Positions 1 to 51,865 of a stretch of 51,865 bases of DNA are shown here, piece by piece. How positions within the stretch are numbered: position 1 is the first letter of the stretch; each line of letters opens with the position of its first letter. The stretch is from positions 1 to 51,865 of the forward strand of contig CADBWP010000017.1 of assembly GCA_902798365.1 (NCBI GenBank). The letters run 5' to 3'. Made by a program: the position numbers and the translations under genes. This DNA comes from an uncultured Ruminococcus sp. GTDB lineage: Bacteria > Bacillota > Clostridia > Oscillospirales > Acutalibacteraceae. Under the pieces are notes generated by a model. The model did not search any database and was not told where the DNA came from. It worked only from the letters and a program-made list of their open reading frames with translations.

Positions 1-7
1 GACCCGC

Positions 8-292
8 CGTGTGCCGGTGGGCACTTTTTCCGCGCATCTAACGTTTGCAAGAAAGGTTATCTTACAGCCCGCGTCCAGACCCGCCGTTACGGAAAGGCTT
101 TGTTAGCGCCAACCTTTCAAAAGGCGGAGAGAGCGTCCACCGACGCCCGCCGTGTGCCGGTGGGCACTTTTTCCGCGCACCTAACGTTTGTGAAAAAGGT
201 AACCTCACAGCGCGCGTCCAGACCCGCCGTTGCAGAAAGGCTTTGTTAATATCAACCTATCAAAAGGCGGAGAGAGCGTCCACCGACGCCCA
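8..292. repeat. Two tandem units of dispersed palindromic repeat A
   Basis: Two units of about 143 bp (roughly 8-150 and 151-292) follow each other head to tail. Each starts with GTGTGCCGGTGGGCAC plus a T run, carries CTAACGTTTG and CCAGACCCGCCGTT in the middle, and ends with AAAGGCGGAGAGAGCGTCCA. The start and end are imperfect inverted repeats of each other, so a unit can fold into a long hairpin. Related units lie near 5650-5815 and 24461-24600. No coding function is seen; short reading frames across it are by-products of the repeat. Confidence 0.8.
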
Positions 293-300
293 CCGGCGCA

Positions 301-1182
301 TCAGGTTCTTTCGTCGCCGACAAAGAACACCGCCACGGTTCCGGGACCTGTGTGCGAGGCGATTATGGTGCCGATGTTAAAGATCTTCACCTCGCCGTCT
401 ATCTTTTTAAACCGCTCTTCAATCGCCTTTTTGGTAGCCATTGCGTCGTCGATGGTGTTGGAGTGGCAGATATACACCTTGCCGCTGTAATCCAGGCCGC
501 CCTCGGCGTGCTCCTTCATTCTGTTCATAATAAAGTTTATGGCGTTGCGCTTGCCGCGCGCCTTGTCATAGGCTATGATCTTGCCCTTGTCGTCCAGACG
601 GAGTATGGGACAGATGTTAAGAATAGAAGCAAGCGTTGCGGCGGGACCCGACACGCGGCCGCCCCTGCGGTAATACTTGAGGTCGGTGGAGAAAAACTGG
701 TGGTGGATCCTGTGGCGCATTTTGTCCGCCCAGTCTGCCACCTCGTCTATGGACTTGCCCTGCTCCCAAAGCTCTGCCGCGCCGTCAACAAGCATACCGT
801 AGCCCGTGGAAGCGCAAAGCGAATCGACAAGGATGAGCTTGCGGTCGGGGTATTTCACCCTGAGCTTTTCGGCGGCTGCCTCGGCGCCCTGCATCGACTT
901 TGTCATGCCCGAGCCGAAAACTATGTGGAGCACGTCGCCCTTTTCCAAAAGCTCCGAAAGAAAATCTATGTACTGATGCTCGTTTAGCTGCGAAGTGGAT
1001 GGAATCTCCTTTTCAAGAAGCTTGTAAAACCTTGTAAGACCCTCGGGGTCGCGCTCCATGTCGTCGGGATATTCCACACCACCGGCTGTATAAGAATAAA
1101 ACATTACGGGAATGCCGCGTCCGTTTACAAGCGAATACGGCATATCGACGGTAGATTCACAGGAAAGAATAAACTTTTTCAA
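301..1182 (-). CDS. DegV family fatty-acid-binding protein
   Basis: A 293-residue protein of the DegV family, cytosolic fatty-acid-binding proteins; some Gram-positive members (FakB) present the fatty acid to the FakA kinase. The N-terminus ILSCESTVDMP and the inner segment VFGSGMTKSMQGAEAA are the typical DegV strand and ligand-loop signatures, and the C-terminal IASHTGPGTVAVFF is the conserved lipid-contact region. Length is normal for the family. The start is TTG, chosen because GAGGTG lies 6 bp upstream at 1189-1194 and no better ATG exists nearby. No fakA is visible in the window. The stop lies just beyond the tandem repeat on the left. Confidence 0.92.
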   Translation of the reverse strand: MKKFILSCESTVDMPYSLVNGRGIPVMFYSYTAGGVEYPDDMERDPEGLTRFYKLLEKEIPSTSQLNEHQYIDFLSELLEKGDVLHIVFGSGMTKSMQGAEAAAEKLRVKYPDRKLILVDSLCASTGYGMLVDGAAELWEQGKSIDEVADWADKMRHRIHHQFFSTDLKYYRRGGRVSGPAATLASILNICPILRLDDKGKIIAYDKARGKRNAINFIMNRMKEHAEGGLDYSGKVYICHSNTIDDAMATKKAIEERFKKIDGEVKIFNIGTIIASHTGPGTVAVFFVGDERT

Positions 1183-1435
1183 TCACAACACCTCTTTTAG
1201 CTGTATAAAAATAGTACTTGTTTCCGCCCGTTTTCTAAACACTTATGAAATGCGAAGTGCAGCACCCATACGGCGCATTTTTGGTTTTGCCATCGAAAAA
1301 AGGCACATTAACAGTACTATGATAACAGAATACGGCGAATAAGTCTATAGGTAATTGCACTCTTATATAATGAAAACTTGCTCATTTTATAAAAACACGT
1401 AAAACCGCGGACGAGAAGTTTTCCGTTAATAAAAG
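1183..1435. other. Intergenic DNA, no feature recognised
   Basis: AT-rich DNA upstream of degV. Apart from the degV ribosome binding site at its left edge I see no gene, RNA or convincing promoter. A TATAAT at 1366-1371 has no matching -35 box at normal spacing. Confidence 0.6.
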
Positions 1436-1439
1436 CTTA

Positions 1440-1596
1440 GGCAACACCGCACAATTCAAGGCGCACGGCTTGCTTGAATATTGTTCCGTCAGCTTGCCCA
1501 AAAAATCTCGGCAAGGCGACAGCCTTACCTCGATTTGTACAACCTGACGAAAAATCTTACTGTGCAATCCGCACACCTGAATTATGCGGTATTGCC
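1440..1596 (-). repeat. MITE-like element B, copy 1 (157 bp)
   Basis: Full-length member in reverse orientation. It starts GGCAACACCGCACAATTCAA and ends with the inverted counterpart TTATGCGGTATTGCC. The direct repeat CTTA flanks it at 1436-1439 and 1597-1600, read as a 4-bp target duplication. The right-hand CTTA contains the TAA stop of the acyltransferase gene. The inner AAATCTCGGCAAGGC hairpin is present. No reading frame suggests a transposase, so it would be non-autonomous. Confidence 0.85.
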
Positions 1597-1597
1597 C

Positions 1598-2752
1598 TTA
1601 CGGAACTATGCGCCGCACACCGGGTATCAATCTCAGCAGTATGGTGGTAAGGATCGACAGGAGCAGCGAAAAAATGGTGGCGAAGAACACATACTCAAAG
1701 GAAGCCCTGTTAAGCCCCGTGAAATGGAGGTGTTCCTCGAACACATCAAGAAAATAACGGTGTATCAGATAAATCGGGAAGGTATAGCCCTGCAAAAGCG
1801 AAAACAAGCCGATGACCTTTTTGCTCTTTATCTTCGAGCCAACCTGCTTCAAAAACAGAAAGATACCGGTGGAATACAGCACGCAAGGCAGATTGTAGTA
1901 GCCCTTATAGAACGACTCAACATACCCGGCGGTGCTTGCCATTGTTTCACAGTAGGTGCCGATGATGTGCGTGAGCAATCCGGCAACAGCAAATGCGTAG
2001 ATGATCAGCCGGTATCTCAGCTTAAGCTCCCGATTGTGGAGCACATAGCCGATAAGCACATAGTAGAGGTACTTAAAACCGACGAAAATTTCGTATCTCC
2101 AGGTGATTGTGATTCCTGCATAGCGGTTGAGCAGAGCGAGGATAAACGGGACAACAAAGTTTATAACGAGAGATATGCCGACGATATATGTAAACACCTT
2201 GACGCGCTTTTCCTTTCGCACCAAAGCGAACAGAGGAATGATCAGATAAATGCAGAACAGCGGGATAAAAAATCTGTAAATATCACGGTAGTTTGTATTG
2301 AGCAGCCCGTTGAGCACGCCTGTAAACGTCCAGTCCAAGCCGGTGTTAGGCTTGCCTATAAGCATAGCCCACAGAGTTTTGCGGTACGCCCACAGCCAGC
2401 CCACGACGCACCAAACCATGAACGGGATAACCGCCTTTTTGAACCGCCTGATAAAGTATTCCTTGGTTGTGCACCTGTCACGGTAATCGATAAGCGTTGC
2501 GCCCGAAAGCATGTAAAACACGGGAACGGCAAAATAAAACAGACTCTCGATCACGTTGGATGCAGGCCAGAAGGGCGTTTTGCACTCCAGCCAAAAGCTG
2601 ACGTTCGCGTGCATTATAACGACCGCAATGGCGGATATCACGTTGACCACGCTGATATATGCCACTCTGCCGCTGTCGGTTTTTCCGTTCTCAATTTTTT
2701 TGATTTTGGTATTCTTTTGAAAGCTTTTGCTCCTTTGTGCTTGGTGCCCCAT
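1598..2752 (-). CDS. Acyltransferase family 3 membrane protein
   Basis: A 384-residue polytopic membrane protein of the acyltransferase-3 family, which O-acylates cell-surface polysaccharides, peptidoglycan or lipids. After a basic, lysine-rich cytosolic N-terminus come about ten hydrophobic segments. The family histidine is in VIMHANVSFW near residue 49, and the YLIHRYF motif sits near the C-terminus. AAGGAGGAATTGTT precedes the ATG, fixing the start. The gene stands alone, with the rearranged tRNA locus upstream and MITE copy 1 touching its stop codon; the protein ends at a normal place and does not look truncated. The acyl acceptor cannot be told from sequence. Confidence 0.85.
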   Translation of the reverse strand: MGHQAQRSKSFQKNTKIKKIENGKTDSGRVAYISVVNVISAIAVVIMHANVSFWLECKTPFWPASNVIESLFYFAVPVFYMLSGATLIDYRDRCTTKEYFIRRFKKAVIPFMVWCVVGWLWAYRKTLWAMLIGKPNTGLDWTFTGVLNGLLNTNYRDIYRFFIPLFCIYLIIPLFALVRKEKRVKVFTYIVGISLVINFVVPFILALLNRYAGITITWRYEIFVGFKYLYYVLIGYVLHNRELKLRYRLIIYAFAVAGLLTHIIGTYCETMASTAGYVESFYKGYYNLPCVLYSTGIFLFLKQVGSKIKSKKVIGLFSLLQGYTFPIYLIHRYFLDVFEEHLHFTGLNRASFEYVFFATIFSLLLSILTTILLRLIPGVRRIVP

Positions 2753-2904
2753 AACAATTCCTCCTTATGCAATGGAATAATCACGATTATTCGACTTATT
2801 GTACCATAAAAAGAAGCAAATGACAAGAAGAATCGGCAATTATCACCATGAAATCAGACACAAAAAACCCCGGTGGGCGCTCTCCGACCTGTTATAACCG
2901 TAAA

Positions 2905-2943
2905 ACGCAAAAAGAAAACCGCCTAAGCAAAATGCTTAAGCGG
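2905..2943 (-). terminator. Rho-independent terminator after the tRNA locus
   Basis: The minus strand reads CCGCTTAAGCA, TTT, TGCTTAGGCGG and then TTTTCTTTTT. The hairpin is at 2919-2943, about 12 bp below the tRNA CCA end, which shows the locus is a transcription unit read leftward. Confidence 0.85.
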
Positions 2944-2954
2944 ATTCTGTGAGA

Positions 2955-3071
2955 TGGTGGGAGAAGGTGGATTCGAACCACCGAAGCATGACGCAACAGA
3001 TTTACAGTCTGCCCCCTTTGGCCACTCGGGAATTTACAAATCAGCTGCTCTACCAACTGAGCTACACCAGC
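2955..3071 (-). pseudogene. Fused tRNA-Thr(TGT) 5' half and tRNA-Tyr(GTA) lacking its 5' acceptor strand
   Basis: Read leftward from 3071, the first 38 nt (3071-3034) are a normal tRNA-Thr through acceptor strand GCTGGTG, D arm, anticodon stem GCTGA and loop TTTGTAA with anticodon TGT. Without interruption the sequence then continues as tRNA-Tyr from TTCCCGAGTGGCC through D arm, GTA anticodon at 3003-3005, long variable arm, T arm and encoded CCA at 2955. The Thr copy lacks everything after its anticodon loop, and the Tyr copy lacks its 5' acceptor strand: about three of seven pairs to TTCTCCC remain. This looks like a deletion between adjacent tRNA-Thr and tRNA-Tyr genes, or an assembly collapse. 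As written neither half can form a normal acceptor stem. Confidence 0.85.
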
Positions 3072-3091
3072 ACGCTTTCAAGTGCCTAATT

Positions 3092-3120
3092 AATATACCA
3101 CAAAACGGATTTTTTGTCAA
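3092..3120 (-). promoter_or_regulatory. Consensus sigma-A promoter for the tRNA locus
   Basis: On the minus strand the -35 is TTGACA (3115-3120), then a 17-bp spacer and the -10 TATATT (3092-3097), with TGG before the -10 as an extended element. It sits about 20 bp before the fused tRNA, as expected for a stable-RNA promoter. Confidence 0.9.
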
Positions 3121-3206
3121 CACCTTTTTGCAATTTTCCGCTTATTGTCATATTTGCGGCGAAAGCGGGCATAATAAACGCAATAATAAAACAAGGAGAA
3201 GTGCAT

Positions 3207-3575
3207 ATGACCGACCGACAGGTATTTTTACCGCAAACCAAAACACGGAGAGGATATTCGTTTTACCGCAAGCTGTTTTTTCTTTACCTGCTGAATCTTA
3301 TAGACTGGCTGTGCACCGAGGCGCTGCTGTCAACCGGAAGATTCTTTGAGGCAAACCCCATAATGAGCCCCGTTTTGAAAGGCTTCTTCCCCACCCTGCT
3401 TATCAAGGGGCTGCTGCCGCTCGCGCTTGTTGTGACCTGCGCGCTGATTTACAGAGCCAGCGGAATAATATATAACCGCTTTGCGGACTTTTTGCTGAAC
3501 GCCGGAATAATCATATACAGCCTTGTCAACCTTTGGCATATTCTTAACTTCCTCTTGCTATTTCGCACATTTTAG
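3207..3575 (+). CDS. DUF5658-like small membrane protein
   Basis: A 122-residue integral membrane protein. The ATG at 3207 is preceded by AAGGAG at a good distance; an upstream in-frame ATG at 3114 has no such site and would lie in the tRNA promoter. After a basic N-terminus the segment LLNLIDWLCTEALL, followed by EANPIM, matches the DUF5658 pattern, where an Asp in the first helix and the ExNP motif are conserved. Two further hydrophobic helices follow. The function of the family is not established. The gene lies 39 bp before the ABC-F gene on the same strand, so the two are probably co-transcribed. Confidence 0.72.
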   Translation: MTDRQVFLPQTKTRRGYSFYRKLFFLYLLNLIDWLCTEALLSTGRFFEANPIMSPVLKGFFPTLLIKGLLPLALVVTCALIYRASGIIYNRFADFLLNAGIIIYSLVNLWHILNFLLLFRTF

Positions 3576-3614
3576 GCTAAAATAGTCATATACAGAATGA
3601 AGGGAGTGAGGGCG

Positions 3615-5507
3615 ATGCCTGCGTTATCGGTACGGAACCTGAGCGTAGCCTTTGCCGAAAGGACGCTGTTTAAGGGCGTGTCCTTTGACGTTGAGCAACG
3701 CGACAAGGTTGGCTTTACTGGCGCCAACGGCACAGGCAAAACCACGCTGTTTCGGGTGCTGAGCGGTGAGCTTATGCCCTCGGAGGGCGACGTCGCCTTT
3801 GAAAAAAACACCCGTGTGGGCTATATGGAGCAGCACGCCTGCCGCGACCCCGAGGTTGACGTTTATCACGAGCTGCTGAGCGTTTTTAACCGTATAGTCG
3901 CCATGGAGGCGGAGCTTGCAGCGCTTAACAGCCGCATAGCCTCGCACCCGCAAAACATTGACGAGCTTATCGAGCGTCAGACCGCGCTGATTGAGGAGCA
4001 CGAGCGTCAGGGCGGGCTTACATACAAAAGCCGCACCCGAGCCGCTCTGCTGGGGCTGGGCTTTGCCGAAAAAGAGTTTGACATGCCCGTGGGAAGCCTG
4101 AGCGGCGGTCAGAGGTCTAAGCTGTGTCTTGCCAAGCTGCTGCTGTCGCAAAGCACCCTGCTGCTGCTTGACGAGCCCACCAACCACCTTGACATTCAGT
4201 CGGTGAGCTGGCTTGAGGACTTTTTGCGCGACTTTAAGGGCGCGATGATAATTATAAGCCACGACCGCTATTTTCTTGACAACGTTACAAACAAAACCAT
4301 AGAGCTTGAGCACGGCAAAATAATGTGCTACAAAGGCGCTTATACCGAGTTCAAAAAAAAGAAGCAGGCGTACAACGAATCGCTCAAAAACAAATACGAG
4401 AACGACCTTAAGGAGATACGCCGCATAGAGGGCATTGTTGAGCAGCAAAAGCGCTGGGGGCGCGAGCGCAACTTTATCACCGCTGCCAGCCGCCAGAAGG
4501 AGGCAGACCGCATAAAGGCTCAGCTTGTTGCGCCCGAAAGCGAGCTTGAAACCATGCGTATGCGCTTTACGCCGAAGTGCGAAAGCGGCAACGACGTGCT
4601 GACGGCGCGTGACCTGGCAAAATCCTTCGGCGACAAACACCTGTTTAAAAACGTGAACCTGCACATACGCAAGGGCGAGCGCGTGTTTATTCTGGGCGGA
4701 AACGGCTGCGGCAAGACCACGCTGTTCAAGATACTCATGCTTAAGCTTGCGCCCGACAGGGGCGAGTTTGAGTACGGGGCGAACGTTGTGCCGGGTTACT
4801 TTGATCAGATGCAGCAAAACCTTCACCTTGAAAAGACCGCCATCGACGAGATTTGGGACGAGTTTCCGAGCCTGAGCCAAACCGAGGTGCGCAGCGCGCT
4901 TGCGTCGTTTTTGTTTAAGGGCGACGAGGTGTTCAAGCCGCTTGAAAAAATGAGCGGCGGCGAACGCGCAAGGGTCTCTTTGCTTAAGCTTATGCTGCGA
5001 GGCGGCAATCTGCTGCTGCTTGACGAGCCGACAAACCACCTTGACGCCGCGTCGCGTGAGGAGCTTGAAAACACTTTGTCGGAATACAGCGGAACCCTGC
5101 TTATAATAAGCCACGACCGATACTTTATAAACCGCCTTGCCACGCGCGTGCTTGCCATGGACAAGGACGGCCTGACAGAGTACCTCGGAAACTATGACTA
5201 CTATCTGGAACGCACACGCGAAAGCGCGGAACAGCAAAAAAACGAGGTAAAAAAGGAAAAGCCGCAAAACGAATACTTCCTGAAAAAGCAGCAGGCAAGC
5301 GAGGAGAGGCGGCGTCAGACAAGGCTGAAAAAAGCCGAGGCAGAGATAGAACGGCTGGACGCCGAGATAACTTCCGTGCAGGAGCTGCTTGCGGATGAGG
5401 AGGTAACAAGCGACTATGAAAAGCTGCTTGAGCAGACCGCAAGGCTTGAAAAGCTTCAGGCGGAACAGGAGGAGCAGTACGCCTTATGGGCGGAGCTTGC
5501 AGATTAA
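3615..5507 (+). CDS. ABC-F family ribosome-associated ATPase
   Basis: A 630-residue soluble twin-ATPase protein without membrane segments, so an ABC-F translation factor acting at the ribosomal E site rather than a transporter. Domain 1 has Walker A GANGTGKTT, signature LSGGQ and Walker B LLLLDEPTNHLD. Domain 2 has GGNGCGKTT, MSGGE and LLLLDEPTNHLD. Between them lies the charged linker typical of ABC-F, and the last 90 residues are a charged coiled coil as in Uup/YfmR-type members. ATG 3615 is preferred over the in-frame ATG 3597 because GGGAG lies 8 bp before it. Some ABC-F proteins give ribosome protection against antibiotics; nothing here identifies this one as such, and a housekeeping role is more likely. 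Confidence 0.93.
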   Translation: MPALSVRNLSVAFAERTLFKGVSFDVEQRDKVGFTGANGTGKTTLFRVLSGELMPSEGDVAFEKNTRVGYMEQHACRDPEVDVYHELLSVFNRIVAMEAELAALNSRIASHPQNIDELIERQTALIEEHERQGGLTYKSRTRAALLGLGFAEKEFDMPVGSLSGGQRSKLCLAKLLLSQSTLLLLDEPTNHLDIQSVSWLEDFLRDFKGAMIIISHDRYFLDNVTNKTIELEHGKIMCYKGAYTEFKKKKQAYNESLKNKYENDLKEIRRIEGIVEQQKRWGRERNFITAASRQKEADRIKAQLVAPESELETMRMRFTPKCESGNDVLTARDLAKSFGDKHLFKNVNLHIRKGERVFILGGNGCGKTTLFKILMLKLAPDRGEFEYGANVVPGYFDQMQQNLHLEKTAIDEIWDEFPSLSQTEVRSALASFLFKGDEVFKPLEKMSGGERARVSLLKLMLRGGNLLLLDEPTNHLDAASREELENTLSEYSGTLLIISHDRYFINRLATRVLAMDKDGLTEYLGNYDYYLERTRESAEQQKNEVKKEKPQNEYFLKKQQASEERRRQTRLKKAEAEIERLDAEITSVQELLADEEVTSDYEKLLEQTARLEKLQAEQEEQYALWAELAD

Positions 5508-5527
5508 GATTATCCCCAAAAAGATTA

Positions 5528-5560
5528 CCACCGCGCTAAATGTTGCGCGGTGGCTTTTTT
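5528..5560 (+). terminator. Terminator of the ABC-F gene
   Basis: Perfect 9-bp stem CCACCGCGC / GCGCGGTGG with an 8-nt loop, followed by CTTTTTTG, starting about 20 bp after the stop codon. Confidence 0.93.
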
Positions 5561-5649
5561 GTATGACAAATGATCACAGCATTTCATATAACAGCAATAA
5601 GTACTATAAGGGCAGCCAAATGTCGGCGGAAAAAGCGCCCACAGGCGCA

Positions 5650-5815
5650 CAGCCGTGTGCCTGTGGGGTGTCAGCGGACGCTTTCTGCGCGCATCTAACG
5701 TTTGCCGGAAAGTTTATCTCACAGCACGCGTTCAGACCCGCCGTTGCAGAATGGCATTGTTAGTACCGACCTTTCCAAAGGCGGATAAAGTGCCCACCGG
5801 CACACCACCGACACA
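5650..5815. repeat. Dispersed palindromic repeat A, copy 3
   Basis: Diverged unit starting near GTGTGCCTGTGGGGTG, with the shared core CATCTAACGTTTGC and CAGACCCGCCGTTGCAGAA, and ending AAAGGCGGATAAAGTGCCCA. The left side carries extra inverted sequence (AAAGCGCCCACAGGCGCACA). It fills most of the 319-bp space between the ABC-F terminator and the lipoprotein stop codon; nothing else is seen in that space. Confidence 0.75.
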
Positions 5816-5826
5816 CCACCGACGCA

Positions 5827-6612
5827 TTATTCGCTCCATTCGACCCACATTTTTATTTCGGCGGAGTCGCCCGACAGCGCGTCTTTGTATTCCTCGGAAA
5901 AATTGTCGCCTACGCTGCCCAGCCTTGTAAAGACAAGCTCGGCGTCGCCGCGGCAAAATGCAAGCCTGTTATCGTCTGTGAGCACTATGTCGCGCTCGTG
6001 AACCTCGCCCTCTGCGGCAGTACCGGGCAGAGTCCACGGAAGCTCCGCCGAAAGATAGTCTCCGCTGCCGCTTACGGTAAGGCTCAGCTCCGCCGTGCTC
6101 AGCTTTTCAATAAGCTCGGCCGTGGCGGGATTGTCCTCAAGGTTGGGATAAAACACCTTGTCGTCTATGCAAAGCACAAGCTGCGGCACGGGCTTTACGG
6201 CGGAGTATTCGGTTTGCTCCTCCTCGGAGAGCTTTTCAAGAGTAACGCTGAGATCGTCCGCGACGACCGCCTTGTATTTTGTTACGGTTGAAGGCGAAAC
6301 GGGAGATTGCGAGGTGATGGTAACGCCGGTTTCACCCTGTTTTACGCCCTTGAAGGTGAAAATAACATCGTAGCCCGCGCCGGTCATCTGAGCATGGTCG
6401 GGCTTGTTGTACCGGGTCTCGCTTGTGTAGGTGAGCACGCCGGGGTCAGCTATCTCGACCTTGTACTCGGGTCCGCCGCCGTCAAAGGAATGAAACGACA
6501 GCTCGGCGGTTTTCTCGGCGTTTTTGGAACAGCCCGAAAAAATGCACGCGCATACAACGCCGGCTGCAACTGCGACAAGCGCCGCAAGCGGAATGATAAA
6601 ACCGTTTTTCAT
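5827..6612 (-). CDS. Lipoprotein with C-terminal cyclophilin-like domain
   Basis: A 261-residue exported lipoprotein: hydrophobic signal peptide, then lipobox IFSGC with Cys28 as the predicted lipidation site. The middle region (residues about 40-125) has short beta strands and the segment GAGYDVIFTFKGVKQG, distantly like chagasin-type protease-inhibitor folds; this is a weak match. The C-terminal 120 residues (LCIDDKVFYPNLEDNPATAEL, then ERDIVLTDDNRLAFCRGDAE and VFTRLGSVGD) fit the bacterial cyclophilin-like beta-barrel family, which is not shown to be a prolyl isomerase. Start at 6612 because AAAGGCGGTG lies upstream and the longer frame would overlap the gene before it. It follows the membrane-protein gene by 13 bp, so likely one operon. 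Confidence 0.75.
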   Translation of the reverse strand: MKNGFIIPLAALVAVAAGVVCACIFSGCSKNAEKTAELSFHSFDGGGPEYKVEIADPGVLTYTSETRYNKPDHAQMTGAGYDVIFTFKGVKQGETGVTITSQSPVSPSTVTKYKAVVADDLSVTLEKLSEEEQTEYSAVKPVPQLVLCIDDKVFYPNLEDNPATAELIEKLSTAELSLTVSGSGDYLSAELPWTLPGTAAEGEVHERDIVLTDDNRLAFCRGDAELVFTRLGSVGDNFSEEYKDALSGDSAEIKMWVEWSE

Positions 6613-6625
6613 AATGACACCGCCT

Positions 6626-7390
6626 TTATTTATTTTTCCTGACAAGAAATATGATCTTCCCGACAATGAAAACGGGAACCGACAACGCCGCAAATATCAA
6701 AACAAAGGTGTTTAAATAATAATCGCGCGGCACCCAAAGCACATACGCGTCGCCGATAACCATAACGGCAAAGGGTATCCACATCAAAAGGTTTTCACCC
6801 CGTCCCATAAACAAGCGGCGCAGCATTACGGTGAAAGAAGCTACAAGGGCGAGCATAATGGCAAATTCATGATCATGAAAAATAGGTATGCTAAAAGAGA
6901 TCCAAGGATACACATAATAGTTATAAACTACAGGTATAGCCATGGAAAATACCGTGACATAGGCGAGTGAATACCACAGCCCGAAGATGTTCTTTGTCTG
7001 CGCCGAAACCTGAACGGTGCGAAGTATCATTGCTACGATCAACATTCCGTAAGCGGCAAACTGTATGCCGGGGATCGTGTATTCCGTGTGAATCATACCC
7101 GAAACGAGGACAACGCCTGCCGTGACCGCCATAACAGAGTATTTTGGTTCGCTGTCCGATACAAGCGATTTCCACATAGGGGTATCGGCAAACAAAAACA
7201 GAAACAGCGATACCACAAGCGACAGCATTGTCAGCATATTGGCGCCCCCATCAAAATAATAACGCCAAAAGACACCGTTTGCCGCGGCACGGATAAGGCT
7301 TTGCAGCCTTTCGCCAAACAGAATAACATAATACAGAATGAAAAACCACGAAATAAATTTGTGCGGTACCCTTGGCTTGGTTTTCGACAT
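6626..7390 (-). CDS. Polytopic membrane protein of unknown function
   Basis: I do not recognise the family. It is a 254-residue protein with about seven hydrophobic segments spread along its length, a basic N-terminus (MSKTKPRVPHK) and a basic C-terminus (FLVRKNK). No catalytic or transporter signature is visible. ATG 7390 was chosen over ATG 7399 because AAAGGA lies 8 bp before the former and directly abuts the latter. It is the first gene of a two-gene unit with the cyclophilin-like lipoprotein, so the two may act together at the membrane surface. Confidence 0.7.
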   Translation of the reverse strand: MSKTKPRVPHKFISWFFILYYVILFGERLQSLIRAAANGVFWRYYFDGGANMLTMLSLVVSLFLFLFADTPMWKSLVSDSEPKYSVMAVTAGVVLVSGMIHTEYTIPGIQFAAYGMLIVAMILRTVQVSAQTKNIFGLWYSLAYVTVFSMAIPVVYNYYVYPWISFSIPIFHDHEFAIMLALVASFTVMLRRLFMGRGENLLMWIPFAVMVIGDAYVLWVPRDYYLNTFVLIFAALSVPVFIVGKIIFLVRKNK

Positions 7391-7492
7391 ATCGATCATC
7401 CTTTCACTTTTCTTTTAATTTGATTGTATAATATTGAAAAAAGAATTGCAATAGTTTTATCTGTTTTTCACGCGAGAATATCTTCCCGAAAC

Positions 7493-7519
7493 AAAAAAGG
7501 CCGGCATAAAGCCGGCCTC
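7493..7519 (-). terminator. Terminator of the large surface-protein gene
   Basis: GGCCGGC / GCCGGCC stem with a 5-nt loop at 7499-7517; on the minus strand it is followed by six T residues. It lies about 30 bp after the stop of the 1402-residue protein. Confidence 0.92.
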
Positions 7520-7549
7520 AAAAACTGTTAGGTTTTATTGATGAGCGAA

Positions 7550-10500
7550 TTATCTTGTTTTTCTGCGGGTAAAGAATACACCTGCGGTTGCAGCCATGAG
7601 CACGAGAAGTACTACTACTGCCATTGAAGATTCGCCTGTCTGAACAGCGCCGTTGTTGGAGCCGTTTGTCTGTGAGGACGTGGAATCGCTTGTGGAGGAA
7701 CCTGCGCCCTTGGTTGTACCGGGAACGGTCTTACCCTCGGCTGTGGTGCCTGCGGAGGTTGTGCCCTCGGAGGTGCTGCCGGGAACTGTGGTTGCATTTT
7801 CCTTCTGCTGAATGATTACATAGCGTCCGTTGGTGGTTGCGGTAAACTCGTAAGCGCCGTCCTTATAAACTGCGTTCATGTCGGTAATGTTGCCGTTTTT
7901 GTCAACCAATACGACCTTGCCGCCGTCAACCTGATCGGAGGGGATCCTTACTACGGTACCGCCCTCGGAGGTGTAGCTTTCGCCGTCCTTGGTGAGGTTG
8001 ATGTCGAAGCCGACTACTACTACCTGTCCGTTGTCTGCGATCTTGTCGTTGATCTTGTTTGTATCGTCGTCGCTGATCTTGTCAACGTCGAGCACTACAC
8101 CCTTGTCAACGTCCTCAACCTTGATGCCTGTGTCCTTATCCACGATGTCGGTCTTGTTATCGTCGATCGTAGTGGGCTCTACGGTTGTGGAAGCAACGGT
8201 TGTCTCCTCAACGGGAGGCGCGGAGGTTTCCTCTACGGGAGGTGCGCTGGTCTCTTCGGGAGCAACGGTGGTCTCTTCGGGAGCAACGGTTGTCTCCTCG
8301 GGTGCTACGGTTGTCTCCTCGGGAGCTGCGGTTGTCTCTTCGGGAGCAACGGTTGTCTCCTCGGGTGCTACGGTTGTCTCCTCGGGAGCTGCTGTTGTCT
8401 CTGCGGGAGCTTCGGTGGTCTCCTCGGGAGCTGCGGTGGTCTCCTCGGGAGCTACGGTTGTTTCCTCGGGAGCAACGGTGGTCTCCTCGGGAGCTGCGGT
8501 TGTCTCCTCGGAAGCTACTGTGGTCTCCTCGGGCTCTGCTGTGGTCTCTTCGGAGGCTACTGTGGTTTCCTCGGGAGCTGCGGTTGTCTCCTCGGAAGCT
8601 ACTGTGGTCTCCTCGGGCTGATCGTCGGGCTGAACAACGGAGTTGATGACAACTTCCTTTTCGTCCTCGCCGTCCTGAACAAGCAGATCTACTACATCGA
8701 GGTTAACGGTGGTCTCGCCCTCCTGGAGAGCAAAGAAGGTAAGCTCTACATACTTATCGGTAGCGGATACCGTGTAGGGTGAGCTGATGTTGGACACGCT
8801 GCCCTGAACCTTGCCATCGCCGAGCTGAGTCTTGTTGACCATCATATCGTCGGTGAAGGTGGTGCAGCTCATAAACTGCAGCATGTTGCGGTCAAATGTC
8901 GCCTTCCACTGGTTGCTGACGATATCGGCATCCTTGGGAAGTCTGAATGTAACGGTAACGGTCTGACCGGTCTCTACTGTCTGGGTTGCCTGATCGGGAA
9001 CAGCATAGTTGGATACAGCGTTAACTGTCTCGGTCTCGGGAGCAGCGCCGGTGGTCTCGCCTACGGTAGCCTCGGTGGTTTCCTCGGGCTGATCCTCGGG
9101 CTGTACAACGCTGTTGATAACGATTTCCTTGTCGCCCTTGTCGGGAACTCTGGAAATAAGATCTACAACGTCGAGATCAACCGTAACCTCGCCGTCTGCC
9201 TTGGCTGTGAAGGTGAAGATGACGTAGTTGGCGCCTTCGGTGAGACTATAGGGATCGCTGATGTTGGAAACGTTGCCCTGAACAACGCCGTTTTCAACAT
9301 TTTCCGTGTTCAAAAGCATATCGTTTGTGAACGTATCGACACCATTGAGCACGAGCTTGCTGCTGTCAAATGTGAGCTTCCACTGGTTGCTGACAATGTT
9401 CAGATCTGCAGGAGAGCTGAACGATACTGTTACCGTGTCGCCTGCCTTTACGGTCTGAGTGGTGATGTCGGGTACAGCGTAATTGGAAACAGCGTTAACG
9501 GTGAGATCGCCCATGGGAACTGCTGTGGTCTCCTCGGGTGCTACTGTTGTACCCTCGGGAGCTGCCGTGGTCTCCTCGGGAGCAGCTGTGGTCTCTTCGG
9601 GAGCTGCTGTGGTCTCTTCGGGAGCTGCTGTAGTCTCTTCGGGAGCCGCTGTGGTCTCTTCGGGAGCTGCTGTGGTCTCCTCGGGAGCTACGGTTGTCTC
9701 CTCGGGTTCAACTGTTGTTTCTTCGGGAGCTTCGGTTGTCTCCTCGGGAGCCTCGGTGGTCTCTTCAACGGGCTCTTCGTCGTTAGGATCAAGAACGGTT
9801 TCGGGGCTTACCTGATCACGGATACCCTCGTCGGTAACTCTGTTGGAAACCGCGATGTCCTTGGCGTAGGGATTCTCCTCGCTTGTGTCGCAGAATGCAA
9901 GTGATTCTACATCGCATCTTACAACGGTGTCGCCTGCGTTCTTGTCAAGAACCTTGAATCTTGCCTGAACAACGGCAACGGGAGAACCGTCGTCATTGTA
10001 AGCATATACGGCTGGTGAAACCGATGAGAAGTTACCCACAATCCTGCCGGGGCCGTCGGGCTGGTTAACAAGGCCTGAGCCTGCGCCCTGCTCTACGGCT
10101 GCGGGGAAGAAGTTGATCACGCCGCCGTCGGTCTTATTGTACTCGGGCTTCCACTCGAGAACGTTGGGATCATATGTGAGTTCGTCAATGTCGCAGTTGA
10201 CAATGTACTTGTCGGGAGCATTGACAAAGTATGTTACTGTAATGAAGGAATCGCCGTTTCCGTCTTCCTCAAGGTCGGTGTAATATGCGTCGTCGCCGCC
10301 GAAGAAGTTGGACTCTGCAATTACATGCAGGTTGGTGCCGGGGCCGGGAGCCACGGTAGTCTCTTCTGCGGGAGCAGCTGTGGTCTCCTCGGGAGCAGCT
10401 GTGGTCTCCTCGGGAGCAGCTGTGGTCTCCTCGGGAGCAGCCGTAGTCTCTTCGGGAGCTGCTGTGGTCTCCTCGGGAGCAGCCGTTGTCTCGGGCTCAC

Positions 10501-11758
10501 CGGTAGGACCGGTTATCTCGGTAGCCTTGCCCACTTCGATATCGTTCGTAGTTTCAACGTCATTGTCAACGAGCAGGGTCTCGTTTTCCTTTACGGACTG
10601 TTCCTGACCGTCCTCAAGGTGGGAAACTCTGAGCTGTGACAATTTGAGATCAACGGTGGTTTCGCCTGTTCCGATCACCCTAAAGGTTGCGGTAACAAAC
10701 TTGACCTCATCGTCTCCGTCGGTAAGGGGAACGGTGCTGAGATTGGTATAGTTACCCTTTGCACCATACTCCGCGGAAGCGGGGGCGGTGTTGATCATCG
10801 CGCCGGGAGCGCAGGGCATGCTGATGTCCTCAAGCTGGAGCACGGTTCCGTCATAGGTGAGAAGCCAGTCGCTGTTGACAAGGTTCTCTTCGCAATTAAT
10901 ATAATAGTTGACTGTTACAATACCGCCCATATCGTCAAGCGTGTCCTTGTCATAGGTATGGCTTGCCGAGGGGAAGTAGTTTGAGGTGGCGTTAACGGTA
11001 ATACCGTCGCCTGCGGGAGCCTCGGTGGTCTCCTCAACGGGTGCCTCGGTGGTCTCCTCTGCGGGAGCCTCGGTGGTCTCCTCAACGGGAGCTTCGGTTG
11101 TCTCCTCAACGGGTGTCTCGTCACCGATAACGGTCTCGGCGGTTATGGGAGCTTCGCTCACAACAGAGCCGTTGTCCAGAACGAGGATCTCGTTTTCATC
11201 GGAGGTCATGTCCTCACCGTCGTTGGGGTGAGAAACTCTGAGGTTGTCAACCTTGAGGTCAACGGTGGTGTTGCCCGAACCGATAACCTTGAAGGTAGCG
11301 GTAACAAACTCGACCTTTTCGTCGAGCGGGAACATATAAAGATTTGTAACATTGCCTCTTACACCCTTAAGTCCCTCGGGAACGGTCTTGGGATTTGTAT
11401 TGACCATTTCGCCCGTGGCGCAGGGCATTACGTCGGTGTTGTTCTCGGGCAGATACTCGAGCACGTTTCCGTCGTAGGTAAGCAGCCAGGCGGTATTGAG
11501 CAGCATTTCGTCTGACTGAATAAAGTATGTCACGGTTACAAGTCCGTCTTCCGCATCAAGCTCGTCCCCGGTATAAGACTTGGATGTCTCGGGGAAGAAG
11601 TTGGAGGTGGCGACAACGGTCAAATCGCCGGCGGACCCTATTGCGGCCTTTTGCGAGCCATCATCAGCAACGGCAGCGGAAGCTGTAACAGCGGTAACGC
11701 CTGCCGTGGTGACAAAGAGCATCAGAGAAAGCAAAAGACTCAGTGCTTTTTTGAACAT
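7550..11758 (-). CDS. Large cell-surface protein with five cohesin-like modules and Thr/Pro-rich linkers
   Basis: A 1402-residue secreted protein. The signal peptide ends near residue 29 (VTASAA). Five beta-rich modules follow at about 31-212, 254-418, 472-658, 750-882 and 900-1045. Each opens with an [V/A]xSN(F/Y) strand, then VTVTY-like strands, W(L/K)xT(Y/F)D around a central strand and a TTVDLxVxxL-type strand near the end; this plan recalls cohesin and carbohydrate-binding sandwiches. Modules 1-2 and 4-5 are close pairs. EETTxAP repeats separate most of them, the longest near 1046-1189. A further domain (about 1190-1320) precedes a Ser/Thr-rich stretch. The C-terminus AVQTGESS, a hydrophobic helix and RRKTR resembles a sortase sorting signal without the usual LP. 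GGAGG precedes the ATG, and the gene is monocistronic. Calling the modules cohesins is inference. Confidence 0.8.
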   Translation of the reverse strand: MFKKALSLLLSLMLFVTTAGVTAVTASAAVADDGSQKAAIGSAGDLTVVATSNFFPETSKSYTGDELDAEDGLVTVTYFIQSDEMLLNTAWLLTYDGNVLEYLPENNTDVMPCATGEMVNTNPKTVPEGLKGVRGNVTNLYMFPLDEKVEFVTATFKVIGSGNTTVDLKVDNLRVSHPNDGEDMTSDENEILVLDNGSVVSEAPITAETVIGDETPVEETTEAPVEETTEAPAEETTEAPVEETTEAPAGDGITVNATSNYFPSASHTYDKDTLDDMGGIVTVNYYINCEENLVNSDWLLTYDGTVLQLEDISMPCAPGAMINTAPASAEYGAKGNYTNLSTVPLTDGDDEVKFVTATFRVIGTGETTVDLKLSQLRVSHLEDGQEQSVKENETLLVDNDVETTNDIEVGKATEITGPTGEPETTAAPEETTAAPEETTAAPEETTAAPEETTAAPEETTAAPAEETTVAPGPGTNLHVIAESNFFGGDDAYYTDLEEDGNGDSFITVTYFVNAPDKYIVNCDIDELTYDPNVLEWKPEYNKTDGGVINFFPAAVEQGAGSGLVNQPDGPGRIVGNFSSVSPAVYAYNDDGSPVAVVQARFKVLDKNAGDTVVRCDVESLAFCDTSEENPYAKDIAVSNRVTDEGIRDQVSPETVLDPNDEEPVEETTEAPEETTEAPEETTVEPEETTVAPEETTAAPEETTAAPEETTAAPEETTAAPEETTAAPEETTAAPEGTTVAPEETTAVPMGDLTVNAVSNYAVPDITTQTVKAGDTVTVSFSSPADLNIVSNQWKLTFDSSKLVLNGVDTFTNDMLLNTENVENGVVQGNVSNISDPYSLTEGANYVIFTFTAKADGEVTVDLDVVDLISRVPDKGDKEIVINSVVQPEDQPEETTEATVGETTGAAPETETVNAVSNYAVPDQATQTVETGQTVTVTFRLPKDADIVSNQWKATFDRNMLQFMSCTTFTDDMMVNKTQLGDGKVQGSVSNISSPYTVSATDKYVELTFFALQEGETTVNLDVVDLLVQDGEDEKEVVINSVVQPDDQPEETTVASEETTAAPEETTVASEETTAEPEETTVASEETTAAPEETTVAPEETTVAPEETTAAPEETTEAPAETTAAPEETTVAPEETTVAPEETTAAPEETTVAPEETTVAPEETTVAPEETSAPPVEETSAPPVEETTVASTTVEPTTIDDNKTDIVDKDTGIKVEDVDKGVVLDVDKISDDDTNKINDKIADNGQVVVVGFDINLTKDGESYTSEGGTVVRIPSDQVDGGKVVLVDKNGNITDMNAVYKDGAYEFTATTNGRYVIIQQKENATTVPGSTSEGTTSAGTTAEGKTVPGTTKGAGSSTSDSTSSQTNGSNNGAVQTGESSMAVVVLLVLMAATAGVFFTRRKTR

Positions 11759-11800
11759 TTCTTTTCCTCCTTACATGGTAATGCTACTATAAGCAATACT

Positions 11801-11830
11801 ATTATAATACAAGTGCTCGCCAAAAGTCAA
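11801..11830 (-). promoter_or_regulatory. Sigma-A promoter of the large surface-protein gene
   Basis: Minus strand -35 TTGACT (11825-11830), 18-bp spacer, -10 TATAAT (11801-11806). The leader to the ATG at 11758 is about 35 nt and ends with a GGAGG site. Confidence 0.85.
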
Positions 11831-11942
11831 TAAAATTTCAAAAAAGTGAAACAATATTTTTAATGTTTTTTGTGTTTTGAACGGTACTATCCGATAAATA
11901 ATCCCAATTATTGACATTAGGCTTCAAATGTTTGTACTATAT

Positions 11943-12959
11943 TTACTTTTTGTAGCCGTTCACATTGTTCGACTGCCAGTTCCACGAATCGCGGCACATG
12001 TCCTCAAGATCCTTCTCTGCCTTCCAGCCGAGCACACGCTCCGCCTTTTCGGCGTTTGCATAACATTCGGCTATGTCGCCGGCGCGGCGCGGCTTTATGG
12101 CATAGGGGATTTTGATGTTGTTGACGCGCTCAAACGCCTTTATAATGTCGAGCACGCTGTAGCCTGTGCCCGTGCCGAGGTTGACGATCTCTACGCCCTT
12201 GTGGGCTTCGGAGTAATCTATCGCCTTTACGTGACCCTTTGCAAGATCGACAACATGGATGTAATCGCGCACTCCCGTGCCGTCGTGAGTGGGATAATCG
12301 TCGCCGAACACGCCGAGCTGAGGCAGTCTGCCTGCCGCAACCTGGGTGATGTAGGGCATGAGGTTGTTGGGGATGCCGTTGGGATCCTCGCCGATCCTGC
12401 CGCTTTTGTGGGCGCCGATGGGGTTGAAATAACGCAGGATAACAATGGACATCTCGGGGTTTGCCGCCGCCGTGTCGGTAAGTATCTGCTCCATCATCAG
12501 CTTTGTCCAGCCGTAGGGGTTGGTTGGGCTGCCCGTGGGCATGGTCTCAACAAGCGGAACCTCCTTGGGAGTTCCGTAAACCGTGGCGGAGGAGCTGAAA
12601 ATGAACCTGCCGACGCCGTGTTTTTTCATTGCCTCAAGAAGTGTAAGGGTGGAGTCGATGTTGTTGCGGTAATACATAAGCGGCTTTTCGCAGCTTTCGC
12701 CCACCGCCTTTAGTCCGGCAAAGTGGATCACCGCGTCGATCTTGTTTTCGGTAAAGAGCTTCTCAACCGCGTCTTTGTCGCAGACGTCCGCCTCGTAAAG
12801 CGGGATTGTTACGCCCGTGATTTCTTCAACCCTTTTTACCGCCTCGGGGCAGGAGTTGGAGTAGTTGTCGGCAATAACGACGGTGTGACCCGCCTCGATC
12901 AGCTCAACGCAGGTGTGGGTGCCGATGTAGCCGGCGCCGCCGGCAAGAAGTACGTTCAT
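11943..12959 (-). CDS. galE: UDP-glucose 4-epimerase
   Basis: A 338-residue cytosolic short-chain dehydrogenase that interconverts UDP-glucose and UDP-galactose (Leloir pathway and glycan precursors). NAD-binding GGAGYIGTHT is at residues about 7-16, the catalytic Ser and Tyr lie in FSSSATVYG and NPYGWTK (YxxxK), and the GalE segments VIHFAGLKAVGES and RYFNPIGAH are intact. Length is typical. The start at 12959 follows AAAGGA in the leader; a longer frame begins inside a CGCGTTT/AAACGCG inverted repeat (about 12974-12988). It stands between the surface protein and the cyclophilin on the same strand, with separate leaders. Confidence 0.96.
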   Translation of the reverse strand: MNVLLAGGAGYIGTHTCVELIEAGHTVVIADNYSNSCPEAVKRVEEITGVTIPLYEADVCDKDAVEKLFTENKIDAVIHFAGLKAVGESCEKPLMYYRNNIDSTLTLLEAMKKHGVGRFIFSSSATVYGTPKEVPLVETMPTGSPTNPYGWTKLMMEQILTDTAAANPEMSIVILRYFNPIGAHKSGRIGEDPNGIPNNLMPYITQVAAGRLPQLGVFGDDYPTHDGTGVRDYIHVVDLAKGHVKAIDYSEAHKGVEIVNLGTGTGYSVLDIIKAFERVNNIKIPYAIKPRRAGDIAECYANAEKAERVLGWKAEKDLEDMCRDSWNWQSNNVNGYKK

Positions 12960-13022
12960 GGTATGTCCTTTCCCGCGTTTAAAACGCGACAATAATTACA
13001 ATATAATATAGTATAACTAAAA

Positions 13023-13541
13023 TCAGCACTTTTCGGGCTCAGGATAATCCGTGCCAAAGGTATCCACGGTCATCTTCCTGATGACCTGGGGATCGAGCGG
13101 CTTGTCCGAAAAGTCGGTGTCGCACTCGGCAATGGCGTTTACCGCGTCCATGCCCTCGATAACCTTGCCGAAGGCGGCGTACTGACCGTCGAGATGTGGC
13201 GAGGTTTTGTGCATGATGAAGAACTGCGAGCCTGCGGAGTCGGGCATCATCGAGCGAGCCATTGACAAAACGCCGTCGGTGTGGGCAAGCGTGTTGTTGA
13301 AGCCGTTGCCGGCAAACTCGCCCTTGATCTGATAACCGGGACCTCCCATTCCGGTTCCGTCGGGGCAGCCGCCCTGGATCATAAAGCCGTAGATCACCCT
13401 GTGAAAGGTGAGTCCGTCGTAAAAGCCCTTTTTAACAAGGCTTATAAAGTTTGCGACGGTGTTGGGCGCGATTTCGGGATAGAGCTCTGCCTTGATAACG
13501 GAGCCGTTTTCCATTTCGATTGTAACGATAGGGTTAGACAT
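13023..13541 (-). CDS. Cyclophilin-type peptidyl-prolyl cis-trans isomerase
   Basis: A 172-residue cytosolic cyclophilin, a folding helper that isomerises X-Pro bonds. The active-site segment LTFHRVIYGFMIQGGC includes the catalytic Arg, followed by the GSQFFIMHKTSPHLDGQYAAF core. There is no signal peptide, so it acts inside the cell. Start at 13541 after AAAGGAATGATACT. It lies 63 bp after the small membrane-protein gene and may be the tail of the alr-polA operon. PpiB-type is the best label; the exact orthologue is not certain. Confidence 0.95.
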   Translation of the reverse strand: MSNPIVTIEMENGSVIKAELYPEIAPNTVANFISLVKKGFYDGLTFHRVIYGFMIQGGCPDGTGMGGPGYQIKGEFAGNGFNNTLAHTDGVLSMARSMMPDSAGSQFFIMHKTSPHLDGQYAAFGKVIEGMDAVNAIAECDTDFSDKPLDPQVIRKMTVDTFGTDYPEPEKC

Positions 13542-13604
13542 AGTATCATTCCTTTTTTTAAAATTTATCGGTTGCAGGTTATTTACGTTGCGGTTAATTA
13601 TTAT

Positions 13605-14105
13605 TTATTTAAAGACAGTATGATACAGCCCCATGCCGAAAAAGCCTATAAGCTGTAAAACTATCATAATTATCCATATCAAAAACGAGAGCAGCGCAAG
13701 CACTATTGCCGCAATTGCAAGACCCGGAAGGCGCGATCTTGTGACAAGGGCGATTATGCCGACCACCACGGCGGCGAGTATCGTCAGGAAGGTAAGTACC
13801 TTGAGTATTGCCGAGGACAGTATAAAGCCTGCGGGCACAAGGAAAAACGAAACAACGCCCAGCACGAACGCCGCCGTTGACAGCCCGGCTCCCGCCGCGC
13901 CGGTCTTGGGCTCTTTTTGCGCGGGGGTCGCGTCCATAACGGTGACCCGTGGTTCGTCGCGGTCGGCGTACTTTTCGGCAAACTCCGCCTCGTAGTCGTG
14001 CCGATGAGGCTTAAAATCCTTGATGTCGGGCTTTTGGCTGTTGGGGCTCAGACCGCCCGGCTGATTGTATTTTTCAAAGCTTTCGCGGAAATCATTGTCG
14101 CTCAT
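13605..14105 (-). CDS. DUF4190-like small membrane protein
   Basis: A 166-residue protein: a polar N-terminal half rich in charged residues (up to about 70), then three hydrophobic segments. AAFVLGVVSFFLVPAG and AIAAIVLALLSFLIW resemble the paired LG(I/V)xS repeats of DUF4190-type proteins. The function is unknown. AAGGAGG precedes the ATG, which lies 15 bp after the tsaD stop, so it belongs to the alr-polA-tsaD unit. The cytosolic tail could be an interaction region; that is a guess. Confidence 0.7.
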   Translation of the reverse strand: MSDNDFRESFEKYNQPGGLSPNSQKPDIKDFKPHRHDYEAEFAEKYADRDEPRVTVMDATPAQKEPKTGAAGAGLSTAAFVLGVVSFFLVPAGFILSSAILKVLTFLTILAAVVVGIIALVTRSRLPGLAIAAIVLALLSFLIWIIMIVLQLIGFFGMGLYHTVFK

Positions 14106-14120
14106 TGAGTCCTCCTTTTG

Positions 14121-15131
14121 TCAGCCTTCCTCTATGCTTTTTGTGGCATAGGCGTTAAGGTCGCTGCCTGCGATGTTGCCGCTCAAATACTCGTAGTACG
14201 CCTGCGCCCCAACCATGGCGGCATTGTCGCCGCACAGGCTTTTGTCGGGCATGTACAGCTCATAGCCGAGCTTTTCGCACTCGGTCGTGAGGGTTCTGCG
14301 CAGCAGGGAATTTGCCGAAACTCCGCCCGCGATTACAAGTCTTTTCATGTTGTTGTCGCGCGCCGCTTTGAGAAAGTTGGTAACAAGGCAATCGACCACG
14401 GCATAACGGAAGGACGCGCACACATCTGCCTTGTTCAGCTCAACGCCCTTCTGCGCGGAGTTGTGGATAAGGTTTATAACGGCGGTTTTCAGCCCCGAAA
14501 AGCTGAAATCATAGGGCGCGTCGTGAACGACGGGACGCGGAAGCCTGAACGCCAGCGGGTCGCCGTCCTCTGCAACCCTGTCAAGCTCTATGCCGCCCGG
14601 ATAGGACATTCCCATTGTGCGAGCCGCCTTGTCAAACGCCTCGCCCGCCGCGTCGTCGCGGGTTCTGCCGATTATTTTCATATCGGTGTAATCGTTAACA
14701 AGCACGATATGACTGTGACCGCCGGACACAACAAGGCATAGAAACGGCGGCTTTAATTCTTTGTTGGAAATATAATTGGACGCGATATGCGACCTGAGAT
14801 GGTGGGTCGGGATGAGCGGCAAGCCCGTTGCAAGAGAGAGCCCCTTTGCAAAGTTAACCCCCACAAGCAGCGCACCGATAAGCCCGGGCGCGTATGTCAC
14901 CGCGAGTGCGTCTATGTCCTTAAGCGTGAGCCCTGCCTCGCCGAGCGAACGGCTGACCACGGGCACTATGGCCTCGGCATGGCGACGAGAGGCTATCTCG
15001 GGCACCACTCCGCCGTACAGCCGGTGCTCCTCCACCTGAGAGGCGATAACCGAGGAAAGCACAAACCGCCCGTCCTCAACAACTGCGGCAGCGGTTTCGT
15101 CGCAGGAGGATTCTATTGCCAGTATCTTCAT
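14121..15131 (-). CDS. tsaD: tRNA N6-adenosine threonylcarbamoyltransferase TsaD
   Basis: A 336-residue enzyme that transfers the threonylcarbamoyl group to A37 of ANN-decoding tRNAs, working with TsaB and TsaE (not in the window). The N-terminus LAIESSCDETAAAVV is the ASKHA phosphate loop, HHLRSH at 110-115 holds the metal-binding histidines, and the C-terminal AGGVSANSLLR and DNAAMVGA segments are intact. It lies 13 bp after rimI on the same strand. The pairing with a RimI-type acetyltransferase is common in Firmicutes, where tsaB-rimI-tsaD often cluster; tsaB is missing here. Confidence 0.97.
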   Translation of the reverse strand: MKILAIESSCDETAAAVVEDGRFVLSSVIASQVEEHRLYGGVVPEIASRRHAEAIVPVVSRSLGEAGLTLKDIDALAVTYAPGLIGALLVGVNFAKGLSLATGLPLIPTHHLRSHIASNYISNKELKPPFLCLVVSGGHSHIVLVNDYTDMKIIGRTRDDAAGEAFDKAARTMGMSYPGGIELDRVAEDGDPLAFRLPRPVVHDAPYDFSFSGLKTAVINLIHNSAQKGVELNKADVCASFRYAVVDCLVTNFLKAARDNNMKRLVIAGGVSANSLLRRTLTTECEKLGYELYMPDKSLCGDNAAMVGAQAYYEYLSGNIAGSDLNAYATKSIEEG

Positions 15132-15144
15132 ATATTATTCTCCG

Positions 15145-15579
15145 TTAGAAATATAATGTCATGAGCACCGCGTTTTCGGCGGGGTCTGAGTAATAATTCT
15201 TCCTCTCCCCTGCCTTTACAAAGCCAAAGTGCCCGTAAAGCGAACGCGCGGCGGCGTTGCTCTCCCTCACCTCGAGGGTGAGAAAGGCGAAGCCGTTTTT
15301 CCTTCCGTGGGTGACAAGCTCCCGTATCAGCGCCGAGCCGACGCCCCTTCTGCGGTAGGGCTCTGCCACCGCCACGTTATATATGTAGCCCTCGTCGAGC
15401 ACCGCGTTCATGCCGACATAGCCCGTCACCGCATCGCCCTCGACAGCCACCAGAAACAGCGAGTTGGGATTGTTCAGCTCACTTTCAAGGCTTGTGCGCG
15501 ACCACGGGTGCGAAAAGCAGTCGTTTTCCAGCCGACACACCGCGTCAAGGTGTGCGGCGGTCATTTTTTCAATCTTCAT
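15145..15579 (-). CDS. rimI: RimI-type GNAT protein N-acetyltransferase
   Basis: A 144-residue GNAT enzyme; RimI acetylates the N-terminus of ribosomal protein S18 in E. coli. The acetyl-CoA loop is VAEPYRRRGVGSALIREL (the Q/RxxGxG/A motif), preceded by the beta-4 strand YIYNVAV and followed by LEVRESNAAARSLYGHFGF, typical of RimI. The start ATG overlaps the end of the phosphatase gene by 11 bp, indicating coupling. The target is inferred from family and tsaD neighbourhood. Confidence 0.9.
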   Translation of the reverse strand: MKIEKMTAAHLDAVCRLENDCFSHPWSRTSLESELNNPNSLFLVAVEGDAVTGYVGMNAVLDEGYIYNVAVAEPYRRRGVGSALIRELVTHGRKNGFAFLTLEVRESNAAARSLYGHFGFVKAGERKNYYSDPAENAVLMTLYF

Positions 15580-16003
15580 AATTCAACAAAATTTCTTCAA
15601 CGCAGGCGGCTATGACGTCGCGGCACATTCTATACACCTCTAAGCCGCCGCCGTAGGGGTCGGTCACTCCCAAAACCTCAACGCGCTCGGGCGGAAGCCC
15701 CACGCTTTGGGTGAGTATCTCGGCGTGCTCGGACGACATGCAATAGATTTTTTCAAAGTCCGCGATATCAAAATCAAATATGAAATGCGAAAGGTGTCCG
15801 CTGATGTCAACACCTGCCTCGGCGCACACCGCCACGGCGTTGGGCGAGGCTTTGGCGCCTCTTATAGCCGCCAGACCGAAGCTGGAGGCGTGAACGGCAA
15901 GCCCCTTTTCCTTTGCGCGCTTGTTGAAGATTCCCTCTGCCATGGGGCTGCGGCAGGTGTTGCCCGTGCAAACAAAGGCTATTTGTCTGTCAGCTTTTTG
16001 CAT
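15569..16003 (-). CDS. Low-molecular-weight phosphatase, protein-arginine-phosphatase type
   Basis: A 144-residue LMW-PTP-fold enzyme. The P-loop is VCTGNTCRSPM with nucleophile Cys12 and Arg18, and the general-acid Asp is in VTDPYGGG. Thr16 in the loop matches Thr11 of B. subtilis YwlE, the residue that favours phosphoarginine, whereas tyrosine phosphatases usually carry Ile there. This points to dephosphorylation of McsB-marked proteins; mcsB is not in the window. It overlaps polA by 14 bp upstream and rimI by 11 bp downstream, so it is a fixed member of the operon. The substrate assignment is inference from one residue. Confidence 0.85.
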   Translation of the reverse strand: MQKADRQIAFVCTGNTCRSPMAEGIFNKRAKEKGLAVHASSFGLAAIRGAKASPNAVAVCAEAGVDISGHLSHFIFDFDIADFEKIYCMSSEHAEILTQSVGLPPERVEVLGVTDPYGGGLEVYRMCRDVIAACVEEILLNYED

Positions 16004-18530
16004 CGTACCACGTCCTTCCCACGCTCGCCTCGGCGGTGAGCGGAACGTCGAGCCTTACGGCGTTTTCCATTTCCTCCTGAAGCAGGGCGGCGACGCGCTG
16101 CGCCTCCTCTGCCGGAGCTTCTACTATAAGTTCATCGTGCACCTGCAAAATGAGGCGCGCGCTCAGGTTTTCTTTTTTCAGCCTTTCGTCAACGCGAACC
16201 ATGGCTATTTTTATGATGTCGGCGGCGGTGCCCTGGATGGGCATGTTTCTCGCCACCCTCTCGCCGAAGGCTCGCAGCATATGCTTGCCCGAGGCGAGCT
16301 CAGGCAGATAACGCCTTCTGCCGAACATGGTCTCTACATAGCCGTCGAGCTTTGCCTTTTCGACCACGTTCTGCATGTAGCGGTCAACGCCGCTGTAATG
16401 GGCGAGATAACTCTTTATATAATTTGATGCTTCCTTTGTGGTTACGCCGATGTCCTTGCCCAGCGAAAACGCGCCTATGCCATAGACAATGCCGAAATTG
16501 ACCGCCTTTGCGTGGCGGCGCATAAGCGGCGTTACCATGTCGAGCGGCATGTTGAACACCTGCGACGCGGTTATTGCGTGGATGTCGTCGCCGTTTTTGA
16601 AGGCGTTTATCATGTTTTCGTCGTGAGCTATGTGAGCGAGCACGCGCAGCTCTATCTGCGAATAGTCCGCATCGACCAGCATCCAGCCCTCGCGCGCGCG
16701 GAAAAATCTGCGCATCTCTCTGCCGAGCTCGGTGCGAACGGGAATGTTTTGCAGGTTGGGCTCGGTGGAGCTTATTCTGCCTGTGCGCGTCTCGGTCTGG
16801 TTAAAGCTGGAATGTATGCGCCCGTCGTCGGCTATCACCTTGAGCAAGCCCTCGCAGTAGGTGGAGCTGAGCTTTGACAGCGAGCGGTATTCGAGCACCA
16901 TTTCGACGACAGGATGCTCGTAGCGAAGTCCCTCGAGCACCTCGGCGTTTGTGCTGTAGCCGCTTTTGGTTTTCTTTTTTGCGGGGAGCTTAAGATCCTC
17001 AAACAGCACCTTGCCCAGCTGCTTGGGAGAATTTATGTTAAATTCGCCGCCCGCGCTCTCATATATTTTCTGTTCGAGCTCCGCGATTTGAGAGCTGAGA
17101 GCGTTTCCGTACGCCTCTATTCCGCCGCGGTCAACGCCGAAGCCGATGTTTTCCATCCTCGCCAGCACCCGGGCAAGCGGCAGCTCTATTTCATAAAACA
17201 GCTTTTCCTGACCGTTTGCCGCCAGCTCGGACATGAGCTTTTTGCAAAGCCTGTCATACACGGCAAGGGCGCGGAAGGGCTTGTGTTCGTCGTTATCGGT
17301 CTGCGGCAGGTCGATTTGGTTTGCCGCGCAAAGGTTTTCGTCGGTGTAGTCCTTGGAGGACGGCTCCAGAAGATAGGCGGCAAGCTCAACGTCAAAAAGT
17401 CCGCAGCACACATCTATGCCTTTTTTGTCCGCGTAAGCAAACAGGCTCTTTACGCCGCGCGTATATAGCGTTTTGCCGCTGTCGGTCAGCAGTTCGACAA
17501 ACAAAGCGGCGTCCGCAGTATAAACCGTGCCGCCGATCATCAGGGCAAAGCTTTTTATTTCTTTATCGGAAATTTCAAAATGGACGTACAACTCCTCGGG
17601 CAGCTCGCCGGGAGCGCCGTCCTTTACGGAAAGGATAAGCCCGGGAGCGGTTTCCTGCGGTTCGGCGGACACCTCGTCCAGTCCGAACTTATCTATAAGC
17701 GAGAACAGCTCGAGCCGCGCCATATAACGCGCGCAGGCTGCCCTGTCGCTGCACTCTACGCGGTAGCTTTCGGGATTTGTGTCGATGGGAACGGTGCGGC
17801 AGATCTCGCCCAGCATACGGCTGAGAAAGGCATTGTCGCGCGAGGCGGCAAGCTTTTTGCGCACGCCGTCCTTGATGTCGATGGTATCGAGGTTTTCATA
17901 TATATATTCAACGGTGTGAAAGCGCTTTATTAGATCGCCCGCGCCCTTGGGGCCTATGCCCGCCACACCGGGGATATTGTCGGAGCTGTCGCCCTGGATC
18001 GCCTTTATCTCGATAAGCCCTGACGGCTCAACTCCGTAGTCCTCCATGATTTTTTGGGGCGTGTATAAAATATCGTCGCGGTTGGTGCACAGGTGAACGC
18101 TTGTTTTGTCGGACACCAGTTGCAGGCTGTCGCGGTCTCCCGTTGCAATAACACACTCGTCGCCGCTGTTTTCGCAGGCGGCGGCAAAGGTGCCGAGAAT
18201 ATCGTCCGCCTCGTAGCCCTCGCAGGTAACGATTTTATAACCGAGCAGCCCCAGAAGCTCCTTAAGCAGAGGCATTTGAGAGGCAAGCTCGGGCGGCATT
18301 CCCTTGCGGGTCGCCTTGTAGCCCGAATACGCCTTGTGGCGGAAGGTGGGAGTTTTAAGGTCAAAGGCGATTGCCACAGCCTCGGGCTGAGTTTCTTTTT
18401 CTATTTTTTTGAGCATGGTCAGAAAGCCGTAGATCGCGTGGGTGGGCTGCCCCTCCTTGTTGGTGAGGGGACGGATACCGTAAAACGCGCGGTTGACAAT
18501 GCTGTTTCCGTCTATAACCAAGATCCTCAT
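15990..18530 (-). CDS. polA: DNA polymerase I
   Basis: An 846-residue repair and Okazaki-fragment polymerase. The N-terminal 5' nuclease (about 1-290) has LVIDGNSIVNRAFYG and GYEADDILGT. The middle exonuclease-like region has lost the DxE metal ligands (VHFEISD stands where family-A proofreaders have FDTET-like sequence), so 3'-5' proofreading is probably absent, as in Bacillus. The polymerase has motif A VDADYSQIELRVLAH, motif B RRHAKAVNFGIVYG and motif C QVHDELIVEAP near 797. The length is normal. The ATG overlaps the alr stop as ATGA (18527-18530), indicating translational coupling. Confidence 0.97.
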   Translation of the reverse strand: MRILVIDGNSIVNRAFYGIRPLTNKEGQPTHAIYGFLTMLKKIEKETQPEAVAIAFDLKTPTFRHKAYSGYKATRKGMPPELASQMPLLKELLGLLGYKIVTCEGYEADDILGTFAAACENSGDECVIATGDRDSLQLVSDKTSVHLCTNRDDILYTPQKIMEDYGVEPSGLIEIKAIQGDSSDNIPGVAGIGPKGAGDLIKRFHTVEYIYENLDTIDIKDGVRKKLAASRDNAFLSRMLGEICRTVPIDTNPESYRVECSDRAACARYMARLELFSLIDKFGLDEVSAEPQETAPGLILSVKDGAPGELPEELYVHFEISDKEIKSFALMIGGTVYTADAALFVELLTDSGKTLYTRGVKSLFAYADKKGIDVCCGLFDVELAAYLLEPSSKDYTDENLCAANQIDLPQTDNDEHKPFRALAVYDRLCKKLMSELAANGQEKLFYEIELPLARVLARMENIGFGVDRGGIEAYGNALSSQIAELEQKIYESAGGEFNINSPKQLGKVLFEDLKLPAKKKTKSGYSTNAEVLEGLRYEHPVVEMVLEYRSLSKLSSTYCEGLLKVIADDGRIHSSFNQTETRTGRISSTEPNLQNIPVRTELGREMRRFFRAREGWMLVDADYSQIELRVLAHIAHDENMINAFKNGDDIHAITASQVFNMPLDMVTPLMRRHAKAVNFGIVYGIGAFSLGKDIGVTTKEASNYIKSYLAHYSGVDRYMQNVVEKAKLDGYVETMFGRRRYLPELASGKHMLRAFGERVARNMPIQGTAADIIKIAMVRVDERLKKENLSARLILQVHDELIVEAPAEEAQRVAALLQEEMENAVRLDVPLTAEASVGRTWYDAKS

Positions 18531-19705
18531 AGCTTATACATCACTTCCGTAATAATACCGTCGCGGTAATAGATGCGCGGCACGCGCTTGCCCACAAGGC
18601 AGACCACCTCATAGTTGATGGTGTCGGTGTTTTTTGCGAGAGTGTCGGCGGTGGGCTCTCCGTGCTCGCCGGTTCCGAACACAATGACCTCGTCGCCTAT
18701 TTTGACGTCGGGAATGTCGGTTACGTCGAGCATCGTCTGATCCATGCATATCCTGCCCACTATAGGCGCGCGCCTGCCGCCCACAAGCATATATCCGTCC
18801 TTGGCGTTGGCGCGAATGTAGCCGTCGGCGTAGCCTATGGGCACGGTGGCTATTTTCATGTCGCGTTTGGCGGTAAAGGTTCTGCCGTAGGAAATGTCCG
18901 CGCCCTTTTTAAGCGTTTTTGCATAGGCGACGGTGGTTTTGAGCGTCATCGCAGGGCGCAGGTCGAGCTTTCCGGCAAGCTTTGACGACGGCGCAAGACC
19001 GTAGAGGATTATGCCGGCGCGAACCATGTCGCAGTAGGTATTTTCGTAGTCCTCTATCGCGCCGCTGTTTGAGCAATGGCATACGGGTATTTCAACGCCC
19101 GCACGGCGCAGGGCGTCGCGGACGTGGATGAAGTTTTTGTACTGCGACAGAGTGAACTCCCTGCCCTCGTCGCTTTCGTCCGAAACGCAAAAATGAGTAA
19201 ACAGTCCCTCGGGCTCAAGGCAGGGCAGCCCGCAGGCGGTTTTTATTTCTTCTATAGAATATTCATCTCTCGGAAAGCTCTGGCACATAAAGCCTATACG
19301 GCTCATGCCCGTGTCGCACTTGATGTGGATCTTGCAGCGGCAGCCGTTCTGCTCGCACGCCTCCGAGAGCGAACGGGCGTAATCGAGCGAAAACACCGCC
19401 TGAGATATATTGTACTGCGCAAGCCTTGCAGCGTCGCGCACGGGAGTGTAGCCCAAAATGAGCATTGGCAGAGTACAGCCCGATTCGCGCAGCTCTATTC
19501 CTTCGTCGATATTTGACACCGCAAAAAAGTCGGCTCCGAGCTGCTCGTAGGTGTGAGCGAGCTCCACCGCTCCGTGGCCGTAGCCGTCCGCCTTTACAAC
19601 GCAGCAGATCTTGGCTTTGCCGCCGATTTTTTCGCGTATGGCGTTAAAATTGTGCCGCACGGCGTCCAGCGAGATCTCTGCCCAGGTTCTCTTGACAAAA
19701 TCCAT
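18527..19705 (-). CDS. alr: Alanine racemase
   Basis: A 392-residue PLP enzyme making D-alanine for peptidoglycan. The PLP lysine is Lys38 in VVKADGYGHG, the second catalytic Tyr lies in DISYGRTF, and the C-terminal GRICMDQTMLDVT and INYEVVCLVGKRVPRIY are family signatures. AAAGGAG precedes the ATG. It is the first gene of the overlapping run alr-polA-phosphatase-rimI-tsaD, a mix of wall, replication and tRNA-modification functions suggesting growth-linked expression. Confidence 0.97.
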   Translation of the reverse strand: MDFVKRTWAEISLDAVRHNFNAIREKIGGKAKICCVVKADGYGHGAVELAHTYEQLGADFFAVSNIDEGIELRESGCTLPMLILGYTPVRDAARLAQYNISQAVFSLDYARSLSEACEQNGCRCKIHIKCDTGMSRIGFMCQSFPRDEYSIEEIKTACGLPCLEPEGLFTHFCVSDESDEGREFTLSQYKNFIHVRDALRRAGVEIPVCHCSNSGAIEDYENTYCDMVRAGIILYGLAPSSKLAGKLDLRPAMTLKTTVAYAKTLKKGADISYGRTFTAKRDMKIATVPIGYADGYIRANAKDGYMLVGGRRAPIVGRICMDQTMLDVTDIPDVKIGDEVIVFGTGEHGEPTADTLAKNTDTINYEVVCLVGKRVPRIYYRDGIITEVMYKL

Positions 19706-19841
19706 AAAAATCTCCTTTTGAGGTGTTGTCCGGTTTTTCTCATAGATAATATTATTATATTACTTTTCGGCGGTTAAATCAATGACCTTAACGCAATTTG
19801 AGAGCGCATTTTATCTTTTTTACACTTTTACGCAAAATCTC

Positions 19842-19870
19842 TTGATTTTTGCACAAATATTTGATATTAT
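19842..19870 (+). promoter_or_regulatory. Sigma-A promoter of the symporter gene
   Basis: TTGATT (19842-19847), 17-bp spacer, TATTAT (19865-19870). It is placed about 55 bp before the ATG, in the AT-rich divergent space with alr. Confidence 0.8.
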
Positions 19871-19924
19871 TAATCTTGTGCTTTAACGCATTAAATCTGT
19901 AAAATACTGAAAAGGGAGGATCTT

Positions 19925-21511
19925 ATGTCAACAGATAAGGTTATCACATTGGTTGCCTTTGGGTTTTATCTGGTTCTGATGATTTTAATCGGCGTTTTTT
20001 ACTCAAAGAAAACCAAAAACAACGAAGACTATTTCTTGGGCGGCAGAAACCTTGGCGGCTGGACAGCGGCGCTTTCGGCGCAGGCGTCCGACATGAGCGG
20101 CTGGCTGCTTATGGGACTTCCGGGCTCCATATACCTTGCCGGTACCGGCGAGATGTGGATAGCCATCGGTCTTTTGATAGGCACCGTGCTCAACTGGTTC
20201 CTGGTTTCTTCCAGACTGAGGAAATACACGATTGTAGCGGGCAACTCGCTGACTATCCCAAGCTTTTTTGAAAACCGCTACCGCGACAAGAGAGGCATTA
20301 TCAAGATTGTCGCTGCGATCATCATCGCGGTATTCTTTGCAGTTTATACGGCGTCTGCGTTCAGCTCGGGCGCAAAGCTGTTTGCTACCCTGTTCGGCGA
20401 TACCATCGAGAACGCTTATACCATCGGTCTTGCCATTGCGGCGGTAGTTATTCTGGTATATACCCTGCTGGGCGGCTTTAAGGCTGTTTGCACCACCGAC
20501 TTTATTCAGGGTATGCTTATGCTGGTGGCTATTCTTGCCGTGCCGATCGTTGCATACATGATAATGACCTGGGATCAGGGCTTTTCGACCGCGCTTGTGG
20601 CACAAACCGTCCCCGAGCACGAAATTACCGATGTGGGCGGATTTTTGAGCCTGTTCCAAAACGGCGACGGCTCGCCTATCAGCGCTTCATCTATCATTTC
20701 GGGTCTTGCATGGGGTCTGGGCTACTTCGGAATGCCCCATATCATCATCCGCTTTATGGCTATCAAGAATGAGGCTGAGGTCAAAAAGTCGAGAAAGATC
20801 GCCATTATCTGGGTCATCTTCTCGCTTGCAGCCGCTTGTTTTGTAGGTCTTGTTGCAAGAGGCGCGCTTCACGATTCACTAGTTACCGTTGACGCGGCAG
20901 GCAACCTTATCGACAACAGCGAGACCGCGTTTATCCAGCTTATCCGTCAGGTATTCTCGGGCAACGGCTTCCTCATCTTCATCGGCGGCGTCTTCCTGTG
21001 CGGCATTTTGGCTGCCATTATGTCAACCGCGGACAGCCAGCTTCTTGTCACCTCTTCGGCGGTATCCGAGGATCTGTACAAGGGCGTGTTCAAAAAGGAC
21101 GCAAGCGAAAAGCAATCCCTGCTTGTGGGCAGGATCGTAGTTATCATAGTTGCCGTTATCGCGTTTGTTATAGCGCTCGACCCCAACTCGAGCATCATGG
21201 GTCTGGTTGCAGACGCGTGGGCAGGCTTTGGAGCCGCCTTCGGTCCCGTTGTGCTGCTTGCGCTGTTCTGGAAGCGTTCAAACCTTTCCGGCGCCATCGC
21301 CGGCATGGCTACGGGCGCGCTCACCGTTATAGTCTGGGACTATCTGCCCCTTATCAACGGCGACATGCTTAAGAACGCCACCGGCATCTATTCGCTGGCG
21401 ATCGGCTTCCCCCTTGCTCTGCTTGTAAACGTTTTTGTTTCGGCGGTTACCGCAAAGCCGACCAAGGAAATGGAAGAGGAATTCGATTCTATCAAAAACC
21501 TCGAGGTTTAA
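19925..21511 (+). CDS. putP: Sodium/proline symporter
   Basis: A 528-residue sodium:solute symporter (SSS family) with about 13 membrane helices. The N-terminal FLGGRNLGGWTAALSAQASDMSGWLLMG segment holds the PutP sodium- and proline-binding region, and AAIMSTADSQLLVTSSAVSEDLYKG is the conserved helix-8 sodium site. GGGAGG lies 5 bp before the ATG. It is monocistronic with its own promoter and terminator. Proline is the best substrate call from the PutP-like spacing, but other amino acids are possible within the family. Confidence 0.94.
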   Translation: MSTDKVITLVAFGFYLVLMILIGVFYSKKTKNNEDYFLGGRNLGGWTAALSAQASDMSGWLLMGLPGSIYLAGTGEMWIAIGLLIGTVLNWFLVSSRLRKYTIVAGNSLTIPSFFENRYRDKRGIIKIVAAIIIAVFFAVYTASAFSSGAKLFATLFGDTIENAYTIGLAIAAVVILVYTLLGGFKAVCTTDFIQGMLMLVAILAVPIVAYMIMTWDQGFSTALVAQTVPEHEITDVGGFLSLFQNGDGSPISASSIISGLAWGLGYFGMPHIIIRFMAIKNEAEVKKSRKIAIIWVIFSLAAACFVGLVARGALHDSLVTVDAAGNLIDNSETAFIQLIRQVFSGNGFLIFIGGVFLCGILAAIMSTADSQLLVTSSAVSEDLYKGVFKKDASEKQSLLVGRIVVIIVAVIAFVIALDPNSSIMGLVADAWAGFGAAFGPVVLLALFWKRSNLSGAIAGMATGALTVIVWDYLPLINGDMLKNATGIYSLAIGFPLALLVNVFVSAVTAKPTKEMEEEFDSIKNLEV

Positions 21512-21527
21512 TCAACATCAAAACCAA

Positions 21528-21563
21528 AGGAGCCTGCTCATACCGAGCACGGCTCCTTTTTTT
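21528..21563 (+). terminator. Terminator of the symporter gene
   Basis: Stem AGGAGCC / GGCTCCT with an inner TGCTC / GAGCA stem, followed by seven T residues. Confidence 0.93.
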
Positions 21564-21566
21564 GCG

Positions 21567-21598
21567 CAAAAAACGGGAGCCGGTTTTTGCCGACTCCC
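21567..21598 (-). terminator. Terminator of the FHA-PP2C operon
   Basis: Stem GGGAGCCGG / CCGACTCCC with one mismatch at 21575-21598; on the minus strand it is followed by G and six T residues. It lies just after the small 68-residue gene. Confidence 0.85.
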
Positions 21599-21610
21599 AT
21601 GCTGTTTGTA

Positions 21611-21817
21611 TTATTTTTTTGCGAAGGGATTGGGGATATTGCCCATGAAGCCCTTTGCCTGCTGAACGATATCCTTAGCCTGAGCCTTGTCCATGCCGAA
21701 CTTGGCGCTGATCTCCTCGGCGATCTTATCGTTGTCGCCGCCGCTCATGATGATCTCGCCGATCTTGCCGACGTCGTCCATGCTTATACCCATTTTTGTG
21801 AGGAATGATAAATCCAT
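21611..21817 (-). CDS. Small protein of unknown function in the FHA-PP2C operon
   Basis: A 68-residue soluble protein I do not recognise. It is predicted to be mainly helical, with an acidic middle (SGGDNDKIAEEISAKFGMDKA) and a basic, proline-containing tail NIPNPFAKK. AAAGGAG lies 8 bp before the ATG and a terminator follows, so it looks like a real last gene. It starts 12 bp after the PP2C stop codon. It might be a partner or substrate of the phosphatase and FHA protein, which is only inferred from position. Confidence 0.72.
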   Translation of the reverse strand: MDLSFLTKMGISMDDVGKIGEIIMSGGDNDKIAEEISAKFGMDKAQAKDIVQQAKGFMGNIPNPFAKK

Positions 21818-21829
21818 ATTTTTTCTCCT

Positions 21830-22648
21830 TTATGATATTGTCCTTTCAACCGCGAGGCAGGTAATGTTGTCGCCGCCTCCGTGTGCCGCCGCTGCCTTGA
21901 CAAGTGCGAGGGCGGGGTCGTCGGGATTGTTTTTTATTATTCTTTCCATCGTTTTATGAGGACATTCGTCATACAGTCCGTCGCTGCACAGCAAAAGCCT
22001 GTCGGAGCCGCGCATAACAACCGGCTCGTATATCTCCGCCTCAAGCCCCTGCCGAAAGCCGTCAACGCCCAAAAACATGGTCAGCTTGTGGCTGTCGTTG
22101 CTTTTTGCTGCCTCCTCGGCGGTGAAAATGCCCGCCTCAAGCTTTTTTTGGGCGAGGGTGTGATCGCGCGAAAGCTGCACAAGCCTTGCGCCGCGCCAAA
22201 GATAGACCCTGCTGTCTCCAAGCGAAAACGGATAGACTATCTCGTTTTTGAACACCGCGCCCGCCACCGTGCAGCCGCCCGATTGGCAGCGGTTCTGCTC
22301 CAGAAAGTCGCGTATCTCGTCGTTTGCGGCAGCGGTAAAGTTGTTGATCATCTCGTCAACGGGCTTTTCGGGAAAGCTTTTTACGCCCTCGTAAAGCGCC
22401 TTGGCGGCTCTTGCTGCTATAAAGGCGGCGTACTCGCCGTAGGACTCTCCGCCCATGCCGTCGAACACCGCGGTAAGCAGCGGAGCGTCATAGTCGGAGG
22501 AAAAGCTGACGTTGTTGTACTCCACACGCTTGCAGGCGCTGTTGACGGTGAAGTTGTCCTCGTTGCCGTCGCGCACATGTCCCTTGTGAGTGGTGAGATA
22601 AACCCTGTACCGCTCGCCGCCCGGTGCGCTGCTGCCTGATAAACGCAT
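21830..22648 (-). CDS. PP2C-family serine/threonine phosphatase
   Basis: A 272-residue PPM/PP2C metal-dependent phosphatase, cytosolic, reversing Hanks-type kinase marks. The metal-binding Asp residues lie in RDGNEDNF (near 29), VFDGMGGESYGEYAA (near 65), LLCSDGLYDECP and GGGDNITCLAV. Its ATG overlaps the FHA-ABC stop codon as TAATG, so the two are translationally coupled. No matching kinase gene is present in the window. With the FHA protein it forms a phosphothreonine writer/reader/eraser set lacking the writer. Confidence 0.93.
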   Translation of the reverse strand: MRLSGSSAPGGERYRVYLTTHKGHVRDGNEDNFTVNSACKRVEYNNVSFSSDYDAPLLTAVFDGMGGESYGEYAAFIAARAAKALYEGVKSFPEKPVDEMINNFTAAANDEIRDFLEQNRCQSGGCTVAGAVFKNEIVYPFSLGDSRVYLWRGARLVQLSRDHTLAQKKLEAGIFTAEEAAKSNDSHKLTMFLGVDGFRQGLEAEIYEPVVMRGSDRLLLCSDGLYDECPHKTMERIIKNNPDDPALALVKAAAAHGGGDNITCLAVERTIS

Positions 22649-24144
22649 TACAGCTGGGCGAACTTATCTATGAAGAAATCGCCGCCGCCCTTGCCGCCTT
22701 CCTCTGTGGGAGTGATCTCGGGCATGATGTCCTTGAGCAGGCTTACGCCGAAGAAGTCGAGCGCGTCATCAACGGAGCCGTAAAAGGCGAGGTGTCCGGC
22801 GTTGTCCTTTGCGCTGCGCGCAATTACCGCCACCTTGCTGTAGAGCGAGTCGCCCGTGCGCGAATCTACCGCGTCGTCGGGAGCGTGTGAGGTGACGAGA
22901 GCGATCTTGCCGAAGCGCGAAAGCTCCTTAAGGAACTCGGTCTGGTTCCTGCGCGAATTTGCGTCAAGACCCTCGTCGAGGTCGTCGCAAACAAACACCT
23001 TTTGGAAGCTGATAAGCTGATAAGCCACCAGCACGCGCTTTTTCTGATCGCCGCCGAGCTGGCTGACGATGTGATTTTGCAGACCGAGAATGCCCACGCG
23101 GTTCATTACCTCTTCGACGCGCTTTTCTCTATCCGCCTGAGAATAATCGGAGTCGTCAAGCTTGAGCTCCGCAACCTTCATAAGGTTGTTTTTAACGGTA
23201 TCGGTGACCTTAAGGTCGTTGAAGTTCTGCACCGCGCCCACATGAGCTTTGAAGCTTTTGGGGTTCGCGTACAGATCCTGACCGCCGAGAATCATTTTGC
23301 CCTCGGCTCTCTGAACGCCCGTAACGGCGTTTACAAGGGCGGTCTTGCCCGCGCCCGAGCTGCCCATAATAAGCACAAGGTCACCGCTGTCCGCGCGGAA
23401 TTTGATGTCGCGCAGCATGATGTTCTGATCGACCTTGACGCTGAGACTGCCCGAGGTCTCGTCGGGAGTGCTGTACAGGATCATGTTGCCGAACAGCACC
23501 AGGGTGGTGTTTGCAACCTTGATGACGTCGTGGTCGGCAACGCGCGCGCTGCCCTCTACCTCTCTGCCGTTTACCGAGGTTCCGCAGCGGCTCTTGTTGT
23601 CAAAGATGAGCCAGCCGCTGTCCGCGCGCTTGAGCACCGCGTGATCACGGGACGCCGAAGGATCGGTAAGGCGGATCACGTTGTTTTCGCCTCTGCCTAT
23701 GGTAACGTTTTGCAGTCTGCCTGCGTCGCAGATCTTCCAATGCTCGTCATAGCGCCTGCCCACGCAGTAGATCATAACCACAGCCTCGGGGTGGGGCTTG
23801 TCCTCGGACTTGCGGTCAACCTTGATGATGTCGCCGTCCGAAAGGCGGTAGGGGCGCGAGCCGCGCTCGTTGAACTTTTCGAGCATTATGCCGTTGATAT
23901 AGGTGCCGTTGAGGCTGTTGTTGTCGATGTAAAGGAAGCTGCCGTCGCGCAGATTGCGGATGAACCTGCCGTGGTTGCGGCCGACTATCCTTGACTGAAC
24001 GGTGATGTCGCAGAGCTGACCCTCATAGATTCTGCCGAAGGTCATGTCGCCTGTGAGCGGCACTACTCTGGGGCGGCACTTGCAGTCGATTATCAAAAGA
24101 TTTACGGGTGTGTTGCCGTAGGTTTTTGTTGTTGGTGTATCCAT
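22648..24144 (-). CDS. Double-FHA domain ABC-type ATPase without membrane domain
   Basis: A 498-residue protein. FHA domain 1 (about 30-110) has FGR and NNSLNGTYING but carries Gly instead of Ser in the phosphothreonine loop (VGRNHGRF). FHA domain 2 (about 145-215) has IGRGENN, SASRDHAVL and SRCGTSVNG and looks functional. An ABCG-like ATPase follows with Walker A GSSGAGKT at 261-268, Q loop VGAVQNF, signature degenerated to LGGDQ and Walker B VFVCDDLDE. In Rv1747-type exporters this layout continues into six helices; here the protein ends after a short tail with none. The start at 24144 (GGGAG at 8 bp) excludes a 54-residue extension that would be read from MITE DNA. It is the first gene of the PP2C operon. 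Confidence 0.88.
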   Translation of the reverse strand: MDTPTTKTYGNTPVNLLIIDCKCRPRVVPLTGDMTFGRIYEGQLCDITVQSRIVGRNHGRFIRNLRDGSFLYIDNNSLNGTYINGIMLEKFNERGSRPYRLSDGDIIKVDRKSEDKPHPEAVVMIYCVGRRYDEHWKICDAGRLQNVTIGRGENNVIRLTDPSASRDHAVLKRADSGWLIFDNKSRCGTSVNGREVEGSARVADHDVIKVANTTLVLFGNMILYSTPDETSGSLSVKVDQNIMLRDIKFRADSGDLVLIMGSSGAGKTALVNAVTGVQRAEGKMILGGQDLYANPKSFKAHVGAVQNFNDLKVTDTVKNNLMKVAELKLDDSDYSQADREKRVEEVMNRVGILGLQNHIVSQLGGDQKKRVLVAYQLISFQKVFVCDDLDEGLDANSRRNQTEFLKELSRFGKIALVTSHAPDDAVDSRTGDSLYSKVAVIARSAKDNAGHLAFYGSVDDALDFFGVSLLKDIMPEITPTEEGGKGGGDFFIDKFAQL

Positions 24145-24293
24145 AATCATTCTCCCATCGTTCTCTGTCAGCGGTTTTAAAATATATACAAAAACCGCCG
24201 TATTTTCATATATATTGTACAATAATAGGACCCTTATGTCAATATCAAAGTTATCTTTATCACGGCAATCCGTTTTTGAAGCTTTTATGTATA

Positions 24294-24321
24294 GGCAATA
24301 CCGCATAATTCAGGTGTTGCC
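24294..24321 (+). repeat. MITE-like element B, collapsed copy (28 bp)
   Basis: GGCAATACCGCATAATTCAG runs almost straight into TGTTGCC, so both outer ends are kept and the interior is gone. The flanks TATA and TTAA are similar but not identical. It lies about 150 bp upstream of the FHA-ABC start. Confidence 0.65.
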
Positions 24322-24339
24322 TTAACAAAAGCTTATTAT

Positions 24340-24377
24340 AACGGTTCATTCCCCAAAAAGGGTCTGAGCCGTTTTTT
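24340..24377 (+). terminator. Orphan terminator-like hairpin
   Basis: AACGGTTCA / TGAGCCGTT stem with a further CCC / GGG pairing around AAAAA, followed by six T residues. No rightward gene lies before it, so it may be a remnant or serve an unseen transcript. Confidence 0.45.
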
Positions 24378-24411
24378 AATGCACAATGAACCAATGCACA
24401 ATGCACAATTT

Positions 24412-24459
24412 CGGTCGGGTAGGCAGCTTCGCTTAGGCGAGAGCTTCGGTTCCCGACCG
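24412..24459. repeat. Inverted repeat within the 24.1-24.8 kb gap
   Basis: CGGTCGGG at 24412-24419 pairs with CCCGACCG at 24452-24459, with further inner pairing around AGCTTCGC. It borders repeat A copy 4. The rest of the 655-bp gap holds repeat A, an orphan terminator, a GGGAGCCC / GGGGCTCCC palindrome near 24640-24657 and TCGGGAAGA / TCTTCCCGA near 24718-24761; no gene is supported. Confidence 0.6.
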
Positions 24460-24460
24460 G

Positions 24461-24600
24461 CGCCGGTGGGCGCTTTTTTCGCGCAACTAACGTTTGTAAG
24501 AAAGGTTGCCTCACAGCCTGCGTTCCGACCCGCCGTTGCAGAAATTTTTTGTTAATGCCAACATTTCCAAAGGCGGAGAAAGTGCCCACCGGCACACGGC
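24461..24600. repeat. Dispersed palindromic repeat A, copy 4
   Basis: Unit from CGCCGGTGGGCGC through CTAACGTTTGTAAGAAAGGTT and GACCCGCCGTTGCAGAA to AAAGGCGGAGAAAGTGCCCA and CCGGCACACGGC. The two ends are near-perfect inverted repeats of each other in this copy. Confidence 0.8.
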
Positions 24601-24799
24601 GGGTCGGGACGCGGGCGAACGTTTTTGATAATCGTCGGGAGCCCGCGAGGGGCTCCCCTACATCCTAACCCAAAACATACGCTGAAAACAAACAGATCCG
24701 CGCAATAGTGATACAGTCGGGAAGAAAAGTCCTCGCCCTGGCAAAGCTATCTTCCCGACCGAAACTATTCGCTATTCTCTAATCTCTGCTCTCTGCCGC

Positions 24800-26140
24800 T
24801 TACAGGTTGTTCCCCATTATTACCAGCTCCGCCCATTCCGAGGGGCCGATCGCTCCGTTTTGCTCAAAGCCGAGCATTCGCTGAAAGGCTGTTACTGCCG
24901 CCCTTGTTTTGGGGCCGAAGATCCCGTCAACGGCTATTAAGGGTATCTGCGGATTTGTACGGGCTATGATGTTAAGGTAGTTTTGCGCCACTCGCACGCT
25001 GTCGCCGCGGTCGCCCTCAACTAAAAAACGCCCGGGATACGGCTCGCCTATGGCGCTTTGATAGCTTGGCGGAAGCTCGCTGACCGCGCCGCGGTACGCC
25101 TGCTCTATAAGGTGGAACAGGTTTGCATCCACAACGCCGGTAACGGGCAGCCCGTAGGCGTTTTGAAAGGTAAAGACCGCGTCGCGCGTAAGGCTGCCGA
25201 AGTAGCCCGTGATGGGAATGGGCGGAAGCTCGGGATAAAAATAGCCCAGAAAAGCGAGGTAGTACTGGAGAGCCTCGACGTCAACACCGCTGTCGCCTGC
25301 CTGAAGCTGACGGGTGTATCGCTTTTCGACCTCGGACAGCGTAAGTCCCTCGCCCGTTATTTCGCTGAGGCGCTTAACCGCCGCATACACCTGCTTTATT
25401 TTGTACCATGTAGCCTTGCCCGTGACGCCGTCGGCTGTCAGGTTGAATATCCGCTGAAACGTTTTTACGGCGTTCTCGGTTTCGAGATCATACACTCCGC
25501 TTGACACATTCGTTTTGGGAATGGCGGGGTAGTTTTGCGAAATGCGGTTGAGCTGCCGCTTTATTAGCAGCACGTCGTCGCCGAAGGAGCCGCGACGCAG
25601 CGCCGTGCCGGGATATGATTCGGTGTTGTCGGCAACGGGCGCGTTATACACAAAGCTGATGTTGTCGCCGTAATAGTAGCGCAGTATTTGGTCGGCGGTG
25701 TATCCGCGGTTGGCAAGAGTGACGGTGCCCCATTGCGACAGTCCGCTGCAGCTTGTGGTGTAGCCGTCGCAAAACTGCGCGTAAAGCGGCTCTATGCTGC
25801 CCGTGCGCACAAAGTAGTTGTTGAATATTTCGTCTGTTATGCGGCTGATGTTGTCATACACCTCGCCGCCGGGGGTGTATTTTTGGTCTATCGAGGTATC
25901 GGCGGTGATGTCAAAGTCATACCCACGGCTGCGGTAATACTCGGTGAACACGCGATTCAGAGCAAATGTTATCTGCGCCATGATGTTCGCCCTTATCGCC
26001 GCCTCGGGCCAGGTGGGGTATATCTCTGACGACGCGACGTTTTTGATGTAGTCGTTAAACGGCACCGTCACATTTTCGGCAGGGGTGTTCGGTCTGCCGA
26101 GGTGAACCGTTACGGTGCGCGGAACAATGACCTCTGCCAT
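24800..26140 (-). CDS. SpoIID/LytB-domain protein with three peptidoglycan-binding domains
   Basis: A 446-residue protein. The N-terminal SpoIID-like domain (about 8-175) has VPFNDYIKNVASSEIYPTWP and NRGYTADQILRYYYG, related to the amidase/transglycosylase fold of sporulation protein SpoIID and LytB. Three PG_binding_1 repeats follow (each with DGVxGxxT- or GYFGSLT-type loops) at roughly 190-255, 285-350 and 380-445. No signal peptide or membrane helix is present, which is odd for a wall-binding protein; relatives with this layout are a recurrent clostridial family and may act in the mother cell or on the spore. It starts 2 bp after the stop of the 145-residue gene, so it is coupled to it. 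Confidence 0.85.
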   Translation of the reverse strand: MAEVIVPRTVTVHLGRPNTPAENVTVPFNDYIKNVASSEIYPTWPEAAIRANIMAQITFALNRVFTEYYRSRGYDFDITADTSIDQKYTPGGEVYDNISRITDEIFNNYFVRTGSIEPLYAQFCDGYTTSCSGLSQWGTVTLANRGYTADQILRYYYGDNISFVYNAPVADNTESYPGTALRRGSFGDDVLLIKRQLNRISQNYPAIPKTNVSSGVYDLETENAVKTFQRIFNLTADGVTGKATWYKIKQVYAAVKRLSEITGEGLTLSEVEKRYTRQLQAGDSGVDVEALQYYLAFLGYFYPELPPIPITGYFGSLTRDAVFTFQNAYGLPVTGVVDANLFHLIEQAYRGAVSELPPSYQSAIGEPYPGRFLVEGDRGDSVRVAQNYLNIIARTNPQIPLIAVDGIFGPKTRAAVTAFQRMLGFEQNGAIGPSEWAELVIMGNNL

Positions 26141-26142
26141 GC

Positions 26143-26580
26143 TCAGCCCTCCCGAACATCCGCCGCACCGCCCAAGCCCGATAGCGGCAGCAGATTGACG
26201 GGCAGTATGGTCTCGGTGCGGTCAAACACCGACACGGGACAGTCTGTTATCTCCTCAAAATCGGGATGGAACACCGACACAAGGTAGCTTGCGTTGTCCC
26301 TGCCCGCCGTGGCGGGGCTCTGACTGTCGGAGGCTGCGCCCGCAGGCAGAACTATCTCGTTGACTATGCCCGACGAATCGGTGACGTCGTGATACAGGCT
26401 GAACCGCCTGCCGTTTGCCACGGCGGCGACCTCAACGAACACTCCCTTGACGGGAAACGCCTCATCGGCTACGCTCGCCTGAATTTTAAGCGAGCCGCGC
26501 CCCGGGTATTGCTTTATAAAGTCCTCGTATTCGGGCTTGAACGGCGTCTCGCCCGAAATGCGTTCTTCGCTGACCGGCAT
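26143..26580 (-). CDS. Small beta-rich protein paired with the SpoIID-like protein
   Basis: A 145-residue protein without signal peptide or membrane segment. SLKIQASVADEAFPVKGVFVEV, then YHDVTDSSGIVNEIVLPAG and YLVSVFHPDFEEI, looks like a carboxypeptidase-regulatory (prealbumin-like) sandwich, with a proline-rich end. I cannot name a specific family with confidence. The start at 26580 is supported by AAAGGGG about 8 bp before ATG. It lies between the zinc-ribbon protein and the SpoIID protein, two bp from the latter, which suggests joint production. Confidence 0.7.
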   Translation of the reverse strand: MPVSEERISGETPFKPEYEDFIKQYPGRGSLKIQASVADEAFPVKGVFVEVAAVANGRRFSLYHDVTDSSGIVNEIVLPAGAASDSQSPATAGRDNASYLVSVFHPDFEEITDCPVSVFDRTETILPVNLLPLSGLGGAADVREG

Positions 26581-26643
26581 AAAAAAATCCCCTTTCATTG
26601 GCATGGTTTATGCTATGAAAGAGGATGTGCGATTATTACACTT

Positions 26644-27822
26644 TTATAATTGCAGCGCATATGCCGTCCACGCATAGCGCAGATTGTTTAACAGCAGGTC
26701 GGCGTTTGTCTTCATGTCCGACGTGGAGTCGAGCGCGTTTAGCCCCGTTCCCACCGTGGCGCGGTAGTTTTTGTCGGTATCGTTGAGCGTGAGCTTTGCG
26801 CTTTCGCTCTGTGTGGCGCGGTAGCTGTCGAGGTCGAACCTGTCCTGCGCCACCTGCGCCGAGGTCACGGTGTAAAACTCGTTGAGCGTGGCTATAGCCT
26901 GAGATTTGCCCGAGGCTGTCATCTCCGCGAACATTTTGTCGTCGATTATATTGCGCTTTATGCTCTCCACCGCGGGCTCCGACACGTTTATGTAGCTTTC
27001 GAGCTTTGCCATGGTAAAGCTCTCGCCGTTTTTTCTCAGCTTGAACTGATACACACAGTACTGCGCGTCGTAAAACACGTTGTCTTTCAGACTGCCTATG
27101 CAGCTTTTCAGCTGAGAAAGCCGTTCGTAGGCGGTGTTGTACATCGAGTAAAGCCTGTCGGGCAGGTTTTTGTCAAAGCCCTCGTCCCTGAGCCGCCTTA
27201 CCGAAACATAGAGCCTGTCGCAAAGCTCATCGGTCTCGCGGTTGTCAACGAGCGACGACGGATCGTAGGCACGGGCAAAGTTGTCGCGGTCGCGGCACAT
27301 TTCGACGTATTCCCTCACCGAATCCGCCTCGGGGGTGCTTATGTCCTCAATGCGGCTGAGCGCGGAATTGAGCTTGCCGTTTATTATGTCGTCCTCCGCC
27401 ATGCTTATGCGGCTCTCGGGGCTGTTTTGCCTGACAAGGGTAAAGGCGAGAAAGCCGCCGGCTGTCAGCGCCACAAGCGCCGAGATTATTATTACGGCGA
27501 TAACGCCGCGGTGCGTTTTTTTCCGCTTTGCGGGCTCCTGCCTAACGGGAGCGCTGTCGTAAGACTGACGCGGCAGCTCGGGATAGTATTCCTCCTTACG
27601 GCGCTGCGGAAAGAGCGCCGCCGCGGGCGGGTCGGGCTCACGATAGTCGTAGTTTTCGGGCAGGGTGTCGTCCGAAACGGCAACTGTGGGGGTCTTTTCG
27701 GCGTGCTTCGGCGCAGGCTCCGCCTCAGGCGCAGCCGCTCCGGCTTCGTCTGTTTTTTTGCCGCAGACCGGACAGACCGTTTCGGTCTCGTCGATCCTGC
27801 TTCCGCATCTTACGCAAAACAT
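26644..27822 (-). CDS. Zinc-ribbon, single-pass membrane protein
   Basis: A 392-residue protein. A four-cysteine zinc ribbon occupies residues 3-20 (CVRC and CPVC), followed by a disordered Ala/Pro/Glu-rich stretch, a basic patch KRKKTHR and one membrane helix at about 106-130. The remaining 260 residues are probably outside, mainly helical and charged. GGGAGG precedes the ATG. This cytosolic-ribbon plus outside-domain layout is common in clostridial proteins of unknown role. It is 63 bp ahead of the 145-residue gene, so the three may form an operon involved in envelope or spore wall. Confidence 0.8.
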   Translation of the reverse strand: MFCVRCGSRIDETETVCPVCGKKTDEAGAAAPEAEPAPKHAEKTPTVAVSDDTLPENYDYREPDPPAAALFPQRRKEEYYPELPRQSYDSAPVRQEPAKRKKTHRGVIAVIIISALVALTAGGFLAFTLVRQNSPESRISMAEDDIINGKLNSALSRIEDISTPEADSVREYVEMCRDRDNFARAYDPSSLVDNRETDELCDRLYVSVRRLRDEGFDKNLPDRLYSMYNTAYERLSQLKSCIGSLKDNVFYDAQYCVYQFKLRKNGESFTMAKLESYINVSEPAVESIKRNIIDDKMFAEMTASGKSQAIATLNEFYTVTSAQVAQDRFDLDSYRATQSESAKLTLNDTDKNYRATVGTGLNALDSTSDMKTNADLLLNNLRYAWTAYALQL

Positions 27823-27947
27823 ACCGCAACCTCCCTTACCGTTTATTTTGCCATATTATATCATTTTTTGTCATGTTTGTAAATACCGGGACAAACACCA
27901 TATTCCATTTTTTGATGAAATGTGTTATACTGTCAGCGGTGATTATT

Positions 27948-28829
27948 ATGATTTGCAATTTATGTCCCAGAAAATGCGGCGCGCTGCGAACCGAACACAC
28001 GGGAAACGGCTTTTGCGGCATGGGAACCCTGCCCGTGGCGGCGAGGATAGCGCCTCACTTTGGCGAGGAGCCCTGCATAAGCGGAACGCGCGGCAGCGGC
28101 GCGGTGTTTTTTTCGGGCTGCACTATGAGGTGCGTGTATTGTCAGAACCGCGAGATCTCGGTGACCGGCAAGGGCGTTGCCCTGACGCCGCGCGGACTTG
28201 CCGAGGGCTACAAAATGCTTGAGGACAAGGGCGTGCACAACATAAACCTCGTGACCGCCGACCATTTTGCCCCGGCGGTCGCCGAGAGCCTCTCTATTTA
28301 CCGCCCCAAGGTTCCGATAGTCTATAACTGCAGCGGATATACCGCTCCCGAGACCCTGCATATCCTTGACGGCTTGGTGGATATTTATCTGCCGGACTTC
28401 AAATACGCCGACGACAGACTGGCTGTAAAGCTCTCGCACGCGCCGGGCTACTCCGAGGTCGCCCGGGCTGCCATAAAGGAAATGATTTTTCAGACGGGCA
28501 CGCCCGAGCTTGACAGCGACGGCATAATGAAGCGCGGAGTTATCGTAAGGCACCTTATTCTTCCGGCGCACACAAAAAACAGCATTGAGGTTCTCAATAT
28601 ACTTAAACGGGAATTTGACAACCAGATCCTCGTCAGCCTGATGTGCCAGTATGTGCCCTGCGGCGACGCAAAAAAGGATCCCAAGCTGGGCAGGACGATC
28701 ACTCGCCGCGAATATGACAAGGTGAAGCGCGAGCTGTTCGCTTTGGAGCTTGACGGCTTTACCCAGGACTTGTCCTCGGCAAGCGAGGAATATATTCCCG
28801 AGTGGGACTTGGGAACGGATTTTGAATAA
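27948..28829 (+). CDS. Radical SAM protein, PflA-like
   Basis: A 293-residue radical SAM enzyme with the [4Fe-4S] motif CTMRCVYC (Cys58, 62, 65), preceded by an extra cysteine-rich N-terminus (CNLCPRKCG, then CGMG) typical of the COG1313 group annotated as pyruvate-formate-lyase-activating-like. The partner protein is unknown for this group; no glycyl-radical enzyme gene is next to it. The start at 27948 places the CxxC cluster at the N-terminus as in relatives and has GCGGTGAT upstream; the longer frame would begin in the divergent leader. It is followed by trkA after 122 bp. Confidence 0.9.
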   Translation: MICNLCPRKCGALRTEHTGNGFCGMGTLPVAARIAPHFGEEPCISGTRGSGAVFFSGCTMRCVYCQNREISVTGKGVALTPRGLAEGYKMLEDKGVHNINLVTADHFAPAVAESLSIYRPKVPIVYNCSGYTAPETLHILDGLVDIYLPDFKYADDRLAVKLSHAPGYSEVARAAIKEMIFQTGTPELDSDGIMKRGVIVRHLILPAHTKNSIEVLNILKREFDNQILVSLMCQYVPCGDAKKDPKLGRTITRREYDKVKRELFALELDGFTQDLSSASEEYIPEWDLGTDFE

Positions 28830-28896
28830 TTTTTTCATAATATATTGATTTTTAGTGCCGTTTGGTGTATTATTCTCTTGATATATTATCTATTAT

Positions 28897-28931
28897 GGCA
28901 ACACCGCACAAACCTGTTTTGCGGACTTGCC
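28897..28931 (+). repeat. Degenerate short copy of element B
   Basis: GGCAACACCGCACAA, then after a few bases GCGGACTTGCC, the two being imperfect inverted repeats. No clear target duplication is visible. It is located in the trkA leader, ending 20 bp before the ATG. Confidence 0.45.
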
Positions 28932-28951
28932 GTATGTTTGGGAGCATTAAT

Positions 28952-30310
28952 ATGAAAATAGTAATTGTTGGCTGCGGAAAGGTAGGCTCGTCTATAGCGC
29001 GTGAGCTAAACACCGGCGAACACGATATTTCCGTTGTGGATAACAACCGAACCGCAGTTACACGCCTTGCCGATTCCCTTGACGTTTTGGGAATTGAGGG
29101 CAACGGCGCGACCTACGATGTTCTTGCCGAAGCGGGCGTGGAGGACGCCGACCTGGTTATTGCCGCTACCGCACGCGACGAGGTGAACCTTTATGCCTGC
29201 CTTATGGCGCGCGCCGCAGGGGTGCCTCACACCATTGCGCGTGTTCGCAGCCCCGAATACACCGACGACCTGTACAGGGTGAAGGATCAGCTGCGCCTGT
29301 CGATGTCGATAAACCCCGAGCTTACCGAGGCTATAGAAATAAGCCGCCTGCTCAGGTTTTCGGGCGCGCTTGAGATCGACAGCTTTTCAAAGGGCGCGGT
29401 GGAGCTGATAAAGTTTCAGATCCCCGAAAGCTCTGTTTTGGTGGGCAAAAGGATAAGCCAGATAGATACGCTTCGCGGCAAGGTGCGCGTGTGCACAATT
29501 GAGCGCGGACGCGACGTGTATATAGCCATGGGCGACACCGTTATTGAGGCGGGCGACAAGGTGTCGATAGTGTCTAAGCCCGATATTGCCACAAAGTTCT
29601 TTAAAAAGGCGGGCATAAGCATAGGCAGATGCCGCGACGTTATTCTTTTGGGCGGCGGCAAGGTGTCGTTTTACCTTGCCCAAAAGCTGCTTAAGTCGGG
29701 CGTGAACGTCAAAATAATCGAGCACAACGCGGCTCGCTGCGAGGAGCTTGCCGAATCGCTGCACGACGCGATAATAATTCACGGAGACTGCATGGATCAG
29801 GAGCTTTTGATGAGCGAGGGCGTTGACCAGGCGGACGGCGTTGTGGCTCTGATGGACTATGACGAGGAGAATATACTTATCTCGCTGTACATTCAAAGCG
29901 TGTCTAAGGCAAAGGTTATAACCAAGGTCAACAACCCGTCCTTCGACACCATTATCGACAAGCTCGGTCTTGAGTGCGTTATCAACCCCAAGACCCTGAC
30001 CGGCGAATATATCGCGCGGTATATCCGCGCCATGCAAAATTCGATGGGCAGCAACGTAGAGAGCCTTTACCGCCTGCACGAGGACAGGGTTGAGGCGCTG
30101 GAGTTCCGCGCTAAGGAGGGCTCCAGGTCAACCGAAACTCCGCTGTCGGAGCTCAGCCTGAAGGACGAGCTTCAGGTTATTTGCATAGCCCGCAGCGGAA
30201 AGGTAATTCTGCCGCAGGGCAGCGACATGATCGTTCCGGGCGACTCGGTCGTGGTCATCACCAAGCAAAAGGGCTTGAGCGACCTGGACGATATCTTAGT
30301 CAAACGTTGA
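28952..30310 (+). CDS. trkA: Trk potassium uptake regulatory subunit TrkA
   Basis: A 452-residue cytosolic gating subunit with two RCK units. The first NAD-binding loop is IVGCGKVGSSIA (residues about 4-15), with acidic residue VVDNN after strand 2. The second is LLGGGKVSFYLAQ near 230. TrkA_C domains follow each (IPESSVLVGKRISQI and a C-terminal GDSVVVI). The ATG at 28952 has GGGAG 8 bp upstream; a 30-residue extension would read the repeat remnant. It is followed by trkH after 7 bp, so they are one operon. Confidence 0.95.
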   Translation: MKIVIVGCGKVGSSIARELNTGEHDISVVDNNRTAVTRLADSLDVLGIEGNGATYDVLAEAGVEDADLVIAATARDEVNLYACLMARAAGVPHTIARVRSPEYTDDLYRVKDQLRLSMSINPELTEAIEISRLLRFSGALEIDSFSKGAVELIKFQIPESSVLVGKRISQIDTLRGKVRVCTIERGRDVYIAMGDTVIEAGDKVSIVSKPDIATKFFKKAGISIGRCRDVILLGGGKVSFYLAQKLLKSGVNVKIIEHNAARCEELAESLHDAIIIHGDCMDQELLMSEGVDQADGVVALMDYDEENILISLYIQSVSKAKVITKVNNPSFDTIIDKLGLECVINPKTLTGEYIARYIRAMQNSMGSNVESLYRLHEDRVEALEFRAKEGSRSTETPLSELSLKDELQVICIARSGKVILPQGSDMIVPGDSVVVITKQKGLSDLDDILVKR

Positions 30311-30317
30311 GGCGGTT

Positions 30318-31763
30318 ATGAACAAAAGACTGATACTTTATATTCTCGGATGGGTAATGATAGTAGAGGGCGCGGCGATGCAGGTGTGCACCGCCACCTC
30401 GCTGATTTACCGCGAGCACGAAGGACTTTTCTTTCTTATTACAGGCGCGGCAAGCGCCCTGCTGGGCTTGCTGTGCATAAAGGTCAAAAAGCCGAAAAAC
30501 ATGGTGCTGTACCAAAAGGCAGGCTTTGCCGCCACGGCGCTGAGCTGGATAGTGCTGGCGCTTATCGGCGCAATGCCGTTTTGGCTGAGCGGAGAGATAC
30601 CCAATTTTGTTGACGCGTTTTTTGAAACCACGTCGGGCTTTACCACCACGGGCGCTACCATTTTGCCCCACGTTGAGGAGCTGAGCCACGGGATGCTTAT
30701 GTGGCGCAGCCTTATGAACTGGCTGGGCGGCATGGGCGTTATCGTGTTTTTGCTGGCGCTTATACCCAAGCTGGGCGGCCAGCAGAACATTTACCTTATG
30801 AGAGCGGAAAGCCCCGGTCCCATAGTGGGCAAGGCTGTGCCCAAAATGAGGCAATACGCCGCCATGCTTTACGGTATCTACATAGGTCTTACGCTTATGG
30901 AGATGATTCTGCTGCTGTGCGGCGGCATGGAGCTTTTTGACGCGATCAACACAAGCATAGCCACGGCAGGTACGGGCGGCTTTGGTGTGCGCGACTCCAA
31001 CATTGCGGCATATGACACGCATTATTTTCAGACCGTTATCGCAATTTTTATGATGCTGTTCGGCATCAACTTCTCGTTTTATATTCTGCTTATCGCCCGA
31101 AAGTTCAAGCAGGCGTTCAAGATAGAGGAGCTTTGGTATTACCTGGGCTTTATCGCGGTTTCAACCATAATAATCGCGTTCAACATAATGTCGATTTACC
31201 CGGCAGGCGAGGCGTTCCACCAAAGCTTTTTCTATGTATCGTCGATAATAACCACCACGGGCTTCGGCATAGGCGACGTGAACCATTGGCCTATGCTGTC
31301 AAAGGCGGTAATACTTGTGCTTACCTTTACGGGAGCCATGGCAGGCAGCACGGGCGGCGGATTTAAGATCTCGCGTATCGTTCTGCTTGCAAAGGAAGCA
31401 AAAAAAGAGATCTCTCTGTTGGTTCATCCGCGCAACGTTAAAACCGTGAAGATGGACGGCAAGTCCATCGACCACAATATAATGCGCAACACCTCGGTTT
31501 ATCTGGTGGTGTATCTCGGCATTTTTGTGTTCAGCTTTTTGTTTATTTCCATAGAGGGCAAGGATTTTCTTACAAGCTTCACCTCGGTCGCCGCAACGCT
31601 TAACAACACCGGACCGGGACTGAGCCTTGTCGGCCCCGTGGGCAACTACGAGGGCATGAGCATACTTTCAAAGCTCGTGCTTATCTTTGACATGCTGGCA
31701 GGAAGGCTGGAGCTCTTCCCGATCATTCTGCTGCTGTCGCCGACGGCATGGAAAAAATCATAA
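30318..31763 (+). CDS. trkH: Trk potassium uptake transmembrane subunit TrkH
   Basis: A 481-residue potassium channel-like transporter. Four P-loop repeats are visible, among them ETTSGFTTTGAT, TAGTGGFGVRDSN, SSIITTTGFGIGD and ATLNNTGPGLS, giving the selectivity filter; the last helix ends with DMLAGRLELFPI as in KtrB/TrkH. It forms the channel with TrkA from the preceding gene. MITE copy 3 begins one bp after the stop codon. Confidence 0.96.
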   Translation: MNKRLILYILGWVMIVEGAAMQVCTATSLIYREHEGLFFLITGAASALLGLLCIKVKKPKNMVLYQKAGFAATALSWIVLALIGAMPFWLSGEIPNFVDAFFETTSGFTTTGATILPHVEELSHGMLMWRSLMNWLGGMGVIVFLLALIPKLGGQQNIYLMRAESPGPIVGKAVPKMRQYAAMLYGIYIGLTLMEMILLLCGGMELFDAINTSIATAGTGGFGVRDSNIAAYDTHYFQTVIAIFMMLFGINFSFYILLIARKFKQAFKIEELWYYLGFIAVSTIIIAFNIMSIYPAGEAFHQSFFYVSSIITTTGFGIGDVNHWPMLSKAVILVLTFTGAMAGSTGGGFKISRIVLLAKEAKKEISLLVHPRNVKTVKMDGKSIDHNIMRNTSVYLVVYLGIFVFSFLFISIEGKDFLTSFTSVAATLNNTGPGLSLVGPVGNYEGMSILSKLVLIFDMLAGRLELFPIILLLSPTAWKKS

Positions 31764-31764
31764 A

Positions 31765-31918
31765 GGCAATACCGCATAATTCAGGTGTGCGGATTGCACA
31801 GTAAGATTTTTCGTCAGGTTGTACAAATAAATCTCGGTAAGGCTGTCGCCTTGCCGAGATTTTAGCTGACGGAACAATATTCAAGCAAGCCGTGCGCCTT
31901 GAATTGTGCGGTGTTGCC
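31765..31918 (+). repeat. MITE-like element B, copy 3 (154 bp)
   Basis: Full-length member: GGCAATACCGCATAATTCAG at the left, TTGAATTGTGCGGTGTTGCC at the right, and an inner 15-bp AATCTCGG...CCGAGATT hairpin. TAAA directly flanks both sides (31761-31764 and 31919-31922), read as a target duplication. The left copy contains the trkH stop codon. Confidence 0.88.
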
Positions 31919-31933
31919 TAAATAATAATCTGA

Positions 31934-31962
31934 GGGTGAGCCTTCCGCTCGCCCTTTTGTTT
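31934..31962 (+). terminator. Terminator-like hairpin just before apbE
   Basis: GGGTGAGC / GCTCGCCC (one G-U pair), 5-nt loop, then TTTTGTTT. The apbE ribosome binding site AGGTGAT begins only a few bases later, so this is either the trk operon terminator or an attenuator-like hairpin in the apbE leader. Confidence 0.7.
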
Positions 31963-31973
31963 CAGGTGATAGA

Positions 31974-32978
31974 ATGACCCGGAGAATAAAAGCACTTTTG
32001 TCTTTGCTGCTGTGCACCGCTGCGCTGTCGGGCTGTTCGGCAAATCAGCCGAAAAGCAGCCTAAGCTTTCAGGCTATGGATACCTTTATGAAGCTTGATG
32101 TGTATGGCGGAAGCGCAGATGAAATAAAGGACGAGATCCTGCGGCTGGACAAGCTGCTGTCGGTGACGGATCCGCAAAGCGATATTTACACGCTGAACCA
32201 AAGCAAATCCGCAGAGGTTGACGATGTGACGGCGGAGCTTGCGCGGCGGTCGCTTGAGCTGTGCCGCGCCACAGACGGCGCGCTTGACGTCACCGTGCTG
32301 CCCGTGGTTGAGGAATGGGGCTTTATAAGCGGAGAATACAAAATACCCTCCGCCCAAACGCTTAACAGCCTGCTCGGGAGCATTGACTATACAAAGGTGA
32401 GCGTCACGGGGAATACGATAACCCTGCCGTCGGACGCCAAAATCGACTTCGGCGCAACGGCAAAGGGCTTTGCCGCCGACAGAGCCGTGGAGCTTCTTAA
32501 AAGCAGCGGCGCAACCGGCGCAATACTCAACCTGGGCGGCACAGTTGCTGCATACGGTCAAAAACCCGGCTCCGACGGCTGGAGAGTTGGTATAGCAGAC
32601 CCCGAAAACACCGCCGCCTACATAGGCTACATAACCTGCCGCGACAAAATAATCGCCACCTCGGGCGGCTACGAACGCTGCTTTGAGGGTGAGGACGGCA
32701 AAACCTACTGCCATATAATTGACCCCAAGACGGGACTTCCCGCCGACAACGGGCTGCTGTCGGTCACGGTCATCTCGGACAGCGGAACACTAAGCGACGC
32801 GCTGTCAACCGCGCTGTTTGTAATGGGCGCGGAAAAGGCGGCGGAGTACGCAAAAAGCTGCGGTGATTTTGATTTTGTAATGCTCACCGCCGACGGCAGG
32901 GCGATAGCGTCGGCAGGCGCGGCACAGAGCTTTACCCCGGCGCAGGGGTACGACATAAGGCTCGAAACGGTATCGTGA
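31974..32978 (+). CDS. apbE: FAD:protein FMN transferase lipoprotein ApbE
   Basis: A 334-residue exported lipoprotein that covalently attaches FMN to Ser/Thr of target flavoproteins such as Rnf or Nqr subunits. The signal peptide and lipobox ALSGC (Cys21) are clear. The FAD site AMDTFMKLDVYG, then FGATAKGFAADRA and IIDPKTGLPA with the SDALSTALFVMG metal-site segment, is intact. In ILNLGGTVAAYG the usual Asn after GG is Thr. No Rnf genes are in the window. Start chosen by AGGTGAT just upstream of the ATG. Confidence 0.95.
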   Translation: MTRRIKALLSLLLCTAALSGCSANQPKSSLSFQAMDTFMKLDVYGGSADEIKDEILRLDKLLSVTDPQSDIYTLNQSKSAEVDDVTAELARRSLELCRATDGALDVTVLPVVEEWGFISGEYKIPSAQTLNSLLGSIDYTKVSVTGNTITLPSDAKIDFGATAKGFAADRAVELLKSSGATGAILNLGGTVAAYGQKPGSDGWRVGIADPENTAAYIGYITCRDKIIATSGGYERCFEGEDGKTYCHIIDPKTGLPADNGLLSVTVISDSGTLSDALSTALFVMGAEKAAEYAKSCGDFDFVMLTADGRAIASAGAAQSFTPAQGYDIRLETVS

Positions 32979-32985
32979 GCTTTAA

Positions 32986-33059
32986 GGCAACGATTTTTTG
33001 GGCAAGCTGACGGAATAATATTCAAGCAAGCCGTGCGCCTTGATTTATGCGGTATTGCC
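32986..33059 (+). repeat. MITE-like element B, internally deleted copy 4 (74 bp)
   Basis: Starts GGCAACG, continues directly with the right half (GGGCAAGCTGACGGAATAAT) and ends ATGCGGTATTGCC. TTAA flanks both sides exactly (32982-32985 and 33060-33063). Confidence 0.85.
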
Positions 33060-33077
33060 TTAAGTGTTATTAAATTA

Positions 33078-33106
33078 TTGCGTTTTTTGATGATCGGTGT
33101 TATACT
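33078..33106 (+). promoter_or_regulatory. Sigma-A promoter of the deaminase gene
   Basis: TTGCGT (33078-33083), 17-bp spacer, TATACT (33101-33106), 26 bp before the ATG. The -35 box begins 18 bp after the end of MITE copy 4. Confidence 0.75.
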
Positions 33107-33132
33107 GAGAATAAAGACGAAAGGGTGATGAT

Positions 33133-33612
33133 ATGAAACGGCTCGATTATATTTCATGGGACGAATACTTTATGGGCGTGTCGCTTTTGGCGGCAAAGCG
33201 CAGCAAGGACCCCAACACACAGGTAGGCGCATGCATTGTTGACCAAAACAACATAATTTTGTCAACGGGCTACAACGGCTTTCCCTACGGCTGCTCCGAC
33301 GACGAGTACTCCTGGGCGCGCGACGGCGAGGACACCAAGTACAGCTATGTGGTTCACGCCGAGCTAAACGCCATTTTAAATGCGCGCGGCAAGGATCTTA
33401 AGGGCGCAAAGCTGTATGTCGATCTGTTTCCCTGCAACGAGTGCGCCAAGGCGATAATCCAGTCGGGCATTGCCGAGATCATTTATCTGTACGATAAATA
33501 CGCCGACACACCGCAGACGATAGCCTCAAAAAAAATGCTGACCTCGGCGGGAGTAAAGCTTACGCAATTCAGCACCGCAAAGGACAGCATAGTTCTCGAT
33601 TTTAATAAATAA
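33133..33612 (+). CDS. dCMP deaminase-like cytidine/deoxycytidylate deaminase
   Basis: A 159-residue zinc deaminase converting dCMP to dUMP for dTMP synthesis (ComEB/Dctd family). The zinc and catalytic residues are His75-Ala-Glu77 and PCNEC (Cys101, Cys104). The N-terminal SWDEYFMGVSLLAAKRSKDPNTQVGA and YNGFPYGC are the dCMP-deaminase hallmarks. Length is as expected. Monocistronic, with its own promoter and a shared bidirectional terminator. Confidence 0.94.
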   Translation: MKRLDYISWDEYFMGVSLLAAKRSKDPNTQVGACIVDQNNIILSTGYNGFPYGCSDDEYSWARDGEDTKYSYVVHAELNAILNARGKDLKGAKLYVDLFPCNECAKAIIQSGIAEIIYLYDKYADTPQTIASKKMLTSAGVKLTQFSTAKDSIVLDFNK

Positions 33613-33629
33613 CAAGCACAAAAACACGA

Positions 33630-33664
33630 CCGGACTGCCCAAGGACAGTCCGGATTTTTGTTTT
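33630..33664. terminator. Bidirectional terminator between the deaminase gene and glmM
   Basis: Stem CCGGACTG / CAGTCCGG with an 8-nt loop. ATTTTTGTTTTA follows on the plus strand; on the minus strand a T run follows five bases later. It ends two convergent genes. Confidence 0.9.
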
Positions 33665-33665
33665 A

Positions 33666-35012
33666 TCAGATAATGTGACCCTTTGCGCGAATAACGTCGA
33701 TAACCTGATCTACGTACTTTTCGCAGGTCTCGTTTGAGTCTGCCTCTACCATTACGCGAATAACGGGCTCGGTGCCGGACTCTCTGAGCAGGATCCTGCC
33801 GTTGCTGCCCAATGCCTCGGCAACCTTTGCGACCTCGCTCTGAACGTCGGGGTCGTTCTTTGCGTCGGGCTTGGATTTTACCCTTACGTTTTTGAGCACC
33901 TGGGGATACATCACCATGGGAGCGGCGATCTCGCTCATGGGCTTCTCCTTGGCGAGCATTACCTCCATCAGCTTGAGCGAGGTGAGGATACCGTCGCCCG
34001 TTGTGGCATACTTTGAGAAGATGATGTGACCCGACTCCTCGCCGCCGAGACGGTTGCCGGTTTGCAGCATGTTTTCATAAACATACTTGTCGCCGACGTT
34101 TACCTTGTCATATTCAATGCCGATCTTGTCGAGCGCCTTAAAGAGTCCGAAGTTGCTCATGATGGTCGCAACGACCTTGTTGTTGAGCAGCTTGCCCCTC
34201 TCCTTCATATATCTGCCATAAACATAGATGATGTGGTCGCCTGTTACAACGTTGCCCTTTTCGTCAACAGCGAGGCAGCGGTCGGCGTCTCCGTCGTAGG
34301 CAAAGCCCACGTCAAGACCCTTTTCCACTACAAACTTTTGCAGCACGTCGATGTGGGTTGAGCCGCAGTTTGTGTTGATGTTGTAGCCGTCGGGATGATC
34401 GTTGATGACATAGGTCTTTGCGCCCAGAGCGTTGAACACGCCCTTGGCGATCTGCCATGCGGCGCCGTTTGAAACGTCCAGACCGACCTTTACGCCCTTG
34501 AAGCTGTATTTGCTCATAGAGATAAGGTAGCCGATGTAGCGGTTGCGACCCTCAACATAGTCAACGGTGCGGCCGATGTTCTCTCTTTCGGCTACGGGGA
34601 TCTCGATCTTGTCGTCGATGTACTCCTCGACCTTGAGCAGGGTCTCCTCCTCCATCTTCTCGCCCTTGCTGTTGAGCAGCTTTATGCCGTTGTCATAGAA
34701 GGGGTTGTGAGATGCCGAGATCATGATGCCGCAGTCAAAGTCGTCTGTGCGGGTGATGTACGCAACCGAGGGAGTGGTGGTTACGTGCATGATGTATGCG
34801 TCGGCTCCGCTTGCCATAAGACCTGTGCACAGCGCATACTCAAACATATAGGATGAACGGCGGGTGTCCTTGCCGATAACTACCTTTGCCTTTTTGCCCA
34901 TGTTGGTGCCGAAATACCAGCCCAAAAAGCGTCCGATTTTTACGGCGTGATCAAAGGTCAGGTTTTTGTTTGCCTCGCCTCTGAAGCCGTCGGTGCCGAA
35001 ATACTTTCCCAT
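33666..35012 (-). CDS. glmM: Phosphoglucosamine mutase GlmM
   Basis: A 448-residue phosphohexomutase converting GlcN6P to GlcN1P for UDP-GlcNAc and peptidoglycan. The catalytic phosphoserine is Ser101 in ISASHNPF, the metal loop is DGDADRC near 240, the sugar loop GGEESGH, and the phosphate loop RESGTEPVIRVMVE at the end. The ATG overlaps the upstream stop as TGATG, so it is coupled to the beta-helix gene. It is the last gene of the nagB operon, so likely under control of the ribozyme at its head. Confidence 0.96.
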   Translation of the reverse strand: MGKYFGTDGFRGEANKNLTFDHAVKIGRFLGWYFGTNMGKKAKVVIGKDTRRSSYMFEYALCTGLMASGADAYIMHVTTTPSVAYITRTDDFDCGIMISASHNPFYDNGIKLLNSKGEKMEEETLLKVEEYIDDKIEIPVAERENIGRTVDYVEGRNRYIGYLISMSKYSFKGVKVGLDVSNGAAWQIAKGVFNALGAKTYVINDHPDGYNINTNCGSTHIDVLQKFVVEKGLDVGFAYDGDADRCLAVDEKGNVVTGDHIIYVYGRYMKERGKLLNNKVVATIMSNFGLFKALDKIGIEYDKVNVGDKYVYENMLQTGNRLGGEESGHIIFSKYATTGDGILTSLKLMEVMLAKEKPMSEIAAPMVMYPQVLKNVRVKSKPDAKNDPDVQSEVAKVAEALGSNGRILLRESGTEPVIRVMVEADSNETCEKYVDQVIDVIRAKGHII

Positions 35013-35674
35013 CAGTCAGCCTTCCTTTCAATTACGGTGCCGTTGTTCTTAAAAATGCAGTTTTCGGGGATCATGCCGCGCACGCAGGACGTGGGATACA
35101 CGCTTGAGTGACGGCCGATCACCGTGCCGGGGTTGCAAACGGCGTTGCAGCCAACCTCTACATAGTCGCCGAGCATTGCGCCGAACTTTTTGATTCCGGT
35201 CTCTACAGCCTCGTCGCCGTTGTGAACAACAACAAGCTTTTTGTCGGATTTTACGTTGGATGTGATGGAGCCTGCGCCCATGTGCGAGAAGTAGCCAAGA
35301 ATGGAGTCGCCCACATAGTTGTAGTGGGGAGTTTGAACATGGTCGAAAAGGATAACGTTTTTAAGCTCTACCGAGTTGCCCACTACGCAGTCGGCGCCCA
35401 CGAGAGCCGAGCCTCTGATGAACGCGCCGTGTCTTACCTCGGTTCCGGGACCGATAATGCAGGGAGCGCCCAAATATGCCGAGGGAAATACCTTGGCGGT
35501 CTTGTGCACCCACACGCCGGGCTCTCTTTGCTCGTAGTCGCCGCCGAGGGTGGGGCCGAGCTCAAGAATGAAGTCCTTGATGCCCTTAAGCGCCTCCCAA
35601 GGATATGTGAACTGTGAAAGATAGTCCTTTGCAAGCGTATGGTCGAGATCGTAAAGATCTTTTATCGTTAACAT
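35012..35674 (-). CDS. Left-handed beta-helix acyltransferase, GlmU C-terminal-like
   Basis: A 220-residue protein. After an N-terminal helical part come hexapeptide repeats (VFPSAYLGAPCIIGPGTEV and onward) forming a left-handed beta helix. VGDSILGYFSHMGAGSITSNVKSDKK and KKFGAMLGDYVEVGCNAVCNPGTVIG resemble the GlmU acetyl-CoA half, and there is no uridyltransferase half. With nagB before and glmM after it, acetylation of GlcN1P to GlcNAc1P is the likely reaction; nucleotide-sugar-pyrophosphorylase names used for such proteins do not fit the missing domain. Start ATG overlaps the nagB stop (TAATG). Confidence 0.85.
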   Translation of the reverse strand: MLTIKDLYDLDHTLAKDYLSQFTYPWEALKGIKDFILELGPTLGGDYEQREPGVWVHKTAKVFPSAYLGAPCIIGPGTEVRHGAFIRGSALVGADCVVGNSVELKNVILFDHVQTPHYNYVGDSILGYFSHMGAGSITSNVKSDKKLVVVHNGDEAVETGIKKFGAMLGDYVEVGCNAVCNPGTVIGRHSSVYPTSCVRGMIPENCIFKNNGTVIERKAD

Positions 35675-36465
35675 TAAAGTCTCTCCTTCTGCTCAATGTC
35701 AAGGAAGTATTTGTAGGTATCAACGGTCAACTCGCCGCAGGCAGCCTCGTCGCAGGCGATGATGGCGCCGTTGTGCATCTGCAAAGCGGAGCAGGTCCAC
35801 TTGTGGCTTACGCTGCCCTCTACGGTCTCGGCAAGAGCTCTCGCCTTGTTGTGGCCGTTGATAAGAATGAGAACCTCTTTTGAATCGGTAACTGTGCCCA
35901 CGCCTACCGAAAGAGCCTGAGCGGGAACCGCCTCGGGATCGTTGCCGAAGAAGCGTGAGTTGACGATCCTGGTGTCGGTGGTCAGGTTTCTTACGCCCGT
36001 GCGCGATGCAAGGCTTGTAAAGGGCTCGTTGAAGGCGATGTGTCCGTCAACGCCGATGCCGCCCATGAACAGGTCGATGCCGCCGTAGGAAGCGATCTTC
36101 TCCTCATATCTTTTGCACTCGCCCTCGGGATCGTCGGTCATGCCGTTGAGGATGTTGATGTTCTCCTTCTTCATATCGGTAAGATGATCGAAGAAGTTGT
36201 CGTGCATGAAGTACCAGTAGCTCTGGTCGTGCTCGTGGGGAAGTCCGAGGTATTCGTCCATGTTGAAGGTGACTACGTTGGCAAAGGAAAGCTCGCCGTT
36301 TTGGTTCATGGTGTAAAGCTCCTTATAAACGCCGATGGGCGAAGAGCCTGTGGGAAGCCCCAGAACAAAGGGACGATCCTCTTTGTGGTTTTTGATTTTC
36401 TGAGCGATGTAGTTTGCCGCCCACTTGCACATTTTATCGTAATTGTCCTGAATAACAACTCTCAT
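35674..36465 (-). CDS. nagB: Glucosamine-6-phosphate deaminase/isomerase NagB
   Basis: A 263-residue enzyme reversibly converting GlcN6P and fructose-6-P plus ammonia. LGLPTGSSPIGVYKEL is the phosphate loop, FNMDEYLGL carries the catalytic Asp, and GIGVDGHIAFNEP the ring-opening His. Length is typical of NagB. AAGGAG lies 8 bp before the ATG. It is the first gene of a coupled three-gene unit with the acyltransferase and glmM, and its leader holds a glmS-type ribozyme. That setting is biosynthetic; no nagA or GlcNAc uptake gene is nearby, so the enzyme may run toward GlcN6P. Confidence 0.95.
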   Translation of the reverse strand: MRVVIQDNYDKMCKWAANYIAQKIKNHKEDRPFVLGLPTGSSPIGVYKELYTMNQNGELSFANVVTFNMDEYLGLPHEHDQSYWYFMHDNFFDHLTDMKKENINILNGMTDDPEGECKRYEEKIASYGGIDLFMGGIGVDGHIAFNEPFTSLASRTGVRNLTTDTRIVNSRFFGNDPEAVPAQALSVGVGTVTDSKEVLILINGHNKARALAETVEGSVSHKWTCSALQMHNGAIIACDEAACGELTVDTYKYFLDIEQKERL

Positions 36466-36510
36466 AATTATTCTCCTTAGACCTTAAGCAGGTAATTTTT
36501 AGTAATAAGA

Positions 36511-36650
36511 TAAAGTGACGGAAGAACCTTTGTTACAGTTTTGATTCTGCTTTTTCCTTTCTTCCTATCGACACACCTTGCCGTGGCGGCATCCGCCGAA
36601 TCTTTCGATAACCGCCATTCCTCGTCAACCCTTTCGGGTCCGGGCGCTAA
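36511..36650 (-). ncRNA. glmS-type GlcN6P-activated self-cleaving ribozyme
   Basis: Read leftward, the cleavage site is A36648 / G36647 in TTAGCGCC. It continues CGGACCC-GAAA-GGGTTGACGAGG, a P1 stem with a tetraloop and the invariant GTTGACGAGG. The stem GGCGGTTATCGA / GATGCCGCC with TTCGGCGG follows, which also pairs with GCGCC (P2.1). P3 is CGGC / GTCG with a 7-nt loop whose AAGGTG (36574-36579) can pair with CACTTT (36512-36517), the P3.1 pseudoknot. P4 is GGAAGAA / TTCTTCC. All core elements of the class are present, so it should be active. It sits 46 bp ahead of nagB. In the known class GlcN6P triggers cleavage and mRNA decay. Confidence 0.93.
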
Positions 36651-36814
36651 CAGTCTCCGCTTCTCCTTTCTCTCAGAGGCTATTTTACTATTGTATTGCC
36701 GTCAGCCCTCAAAAATTCATTTTGCGCTGAGGCGGCTTATACCATGGCATTTTCATACAAAATGCTCCCGGCACAAACCATAAAAATTCTACCATAAGGC
36801 GCTGTAAAAGTCAA

Positions 36815-36962
36815 GGCAATACCGCATAATTCAGGTGTACGGATTGCGCAGCAAGATTTTTCGTCAGGTTGAACAAATAAATCGAGGTAAGGCTGACGCC
36901 TTGCCGAGACTGACGGAATAATATTCAAGCAAGCCGTGCGCCTTGATTTGTGCGGTGTTGCC
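36815..36962 (+). repeat. MITE-like element B, copy 5 (148 bp)
   Basis: GGCAATACCGCATAATTCAG at the left and TTGTGCGGTGTTGCC at the right. TCAA flanks both sides (36811-36814 and 36963-36966). It occupies the upstream part of the nagB leader region. The rest of the 557-bp gap (36466-37022) holds the ribozyme and the nagB promoter region, for which I could not fix the boxes. Confidence 0.87.
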
Positions 36963-37022
36963 TCAAGTGTTTTTGCGGCGCAGACGAACGGGCGCAGTCC
37001 TTGCCGACCGCGCCCGTTTGCG

Positions 37023-37622
37023 TTATTTATCATCAATTATCCTGCCCTTTTCAACGTTCGGCAAAATGAATGTGCCGAGCGAGTGCTCCCACAGCTTTTT
37101 TGAGCCCTTAGGGGTTATTTCGTTGCGCTTTAGTATCTGACTGAGCCTTACGCCGCTCTCTGTCCACGCTTTTCCGTCGGTGGCAAAGTTGAGCATTGCC
37201 GGCTGGATATTGTCCATAGCCCGGGCAAACCTCGCCTCGGCGGTCTCCCCCGCCTCAAACTCGTCCCACAGCGCCCTCAGCTTTTCGCCCTGGTCGGGCG
37301 GAAGTATGCCGAAAAGCCTGTCTGCGGCTCTCTGCTCGCGCTCCTGCCGGGTGGTGTTTGCCTGCTCGTCATAGGCAAAGGTGTCGCCCGCGTCTATCTC
37401 CACAACGTCGTGTATAAGAATCATTGATATTGTGCGCAGCATATCCACCGGCTCGTTGGCGTATTCGCCCAGCAAAAGGCACATAACAGCCATGTGCCAC
37501 GCGTGCTCGGCGTCGTTTTCGCGGTCAATGCCGTTTGACTTGAAGGTGTGGCGCATTATCTGCTTTTCCTTGTCCGCCTCAAGACAAAACTCCATCTGCC
37601 GCCTGAGTCTGTCGTCTGTCAT
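37023..37622 (-). CDS. HD-domain hydrolase, YfbR/HD_3 type
   Basis: A 199-residue metal-dependent phosphohydrolase of the HD superfamily. The metal ligands are His33 (QIMRHTFKSNGIDRENDAEHAWHMAVM) and the EHAWH segment, LIHDVVEIDAGD (HD pair), and ARAMDNIQPAMLNF. The closest described group is 5'-nucleotidases and putative hydrolases of oxetanocin type; the substrate is not known. GGAGG lies 6 bp before the ATG. It starts 15 bp after the stop of the leucine-rich repeat gene, so the two may share a transcript although no functional link is apparent. Confidence 0.85.
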   Translation of the reverse strand: MTDDRLRRQMEFCLEADKEKQIMRHTFKSNGIDRENDAEHAWHMAVMCLLLGEYANEPVDMLRTISMILIHDVVEIDAGDTFAYDEQANTTRQEREQRAADRLFGILPPDQGEKLRALWDEFEAGETAEARFARAMDNIQPAMLNFATDGKAWTESGVRLSQILKRNEITPKGSKKLWEHSLGTFILPNVEKGRIIDDK

Positions 37623-37637
37623 GTTATCCTCCGGTCA

Positions 37638-40600
37638 TCAATACAAATCAAACTTTTCGATCTCTTCCGCCACGTACATCTGAATACGCGTGACATCATT
37701 AATGTCGATCCATCCGTTGCTGTCAACGTCGGAAGCGCGGTAGTCGCCCTCGTCGTTCCAAGGTATTATCGCCGGGGTGCCGTCCTCCTCGGTATAATCT
37801 GCAATAAAGCGCTGAAGCTCTGTGCAGTCCCGAATACTGACCCTGCCGTCGCCGTTGACGTCGCCTGTTATTATTTCATCGCGGATACGCGGAAGCCATT
37901 GCAGCTCCCTTACCCATTTACCGCAGCGGCTGCATTTCTCGCTCTCGGTTTTGCCGATATGAGTGTGCGTGGCTGCTCTGCCGGGAAACACAACCGTGTC
38001 ATGCCCAAGCGCGGGAATGACCTCTTGTTCGACGATAGTCTCACCGCAGCGCGTACAATGACTGCCGTCTGTACGTCCTTCTTTTGTGCAGGAAGGCGCA
38101 ATCGCCGCATCCGTTTTTGGTTTGTGCCCCGGTGGGATCACCTGTTGTTCTCTCACCGCTTGTCCGCATGATGTACAGGTCATGCCGAAGGAGACGCCCT
38201 CCTCCGTGCAGGATGGCGGAGCCTCACCCAACACAAAGGTTACATTTGCGGGTGACAGTCCGGCGTGACAATGCGGACATTCACTCTCCAGCAGCTCATA
38301 GCTCTTACCGATTATCTGCGCAACTCTTTTCACGTTTGAATCAGGGAAGCAATAAAGCGTGACGTTATTGCAATACCGGAACGGCTCCCAAAACGATTCC
38401 GTGCACAAAGTATCACCATCCTCTGCGAAAATAACGTTTTCAAGCTTGTAGCAGCCGCAAAAGGCTTCCTGCCCTATAAAAACATCACCTTTAATAAGCA
38501 AATCTTTAACATCGCTGTATTCAAACGCATAATTTCCGATATAACCTACGCTTTTGGGGAGCACCACGTTTTCCAGCTTATCGCAATATCTGAACGCGGC
38601 ATATCCGATACTTCCGACACCCTCGCAAACGGTAAGACTTTTAAGCTCAGTACATCCCTCAAATTCATGATCGGGAATTACCCAAACGCTGCCCGGAACG
38701 GTTACACCGATCAAATCCGTGCAATAATAAAACACCTTATCACATATCTTAACAGTTCCTTCTTTTATAATTACATTTTCAGGGCTGCCTGTAGGCACAT
38801 ATTTATAGGCTATCCTGCCGACATAGGTCAGTCCCCCGGGCAGATTATTATTCCATTCGGTTCCGTCAAAGGCATTTTCACCAAGCTCGGTAATGTTTTC
38901 ACCAAAGGATAACTCCTTAAGCCCTGTACACCCGTAAAAGGCTTTTTCGCCGATCGCCGTCACTCCGTTTCCTATCGTAACACTTGTAAGGTTTGTGTTT
39001 CCGTTAAACCCGTCGATCTCTTTTGTTATGCTGTCGGGGATCGTGATAGTGTTAAAACAAGAAAAACCGGAAAAAGGATTGTACGCTGCGCTGTTATATT
39101 CCTCGGGCAGAACCAAATCGGTCACAAGTTGGTTGTTAAGGAAAAGATTATCGGCGCCGAGATTTGGCGGAATATCCGAAAGAACATCATGCCATTGCCA
39201 CTCGTCAAACTCCTGCCGATAGCCCTGATATTTGATTTTTACAAACTCGACCAAATCGCTTATATATATGTTTTTGCAGGAAACAGAACCATCCATTACA
39301 CAACTGAGGCTCGGGGGGATTGTGATTTTTTCAAGACGGTAGCCCGAAAAAGCTTTTTCGCCTATAGTTGTTACGCCGTTTGGAATTGTAACCTCGGTTA
39401 ATCCCGTGCATCCGGAGAAGCCCTCGTCATTTATTCTTGTTAAGCCGGTCGGAAGCTCAATGTCGGTAAGCCCCGTACAACCCGAAAATGCTTTTACACC
39501 GATAGTTGTTACGCCGTTTGGAATTGTGACCTCGGTTAATCCCGTACATCCGGCGAATACCCCGTCATTTATTACTGTTAAGCCGGTCGGAAGCTCGATG
39601 TCGGTAAGCCCCGTACAACCCGAAAATGCGCTTTCCCGGATTTCGGTCACAGAATCGGGAATATCAACATGCTTTAGGAGCGCTTGATTGGAAAAAGCCG
39701 ATTGACAGATATAATTTGTTCCGTCCTTAACGGTCACGCTTTCGGGACATTCACCGACATATTTATACACAGTTTTTCCTACATAAACCAAGCCCTGCGG
39801 CAGGTTGTTTTTCCACGCGGTATTATCAAAAGCATTGGACTCTAAATGTGACACATTTTTTGCACCGTTGATAATTGATAATGATGTGCAGCCCTCAAAA
39901 GCGTACCCGCCGATATCTGTTACGCTGTCCGGTATTTTGATTTCGGTTATTCCTGTGCAGCCGCTAAACGCGTTATTTCCGATATTTGTTACACCGTCGG
40001 AAATAAAAACCTCGGTCAGGCTTGTACACCCGGAAAACGCACTGGAACTATTAGTCACGCCGTCCGGAATATTAATACCGGTCAGGCTTGTACACCCGGA
40101 AAACGCACCGGAAATATCGGTCACGCCGTCCGGAATATTAATACCGGTCAGGCTTGTGCAACCCTGAAACGCACATCTTAAATCGGTCACACTATCGGGA
40201 ATATTAACGCCGGTCAGGCTTGTACAGCCGGAAAACGCATACCAGCCTATAGACACGACACTATCGGGAATATTGATACCGGTCAGGCTTGTACAGCCGG
40301 AAAACGCATACCAGCCTATAGACACAACACTATCAGGTAAGAAAATTGTTTTTAATTCTGTTTGCTGCTCAAAAGCATTTCTGTTTACTCCTATTGTATC
40401 GTTTTTTAAACTGATGCTTTCGGGGCACGTTCCCTTATATTTATAGGCTAATCCGCCGAGATACACCATCCCCTCCGGTTGGTTTTTGTACCACGGCGTT
40501 CCTTCAATGCCGGTATCGACGGCTTCCTCTACATTTCTTGCACCGTTGATATTCGTAAGGGCGGAGCAACCTCTAAACGCATAATATCCGATTTCGGTTA

Positions 40601-40955
40601 CGCTGTCGGGCACAGTTATTTGTGTCATTTTTTCACATTCCCAAAATGCATAGGTGCCGATATTTGTTACACCTTCCTCAATAACAACCGTCAAAACTCC
40701 TGAAGAACCCCAAGGCGGAGGATTTTGCCCCATATAGTCCCAGGAATAATATCCCATCTCTCCGTTTCCGCTTATGGTCAGCACACCGTTATTATCAAGC
40801 GTCCATGTGCAATCGCCCGTTGTGCCGCTCTGTATGCCGACGGAGCCGTCGTTGATTACCGCGGCAAATGTCTGCGACGGAACAGCGGCAAAAGCAGTAA
40901 ATGCCATGCATAATATGAGCAAAACAGAGGTTATGTTTTTAAAAGACCTACTCAA
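37638..40955 (-). CDS. BspA-type leucine-rich-repeat surface protein with C-terminal dockerin
   Basis: A 1105-residue secreted protein. The signal peptide runs to about residue 31 (QTFAA). From about 75 to 870 there are LRR_5 repeats of the BspA/Treponema type, with units such as FSGCTSLTGINIPDSV, mediating binding to host or other proteins in known members. From about 900 to 1020 come three CxxC-type segments (CPHC, CTSCG, CTRCGE, CSRCGKW). A type I dockerin ends the protein with calcium loops DVNGDGRVSIRD and DVDSNGWIDIND. It starts with TTG, supported by GGGAGGG 7 bp upstream. An extended -10 (TGATATAAT, 40991-40996) lies before it. Two neighbouring LRR units at 40195-40340 are nearly identical in DNA. 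Confidence 0.9.
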   Translation of the reverse strand: MSRSFKNITSVLLILCMAFTAFAAVPSQTFAAVINDGSVGIQSGTTGDCTWTLDNNGVLTISGNGEMGYYSWDYMGQNPPPWGSSGVLTVVIEEGVTNIGTYAFWECEKMTQITVPDSVTEIGYYAFRGCSALTNINGARNVEEAVDTGIEGTPWYKNQPEGMVYLGGLAYKYKGTCPESISLKNDTIGVNRNAFEQQTELKTIFLPDSVVSIGWYAFSGCTSLTGINIPDSVVSIGWYAFSGCTSLTGVNIPDSVTDLRCAFQGCTSLTGINIPDGVTDISGAFSGCTSLTGINIPDGVTNSSSAFSGCTSLTEVFISDGVTNIGNNAFSGCTGITEIKIPDSVTDIGGYAFEGCTSLSIINGAKNVSHLESNAFDNTAWKNNLPQGLVYVGKTVYKYVGECPESVTVKDGTNYICQSAFSNQALLKHVDIPDSVTEIRESAFSGCTGLTDIELPTGLTVINDGVFAGCTGLTEVTIPNGVTTIGVKAFSGCTGLTDIELPTGLTRINDEGFSGCTGLTEVTIPNGVTTIGEKAFSGYRLEKITIPPSLSCVMDGSVSCKNIYISDLVEFVKIKYQGYRQEFDEWQWHDVLSDIPPNLGADNLFLNNQLVTDLVLPEEYNSAAYNPFSGFSCFNTITIPDSITKEIDGFNGNTNLTSVTIGNGVTAIGEKAFYGCTGLKELSFGENITELGENAFDGTEWNNNLPGGLTYVGRIAYKYVPTGSPENVIIKEGTVKICDKVFYYCTDLIGVTVPGSVWVIPDHEFEGCTELKSLTVCEGVGSIGYAAFRYCDKLENVVLPKSVGYIGNYAFEYSDVKDLLIKGDVFIGQEAFCGCYKLENVIFAEDGDTLCTESFWEPFRYCNNVTLYCFPDSNVKRVAQIIGKSYELLESECPHCHAGLSPANVTFVLGEAPPSCTEEGVSFGMTCTSCGQAVREQQVIPPGHKPKTDAAIAPSCTKEGRTDGSHCTRCGETIVEQEVIPALGHDTVVFPGRAATHTHIGKTESEKCSRCGKWVRELQWLPRIRDEIITGDVNGDGRVSIRDCTELQRFIADYTEEDGTPAIIPWNDEGDYRASDVDSNGWIDINDVTRIQMYVAEEIEKFDLY

Positions 40956-41117
40956 AGCAAACCCTCCCTTTAGTATTTAATGATGGTAATATTATATCAT
41001 ATTTTACCTGATAATTCTATCCAAATATTGACTGTCCGCTTTAGTGATAATGCATAATAGCCGGTGAGCGCTTCCTTCGCTGCCATTTGACTGCCGGTAT
41101 GAGCCTTTGGTTTTTAA

Positions 41118-41220
41118 GGCAACACCGCACAATTCAAGGCGCACGGCTTGCTTGAATATTGTTCCGTCAGCTTGCCCAAAAAATCTCGGCAAGGCGACAG
41201 CCTTACCTCGCGGTATTGCC
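41118..41220 (-). repeat. MITE-like element B, internally deleted copy 6 (103 bp)
   Basis: Starts GGCAACACCGCACAATTCAA, keeps the inner CTCGGCAAGGC stem, lacks about 50 bp and ends CGCGGTATTGCC. TTAA flanks both sides (41114-41117 and 41221-41224). It lies in the 331-bp gap between the NlpC/P60 gene terminator and the BspA-like promoter. Confidence 0.86.
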
Positions 41221-41246
41221 TTAATTGTTGCTATATCCATTTTACT

Positions 41247-41277
41247 AAAAAAAGAGACGCCTCGTGCGAAGCGTCTC
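41247..41277 (-). terminator. Terminator of the NlpC/P60 gene
   Basis: GAGACGC / GCGTCTC stem; the minus strand continues with seven T residues. It starts about 10 bp after the stop codon. Confidence 0.92.
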
Positions 41278-41286
41278 CTGAAAATC

Positions 41287-42957
41287 TTACCAACGCGCGT
41301 TGAGCTGAGCTCTTGCTGCGTTTCTCTTTTTCTTTTCGGTGTATCTTTGATATCTGGTCTTTTTGTCGCGCTTGAGCAGAACCAGGGCGGCAACGCCGAG
41401 GATTACTGCCACGAGCACAAGCCAGATCCAAACGTTTGCGGATCTCTTGACCTGAGCGGTTGCGGAATCGGAAGCAAGGGCGGAGGACTTCTCAAGAGCC
41501 TTCTCTGTAACCTTGTTTGCCTTTTCTACTGCCTTTACCGCGCTCTCGGAATAGGTCTGAGAGTCGCTTACAACGCCTGCGGGCTGTGTAGCTGCAACTG
41601 CGTCTCTGAGGATGGAGGGAACCGCGGGAGTCTCTGCGGACTGCTCCTCGGTCTCGCTCTCGGTCTGAGCATCTGCCTGTGCAGGCTGCTCGGCCTCTGC
41701 GCCTGCCGCTTCAACCTCGGGAGCCGTGTAGGCAACCGCGTCGTCGCTGAACAGCAGAGCGTAGGTCTCCTCGTCAAGCTCGCCCGTGCCGATAAGGCCG
41801 TTTGCAAGCTGGAAGCTCATAACGGCGTCGGATGTGTAGTCGCCGAAGTAGCCTGTTATCTCTATGCCGAAGTAACCAAGGTCTGCAAGCCTGTACTGAA
41901 GGTCGGCAACCGCGTTTGTGAAGTCGCCCTCAACGGGATAAGCGGGAGCGGGCTCGGTGGGAGCCTCCTCTGTCGCCTCCTGAGCGGGTGTTTCCTCTGC
42001 GGGAGCTTCCTCTGCGGGCTGCTCGGCAGGAGCCTGTGTGGTCTCCTCAACCTTTTCCTCGGGCTTTGCGGGAGCGTTGTCGGAGTAAAGCACCTCTCTG
42101 TCGGAGCCTGCTATACCGTCAACAAACAGTCCTGCGGCAGCCTGGAAGGCTCTGAACGCCGCGTCTGTAAGCTCGCCGAAGTCGCCGTCTATAGCGCCGT
42201 TGTAGTAGCCGAGCTCTGCAAGACGCTTCTGGATCTTAACCACCTCGTCGTCGTTTGAGCCCTTGCTCCATGTGGTGGGCTTGCTCTGCGACTGAGTGTC
42301 GCTGCTGCCCGAGTTGTCGGAGCTGCCCGAGCTTGCGGGAGCTTCCGCAACAGCCGAGGTGTCGGTCGGGGTTTTGCCCGAGTGACCCTTGGAGTCGAAG
42401 TAGTAGGTTTCGCCGTCGATGGTTCTTTGAGTATTTACTATGTACTCGCCGTTTTCATAATAATAGTAGTTGCCGTTGAACTCTTCCCAGCCGTTGTCGG
42501 GATAAGAGACAGCGGTAAGCTTGAACCAGCAATCCCAGTTGTTCCAGCCGCCGATCTCCTGGTAGCATACGCCGTAGTCATCTCCTCTTGCGTCAACCTC
42601 CATACCGTCCTCGATATAGACGCCGACGTGACCGGGTCTGGAAAGTCCGAGGCCGTGAACTCTCGGAACTCCGCTGCTTACATAACCCCAGTCTCTGCCG
42701 TTTGCCTGAGCGTCGGAGAGCATGCTGGTTCTGTTGCCGCCGCAATAAGAGTAGATGAGTCCGGAGCAGTCAACAGCTCCGGGAGTAGCGCCGCCCCATA
42801 CGTAGCTCCAGCCGCTGTAATAAGCGTTGAGCGACCATTCCGCAAGACCCGCGCCCGTGCCCGATGCGCCGGCAGACATGCTGCCGCCCACAACGCAGGC
42901 GCTTGTTACGGTAAGGGTGCTTAGGATAACCGCGCCAAGCTTTTTTATCCTGTTCAT
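41287..42957 (-). CDS. NlpC/P60 peptidoglycan endopeptidase with two peptidoglycan-binding domains and C-terminal membrane anchor
   Basis: A 556-residue secreted wall hydrolase. The signal peptide ends near 31. The NlpC/P60 domain (about 35-150) has Cys64 in AVDCSGLIYSYC and His110 in SRPGHVGVYIEDG, the catalytic pair. A choline-binding-like repeat (GNYYYYENGEYIVNTQ) follows, then two PG_binding_1 domains around LAELGYYNGAIDGDFG and YFGIEITGYFG, an acidic Ala/Glu/Pro/Thr linker, and a membrane helix VWIWLVLVAVILG with a long basic tail. It probably cuts gamma-D-Glu/diamino-acid stem bonds while tethered to the membrane. ATG 42957 has GGAGG 9 bp upstream, and a frame start at 42984 is rejected. 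The leader is long and contains palindrome TTGTTAACAA (43028-43037). Confidence 0.9.
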   Translation of the reverse strand: MNRIKKLGAVILSTLTVTSACVVGGSMSAGASGTGAGLAEWSLNAYYSGWSYVWGGATPGAVDCSGLIYSYCGGNRTSMLSDAQANGRDWGYVSSGVPRVHGLGLSRPGHVGVYIEDGMEVDARGDDYGVCYQEIGGWNNWDCWFKLTAVSYPDNGWEEFNGNYYYYENGEYIVNTQRTIDGETYYFDSKGHSGKTPTDTSAVAEAPASSGSSDNSGSSDTQSQSKPTTWSKGSNDDEVVKIQKRLAELGYYNGAIDGDFGELTDAAFRAFQAAAGLFVDGIAGSDREVLYSDNAPAKPEEKVEETTQAPAEQPAEEAPAEETPAQEATEEAPTEPAPAYPVEGDFTNAVADLQYRLADLGYFGIEITGYFGDYTSDAVMSFQLANGLIGTGELDEETYALLFSDDAVAYTAPEVEAAGAEAEQPAQADAQTESETEEQSAETPAVPSILRDAVAATQPAGVVSDSQTYSESAVKAVEKANKVTEKALEKSSALASDSATAQVKRSANVWIWLVLVAVILGVAALVLLKRDKKTRYQRYTEKKKRNAARAQLNARW

Positions 42958-43047
42958 TTCTATTACCTCCAAATCTAAGAACAAGTTTCTGTATTATGTA
43001 ACCGAATAATTACAATGCAAAAACAACTTGTTAACAAATTTGTAATA

Positions 43048-43076
43048 ATTATAGCAGACTTATTTCAAAAAATCAA
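43048..43076 (-). promoter_or_regulatory. Sigma-A promoter of the NlpC/P60 gene
   Basis: Minus strand TTGATT (43071-43076), 17-bp spacer, TATAAT (43048-43053). The palindrome TTGTTAACAA lies just after the -10, near the expected start point, and could be an operator. Confidence 0.85.
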
Positions 43077-43208
43077 CCCCTTAACCCCCATTTTTTTGAA
43101 ATCATGGCAATTTCGGTCATTTTGTTCAAGTATTATTTCTTATCAAGAATTATTTGGTGTGTATTAATTACAGTATTTCCAATTTTTGTAATTTTTTCTG
43201 TGAGAATT

Positions 43209-43243
43209 AAAAAACCGGCAGAAGCCGTTGAAGCCTCTGCCGG
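43209..43243 (-). terminator. Terminator of the methionine synthase operon
   Basis: CCGGCAGA / TCTGCCGG stem; six T residues follow on the minus strand. It lies 13 bp after the metH stop codon. Confidence 0.92.
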
Positions 43244-43255
43244 GTGATTTGTTGT

Positions 43256-45643
43256 TTATCCGAGAACCTTTTTTGCCGTATCGACGCTCTCCTTGGCGTC
43301 GCGGCAGTAATAATCCGCGCCTATCTTCATGGCGTATTCGCGCGTGAGCACCGCGCCGCCCACAAAAACAACACAGCGGCTTGTGCCGTCGGGGTTTTGC
43401 AGGGCGGGAGCCTCGCGCACAAGGCGGATGGTGTCCTCCATGCTTTTGAGCGTGGTGGTCATAAGTGCGGAAAGACCGATCATTTTTATGTTCTGCTCTA
43501 TAGCGGTATCAACCACTAACTGAGGGTCAACGTCCTTGCCCAGATCCACGACCGTATAGCCGTAGTTGTCAAGCAGCACCTTTACGATGTTTTTGCCTAT
43601 GTCGTGAATGTCGCCCTTGACCGTGGCGAGGATTATCTTGCCCTTGCTCACGTTTTCGCCGCCCTCTTTGCTGAGGCGGCGCTTTATCACCTCAAAGCAC
43701 TCCTGCGCGGTGTTGGCGCTTTGAATAAGCTGGGGAAGAAAGATCTTGTTCTTTTCAAAGTCCTCGCCCACCCTGTCAAGCGCGGGAATAAGCATGTTGT
43801 TTATAATGCTCATGGGCTCCGAGTCTTTGAGCAAAGCCTCCGTGACCGCCGCCGCCTCGGTCTTTAAGCCGTTATACACCGCCGTTGTCAGATCCATAGT
43901 CGTTTCGGACTTTGCCGCAGGCGCGGGAGCGGCGCTGTTGTACGCCTCGATGAACTCTGTAGAGTGCTTGTCTATTGAGGCGAGCACGCGGTAGGCGCGG
44001 ACGGCGCCCGTCATCGCTTCGACGTTGGGATTGATAATTGGCAGGTCAAGCCCCTCCTCGAGCGCCATGGTGAGGAAGGTGCTGTTGACCAGCTCGCGGT
44101 TGGGCAGTCCGAACGAAATATTTGAAACGCCCAGACAGGTTTTGCAGCCCAGCTCGGTCTTGACCCTGTGCAGAGCCTTAAGCGTCTCGCGGCACGCCTC
44201 CTGCTCGGCTGAAACCGTCAGCGTAAGGCAGTCGATATACACGTCGCGCCTGTCTATGCCCAAAGCCTCGGCGCGGCTGACGATCCGCTCGGCTATTCTG
44301 AATCTGCCGTCGGCGGTTTTCGGAATGCCGTTTTCGTCAAGGGTGAGTCCCACGACCGACGCGCCGTATTTTTTTACAAGGGGCAACACGGAGGAAAGGC
44401 TCTTTTCCTCGCCGTTGACCGAGTTGACTATGGGCTTGCCGTTGTAGCAGCGCAGTCCTGCCTCGAGCACGTCGGGCTTGGTGGAGTCGATTTGAAGCGG
44501 AGCGTCGCACACGCTCTGTATCGACTTGAGCACGCGAGTCATCATCTTTTTTTCGTCTATCTCGGGATGACCCACGTTGACGTCGAGTATCTCGGCGCCG
44601 CCGCCCACCTGACTGAGCGCCTGAGTGAGTATGTAGTCAATGTTGTTGTCAACAAGCGCCTGCTTGAACAGCTTTTTGCCCGTGGGGTTTATGCGCTCGC
44701 CTATTATCCTCGGACCGTTTATCTCAACAACGGTGCTCGCGCTGCAAACCGCGGTGTCCGCCGTTTTGGGGCAGGGAACAAAGCTTTTGCCGTCAAGCAT
44801 TTGTTTAAGCTCTTTTATGTATTCGGGAGTGGTGCCGCAGCAGCCTCCGGCAAACTTTACGCCGTATTTCAGCAACCCCTCCACACATTGGGCAAAGCGG
44901 TCGGGCATGATGGAATACTCGTTGCTGTTGGGGTCGGGCAGACCGGCGTTCGCCTTTACTATAAGGGGAAGGTCGGTGTATTTGGTCATCTCGGATATAA
45001 CGGGCTCGAGCTCGTCGGGGCCGAGCGAGCAGTTGACGCCCAATGCATCAACGCCCAGACCCGTGAGGGTGACCGCCGCCGCCGCGGGCGACACGCCCGT
45101 AAAGGTTCTGCCGCTGCGTTCAAAGGTCATTGTGGTCAAAACGGGCTTGCTGCTGTTCTCCTTTACCGCAAGCACCGCCGCCTTAAGCTCGTAAAGGTCG
45201 GTCATGGTCTCGAGCACTATGACATCCGCCTGCGCTCCTGCGACGATCTGCTGCCTGAAATACTCGTAGGCTTCCTCAAAGCGCAGGGTTCCGGCGGGCT
45301 CGAGCAGCATACCGATGGGACCGATGTCGAGGGCGACAAGCGCGTCGGTGCCCGCTGCGGCGTTTTTGGCGTTTTGAACGCCTGCCGCTATCACCTCTTC
45401 AACCGAATAACCGCTGTCGGCAAGCTTGTAGGCGTTTGCGCCGAAGGTGTTGGCATATACGATATCCGCGCCTGCCTCGATGTATGCCCTGTGGAAGGAT
45501 TCGATCAGCTCGGGGCGCGTAAGGTTCAATGTTTCGGGCGAATGGTCATATTGGGCGCCGCTTTTTTGAATAAGAGTGCCCATGGCGCCGTCCAGAATTA
45601 TATATTCCTTTTTTAAAAGAGTGTTAAAGTCCACAATGTTCAC
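43256..45643 (-). CDS. metH: Cobalamin-dependent methionine synthase, without reactivation domain
   Basis: A 795-residue MetH-type enzyme. The homocysteine module (1-300) has zinc ligands Cys205 (VNCSLG) and Cys268/Cys269 (GGCCGTTP). The methyl-folate module (about 310-570) has GERINPTGKKLF and IDSTKPDVLEAGL. The B12 cap and Rossmann module follow with KGDIHDIGKNIV (DxHxxG, the cobalt-ligand His). The protein ends there: the C-terminal AdoMet-binding reactivation domain of E. coli MetH is encoded by the preceding separate gene. The start is GTG at 45643 and overlaps that gene by 20 bp; no ATG is placed well. It is the last gene of a metF-led operon. Confidence 0.95.
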   Translation of the reverse strand: MNIVDFNTLLKKEYIILDGAMGTLIQKSGAQYDHSPETLNLTRPELIESFHRAYIEAGADIVYANTFGANAYKLADSGYSVEEVIAAGVQNAKNAAAGTDALVALDIGPIGMLLEPAGTLRFEEAYEYFRQQIVAGAQADVIVLETMTDLYELKAAVLAVKENSSKPVLTTMTFERSGRTFTGVSPAAAAVTLTGLGVDALGVNCSLGPDELEPVISEMTKYTDLPLIVKANAGLPDPNSNEYSIMPDRFAQCVEGLLKYGVKFAGGCCGTTPEYIKELKQMLDGKSFVPCPKTADTAVCSASTVVEINGPRIIGERINPTGKKLFKQALVDNNIDYILTQALSQVGGGAEILDVNVGHPEIDEKKMMTRVLKSIQSVCDAPLQIDSTKPDVLEAGLRCYNGKPIVNSVNGEEKSLSSVLPLVKKYGASVVGLTLDENGIPKTADGRFRIAERIVSRAEALGIDRRDVYIDCLTLTVSAEQEACRETLKALHRVKTELGCKTCLGVSNISFGLPNRELVNSTFLTMALEEGLDLPIINPNVEAMTGAVRAYRVLASIDKHSTEFIEAYNSAAPAPAAKSETTMDLTTAVYNGLKTEAAAVTEALLKDSEPMSIINNMLIPALDRVGEDFEKNKIFLPQLIQSANTAQECFEVIKRRLSKEGGENVSKGKIILATVKGDIHDIGKNIVKVLLDNYGYTVVDLGKDVDPQLVVDTAIEQNIKMIGLSALMTTTLKSMEDTIRLVREAPALQNPDGTSRCVVFVGGAVLTREYAMKIGADYYCRDAKESVDTAKKVLG

Positions 45644-46268
45644 CGCTCTTTCTGTATTTGCAGGTTTTGCCGAGACTGCACACGGCGCAGCCGCGCCGCT
45701 TTTGTTCTATCGGCGAATCCGATATTCCCATAACCGCCGTTACGGATTTTGCGGGAGTGAGCAGCATGCTGTCGCTTACCGTCAGCCCGATCTTTCGCGC
45801 CGCGTCAAGCCGCTGCAGAATTATCCTTTGCAGCTCCAACGGATAATCTCCGTAGCCCGGGCTGAAGCGGAAGGTAAGGTATTTGCCCGGAAGCTTTGCG
45901 GCGATCTCTTCATCTGCCATGACACAAGCCTGCTCTATGGCTGCGCTTGCAAGGCTGTCGAGCACCACGGCTCGCGCCATGTCGCGTATCTGATATACGC
46001 GGATAAGGCGGTCAACCTGCGCGCCCAGCGTAGCGCAGAACAGCGCCGCGCTTTGACAGCCGGCAAGGTGTTTTTTTACGGCGCTGCCCATGGTTATTTC
46101 GTCGCAGGGCAGGTCAATGACCGAATACAGGTATTTCGGCGCGGCGCAGCTCAAAAGCTCTGCCTCGCACTCGCCGAGCAGCCGCTCCATAGCCTCGTTC
46201 ATCTGCACGCCCGCGCCGCCCAGATAGCGCACCGCCTCGCTTTTGTTAACGGCTTTAAGAGTTATCAT
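45624..46268 (-). CDS. Free-standing MetH reactivation-domain protein
   Basis: A 214-residue protein matching the C-terminal AdoMet-binding activation region of cobalamin-dependent methionine synthase. FRFSPGYGDYPLELQ is the RxSPGYG AdoMet motif, preceded by the helical ALFCATLGAQVDRLI region. The C-terminus ends in a cysteine-rich tail (CAVCSLGKTCKYR), which full-length MetH proteins do not have and which could bind metal. It overlaps metF by 4 bp (ATGA) and metH by 20 bp. The likely role is to reductively remethylate cob(II)alamin on MetH in trans, with a flavodoxin or ferredoxin as electron donor. Confidence 0.9.
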   Translation of the reverse strand: MITLKAVNKSEAVRYLGGAGVQMNEAMERLLGECEAELLSCAAPKYLYSVIDLPCDEITMGSAVKKHLAGCQSAALFCATLGAQVDRLIRVYQIRDMARAVVLDSLASAAIEQACVMADEEIAAKLPGKYLTFRFSPGYGDYPLELQRIILQRLDAARKIGLTVSDSMLLTPAKSVTAVMGISDSPIEQKRRGCAVCSLGKTCKYRKSGEHCGL

Positions 46269-47128
46269 AGCAGGGTCTTTACCGCCTGTGTGATTTTTTG
46301 AGCCACATAGGGGTTGTTCATGGTATATAAATGTATGCCGTCAACGCCGTTGGCGATGAGATCTACTATCTGCTCCACGGCATAGGCTATGCCTGCGTCG
46401 CGCAACGCCTCGGGACGGCTCTCGTACTTTTGCATTATCTTAACAAACTTGGGCGGCAGGCTGGCTCCGCAGAGCGACACCATGCGCTCGATCTGCTTTT
46501 TGTTTGTCACGGGCATTATGCCTGCCTCTACCGGCACGTTTATTCCGGCGATTTTAGCGCGCTGCAAAAAGCCGTAAAACACAGCGTTGTCAAAAAACAG
46601 CTGGCTGATAAGATGCTGCGCGCCCGCGTCAACCTTTTTGCGCAGGTTGAGCACATCGGAAACCTCGTCGCTGCTTTCGAGGTGAACCTCGGGATAGCAC
46701 GCGCCGCTAACGTCAAAGTCGCCGTGCGCGTGAATATAGGCGCAAAGCTCGCTTGCATAGCGGAAGTCGCGCTTTGGCTCAACGCCGGGAACATAGTCGC
46801 CGCGCAGGGCAAGGATGTTCTCTATGCCGTTTTGCTTAAAATCCTCGAGCGTTTCGTCTATCATCTGACGTGTGCTGTTAACGCAGGTGAGGTGCGCCAC
46901 CGACTCCACACCGAAATCGCGCTTGATCTTGGTGGCGATCTCGCAGGTGCGGCTGTGACCGCCCGTGCCGCCTGCGCCGTAGGTGACGCTTACAAAGTCG
47001 GGGCTGAGGGCGCAAATCTCCTCAAGCCTGCCATACACCGATTCGATGGGCGAATCCTTTTTGGGCGGAAACACCTCAAAGGAAAACACGGTTTTATCTT
47101 TTGACTCAAACAGAGTACTTATTTTCAT
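46265..47128 (-). CDS. metF: 5,10-methylenetetrahydrofolate reductase
   Basis: A 287-residue TIM-barrel flavoprotein making 5-methyl-THF, the methyl donor for MetH. SFEVFPPKKD at the N-terminus contains the catalytic Glu, and FVSVTYGAGGTGG, ALRGD and QLFFDN are the FAD and folate segments. Length is typical for the short bacterial MetF. AAGGTG lies 9 bp before the ATG. First gene of the metF-reactivation-metH operon, from a clear promoter; I see no S-box or other SAM riboswitch in its short leader. Confidence 0.96.
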   Translation of the reverse strand: MKISTLFESKDKTVFSFEVFPPKKDSPIESVYGRLEEICALSPDFVSVTYGAGGTGGHSRTCEIATKIKRDFGVESVAHLTCVNSTRQMIDETLEDFKQNGIENILALRGDYVPGVEPKRDFRYASELCAYIHAHGDFDVSGACYPEVHLESSDEVSDVLNLRKKVDAGAQHLISQLFFDNAVFYGFLQRAKIAGINVPVEAGIMPVTNKKQIERMVSLCGASLPPKFVKIMQKYESRPEALRDAGIAYAVEQIVDLIANGVDGIHLYTMNNPYVAQKITQAVKTLL

Positions 47129-47155
47129 GTTATCACACCTTGTTTAGTTTAAAAC

Positions 47156-47184
47156 AGTATAACACACTTTTTCACACTTTACAA
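47156..47184 (-). promoter_or_regulatory. Sigma-A promoter of the metF operon
   Basis: Minus strand TTGTAA (47179-47184), 17-bp spacer, TATACT (47156-47161). The leader to the ATG at 47128 is only about 20 nt, too short for a riboswitch. Confidence 0.85.
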
Positions 47185-47201
47185 TAAAAAAATAGTATCG
47201 C

Positions 47202-47228
47202 AAAAACCCCGGCGCGCCTGCACCGGGG
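47202..47228 (-). terminator. Terminator of the transglutaminase-like gene
   Basis: CCCCGG / CCGGGG stem around a 10-nt GC-rich loop at 47207-47228; five T residues follow on the minus strand. Confidence 0.88.
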
Positions 47229-47250
47229 TCTGTGTTTATTGCTGATGATA

Positions 47251-49119
47251 CTATTGTCTTAAGAATGAAATGATCTCTGCGACCACCTGCTGTATCATGG
47301 TGGCGTCGTTGATAGTCACGTTTCCGTCAAAATCAACGTCGGCCATGTTCCACTCGTCGTCGGTCAGCTCAAGATACGCCGCAAGATAACGCTGTATAAT
47401 GGTGACGTCCTTGATGGAGACTCTGCCGTCGTTATCCACATCTCCCCTGAGCCGTTCGGGAACTGAGGGTGCGGTGGTACCGGCAACCGTAGTCGGCTCT
47501 GCCGTGGTGGGTTCTGCCGTGGTAGGCTCTGCAGTTGTAGGCTCCGCCGTTGTGGGCTCCGCCGTTGTGGGCTCTGCGGTTGTGGGCTCCGCCGTTGTAG
47601 GCTCTGCCGTTGTGGGCTCAGCGGTTGTGGGCTCCGCCGTTGTAGGCTCCGCCGTAGTAGGCTCCGCTGTGGTGGGCTCTGCCGTGGTGGGCTCCGCTGT
47701 GGTGGGCTCTGCCGTGGTAGGCTCCGCTGTGGTGGGCTCCGCCGTGGTGGGCTCAACCGTCGTAGGTTCCTCGGTAGTAGGTTCCTCCGTAGTGGGTTCC
47801 TCCGTGGTCGGTGGCTCTGTCGGTCTGACCCTGTGCAGGCAATCCATTATATAGGAAAGCGATCTCTCGTGGTTGGGGTTGTCGGTGAGCGCGGCGTAAA
47901 GCTTGTCGTCGAGGATCTTCAAGCCGAAAACCTCGGTGTTATAGGTGAGGGGCAGCTCCATAATAAAGCGGTGCTCCTCCTCGGCGTCAAACACATAGAG
48001 CGTGGAGGGGCCGTTCAGGTACAGATAGCCGTCCTCCTCAACAAGCGCGGTGTAGCCGTCGCTCCACACATAGCCGCCCTCAAGACCGCCCCTCCAGTAA
48101 GAGGTTTTATAGTCTCTTATCTGCCTGCTTGAGTCGGTGGCGAGGTTATAGATCACAAACTCCTTTTTGTGAGAGCTTGAGTTGATGTTGTCCATTACAT
48201 AGTAGCCGTTTGGGGTGGGAAACAGCTTGGTGTTGAAGTGGTGGAAATCGTAGTTGTCAAAGCGCGTGTCGCCGCCCGTGAAGGAGCTGGTGTAGCCGTA
48301 GTGGCGCTCGTCGGTCTGAAGCCCCTGAATAGCCGCGTCGCTGAGCAAAAACAGCGTGTGACGCACAATGCCGGGCTTGTCGGGAAGCGGATCGTCCCAG
48401 GTGAGGTCAACGTTGTAATAAACGCCGTCTATGCACACCTTGTTCCATTGGTGCCCCATGCCGTTGGGACCGCCCGACTCAACTATCTCGGTTTTAACGC
48501 CGACCTGAGCCAGCAGGAAGGAATAAACCTCGGAATAGCCGTAGCACTTGCCCTTGGCATTTACCATAAAATCATAGGTTTCGCCCGTGATGAGGTAGCT
48601 GCCGTAAAGCGCAAGCTCATCGTGCAGAATAAGCGCCTTGTCAAAGTCGCTCATATTGTTATCGACTTTTCTGAGGAAATAACGGGCGCGCGAATAGAAC
48701 TCCTGCCTCATAACAGCTACTTCCTCGGGGGTGTTTCGGTAGCTCGGAAAAATGCAGTAGATATAGAAATCTCTGCCGTTGGTGCTGTACATGTTTGCTC
48801 CGAAGCCGTCAAGGAAAAACAGCTCGGGATGAGTCCTGTCAATGACGGTCAAAAGCTTGTTGGCGTCGATGGTGACGGGCACCTTCATTGCGCTGACATT
48901 TACGGATGTTTTCATCTCATAAATCTCATTTGCAAGAAGATCCACAAGCTCTTTGTTTTCCTGATAGAACTCTTCATACTCACTTATATATCCAAAGGTC
49001 TGCATATTCAGCTGCGGAGCTGCCGCAGACGCGGTAAGTGTGACCGAAAAAGAAGCAAGCGCAAATATCACGAACAGCAGAACGGCTGTTATTTTATTGA
49101 AAAAACCATTTCTGCCCAT
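47251..49119 (-). CDS. Secreted transglutaminase-like protein with Thr/Pro linker and dockerin
   Basis: A 622-residue secreted protein. The signal peptide ends near residue 33. The transglutaminase-like core has a full triad: Cys192 (GKCYGYSEVYSFLL), His223 (GMGHQWNKV) and Asp238 (YNVDLTWDDP). A beta-propeller-like or sandwich stretch follows to about 430. A linker of about 20 EPTTA-type units (433-550) leads to a type I dockerin with calcium loops DVDNDGRVSIKD and DVDFDGNVTIND. In this family the enzyme is often a protease or deamidase rather than a crosslinker. ATG 49119 has AAAGGAG 8 bp upstream; a GTG 9 bp earlier is too close to it. It is monocistronic. Confidence 0.9.
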   Translation of the reverse strand: MGRNGFFNKITAVLLFVIFALASFSVTLTASAAAPQLNMQTFGYISEYEEFYQENKELVDLLANEIYEMKTSVNVSAMKVPVTIDANKLLTVIDRTHPELFFLDGFGANMYSTNGRDFYIYCIFPSYRNTPEEVAVMRQEFYSRARYFLRKVDNNMSDFDKALILHDELALYGSYLITGETYDFMVNAKGKCYGYSEVYSFLLAQVGVKTEIVESGGPNGMGHQWNKVCIDGVYYNVDLTWDDPLPDKPGIVRHTLFLLSDAAIQGLQTDERHYGYTSSFTGGDTRFDNYDFHHFNTKLFPTPNGYYVMDNINSSSHKKEFVIYNLATDSSRQIRDYKTSYWRGGLEGGYVWSDGYTALVEEDGYLYLNGPSTLYVFDAEEEHRFIMELPLTYNTEVFGLKILDDKLYAALTDNPNHERSLSYIMDCLHRVRPTEPPTTEEPTTEEPTTEEPTTVEPTTAEPTTAEPTTAEPTTAEPTTAEPTTAEPTTAEPTTAEPTTAEPTTAEPTTAEPTTAEPTTAEPTTAEPTTAEPTTAEPTTAEPTTVAGTTAPSVPERLRGDVDNDGRVSIKDVTIIQRYLAAYLELTDDEWNMADVDFDGNVTINDATMIQQVVAEIISFLRQ

Positions 49120-49228
49120 TACATACACTCCTTTAGTTTATTATATCAAAGCTAAAAAAAACTTCAATGCGCATAACAACGATAATACAGGGCTGTTTTT
49201 TGCTATATTGCACAAAAAATTTTCTTTT

Positions 49229-49258
49229 GTAATAACAATTGATGATTATTCATATAAT
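49229..49258 (+). promoter_or_regulatory. Possible sigma-E-like promoter of spoIIID
   Basis: GTAATAAC (49229-49236), 14-bp spacer, CATATAAT (49251-49258), resembling the sporulation sigma-E -35 and CATAxxxT -10 pattern. The -10 also fits sigma-A, but no sigma-A -35 is at the right distance. Low confidence. Confidence 0.4.
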
Positions 49259-49278
49259 CAATCAAAGGAGGGCTTGCG

Positions 49279-49530
49279 TTGACAAAAACGGTAAAGGAAC
49301 GCGCGGCTATGCTGGGCGAGTATATTACGGAAAACAAAACGACGGTTCGCGCAGCGGCACAAAGGTTTGGAATAAGCAAAAGCACGGTACATAAGGACGT
49401 CAGTCTGCGGCTTCGCTCGATAGACCCGCCGCTTTACAGGCAGGTGAGAGCCGTGCTCGACATAAACAAGCAGGAACGCCACATTCGCGGCGGACTTGCA
49501 ACCAGAAGAAAATACAGGCAGCACATATAA
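49279..49530 (+). CDS. spoIIID: Sporulation transcriptional regulator SpoIIID
   Basis: An 83-residue DNA-binding regulator of mother-cell genes. The helix-turn-helix lies at about 20-45 (TTVRAAAQRFGISKSTVHKDVSLRL), followed by the LYRQVRAVLDINKQERHIRGGLATRRKYR tail that is nearly diagnostic of SpoIIID. The start is TTG at 49279, preceded by AAAGGAGGG at 49265-49273. It is divergent from the dockerin transglutaminase and monocistronic. Its presence implies a sporulation programme, at least ancestrally. Confidence 0.95.
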   Translation: MTKTVKERAAMLGEYITENKTTVRAAAQRFGISKSTVHKDVSLRLRSIDPPLYRQVRAVLDINKQERHIRGGLATRRKYRQHI

Positions 49531-49532
49531 AC

Positions 49533-49566
49533 AAAACCCGGAGCCTGTCGGCTCCGGGCTGTCTTT
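49533..49566. terminator. Bidirectional terminator after spoIIID
   Basis: Perfect stem CCCGGAGCC / GGCTCCGGG with a 4-nt loop (49537-49558). A TTTTG run follows on the minus strand and CTGTCTTT on the plus strand; it ends two convergent genes. Confidence 0.88.
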
Positions 49567-49583
49567 AAAATTCTGTTTTAGGA

Positions 49584-49997
49584 TTACGCCTGGCTCTTAA
49601 GCTGGAATGCGCCGAAGGTGTAAAGGCCGGGAATTACAAGACCGAGCAGCAGCGAGAATACGTTGAAGCCGGAGCCTGCAACCGCACCGAGAATAGCGGA
49701 AACAACGGTGCAAACCGCGGTGATGATACCGAAGATCATAAGAGTCTGCGCCTTTTCGGGCTTCTGCCAGTTGAGCACGCCCATAAAGCCAGCAACGATC
49801 TCAAAAATTACCGAAACAAAGCTGAAAATGATGGAAACCCAGTAAATGCCGAGGTTAACCTGCATCTGGCTTTCGTTAACAATACCCTGAGCTACACCCA
49901 TAACTGCAATAGCCACGATAGTTACGATGGCAGCGATTATGCCGGCAATAATCATGATAATGCTGACTACCTTTAAAAGTGTTGATCCTTTTGCCAT
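49584..49997 (-). CDS. Small four-helix membrane protein of unknown function
   Basis: A 137-residue protein with four hydrophobic segments (IIMIIAGIIAAIVTIVAI, IYWVSIIFSFVSVIFEIVAGFMG, LMIFGIITAVCTVVSAILGAV, LLLGLVIPGLYTFGAF). I do not recognise a family. The lysine-containing loop NWQKPEKAQ and the repeated small residues suggest an embedded helical bundle. AGGAGG-like sequence precedes the ATG, and an extended -10 (TGGTATAAT, 50047-50052) lies upstream. It is monocistronic and bordered by terminators. Confidence 0.75.
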   Translation of the reverse strand: MAKGSTLLKVVSIIMIIAGIIAAIVTIVAIAVMGVAQGIVNESQMQVNLGIYWVSIIFSFVSVIFEIVAGFMGVLNWQKPEKAQTLMIFGIITAVCTVVSAILGAVAGSGFNVFSLLLGLVIPGLYTFGAFQLKSQA

Positions 49998-50163
49998 TTA
50001 AGAATCCTCCTCAAATAATATATTATTTGGTCTTCCAACCACGGTAATTATACCATGTATGCAACTCAAATAGCATTACAATATTGTAACAATCGTTTTT
50101 TTACCCAATTTTCATCACAATAGACAAATCAACTGAATAATTAAACGATAATTTGCATGTTTA

Positions 50164-51621
50164 TTACTTATCGCTCTTATTTCCGCTTAACTTAAAGGAG
50201 TAATCCTTACCCGGGAAGATCGCGTTGAGCACGATACCCGCGATGGAAGCGACCGCAAGCGGAGACAGCGTGATGGTCGCGCTGCCTATGGGGAAGCTTA
50301 CCGAGTCCGAACCGAGACCGAGCGCAAGCACAAGGATGACCGCCGCTATGATAAGGTTGCGGCTCTTGGTGAAATCTACCTTGTTCTCAACAACGTTGCG
50401 CACGCCTATGGCTGAGATCATTCCGTAAAGCACAAGCGAAATACCGCCGATGATGCAGCTCGGGATGGTGCCGATTCTTGCCGATACTATCGGGAAGAAA
50501 GAGAACGCGGCTGCAAACCATGCGGCAATGCGGATGACCTTGGGGTCATATACCCTTGTAAGCGCCAAAACGCCCGTGTTTTCGCCGTAGGTGGTGTTTG
50601 CCGGAGCGCCGAACAGCGAAGCGATCGTAGTGGCAAGACCGTCGCCCGTGAGCGTAAGGTGCAGGCCGGGATCCTTTATGTAGTTTTTGCCGACCGTGGA
50701 GCTGATGGCGCTTATGTCACCGATATGCTCCATCATAGTCGCAAGAGAGATGGGCACTATTGCGATGATCGACGACAGGATGACCATTCCGTTTGACCAG
50801 TCAATGCCGCCGAACACGGTTTTGTCCCAATGGATCGGGAATGAAAGCAGGCAGTTATCGCCGAAAAGCTGACCGCTGCCGATGTTTGCAATAACCTCGC
50901 GCAGAGTGGTAAAGTCAAATATCGGGAGATACTTCACAACATTTCCCGCTGCGTCAAGCTCTGCTCCGCCCGAAAACAGCCACGGAACATCCTGAATAAG
51001 GTGCGGATTTGCCTCTGCTATATAAAACAGCGCAAGTCCCACTCCGTAAGAGATCGCCAGGCCGAGAATGATGGGGATTATCTTCATCATGCCCTTGCCC
51101 CAAATGTTGAAAATTATTATGACGGCAAGCGCCAAAACCGCCAAAAACCAGTTGGTTGAGCAGTTGGAGATCGCCGAGGGCGCAAGTCCCAGACCGATGG
51201 CTATTATGATGGGTCCCGTTACGACGGGCGGGAAAAACTTGATTACTCTTTCGATTCCGATCGCCTTGATTATAAGCGCGAGCACCAGATACACCAGACC
51301 TGCACAGGCAACGCCAAGGCAGGCATAAGGCAGCATGGCGTTGGGATCCGATCCCTCGGGAGCCATTGACTTTACTGCGGCGTAACCTCCGAGAAACGCA
51401 AACGAAGAGCCCAGAAACGCGGGAACCTTGAATTTTGTGAGCACGTGGAACAAAATTGTGCCCAAGCCCGCCATAAGCAGCGTAGTGGAAACGTCAAGTC
51501 CCGTTATCATCGGCACAAGTATGGTTGCGCCGAACATTGCAAACATGTGCTGGATACCGAGCACGAACATCTTTGGCCTGCCCAAGGTTCGCGCGTCGTA
51601 AATTCCGTCTTTATTGTCCAT
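50164..51621 (-). CDS. uraA: Uracil permease, NCS2 family
   Basis: A 485-residue nucleobase:cation symporter-2 protein with about 14 helices. The N-terminal FVLGIQHMFAMFGATILVP is the NCS2 helix-1 signature with the QH motif. AIVPISLATMMEHIGDISAIS carries the substrate-contact Glu, and FGAPANTTYGENTGVLALT is the helix-10 signature of uracil permeases (NTTYGEN). AAAGGGG precedes the ATG. No PyrR attenuator was recognised in the leader, which is filled by repeats. Uracil is the best substrate call; xanthine or other bases are less likely given the NTTYGEN motif. Confidence 0.94.
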   Translation of the reverse strand: MDNKDGIYDARTLGRPKMFVLGIQHMFAMFGATILVPMITGLDVSTTLLMAGLGTILFHVLTKFKVPAFLGSSFAFLGGYAAVKSMAPEGSDPNAMLPYACLGVACAGLVYLVLALIIKAIGIERVIKFFPPVVTGPIIIAIGLGLAPSAISNCSTNWFLAVLALAVIIIFNIWGKGMMKIIPIILGLAISYGVGLALFYIAEANPHLIQDVPWLFSGGAELDAAGNVVKYLPIFDFTTLREVIANIGSGQLFGDNCLLSFPIHWDKTVFGGIDWSNGMVILSSIIAIVPISLATMMEHIGDISAISSTVGKNYIKDPGLHLTLTGDGLATTIASLFGAPANTTYGENTGVLALTRVYDPKVIRIAAWFAAAFSFFPIVSARIGTIPSCIIGGISLVLYGMISAIGVRNVVENKVDFTKSRNLIIAAVILVLALGLGSDSVSFPIGSATITLSPLAVASIAGIVLNAIFPGKDYSFKLSGNKSDK

Positions 51622-51688
51622 ATTATACCCCTTTCTATAGTTGTTTAACCATCAAGCATAAACAATTCCCCTGCAACGGCGATATAGG

Positions 51689-51865
51689 CAACTTTACGTT
51701 TTTCGATAGCACATTAGGCTCCCCTGCGCTAAGGGGAGGCTTTTTGGTGCAGACAGATATGTTCTGTGCTTAAGTTGACGTCATTTCCCTTAACAAGCAA
51801 TGTCGTCAACTTAACGTTTTTAGATAGCGCGTTAGGCTCCCCTGCGCTAAGGGGAGCTGTCGCCG
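51689..51865. repeat. Direct repeats with hairpin in front of the permease gene
   Basis: Two direct repeats of about 50 bp (51689-51739 and 51808-51857) share AACGTTTTT, GATAGC and the palindrome CTCCCCTGCGCTAAGGGGAG. Between them 51770-51814 forms a long inverted repeat (TTAAGTTGACG / CGTCAACTTAA plus CATT / AATG inside). The window ends within the second palindrome's right flank (GAGCTGTCGCCG). No gene or permease promoter could be assigned in this stretch. Confidence 0.75.

Follow-up and report, generated by a model that had tools for sequence, protein, structure and literature searches.

A glmS-class ribozyme in the leader of nagB in an uncultured Ruminococcus and its relatives

De novo synthesis of bacterial amino sugars is generally taken to start at GlmS, and the glmS ribozyme to be its switch and a drug target. 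The logic of this switch is that the cofactor of the ribozyme, glucosamine-6-phosphate (GlcN6P), is the product of the enzyme being controlled, and in Bacillus subtilis the cleaved glmS mRNA, which bears a 5'-OH, is degraded by RNase J. Of 463 glmS ribozymes in a survey of 2011, all except two reportedly lay in glmS mRNAs. In view of these two exceptions, we claim no priority for the pairing with nagB described here. The passages on nagB in PMC10668854, PMC7967978, PMC6171935 and PMC10128067 describe no ribozyme on that gene.

The window that we analysed is a stretch of 51,865 nucleotides from an uncultured Ruminococcus sp. (contig CADBWP010000017.1), and three described systems resemble its nagB locus. 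With the glmS ribozyme-riboswitch of glmS mRNAs (RF00234; Bacillus subtilis, Thermoanaerobacter), it shares the core, helices P1 to P4, the P3.1 pairing, the position in a 5' leader and the presence of an RNase J-type enzyme, but its ribozyme heads nagB, an acyltransferase gene and glmM, belongs to a branch of its own, and occurs in a genome whose glmS is without a detected ribozyme. The catabolic nagAB operons, such as nagBA of Escherichia coli, have the same NagB family in its long form, whereas here no nagA adjoins, the partners are glmM and the acyltransferase, and a ribozyme of the GlcN6P class leads. In common with the glmS-glmM-glmU synthesis genes, the locus has glmM and an acyltransferase like the C-terminal half of GlmU; in contrast to them, NagB is found in place of GlmS and the acyltransferase has no uridylyltransferase half. 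As judged by eye, the protein encoded elsewhere in the window at 37638-40955 (minus strand) is large, looks secreted, contains leucine-rich-repeat-like repeats and has a dockerin-like C-terminus.

The ribozyme and the genes that follow it

The Rfam model RF00234 matches positions 36510-36659 of the minus strand over all 167 model positions, with 69.5 bits against a gathering score of 37 (E 5.5e-14). An earlier note, made from the letters of the window, had proposed a glmS ribozyme before nagB, and the score places that proposal well above threshold. The core strings that it quoted for the class are present in the leader, and cleavage is predicted at the site that it named, between A36648 and G36647. 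The match lies 45 nt from the nagB start, and the ribozyme occupies the leader of this gene rather than the glmS mRNA in which the class is usually, though not of necessity, placed.

Selection on the RNA is indicated by covariation in an alignment of 40 nagB-linked ribozymes (A1). Its 37 pairs, P3.1 included, are formed in 94.6% of cells, and 195 cells carry double changes compared to 57 expected by shuffling, a value reached in 0 of 500 shuffles. Shuffling ignores relatedness; sliding the partners allows for it and falls far below the observed value, with at most 48 double-change cells. The pairing of the P3 loop with the 3' tail (P3.1), which the earlier note had suggested could form, was borne out when taken alone, with 80.1% of cells paired and 64 double-change cells versus 23.7 expected (0 of 500 shuffles as high), in a register that we picked by eye from that alignment. 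Among the five measures, the number of P3.1 pairs with a double change (6 versus 5.3 expected) is uninformative. RNAalifold, which does not model pseudoknots, returned 31 pairs, 17 of them with double changes. Score and covariation together rule out a chance match to RF00234.

Downstream of the ribozyme on the minus strand lie nagB (35674..36465), the acyltransferase gene (35012..35674) and glmM (33666..35012), and profile matches agree with the identities given to them previously. The 263-residue product of nagB is a glucosamine-6-phosphate deaminase of the long form (TIGR00502, 378.7 bits, cut-off 236.9) and is closest to solved deaminases. The second gene encodes a protein like the C-terminal, acetyltransferase half of the archaeal-type GlmU; it matches TIGR03992 over profile positions 212-393 with 139.6 bits, below the cut-off of 292.1 set for the full-length family, and its best solved relative is 2ggo (E 3.3e-22). 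The third encodes a phosphoglucosamine mutase (TIGR01455, 543.2 bits, cut-off 447.55). Because nagB and the acyltransferase gene, and the latter and glmM, overlap by one base each, the three genes very probably form one operon. The range 35674-36650 takes in nagB and the ribozyme from just 5' of its cleavage site, with the acyltransferase gene and glmM downstream of it.

A promoter-like site, TTGACT-17-TAGAAT (36786..36814, minus strand), precedes the ribozyme and completes the order of promoter-like site, ribozyme, nagB, acyltransferase and glmM. The site, found by scanning as a consensus match, agrees with 10 of 12 consensus positions, has TG ahead of the -10 element, and ends 126 nt upstream of the ribozyme match. 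Among nagB-linked ribozymes with at least 200 nt of upstream sequence, 56 of 62 have such a site there, compared to 26% of shuffled upstreams. The earlier note had considered that nagB might be read from an internal promoter. However, no promoter-like site occurs between the ribozyme and the nagB start in the window, although in 3 of 64 nagB-linked relatives such a site follows the match within 60 nt. Nor was a terminator-like element found in window positions 36400-37100. Therefore, an expression platform besides cleavage is not evident. The anatomy of the leader, its conservation, and the position of the ribozyme at the head of permuted gene orders (see below) all support the joint control of nagB, the acyltransferase gene and glmM that had been proposed, and feedback control of the operon is a strong inference.

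Recurrence of the pairing and a nagB-linked ribozyme branch

Using stricter filters, by which weak matches can be lost, we found 28 ribozymes in 26 of 60 genomes of the genus. These are exactly the 26 genomes with a long-type nagB, which is in pieces in G006, G024 and G052. The first tested gene downstream is nagB for 27 of the 28 ribozymes, and the 28th lies at a contig end. In other families of the order the class is placed as usual, with 10 of 11 ribozymes located 34-269 nt ahead of glmS. The eleventh is an orphan of 78.2 bits (L107 7635-7801, minus strand; G077:C6:62634-62800) with a same-strand malQ-like gene, named by eye, upstream; neither glmS nor nagB follows, and the glmS of G077 is elsewhere. 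As the malQ-like gene precedes it and neither of the expected genes follows, this ribozyme may lie in a 3' untranslated region.

The pairing extends to named relatives, for which we took the best 80 of 589 confirmed NagB loci. RF00234 detects a ribozyme in 36 of the 80 (16/20, 15/20, 5/20 and 0/20). A branch model, R1, built from alignment A1, detects 37, all with E < 1e-35, and no other locus reaches 0.1; the total is a lower bound, as the sequence available ahead of nagB is short at some loci (only 95 nt in L145). With the Rfam model the addition, L166 (2727-2923), has a low score or falls under the cut-off, and eleven of the genus ribozymes have 36.6-46 bits, compared to 110-147 bits with the model of their own branch. 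Rfam scans thus undercount the nagB-linked branch. With 26 of 60 genus genomes and 37 of the best 80 of 589 NagB loci carrying it, the pairing that the earlier note suggested looking for in related genomes is present there, and a genus-specific oddity is ruled out by the named relatives. By record title the carriers include Ruminococcaceae, Lachnospiraceae, Erysipelotrichaceae, Solobacterium, Parasporobacterium and others, these being the labels of the titles only, and many titles refer to ruminant gut samples. One carrier of the pair, Ruminococcaceae bacterium P7 (L117), has a title without a MAG label.

The gene order behind the ribozyme varies. In the 37 ribozyme loci among the best 80 of 589, the first gene is nagB in 30, the acyltransferase gene in 6 and glmM in 1, so the ribozyme marks a run of genes and not one gene. 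A same-strand glmM or acyltransferase gene lies within 3 kb in 30 of these 37 loci, compared to 18 of the 43 without a ribozyme. L176 has the order ribozyme-glmM-nagB-glmS, and L151 a lone ribozyme-nagB pair followed by yvcK/glmR (TIGR01826, 268 bits). One genome, G130, has two ribozymes, a copy at nagB with 136.7 bits by R1 and a copy directly ahead of glmS with 61.9 bits; the copy at nagB falls within the cassette branch and so is unlike a local duplicate. In each of the remaining 35 of 36 named carriers, the stricter filters leave a single match, at nagB. It is highly improbable that the ribozyme is a relic riding with the cassette and regulating nothing. The 43 loci that show none, some of them with little upstream DNA, and the modest Rfam scores of the eleven genus ribozymes would fit a relic, but those same eleven score strongly with their own model, compensatory changes affect most helices including P3.1, and the ribozyme stays ahead of the genes however these are permuted.

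A tree of 74 ribozymes divides the 62 linked to nagB from 12 others with a split support of 0.942, which we read as support rather than proof, given that the alignment was fitted to the nagB-branch model and that the other side is sampled by just 12 ribozymes. Seven positions are diagnostic of the nagB-linked branch, including one column where every one of the 12 others has G and 61 of the 62 have T. Such a branch could have kept the fold and changed its effector or output, for example by using another amino-sugar phosphate as cofactor or by cleavage that raises expression, and excerpts of PMC11602151 report that a few active-site changes remove the requirement for GlcN6P. We nevertheless regard this explanation as quite improbable, since 28 of the 32 columns that are invariant in the 12 others are identical in all 62 nagB-linked ribozymes, an RNase J-type enzyme is present, and window positions 36400-37100 show no terminator-like element. 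The A and G of the cleavage site are invariant in both sets.

To compare the cassette with the rest of the genome, we used protein identities between the window genome and 21 of the 36 named carriers. Three of the 21 are close kin, with GlmS 87-91% identical. In the remaining 18, NagB is 76-92% identical and, where found beside nagB, GlmM is 80-86% and the acyltransferase 80-88% identical, whereas GlmS is 43-54% identical. GlmS proteins of other families of the order are similarly low, at 47-60%, and so it is NagB that stands out. These identities suggest that the cassette has likely spread horizontally. Carriage on plasmids was considered and set aside; in plasmid records, NagB matches reach no more than 62.7% identity, and the cassette was not seen there.

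GlmS, NagA and the direction of the NagB reaction

The earlier note had suggested that NagB supplies GlcN6P, perhaps replacing or backing up GlmS. The source assembly (2.03 Mb, 86% complete) has one nagB and one RF00234 match, at that gene. It also has a single full copy of glmS, on another contig (C28; TIGR01135, 772 bits), with a short leader and a promoter that agrees with the consensus at 12 of 12 positions (TTGACA-17-TATAAT). No ribozyme was detected at this glmS by RF00234 or by the nagB-branch model. The ribozyme of the window therefore does not belong to a nearby glmS, and a nearby glmS with its own ribozyme, which the earlier note had listed, together with an internal promoter of nagB, as evidence against its reading, was not found in this assembly. 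Replacement of GlmS fails for the source genome, which keeps a full glmS, and backing up fits it. Replacement could fit only a minority, the 6 of 36 named carriers, of unstated completeness, without a glmS detected at E 1e-40 (G105, G106, G110, G118, G120 and G126). A full or partial glmS was found in the other 30, and at the same threshold none was detected in 6 of 14 chosen non-carriers; relaxing the threshold to E 1e-10 gave the 12 negative genomes at most matches to one half of glmS. A missing glmS is thus as common or commoner in non-carriers and is not specific to the ribozyme.

Within the genus, two ribozyme carriers (G006 and G058; 89% and 80% complete) have no glmS at E 1e-100, G035 has glmS as two contig pieces, and G033, reported as 100% complete and carrying the cassette, has it only as pieces spread over three frames with an internal stop (L108 4605-6316, G033:C34), from decay or assembly error. 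We treat these missing or broken copies as assembly-dependent hints and not as proof of loss. Four other genomes without glmS at E 1e-100 (G016, G025, G041 and G056) have a distant, short NagB adjoining glmM and no ribozyme, and at E 1e-10 a 41-bit glmS fragment appears in G016 only. In L109, L110, L111 and L112, of the genus and with no detected glmS, the short-form NagB is 38-39% identical over 198 aa and a divergent glmM (53-55%) adjoins it, possibly an independent replacement of GlmS without a ribozyme. G004 and G014 (81% and 84% complete) lack glmS, and no nagB was found in them either. In the wider order, the glmS-less G068, G076, G079 and G092 have neither ribozyme nor nagB. G068, G079, G092 and G096, with no full glmS, match only the isomerase half of GlmS, in frames of ~356-375 aa (with internal stops in G092), and a different route to GlcN6P is possible in these four.

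The NagB reaction is reversible in principle, and the ammonia of the rumen, which is high, would help amination. We considered whether a lost GlcNAc6P allosteric site might point to an anabolic NagB, and discarded this criterion because the altered residue (Arg to Gly, at what we take to be Arg158 of E. coli) occurs in 79 of the best 80 of 589 NagBs, with or without a ribozyme. Searches for nagA (TIGR00221, E 1e-20) found it in 0 of 60 genus genomes and in 23 of 38 genomes from other families of the order. The same search missed the control, Bacillus subtilis, which according to excerpts of PMC6171935 has NagA; some nagA genes were therefore missed, and absence from the genus is unproven. With six NagA queries on both strands of the best 80 of 589 loci, none of the 37 ribozyme loci had nagA nearby, and of the 43 others one did (L193, on the opposite strand). 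Elsewhere in the genome, 15 of 36 named carriers have nagA, as do 11 of 14 chosen non-carriers, and a catabolic or two-way NagB is possible in those carriers.

Such a role underlies an explanation in which an active ribozyme represses the operon while NagB remains a deaminase, the switch sparing GlcN6P or balancing hexosamine between glycolysis and the cell wall. NagB is indeed closest to solved deaminases, most carriers have glmS, and nagA is found elsewhere in some of them and could have escaped the genus search. Excerpts of PMC5902328 give the Akkermansia NagB a Km of 5.5 mM for fructose-6-phosphate and 41 mM for ammonium, and judge it unable to aminate at physiological conditions, the organism needing GlcNAc or GalNAc; those of PMC6171935 and PMC10128067 treat the B. 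subtilis NagB as a route back to glycolysis. The presence of glmS in the source genome and most carriers, together with the Akkermansia precedent, weakens the case for amination. Nevertheless, a deaminase repressed by its own substrate would create runaway feedback, no ribozyme locus among the best 80 has nagA nearby, the partners in the operon are biosynthetic, and G130 bears the same switch on both nagB and glmS. On balance, we consider the deaminase explanation unlikely. We favour NagB as a supplier of GlcN6P on genomic context, that is, because no nagA was found in the genus, because the neighbours are glmM, the acyltransferase gene, glmR or glmS, and because of the double placement in G130; the anabolic direction is our best reading.

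A proposed GlcN6P-controlled cassette

We therefore think it probable that this is a hexosamine-synthesis operon under GlcN6P feedback in which NagB would aminate fructose-6-phosphate beside, and sometimes instead of, GlmS. When GlcN6P is plentiful, the leader would cut itself at A36648/G36647, and the mRNA left with a 5'-OH would be degraded by RNase J, by analogy with Bacillus subtilis, leaving the operon silent. The source genome has one match over cut-off (610 bits) to TIGR00649, presumably RNase J. When GlcN6P is scarce, the intact mRNA would be translated, NagB would make GlcN6P from fructose-6-phosphate and ammonia, GlmM would convert this to GlcN-1-P, and the acyltransferase would form GlcNAc-1-P. 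Placing one switch on both nagB and glmM is logical if GlcN6P is the product of NagB; were GlcN6P consumed by NagB, the substrate would silence its own removal. In the source species the cassette would work beside a ribozyme-free glmS gene.

The placement is real and recurrent, and gives a known ribozyme class a second, apparently mobile regulon. We lean slightly towards the broader proposal that a horizontally moving cassette provides ruminant-gut Bacillota with an ammonia-fed second hexosamine route under GlcN6P feedback, its NagB acting as a genuine GlcN6P synthase in addition to GlmS and, in some lineages, in its place. If true, the recurrent ribozyme-nagB cassette would be a second regulon for the glmS ribozyme, and would offer a natural setting in which the disputed direction of NagB can be tested directly. 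It would also mean that some gut bacteria might circumvent GlcN6P mimics or GlmS blockers through a bypass that depends on ammonia.
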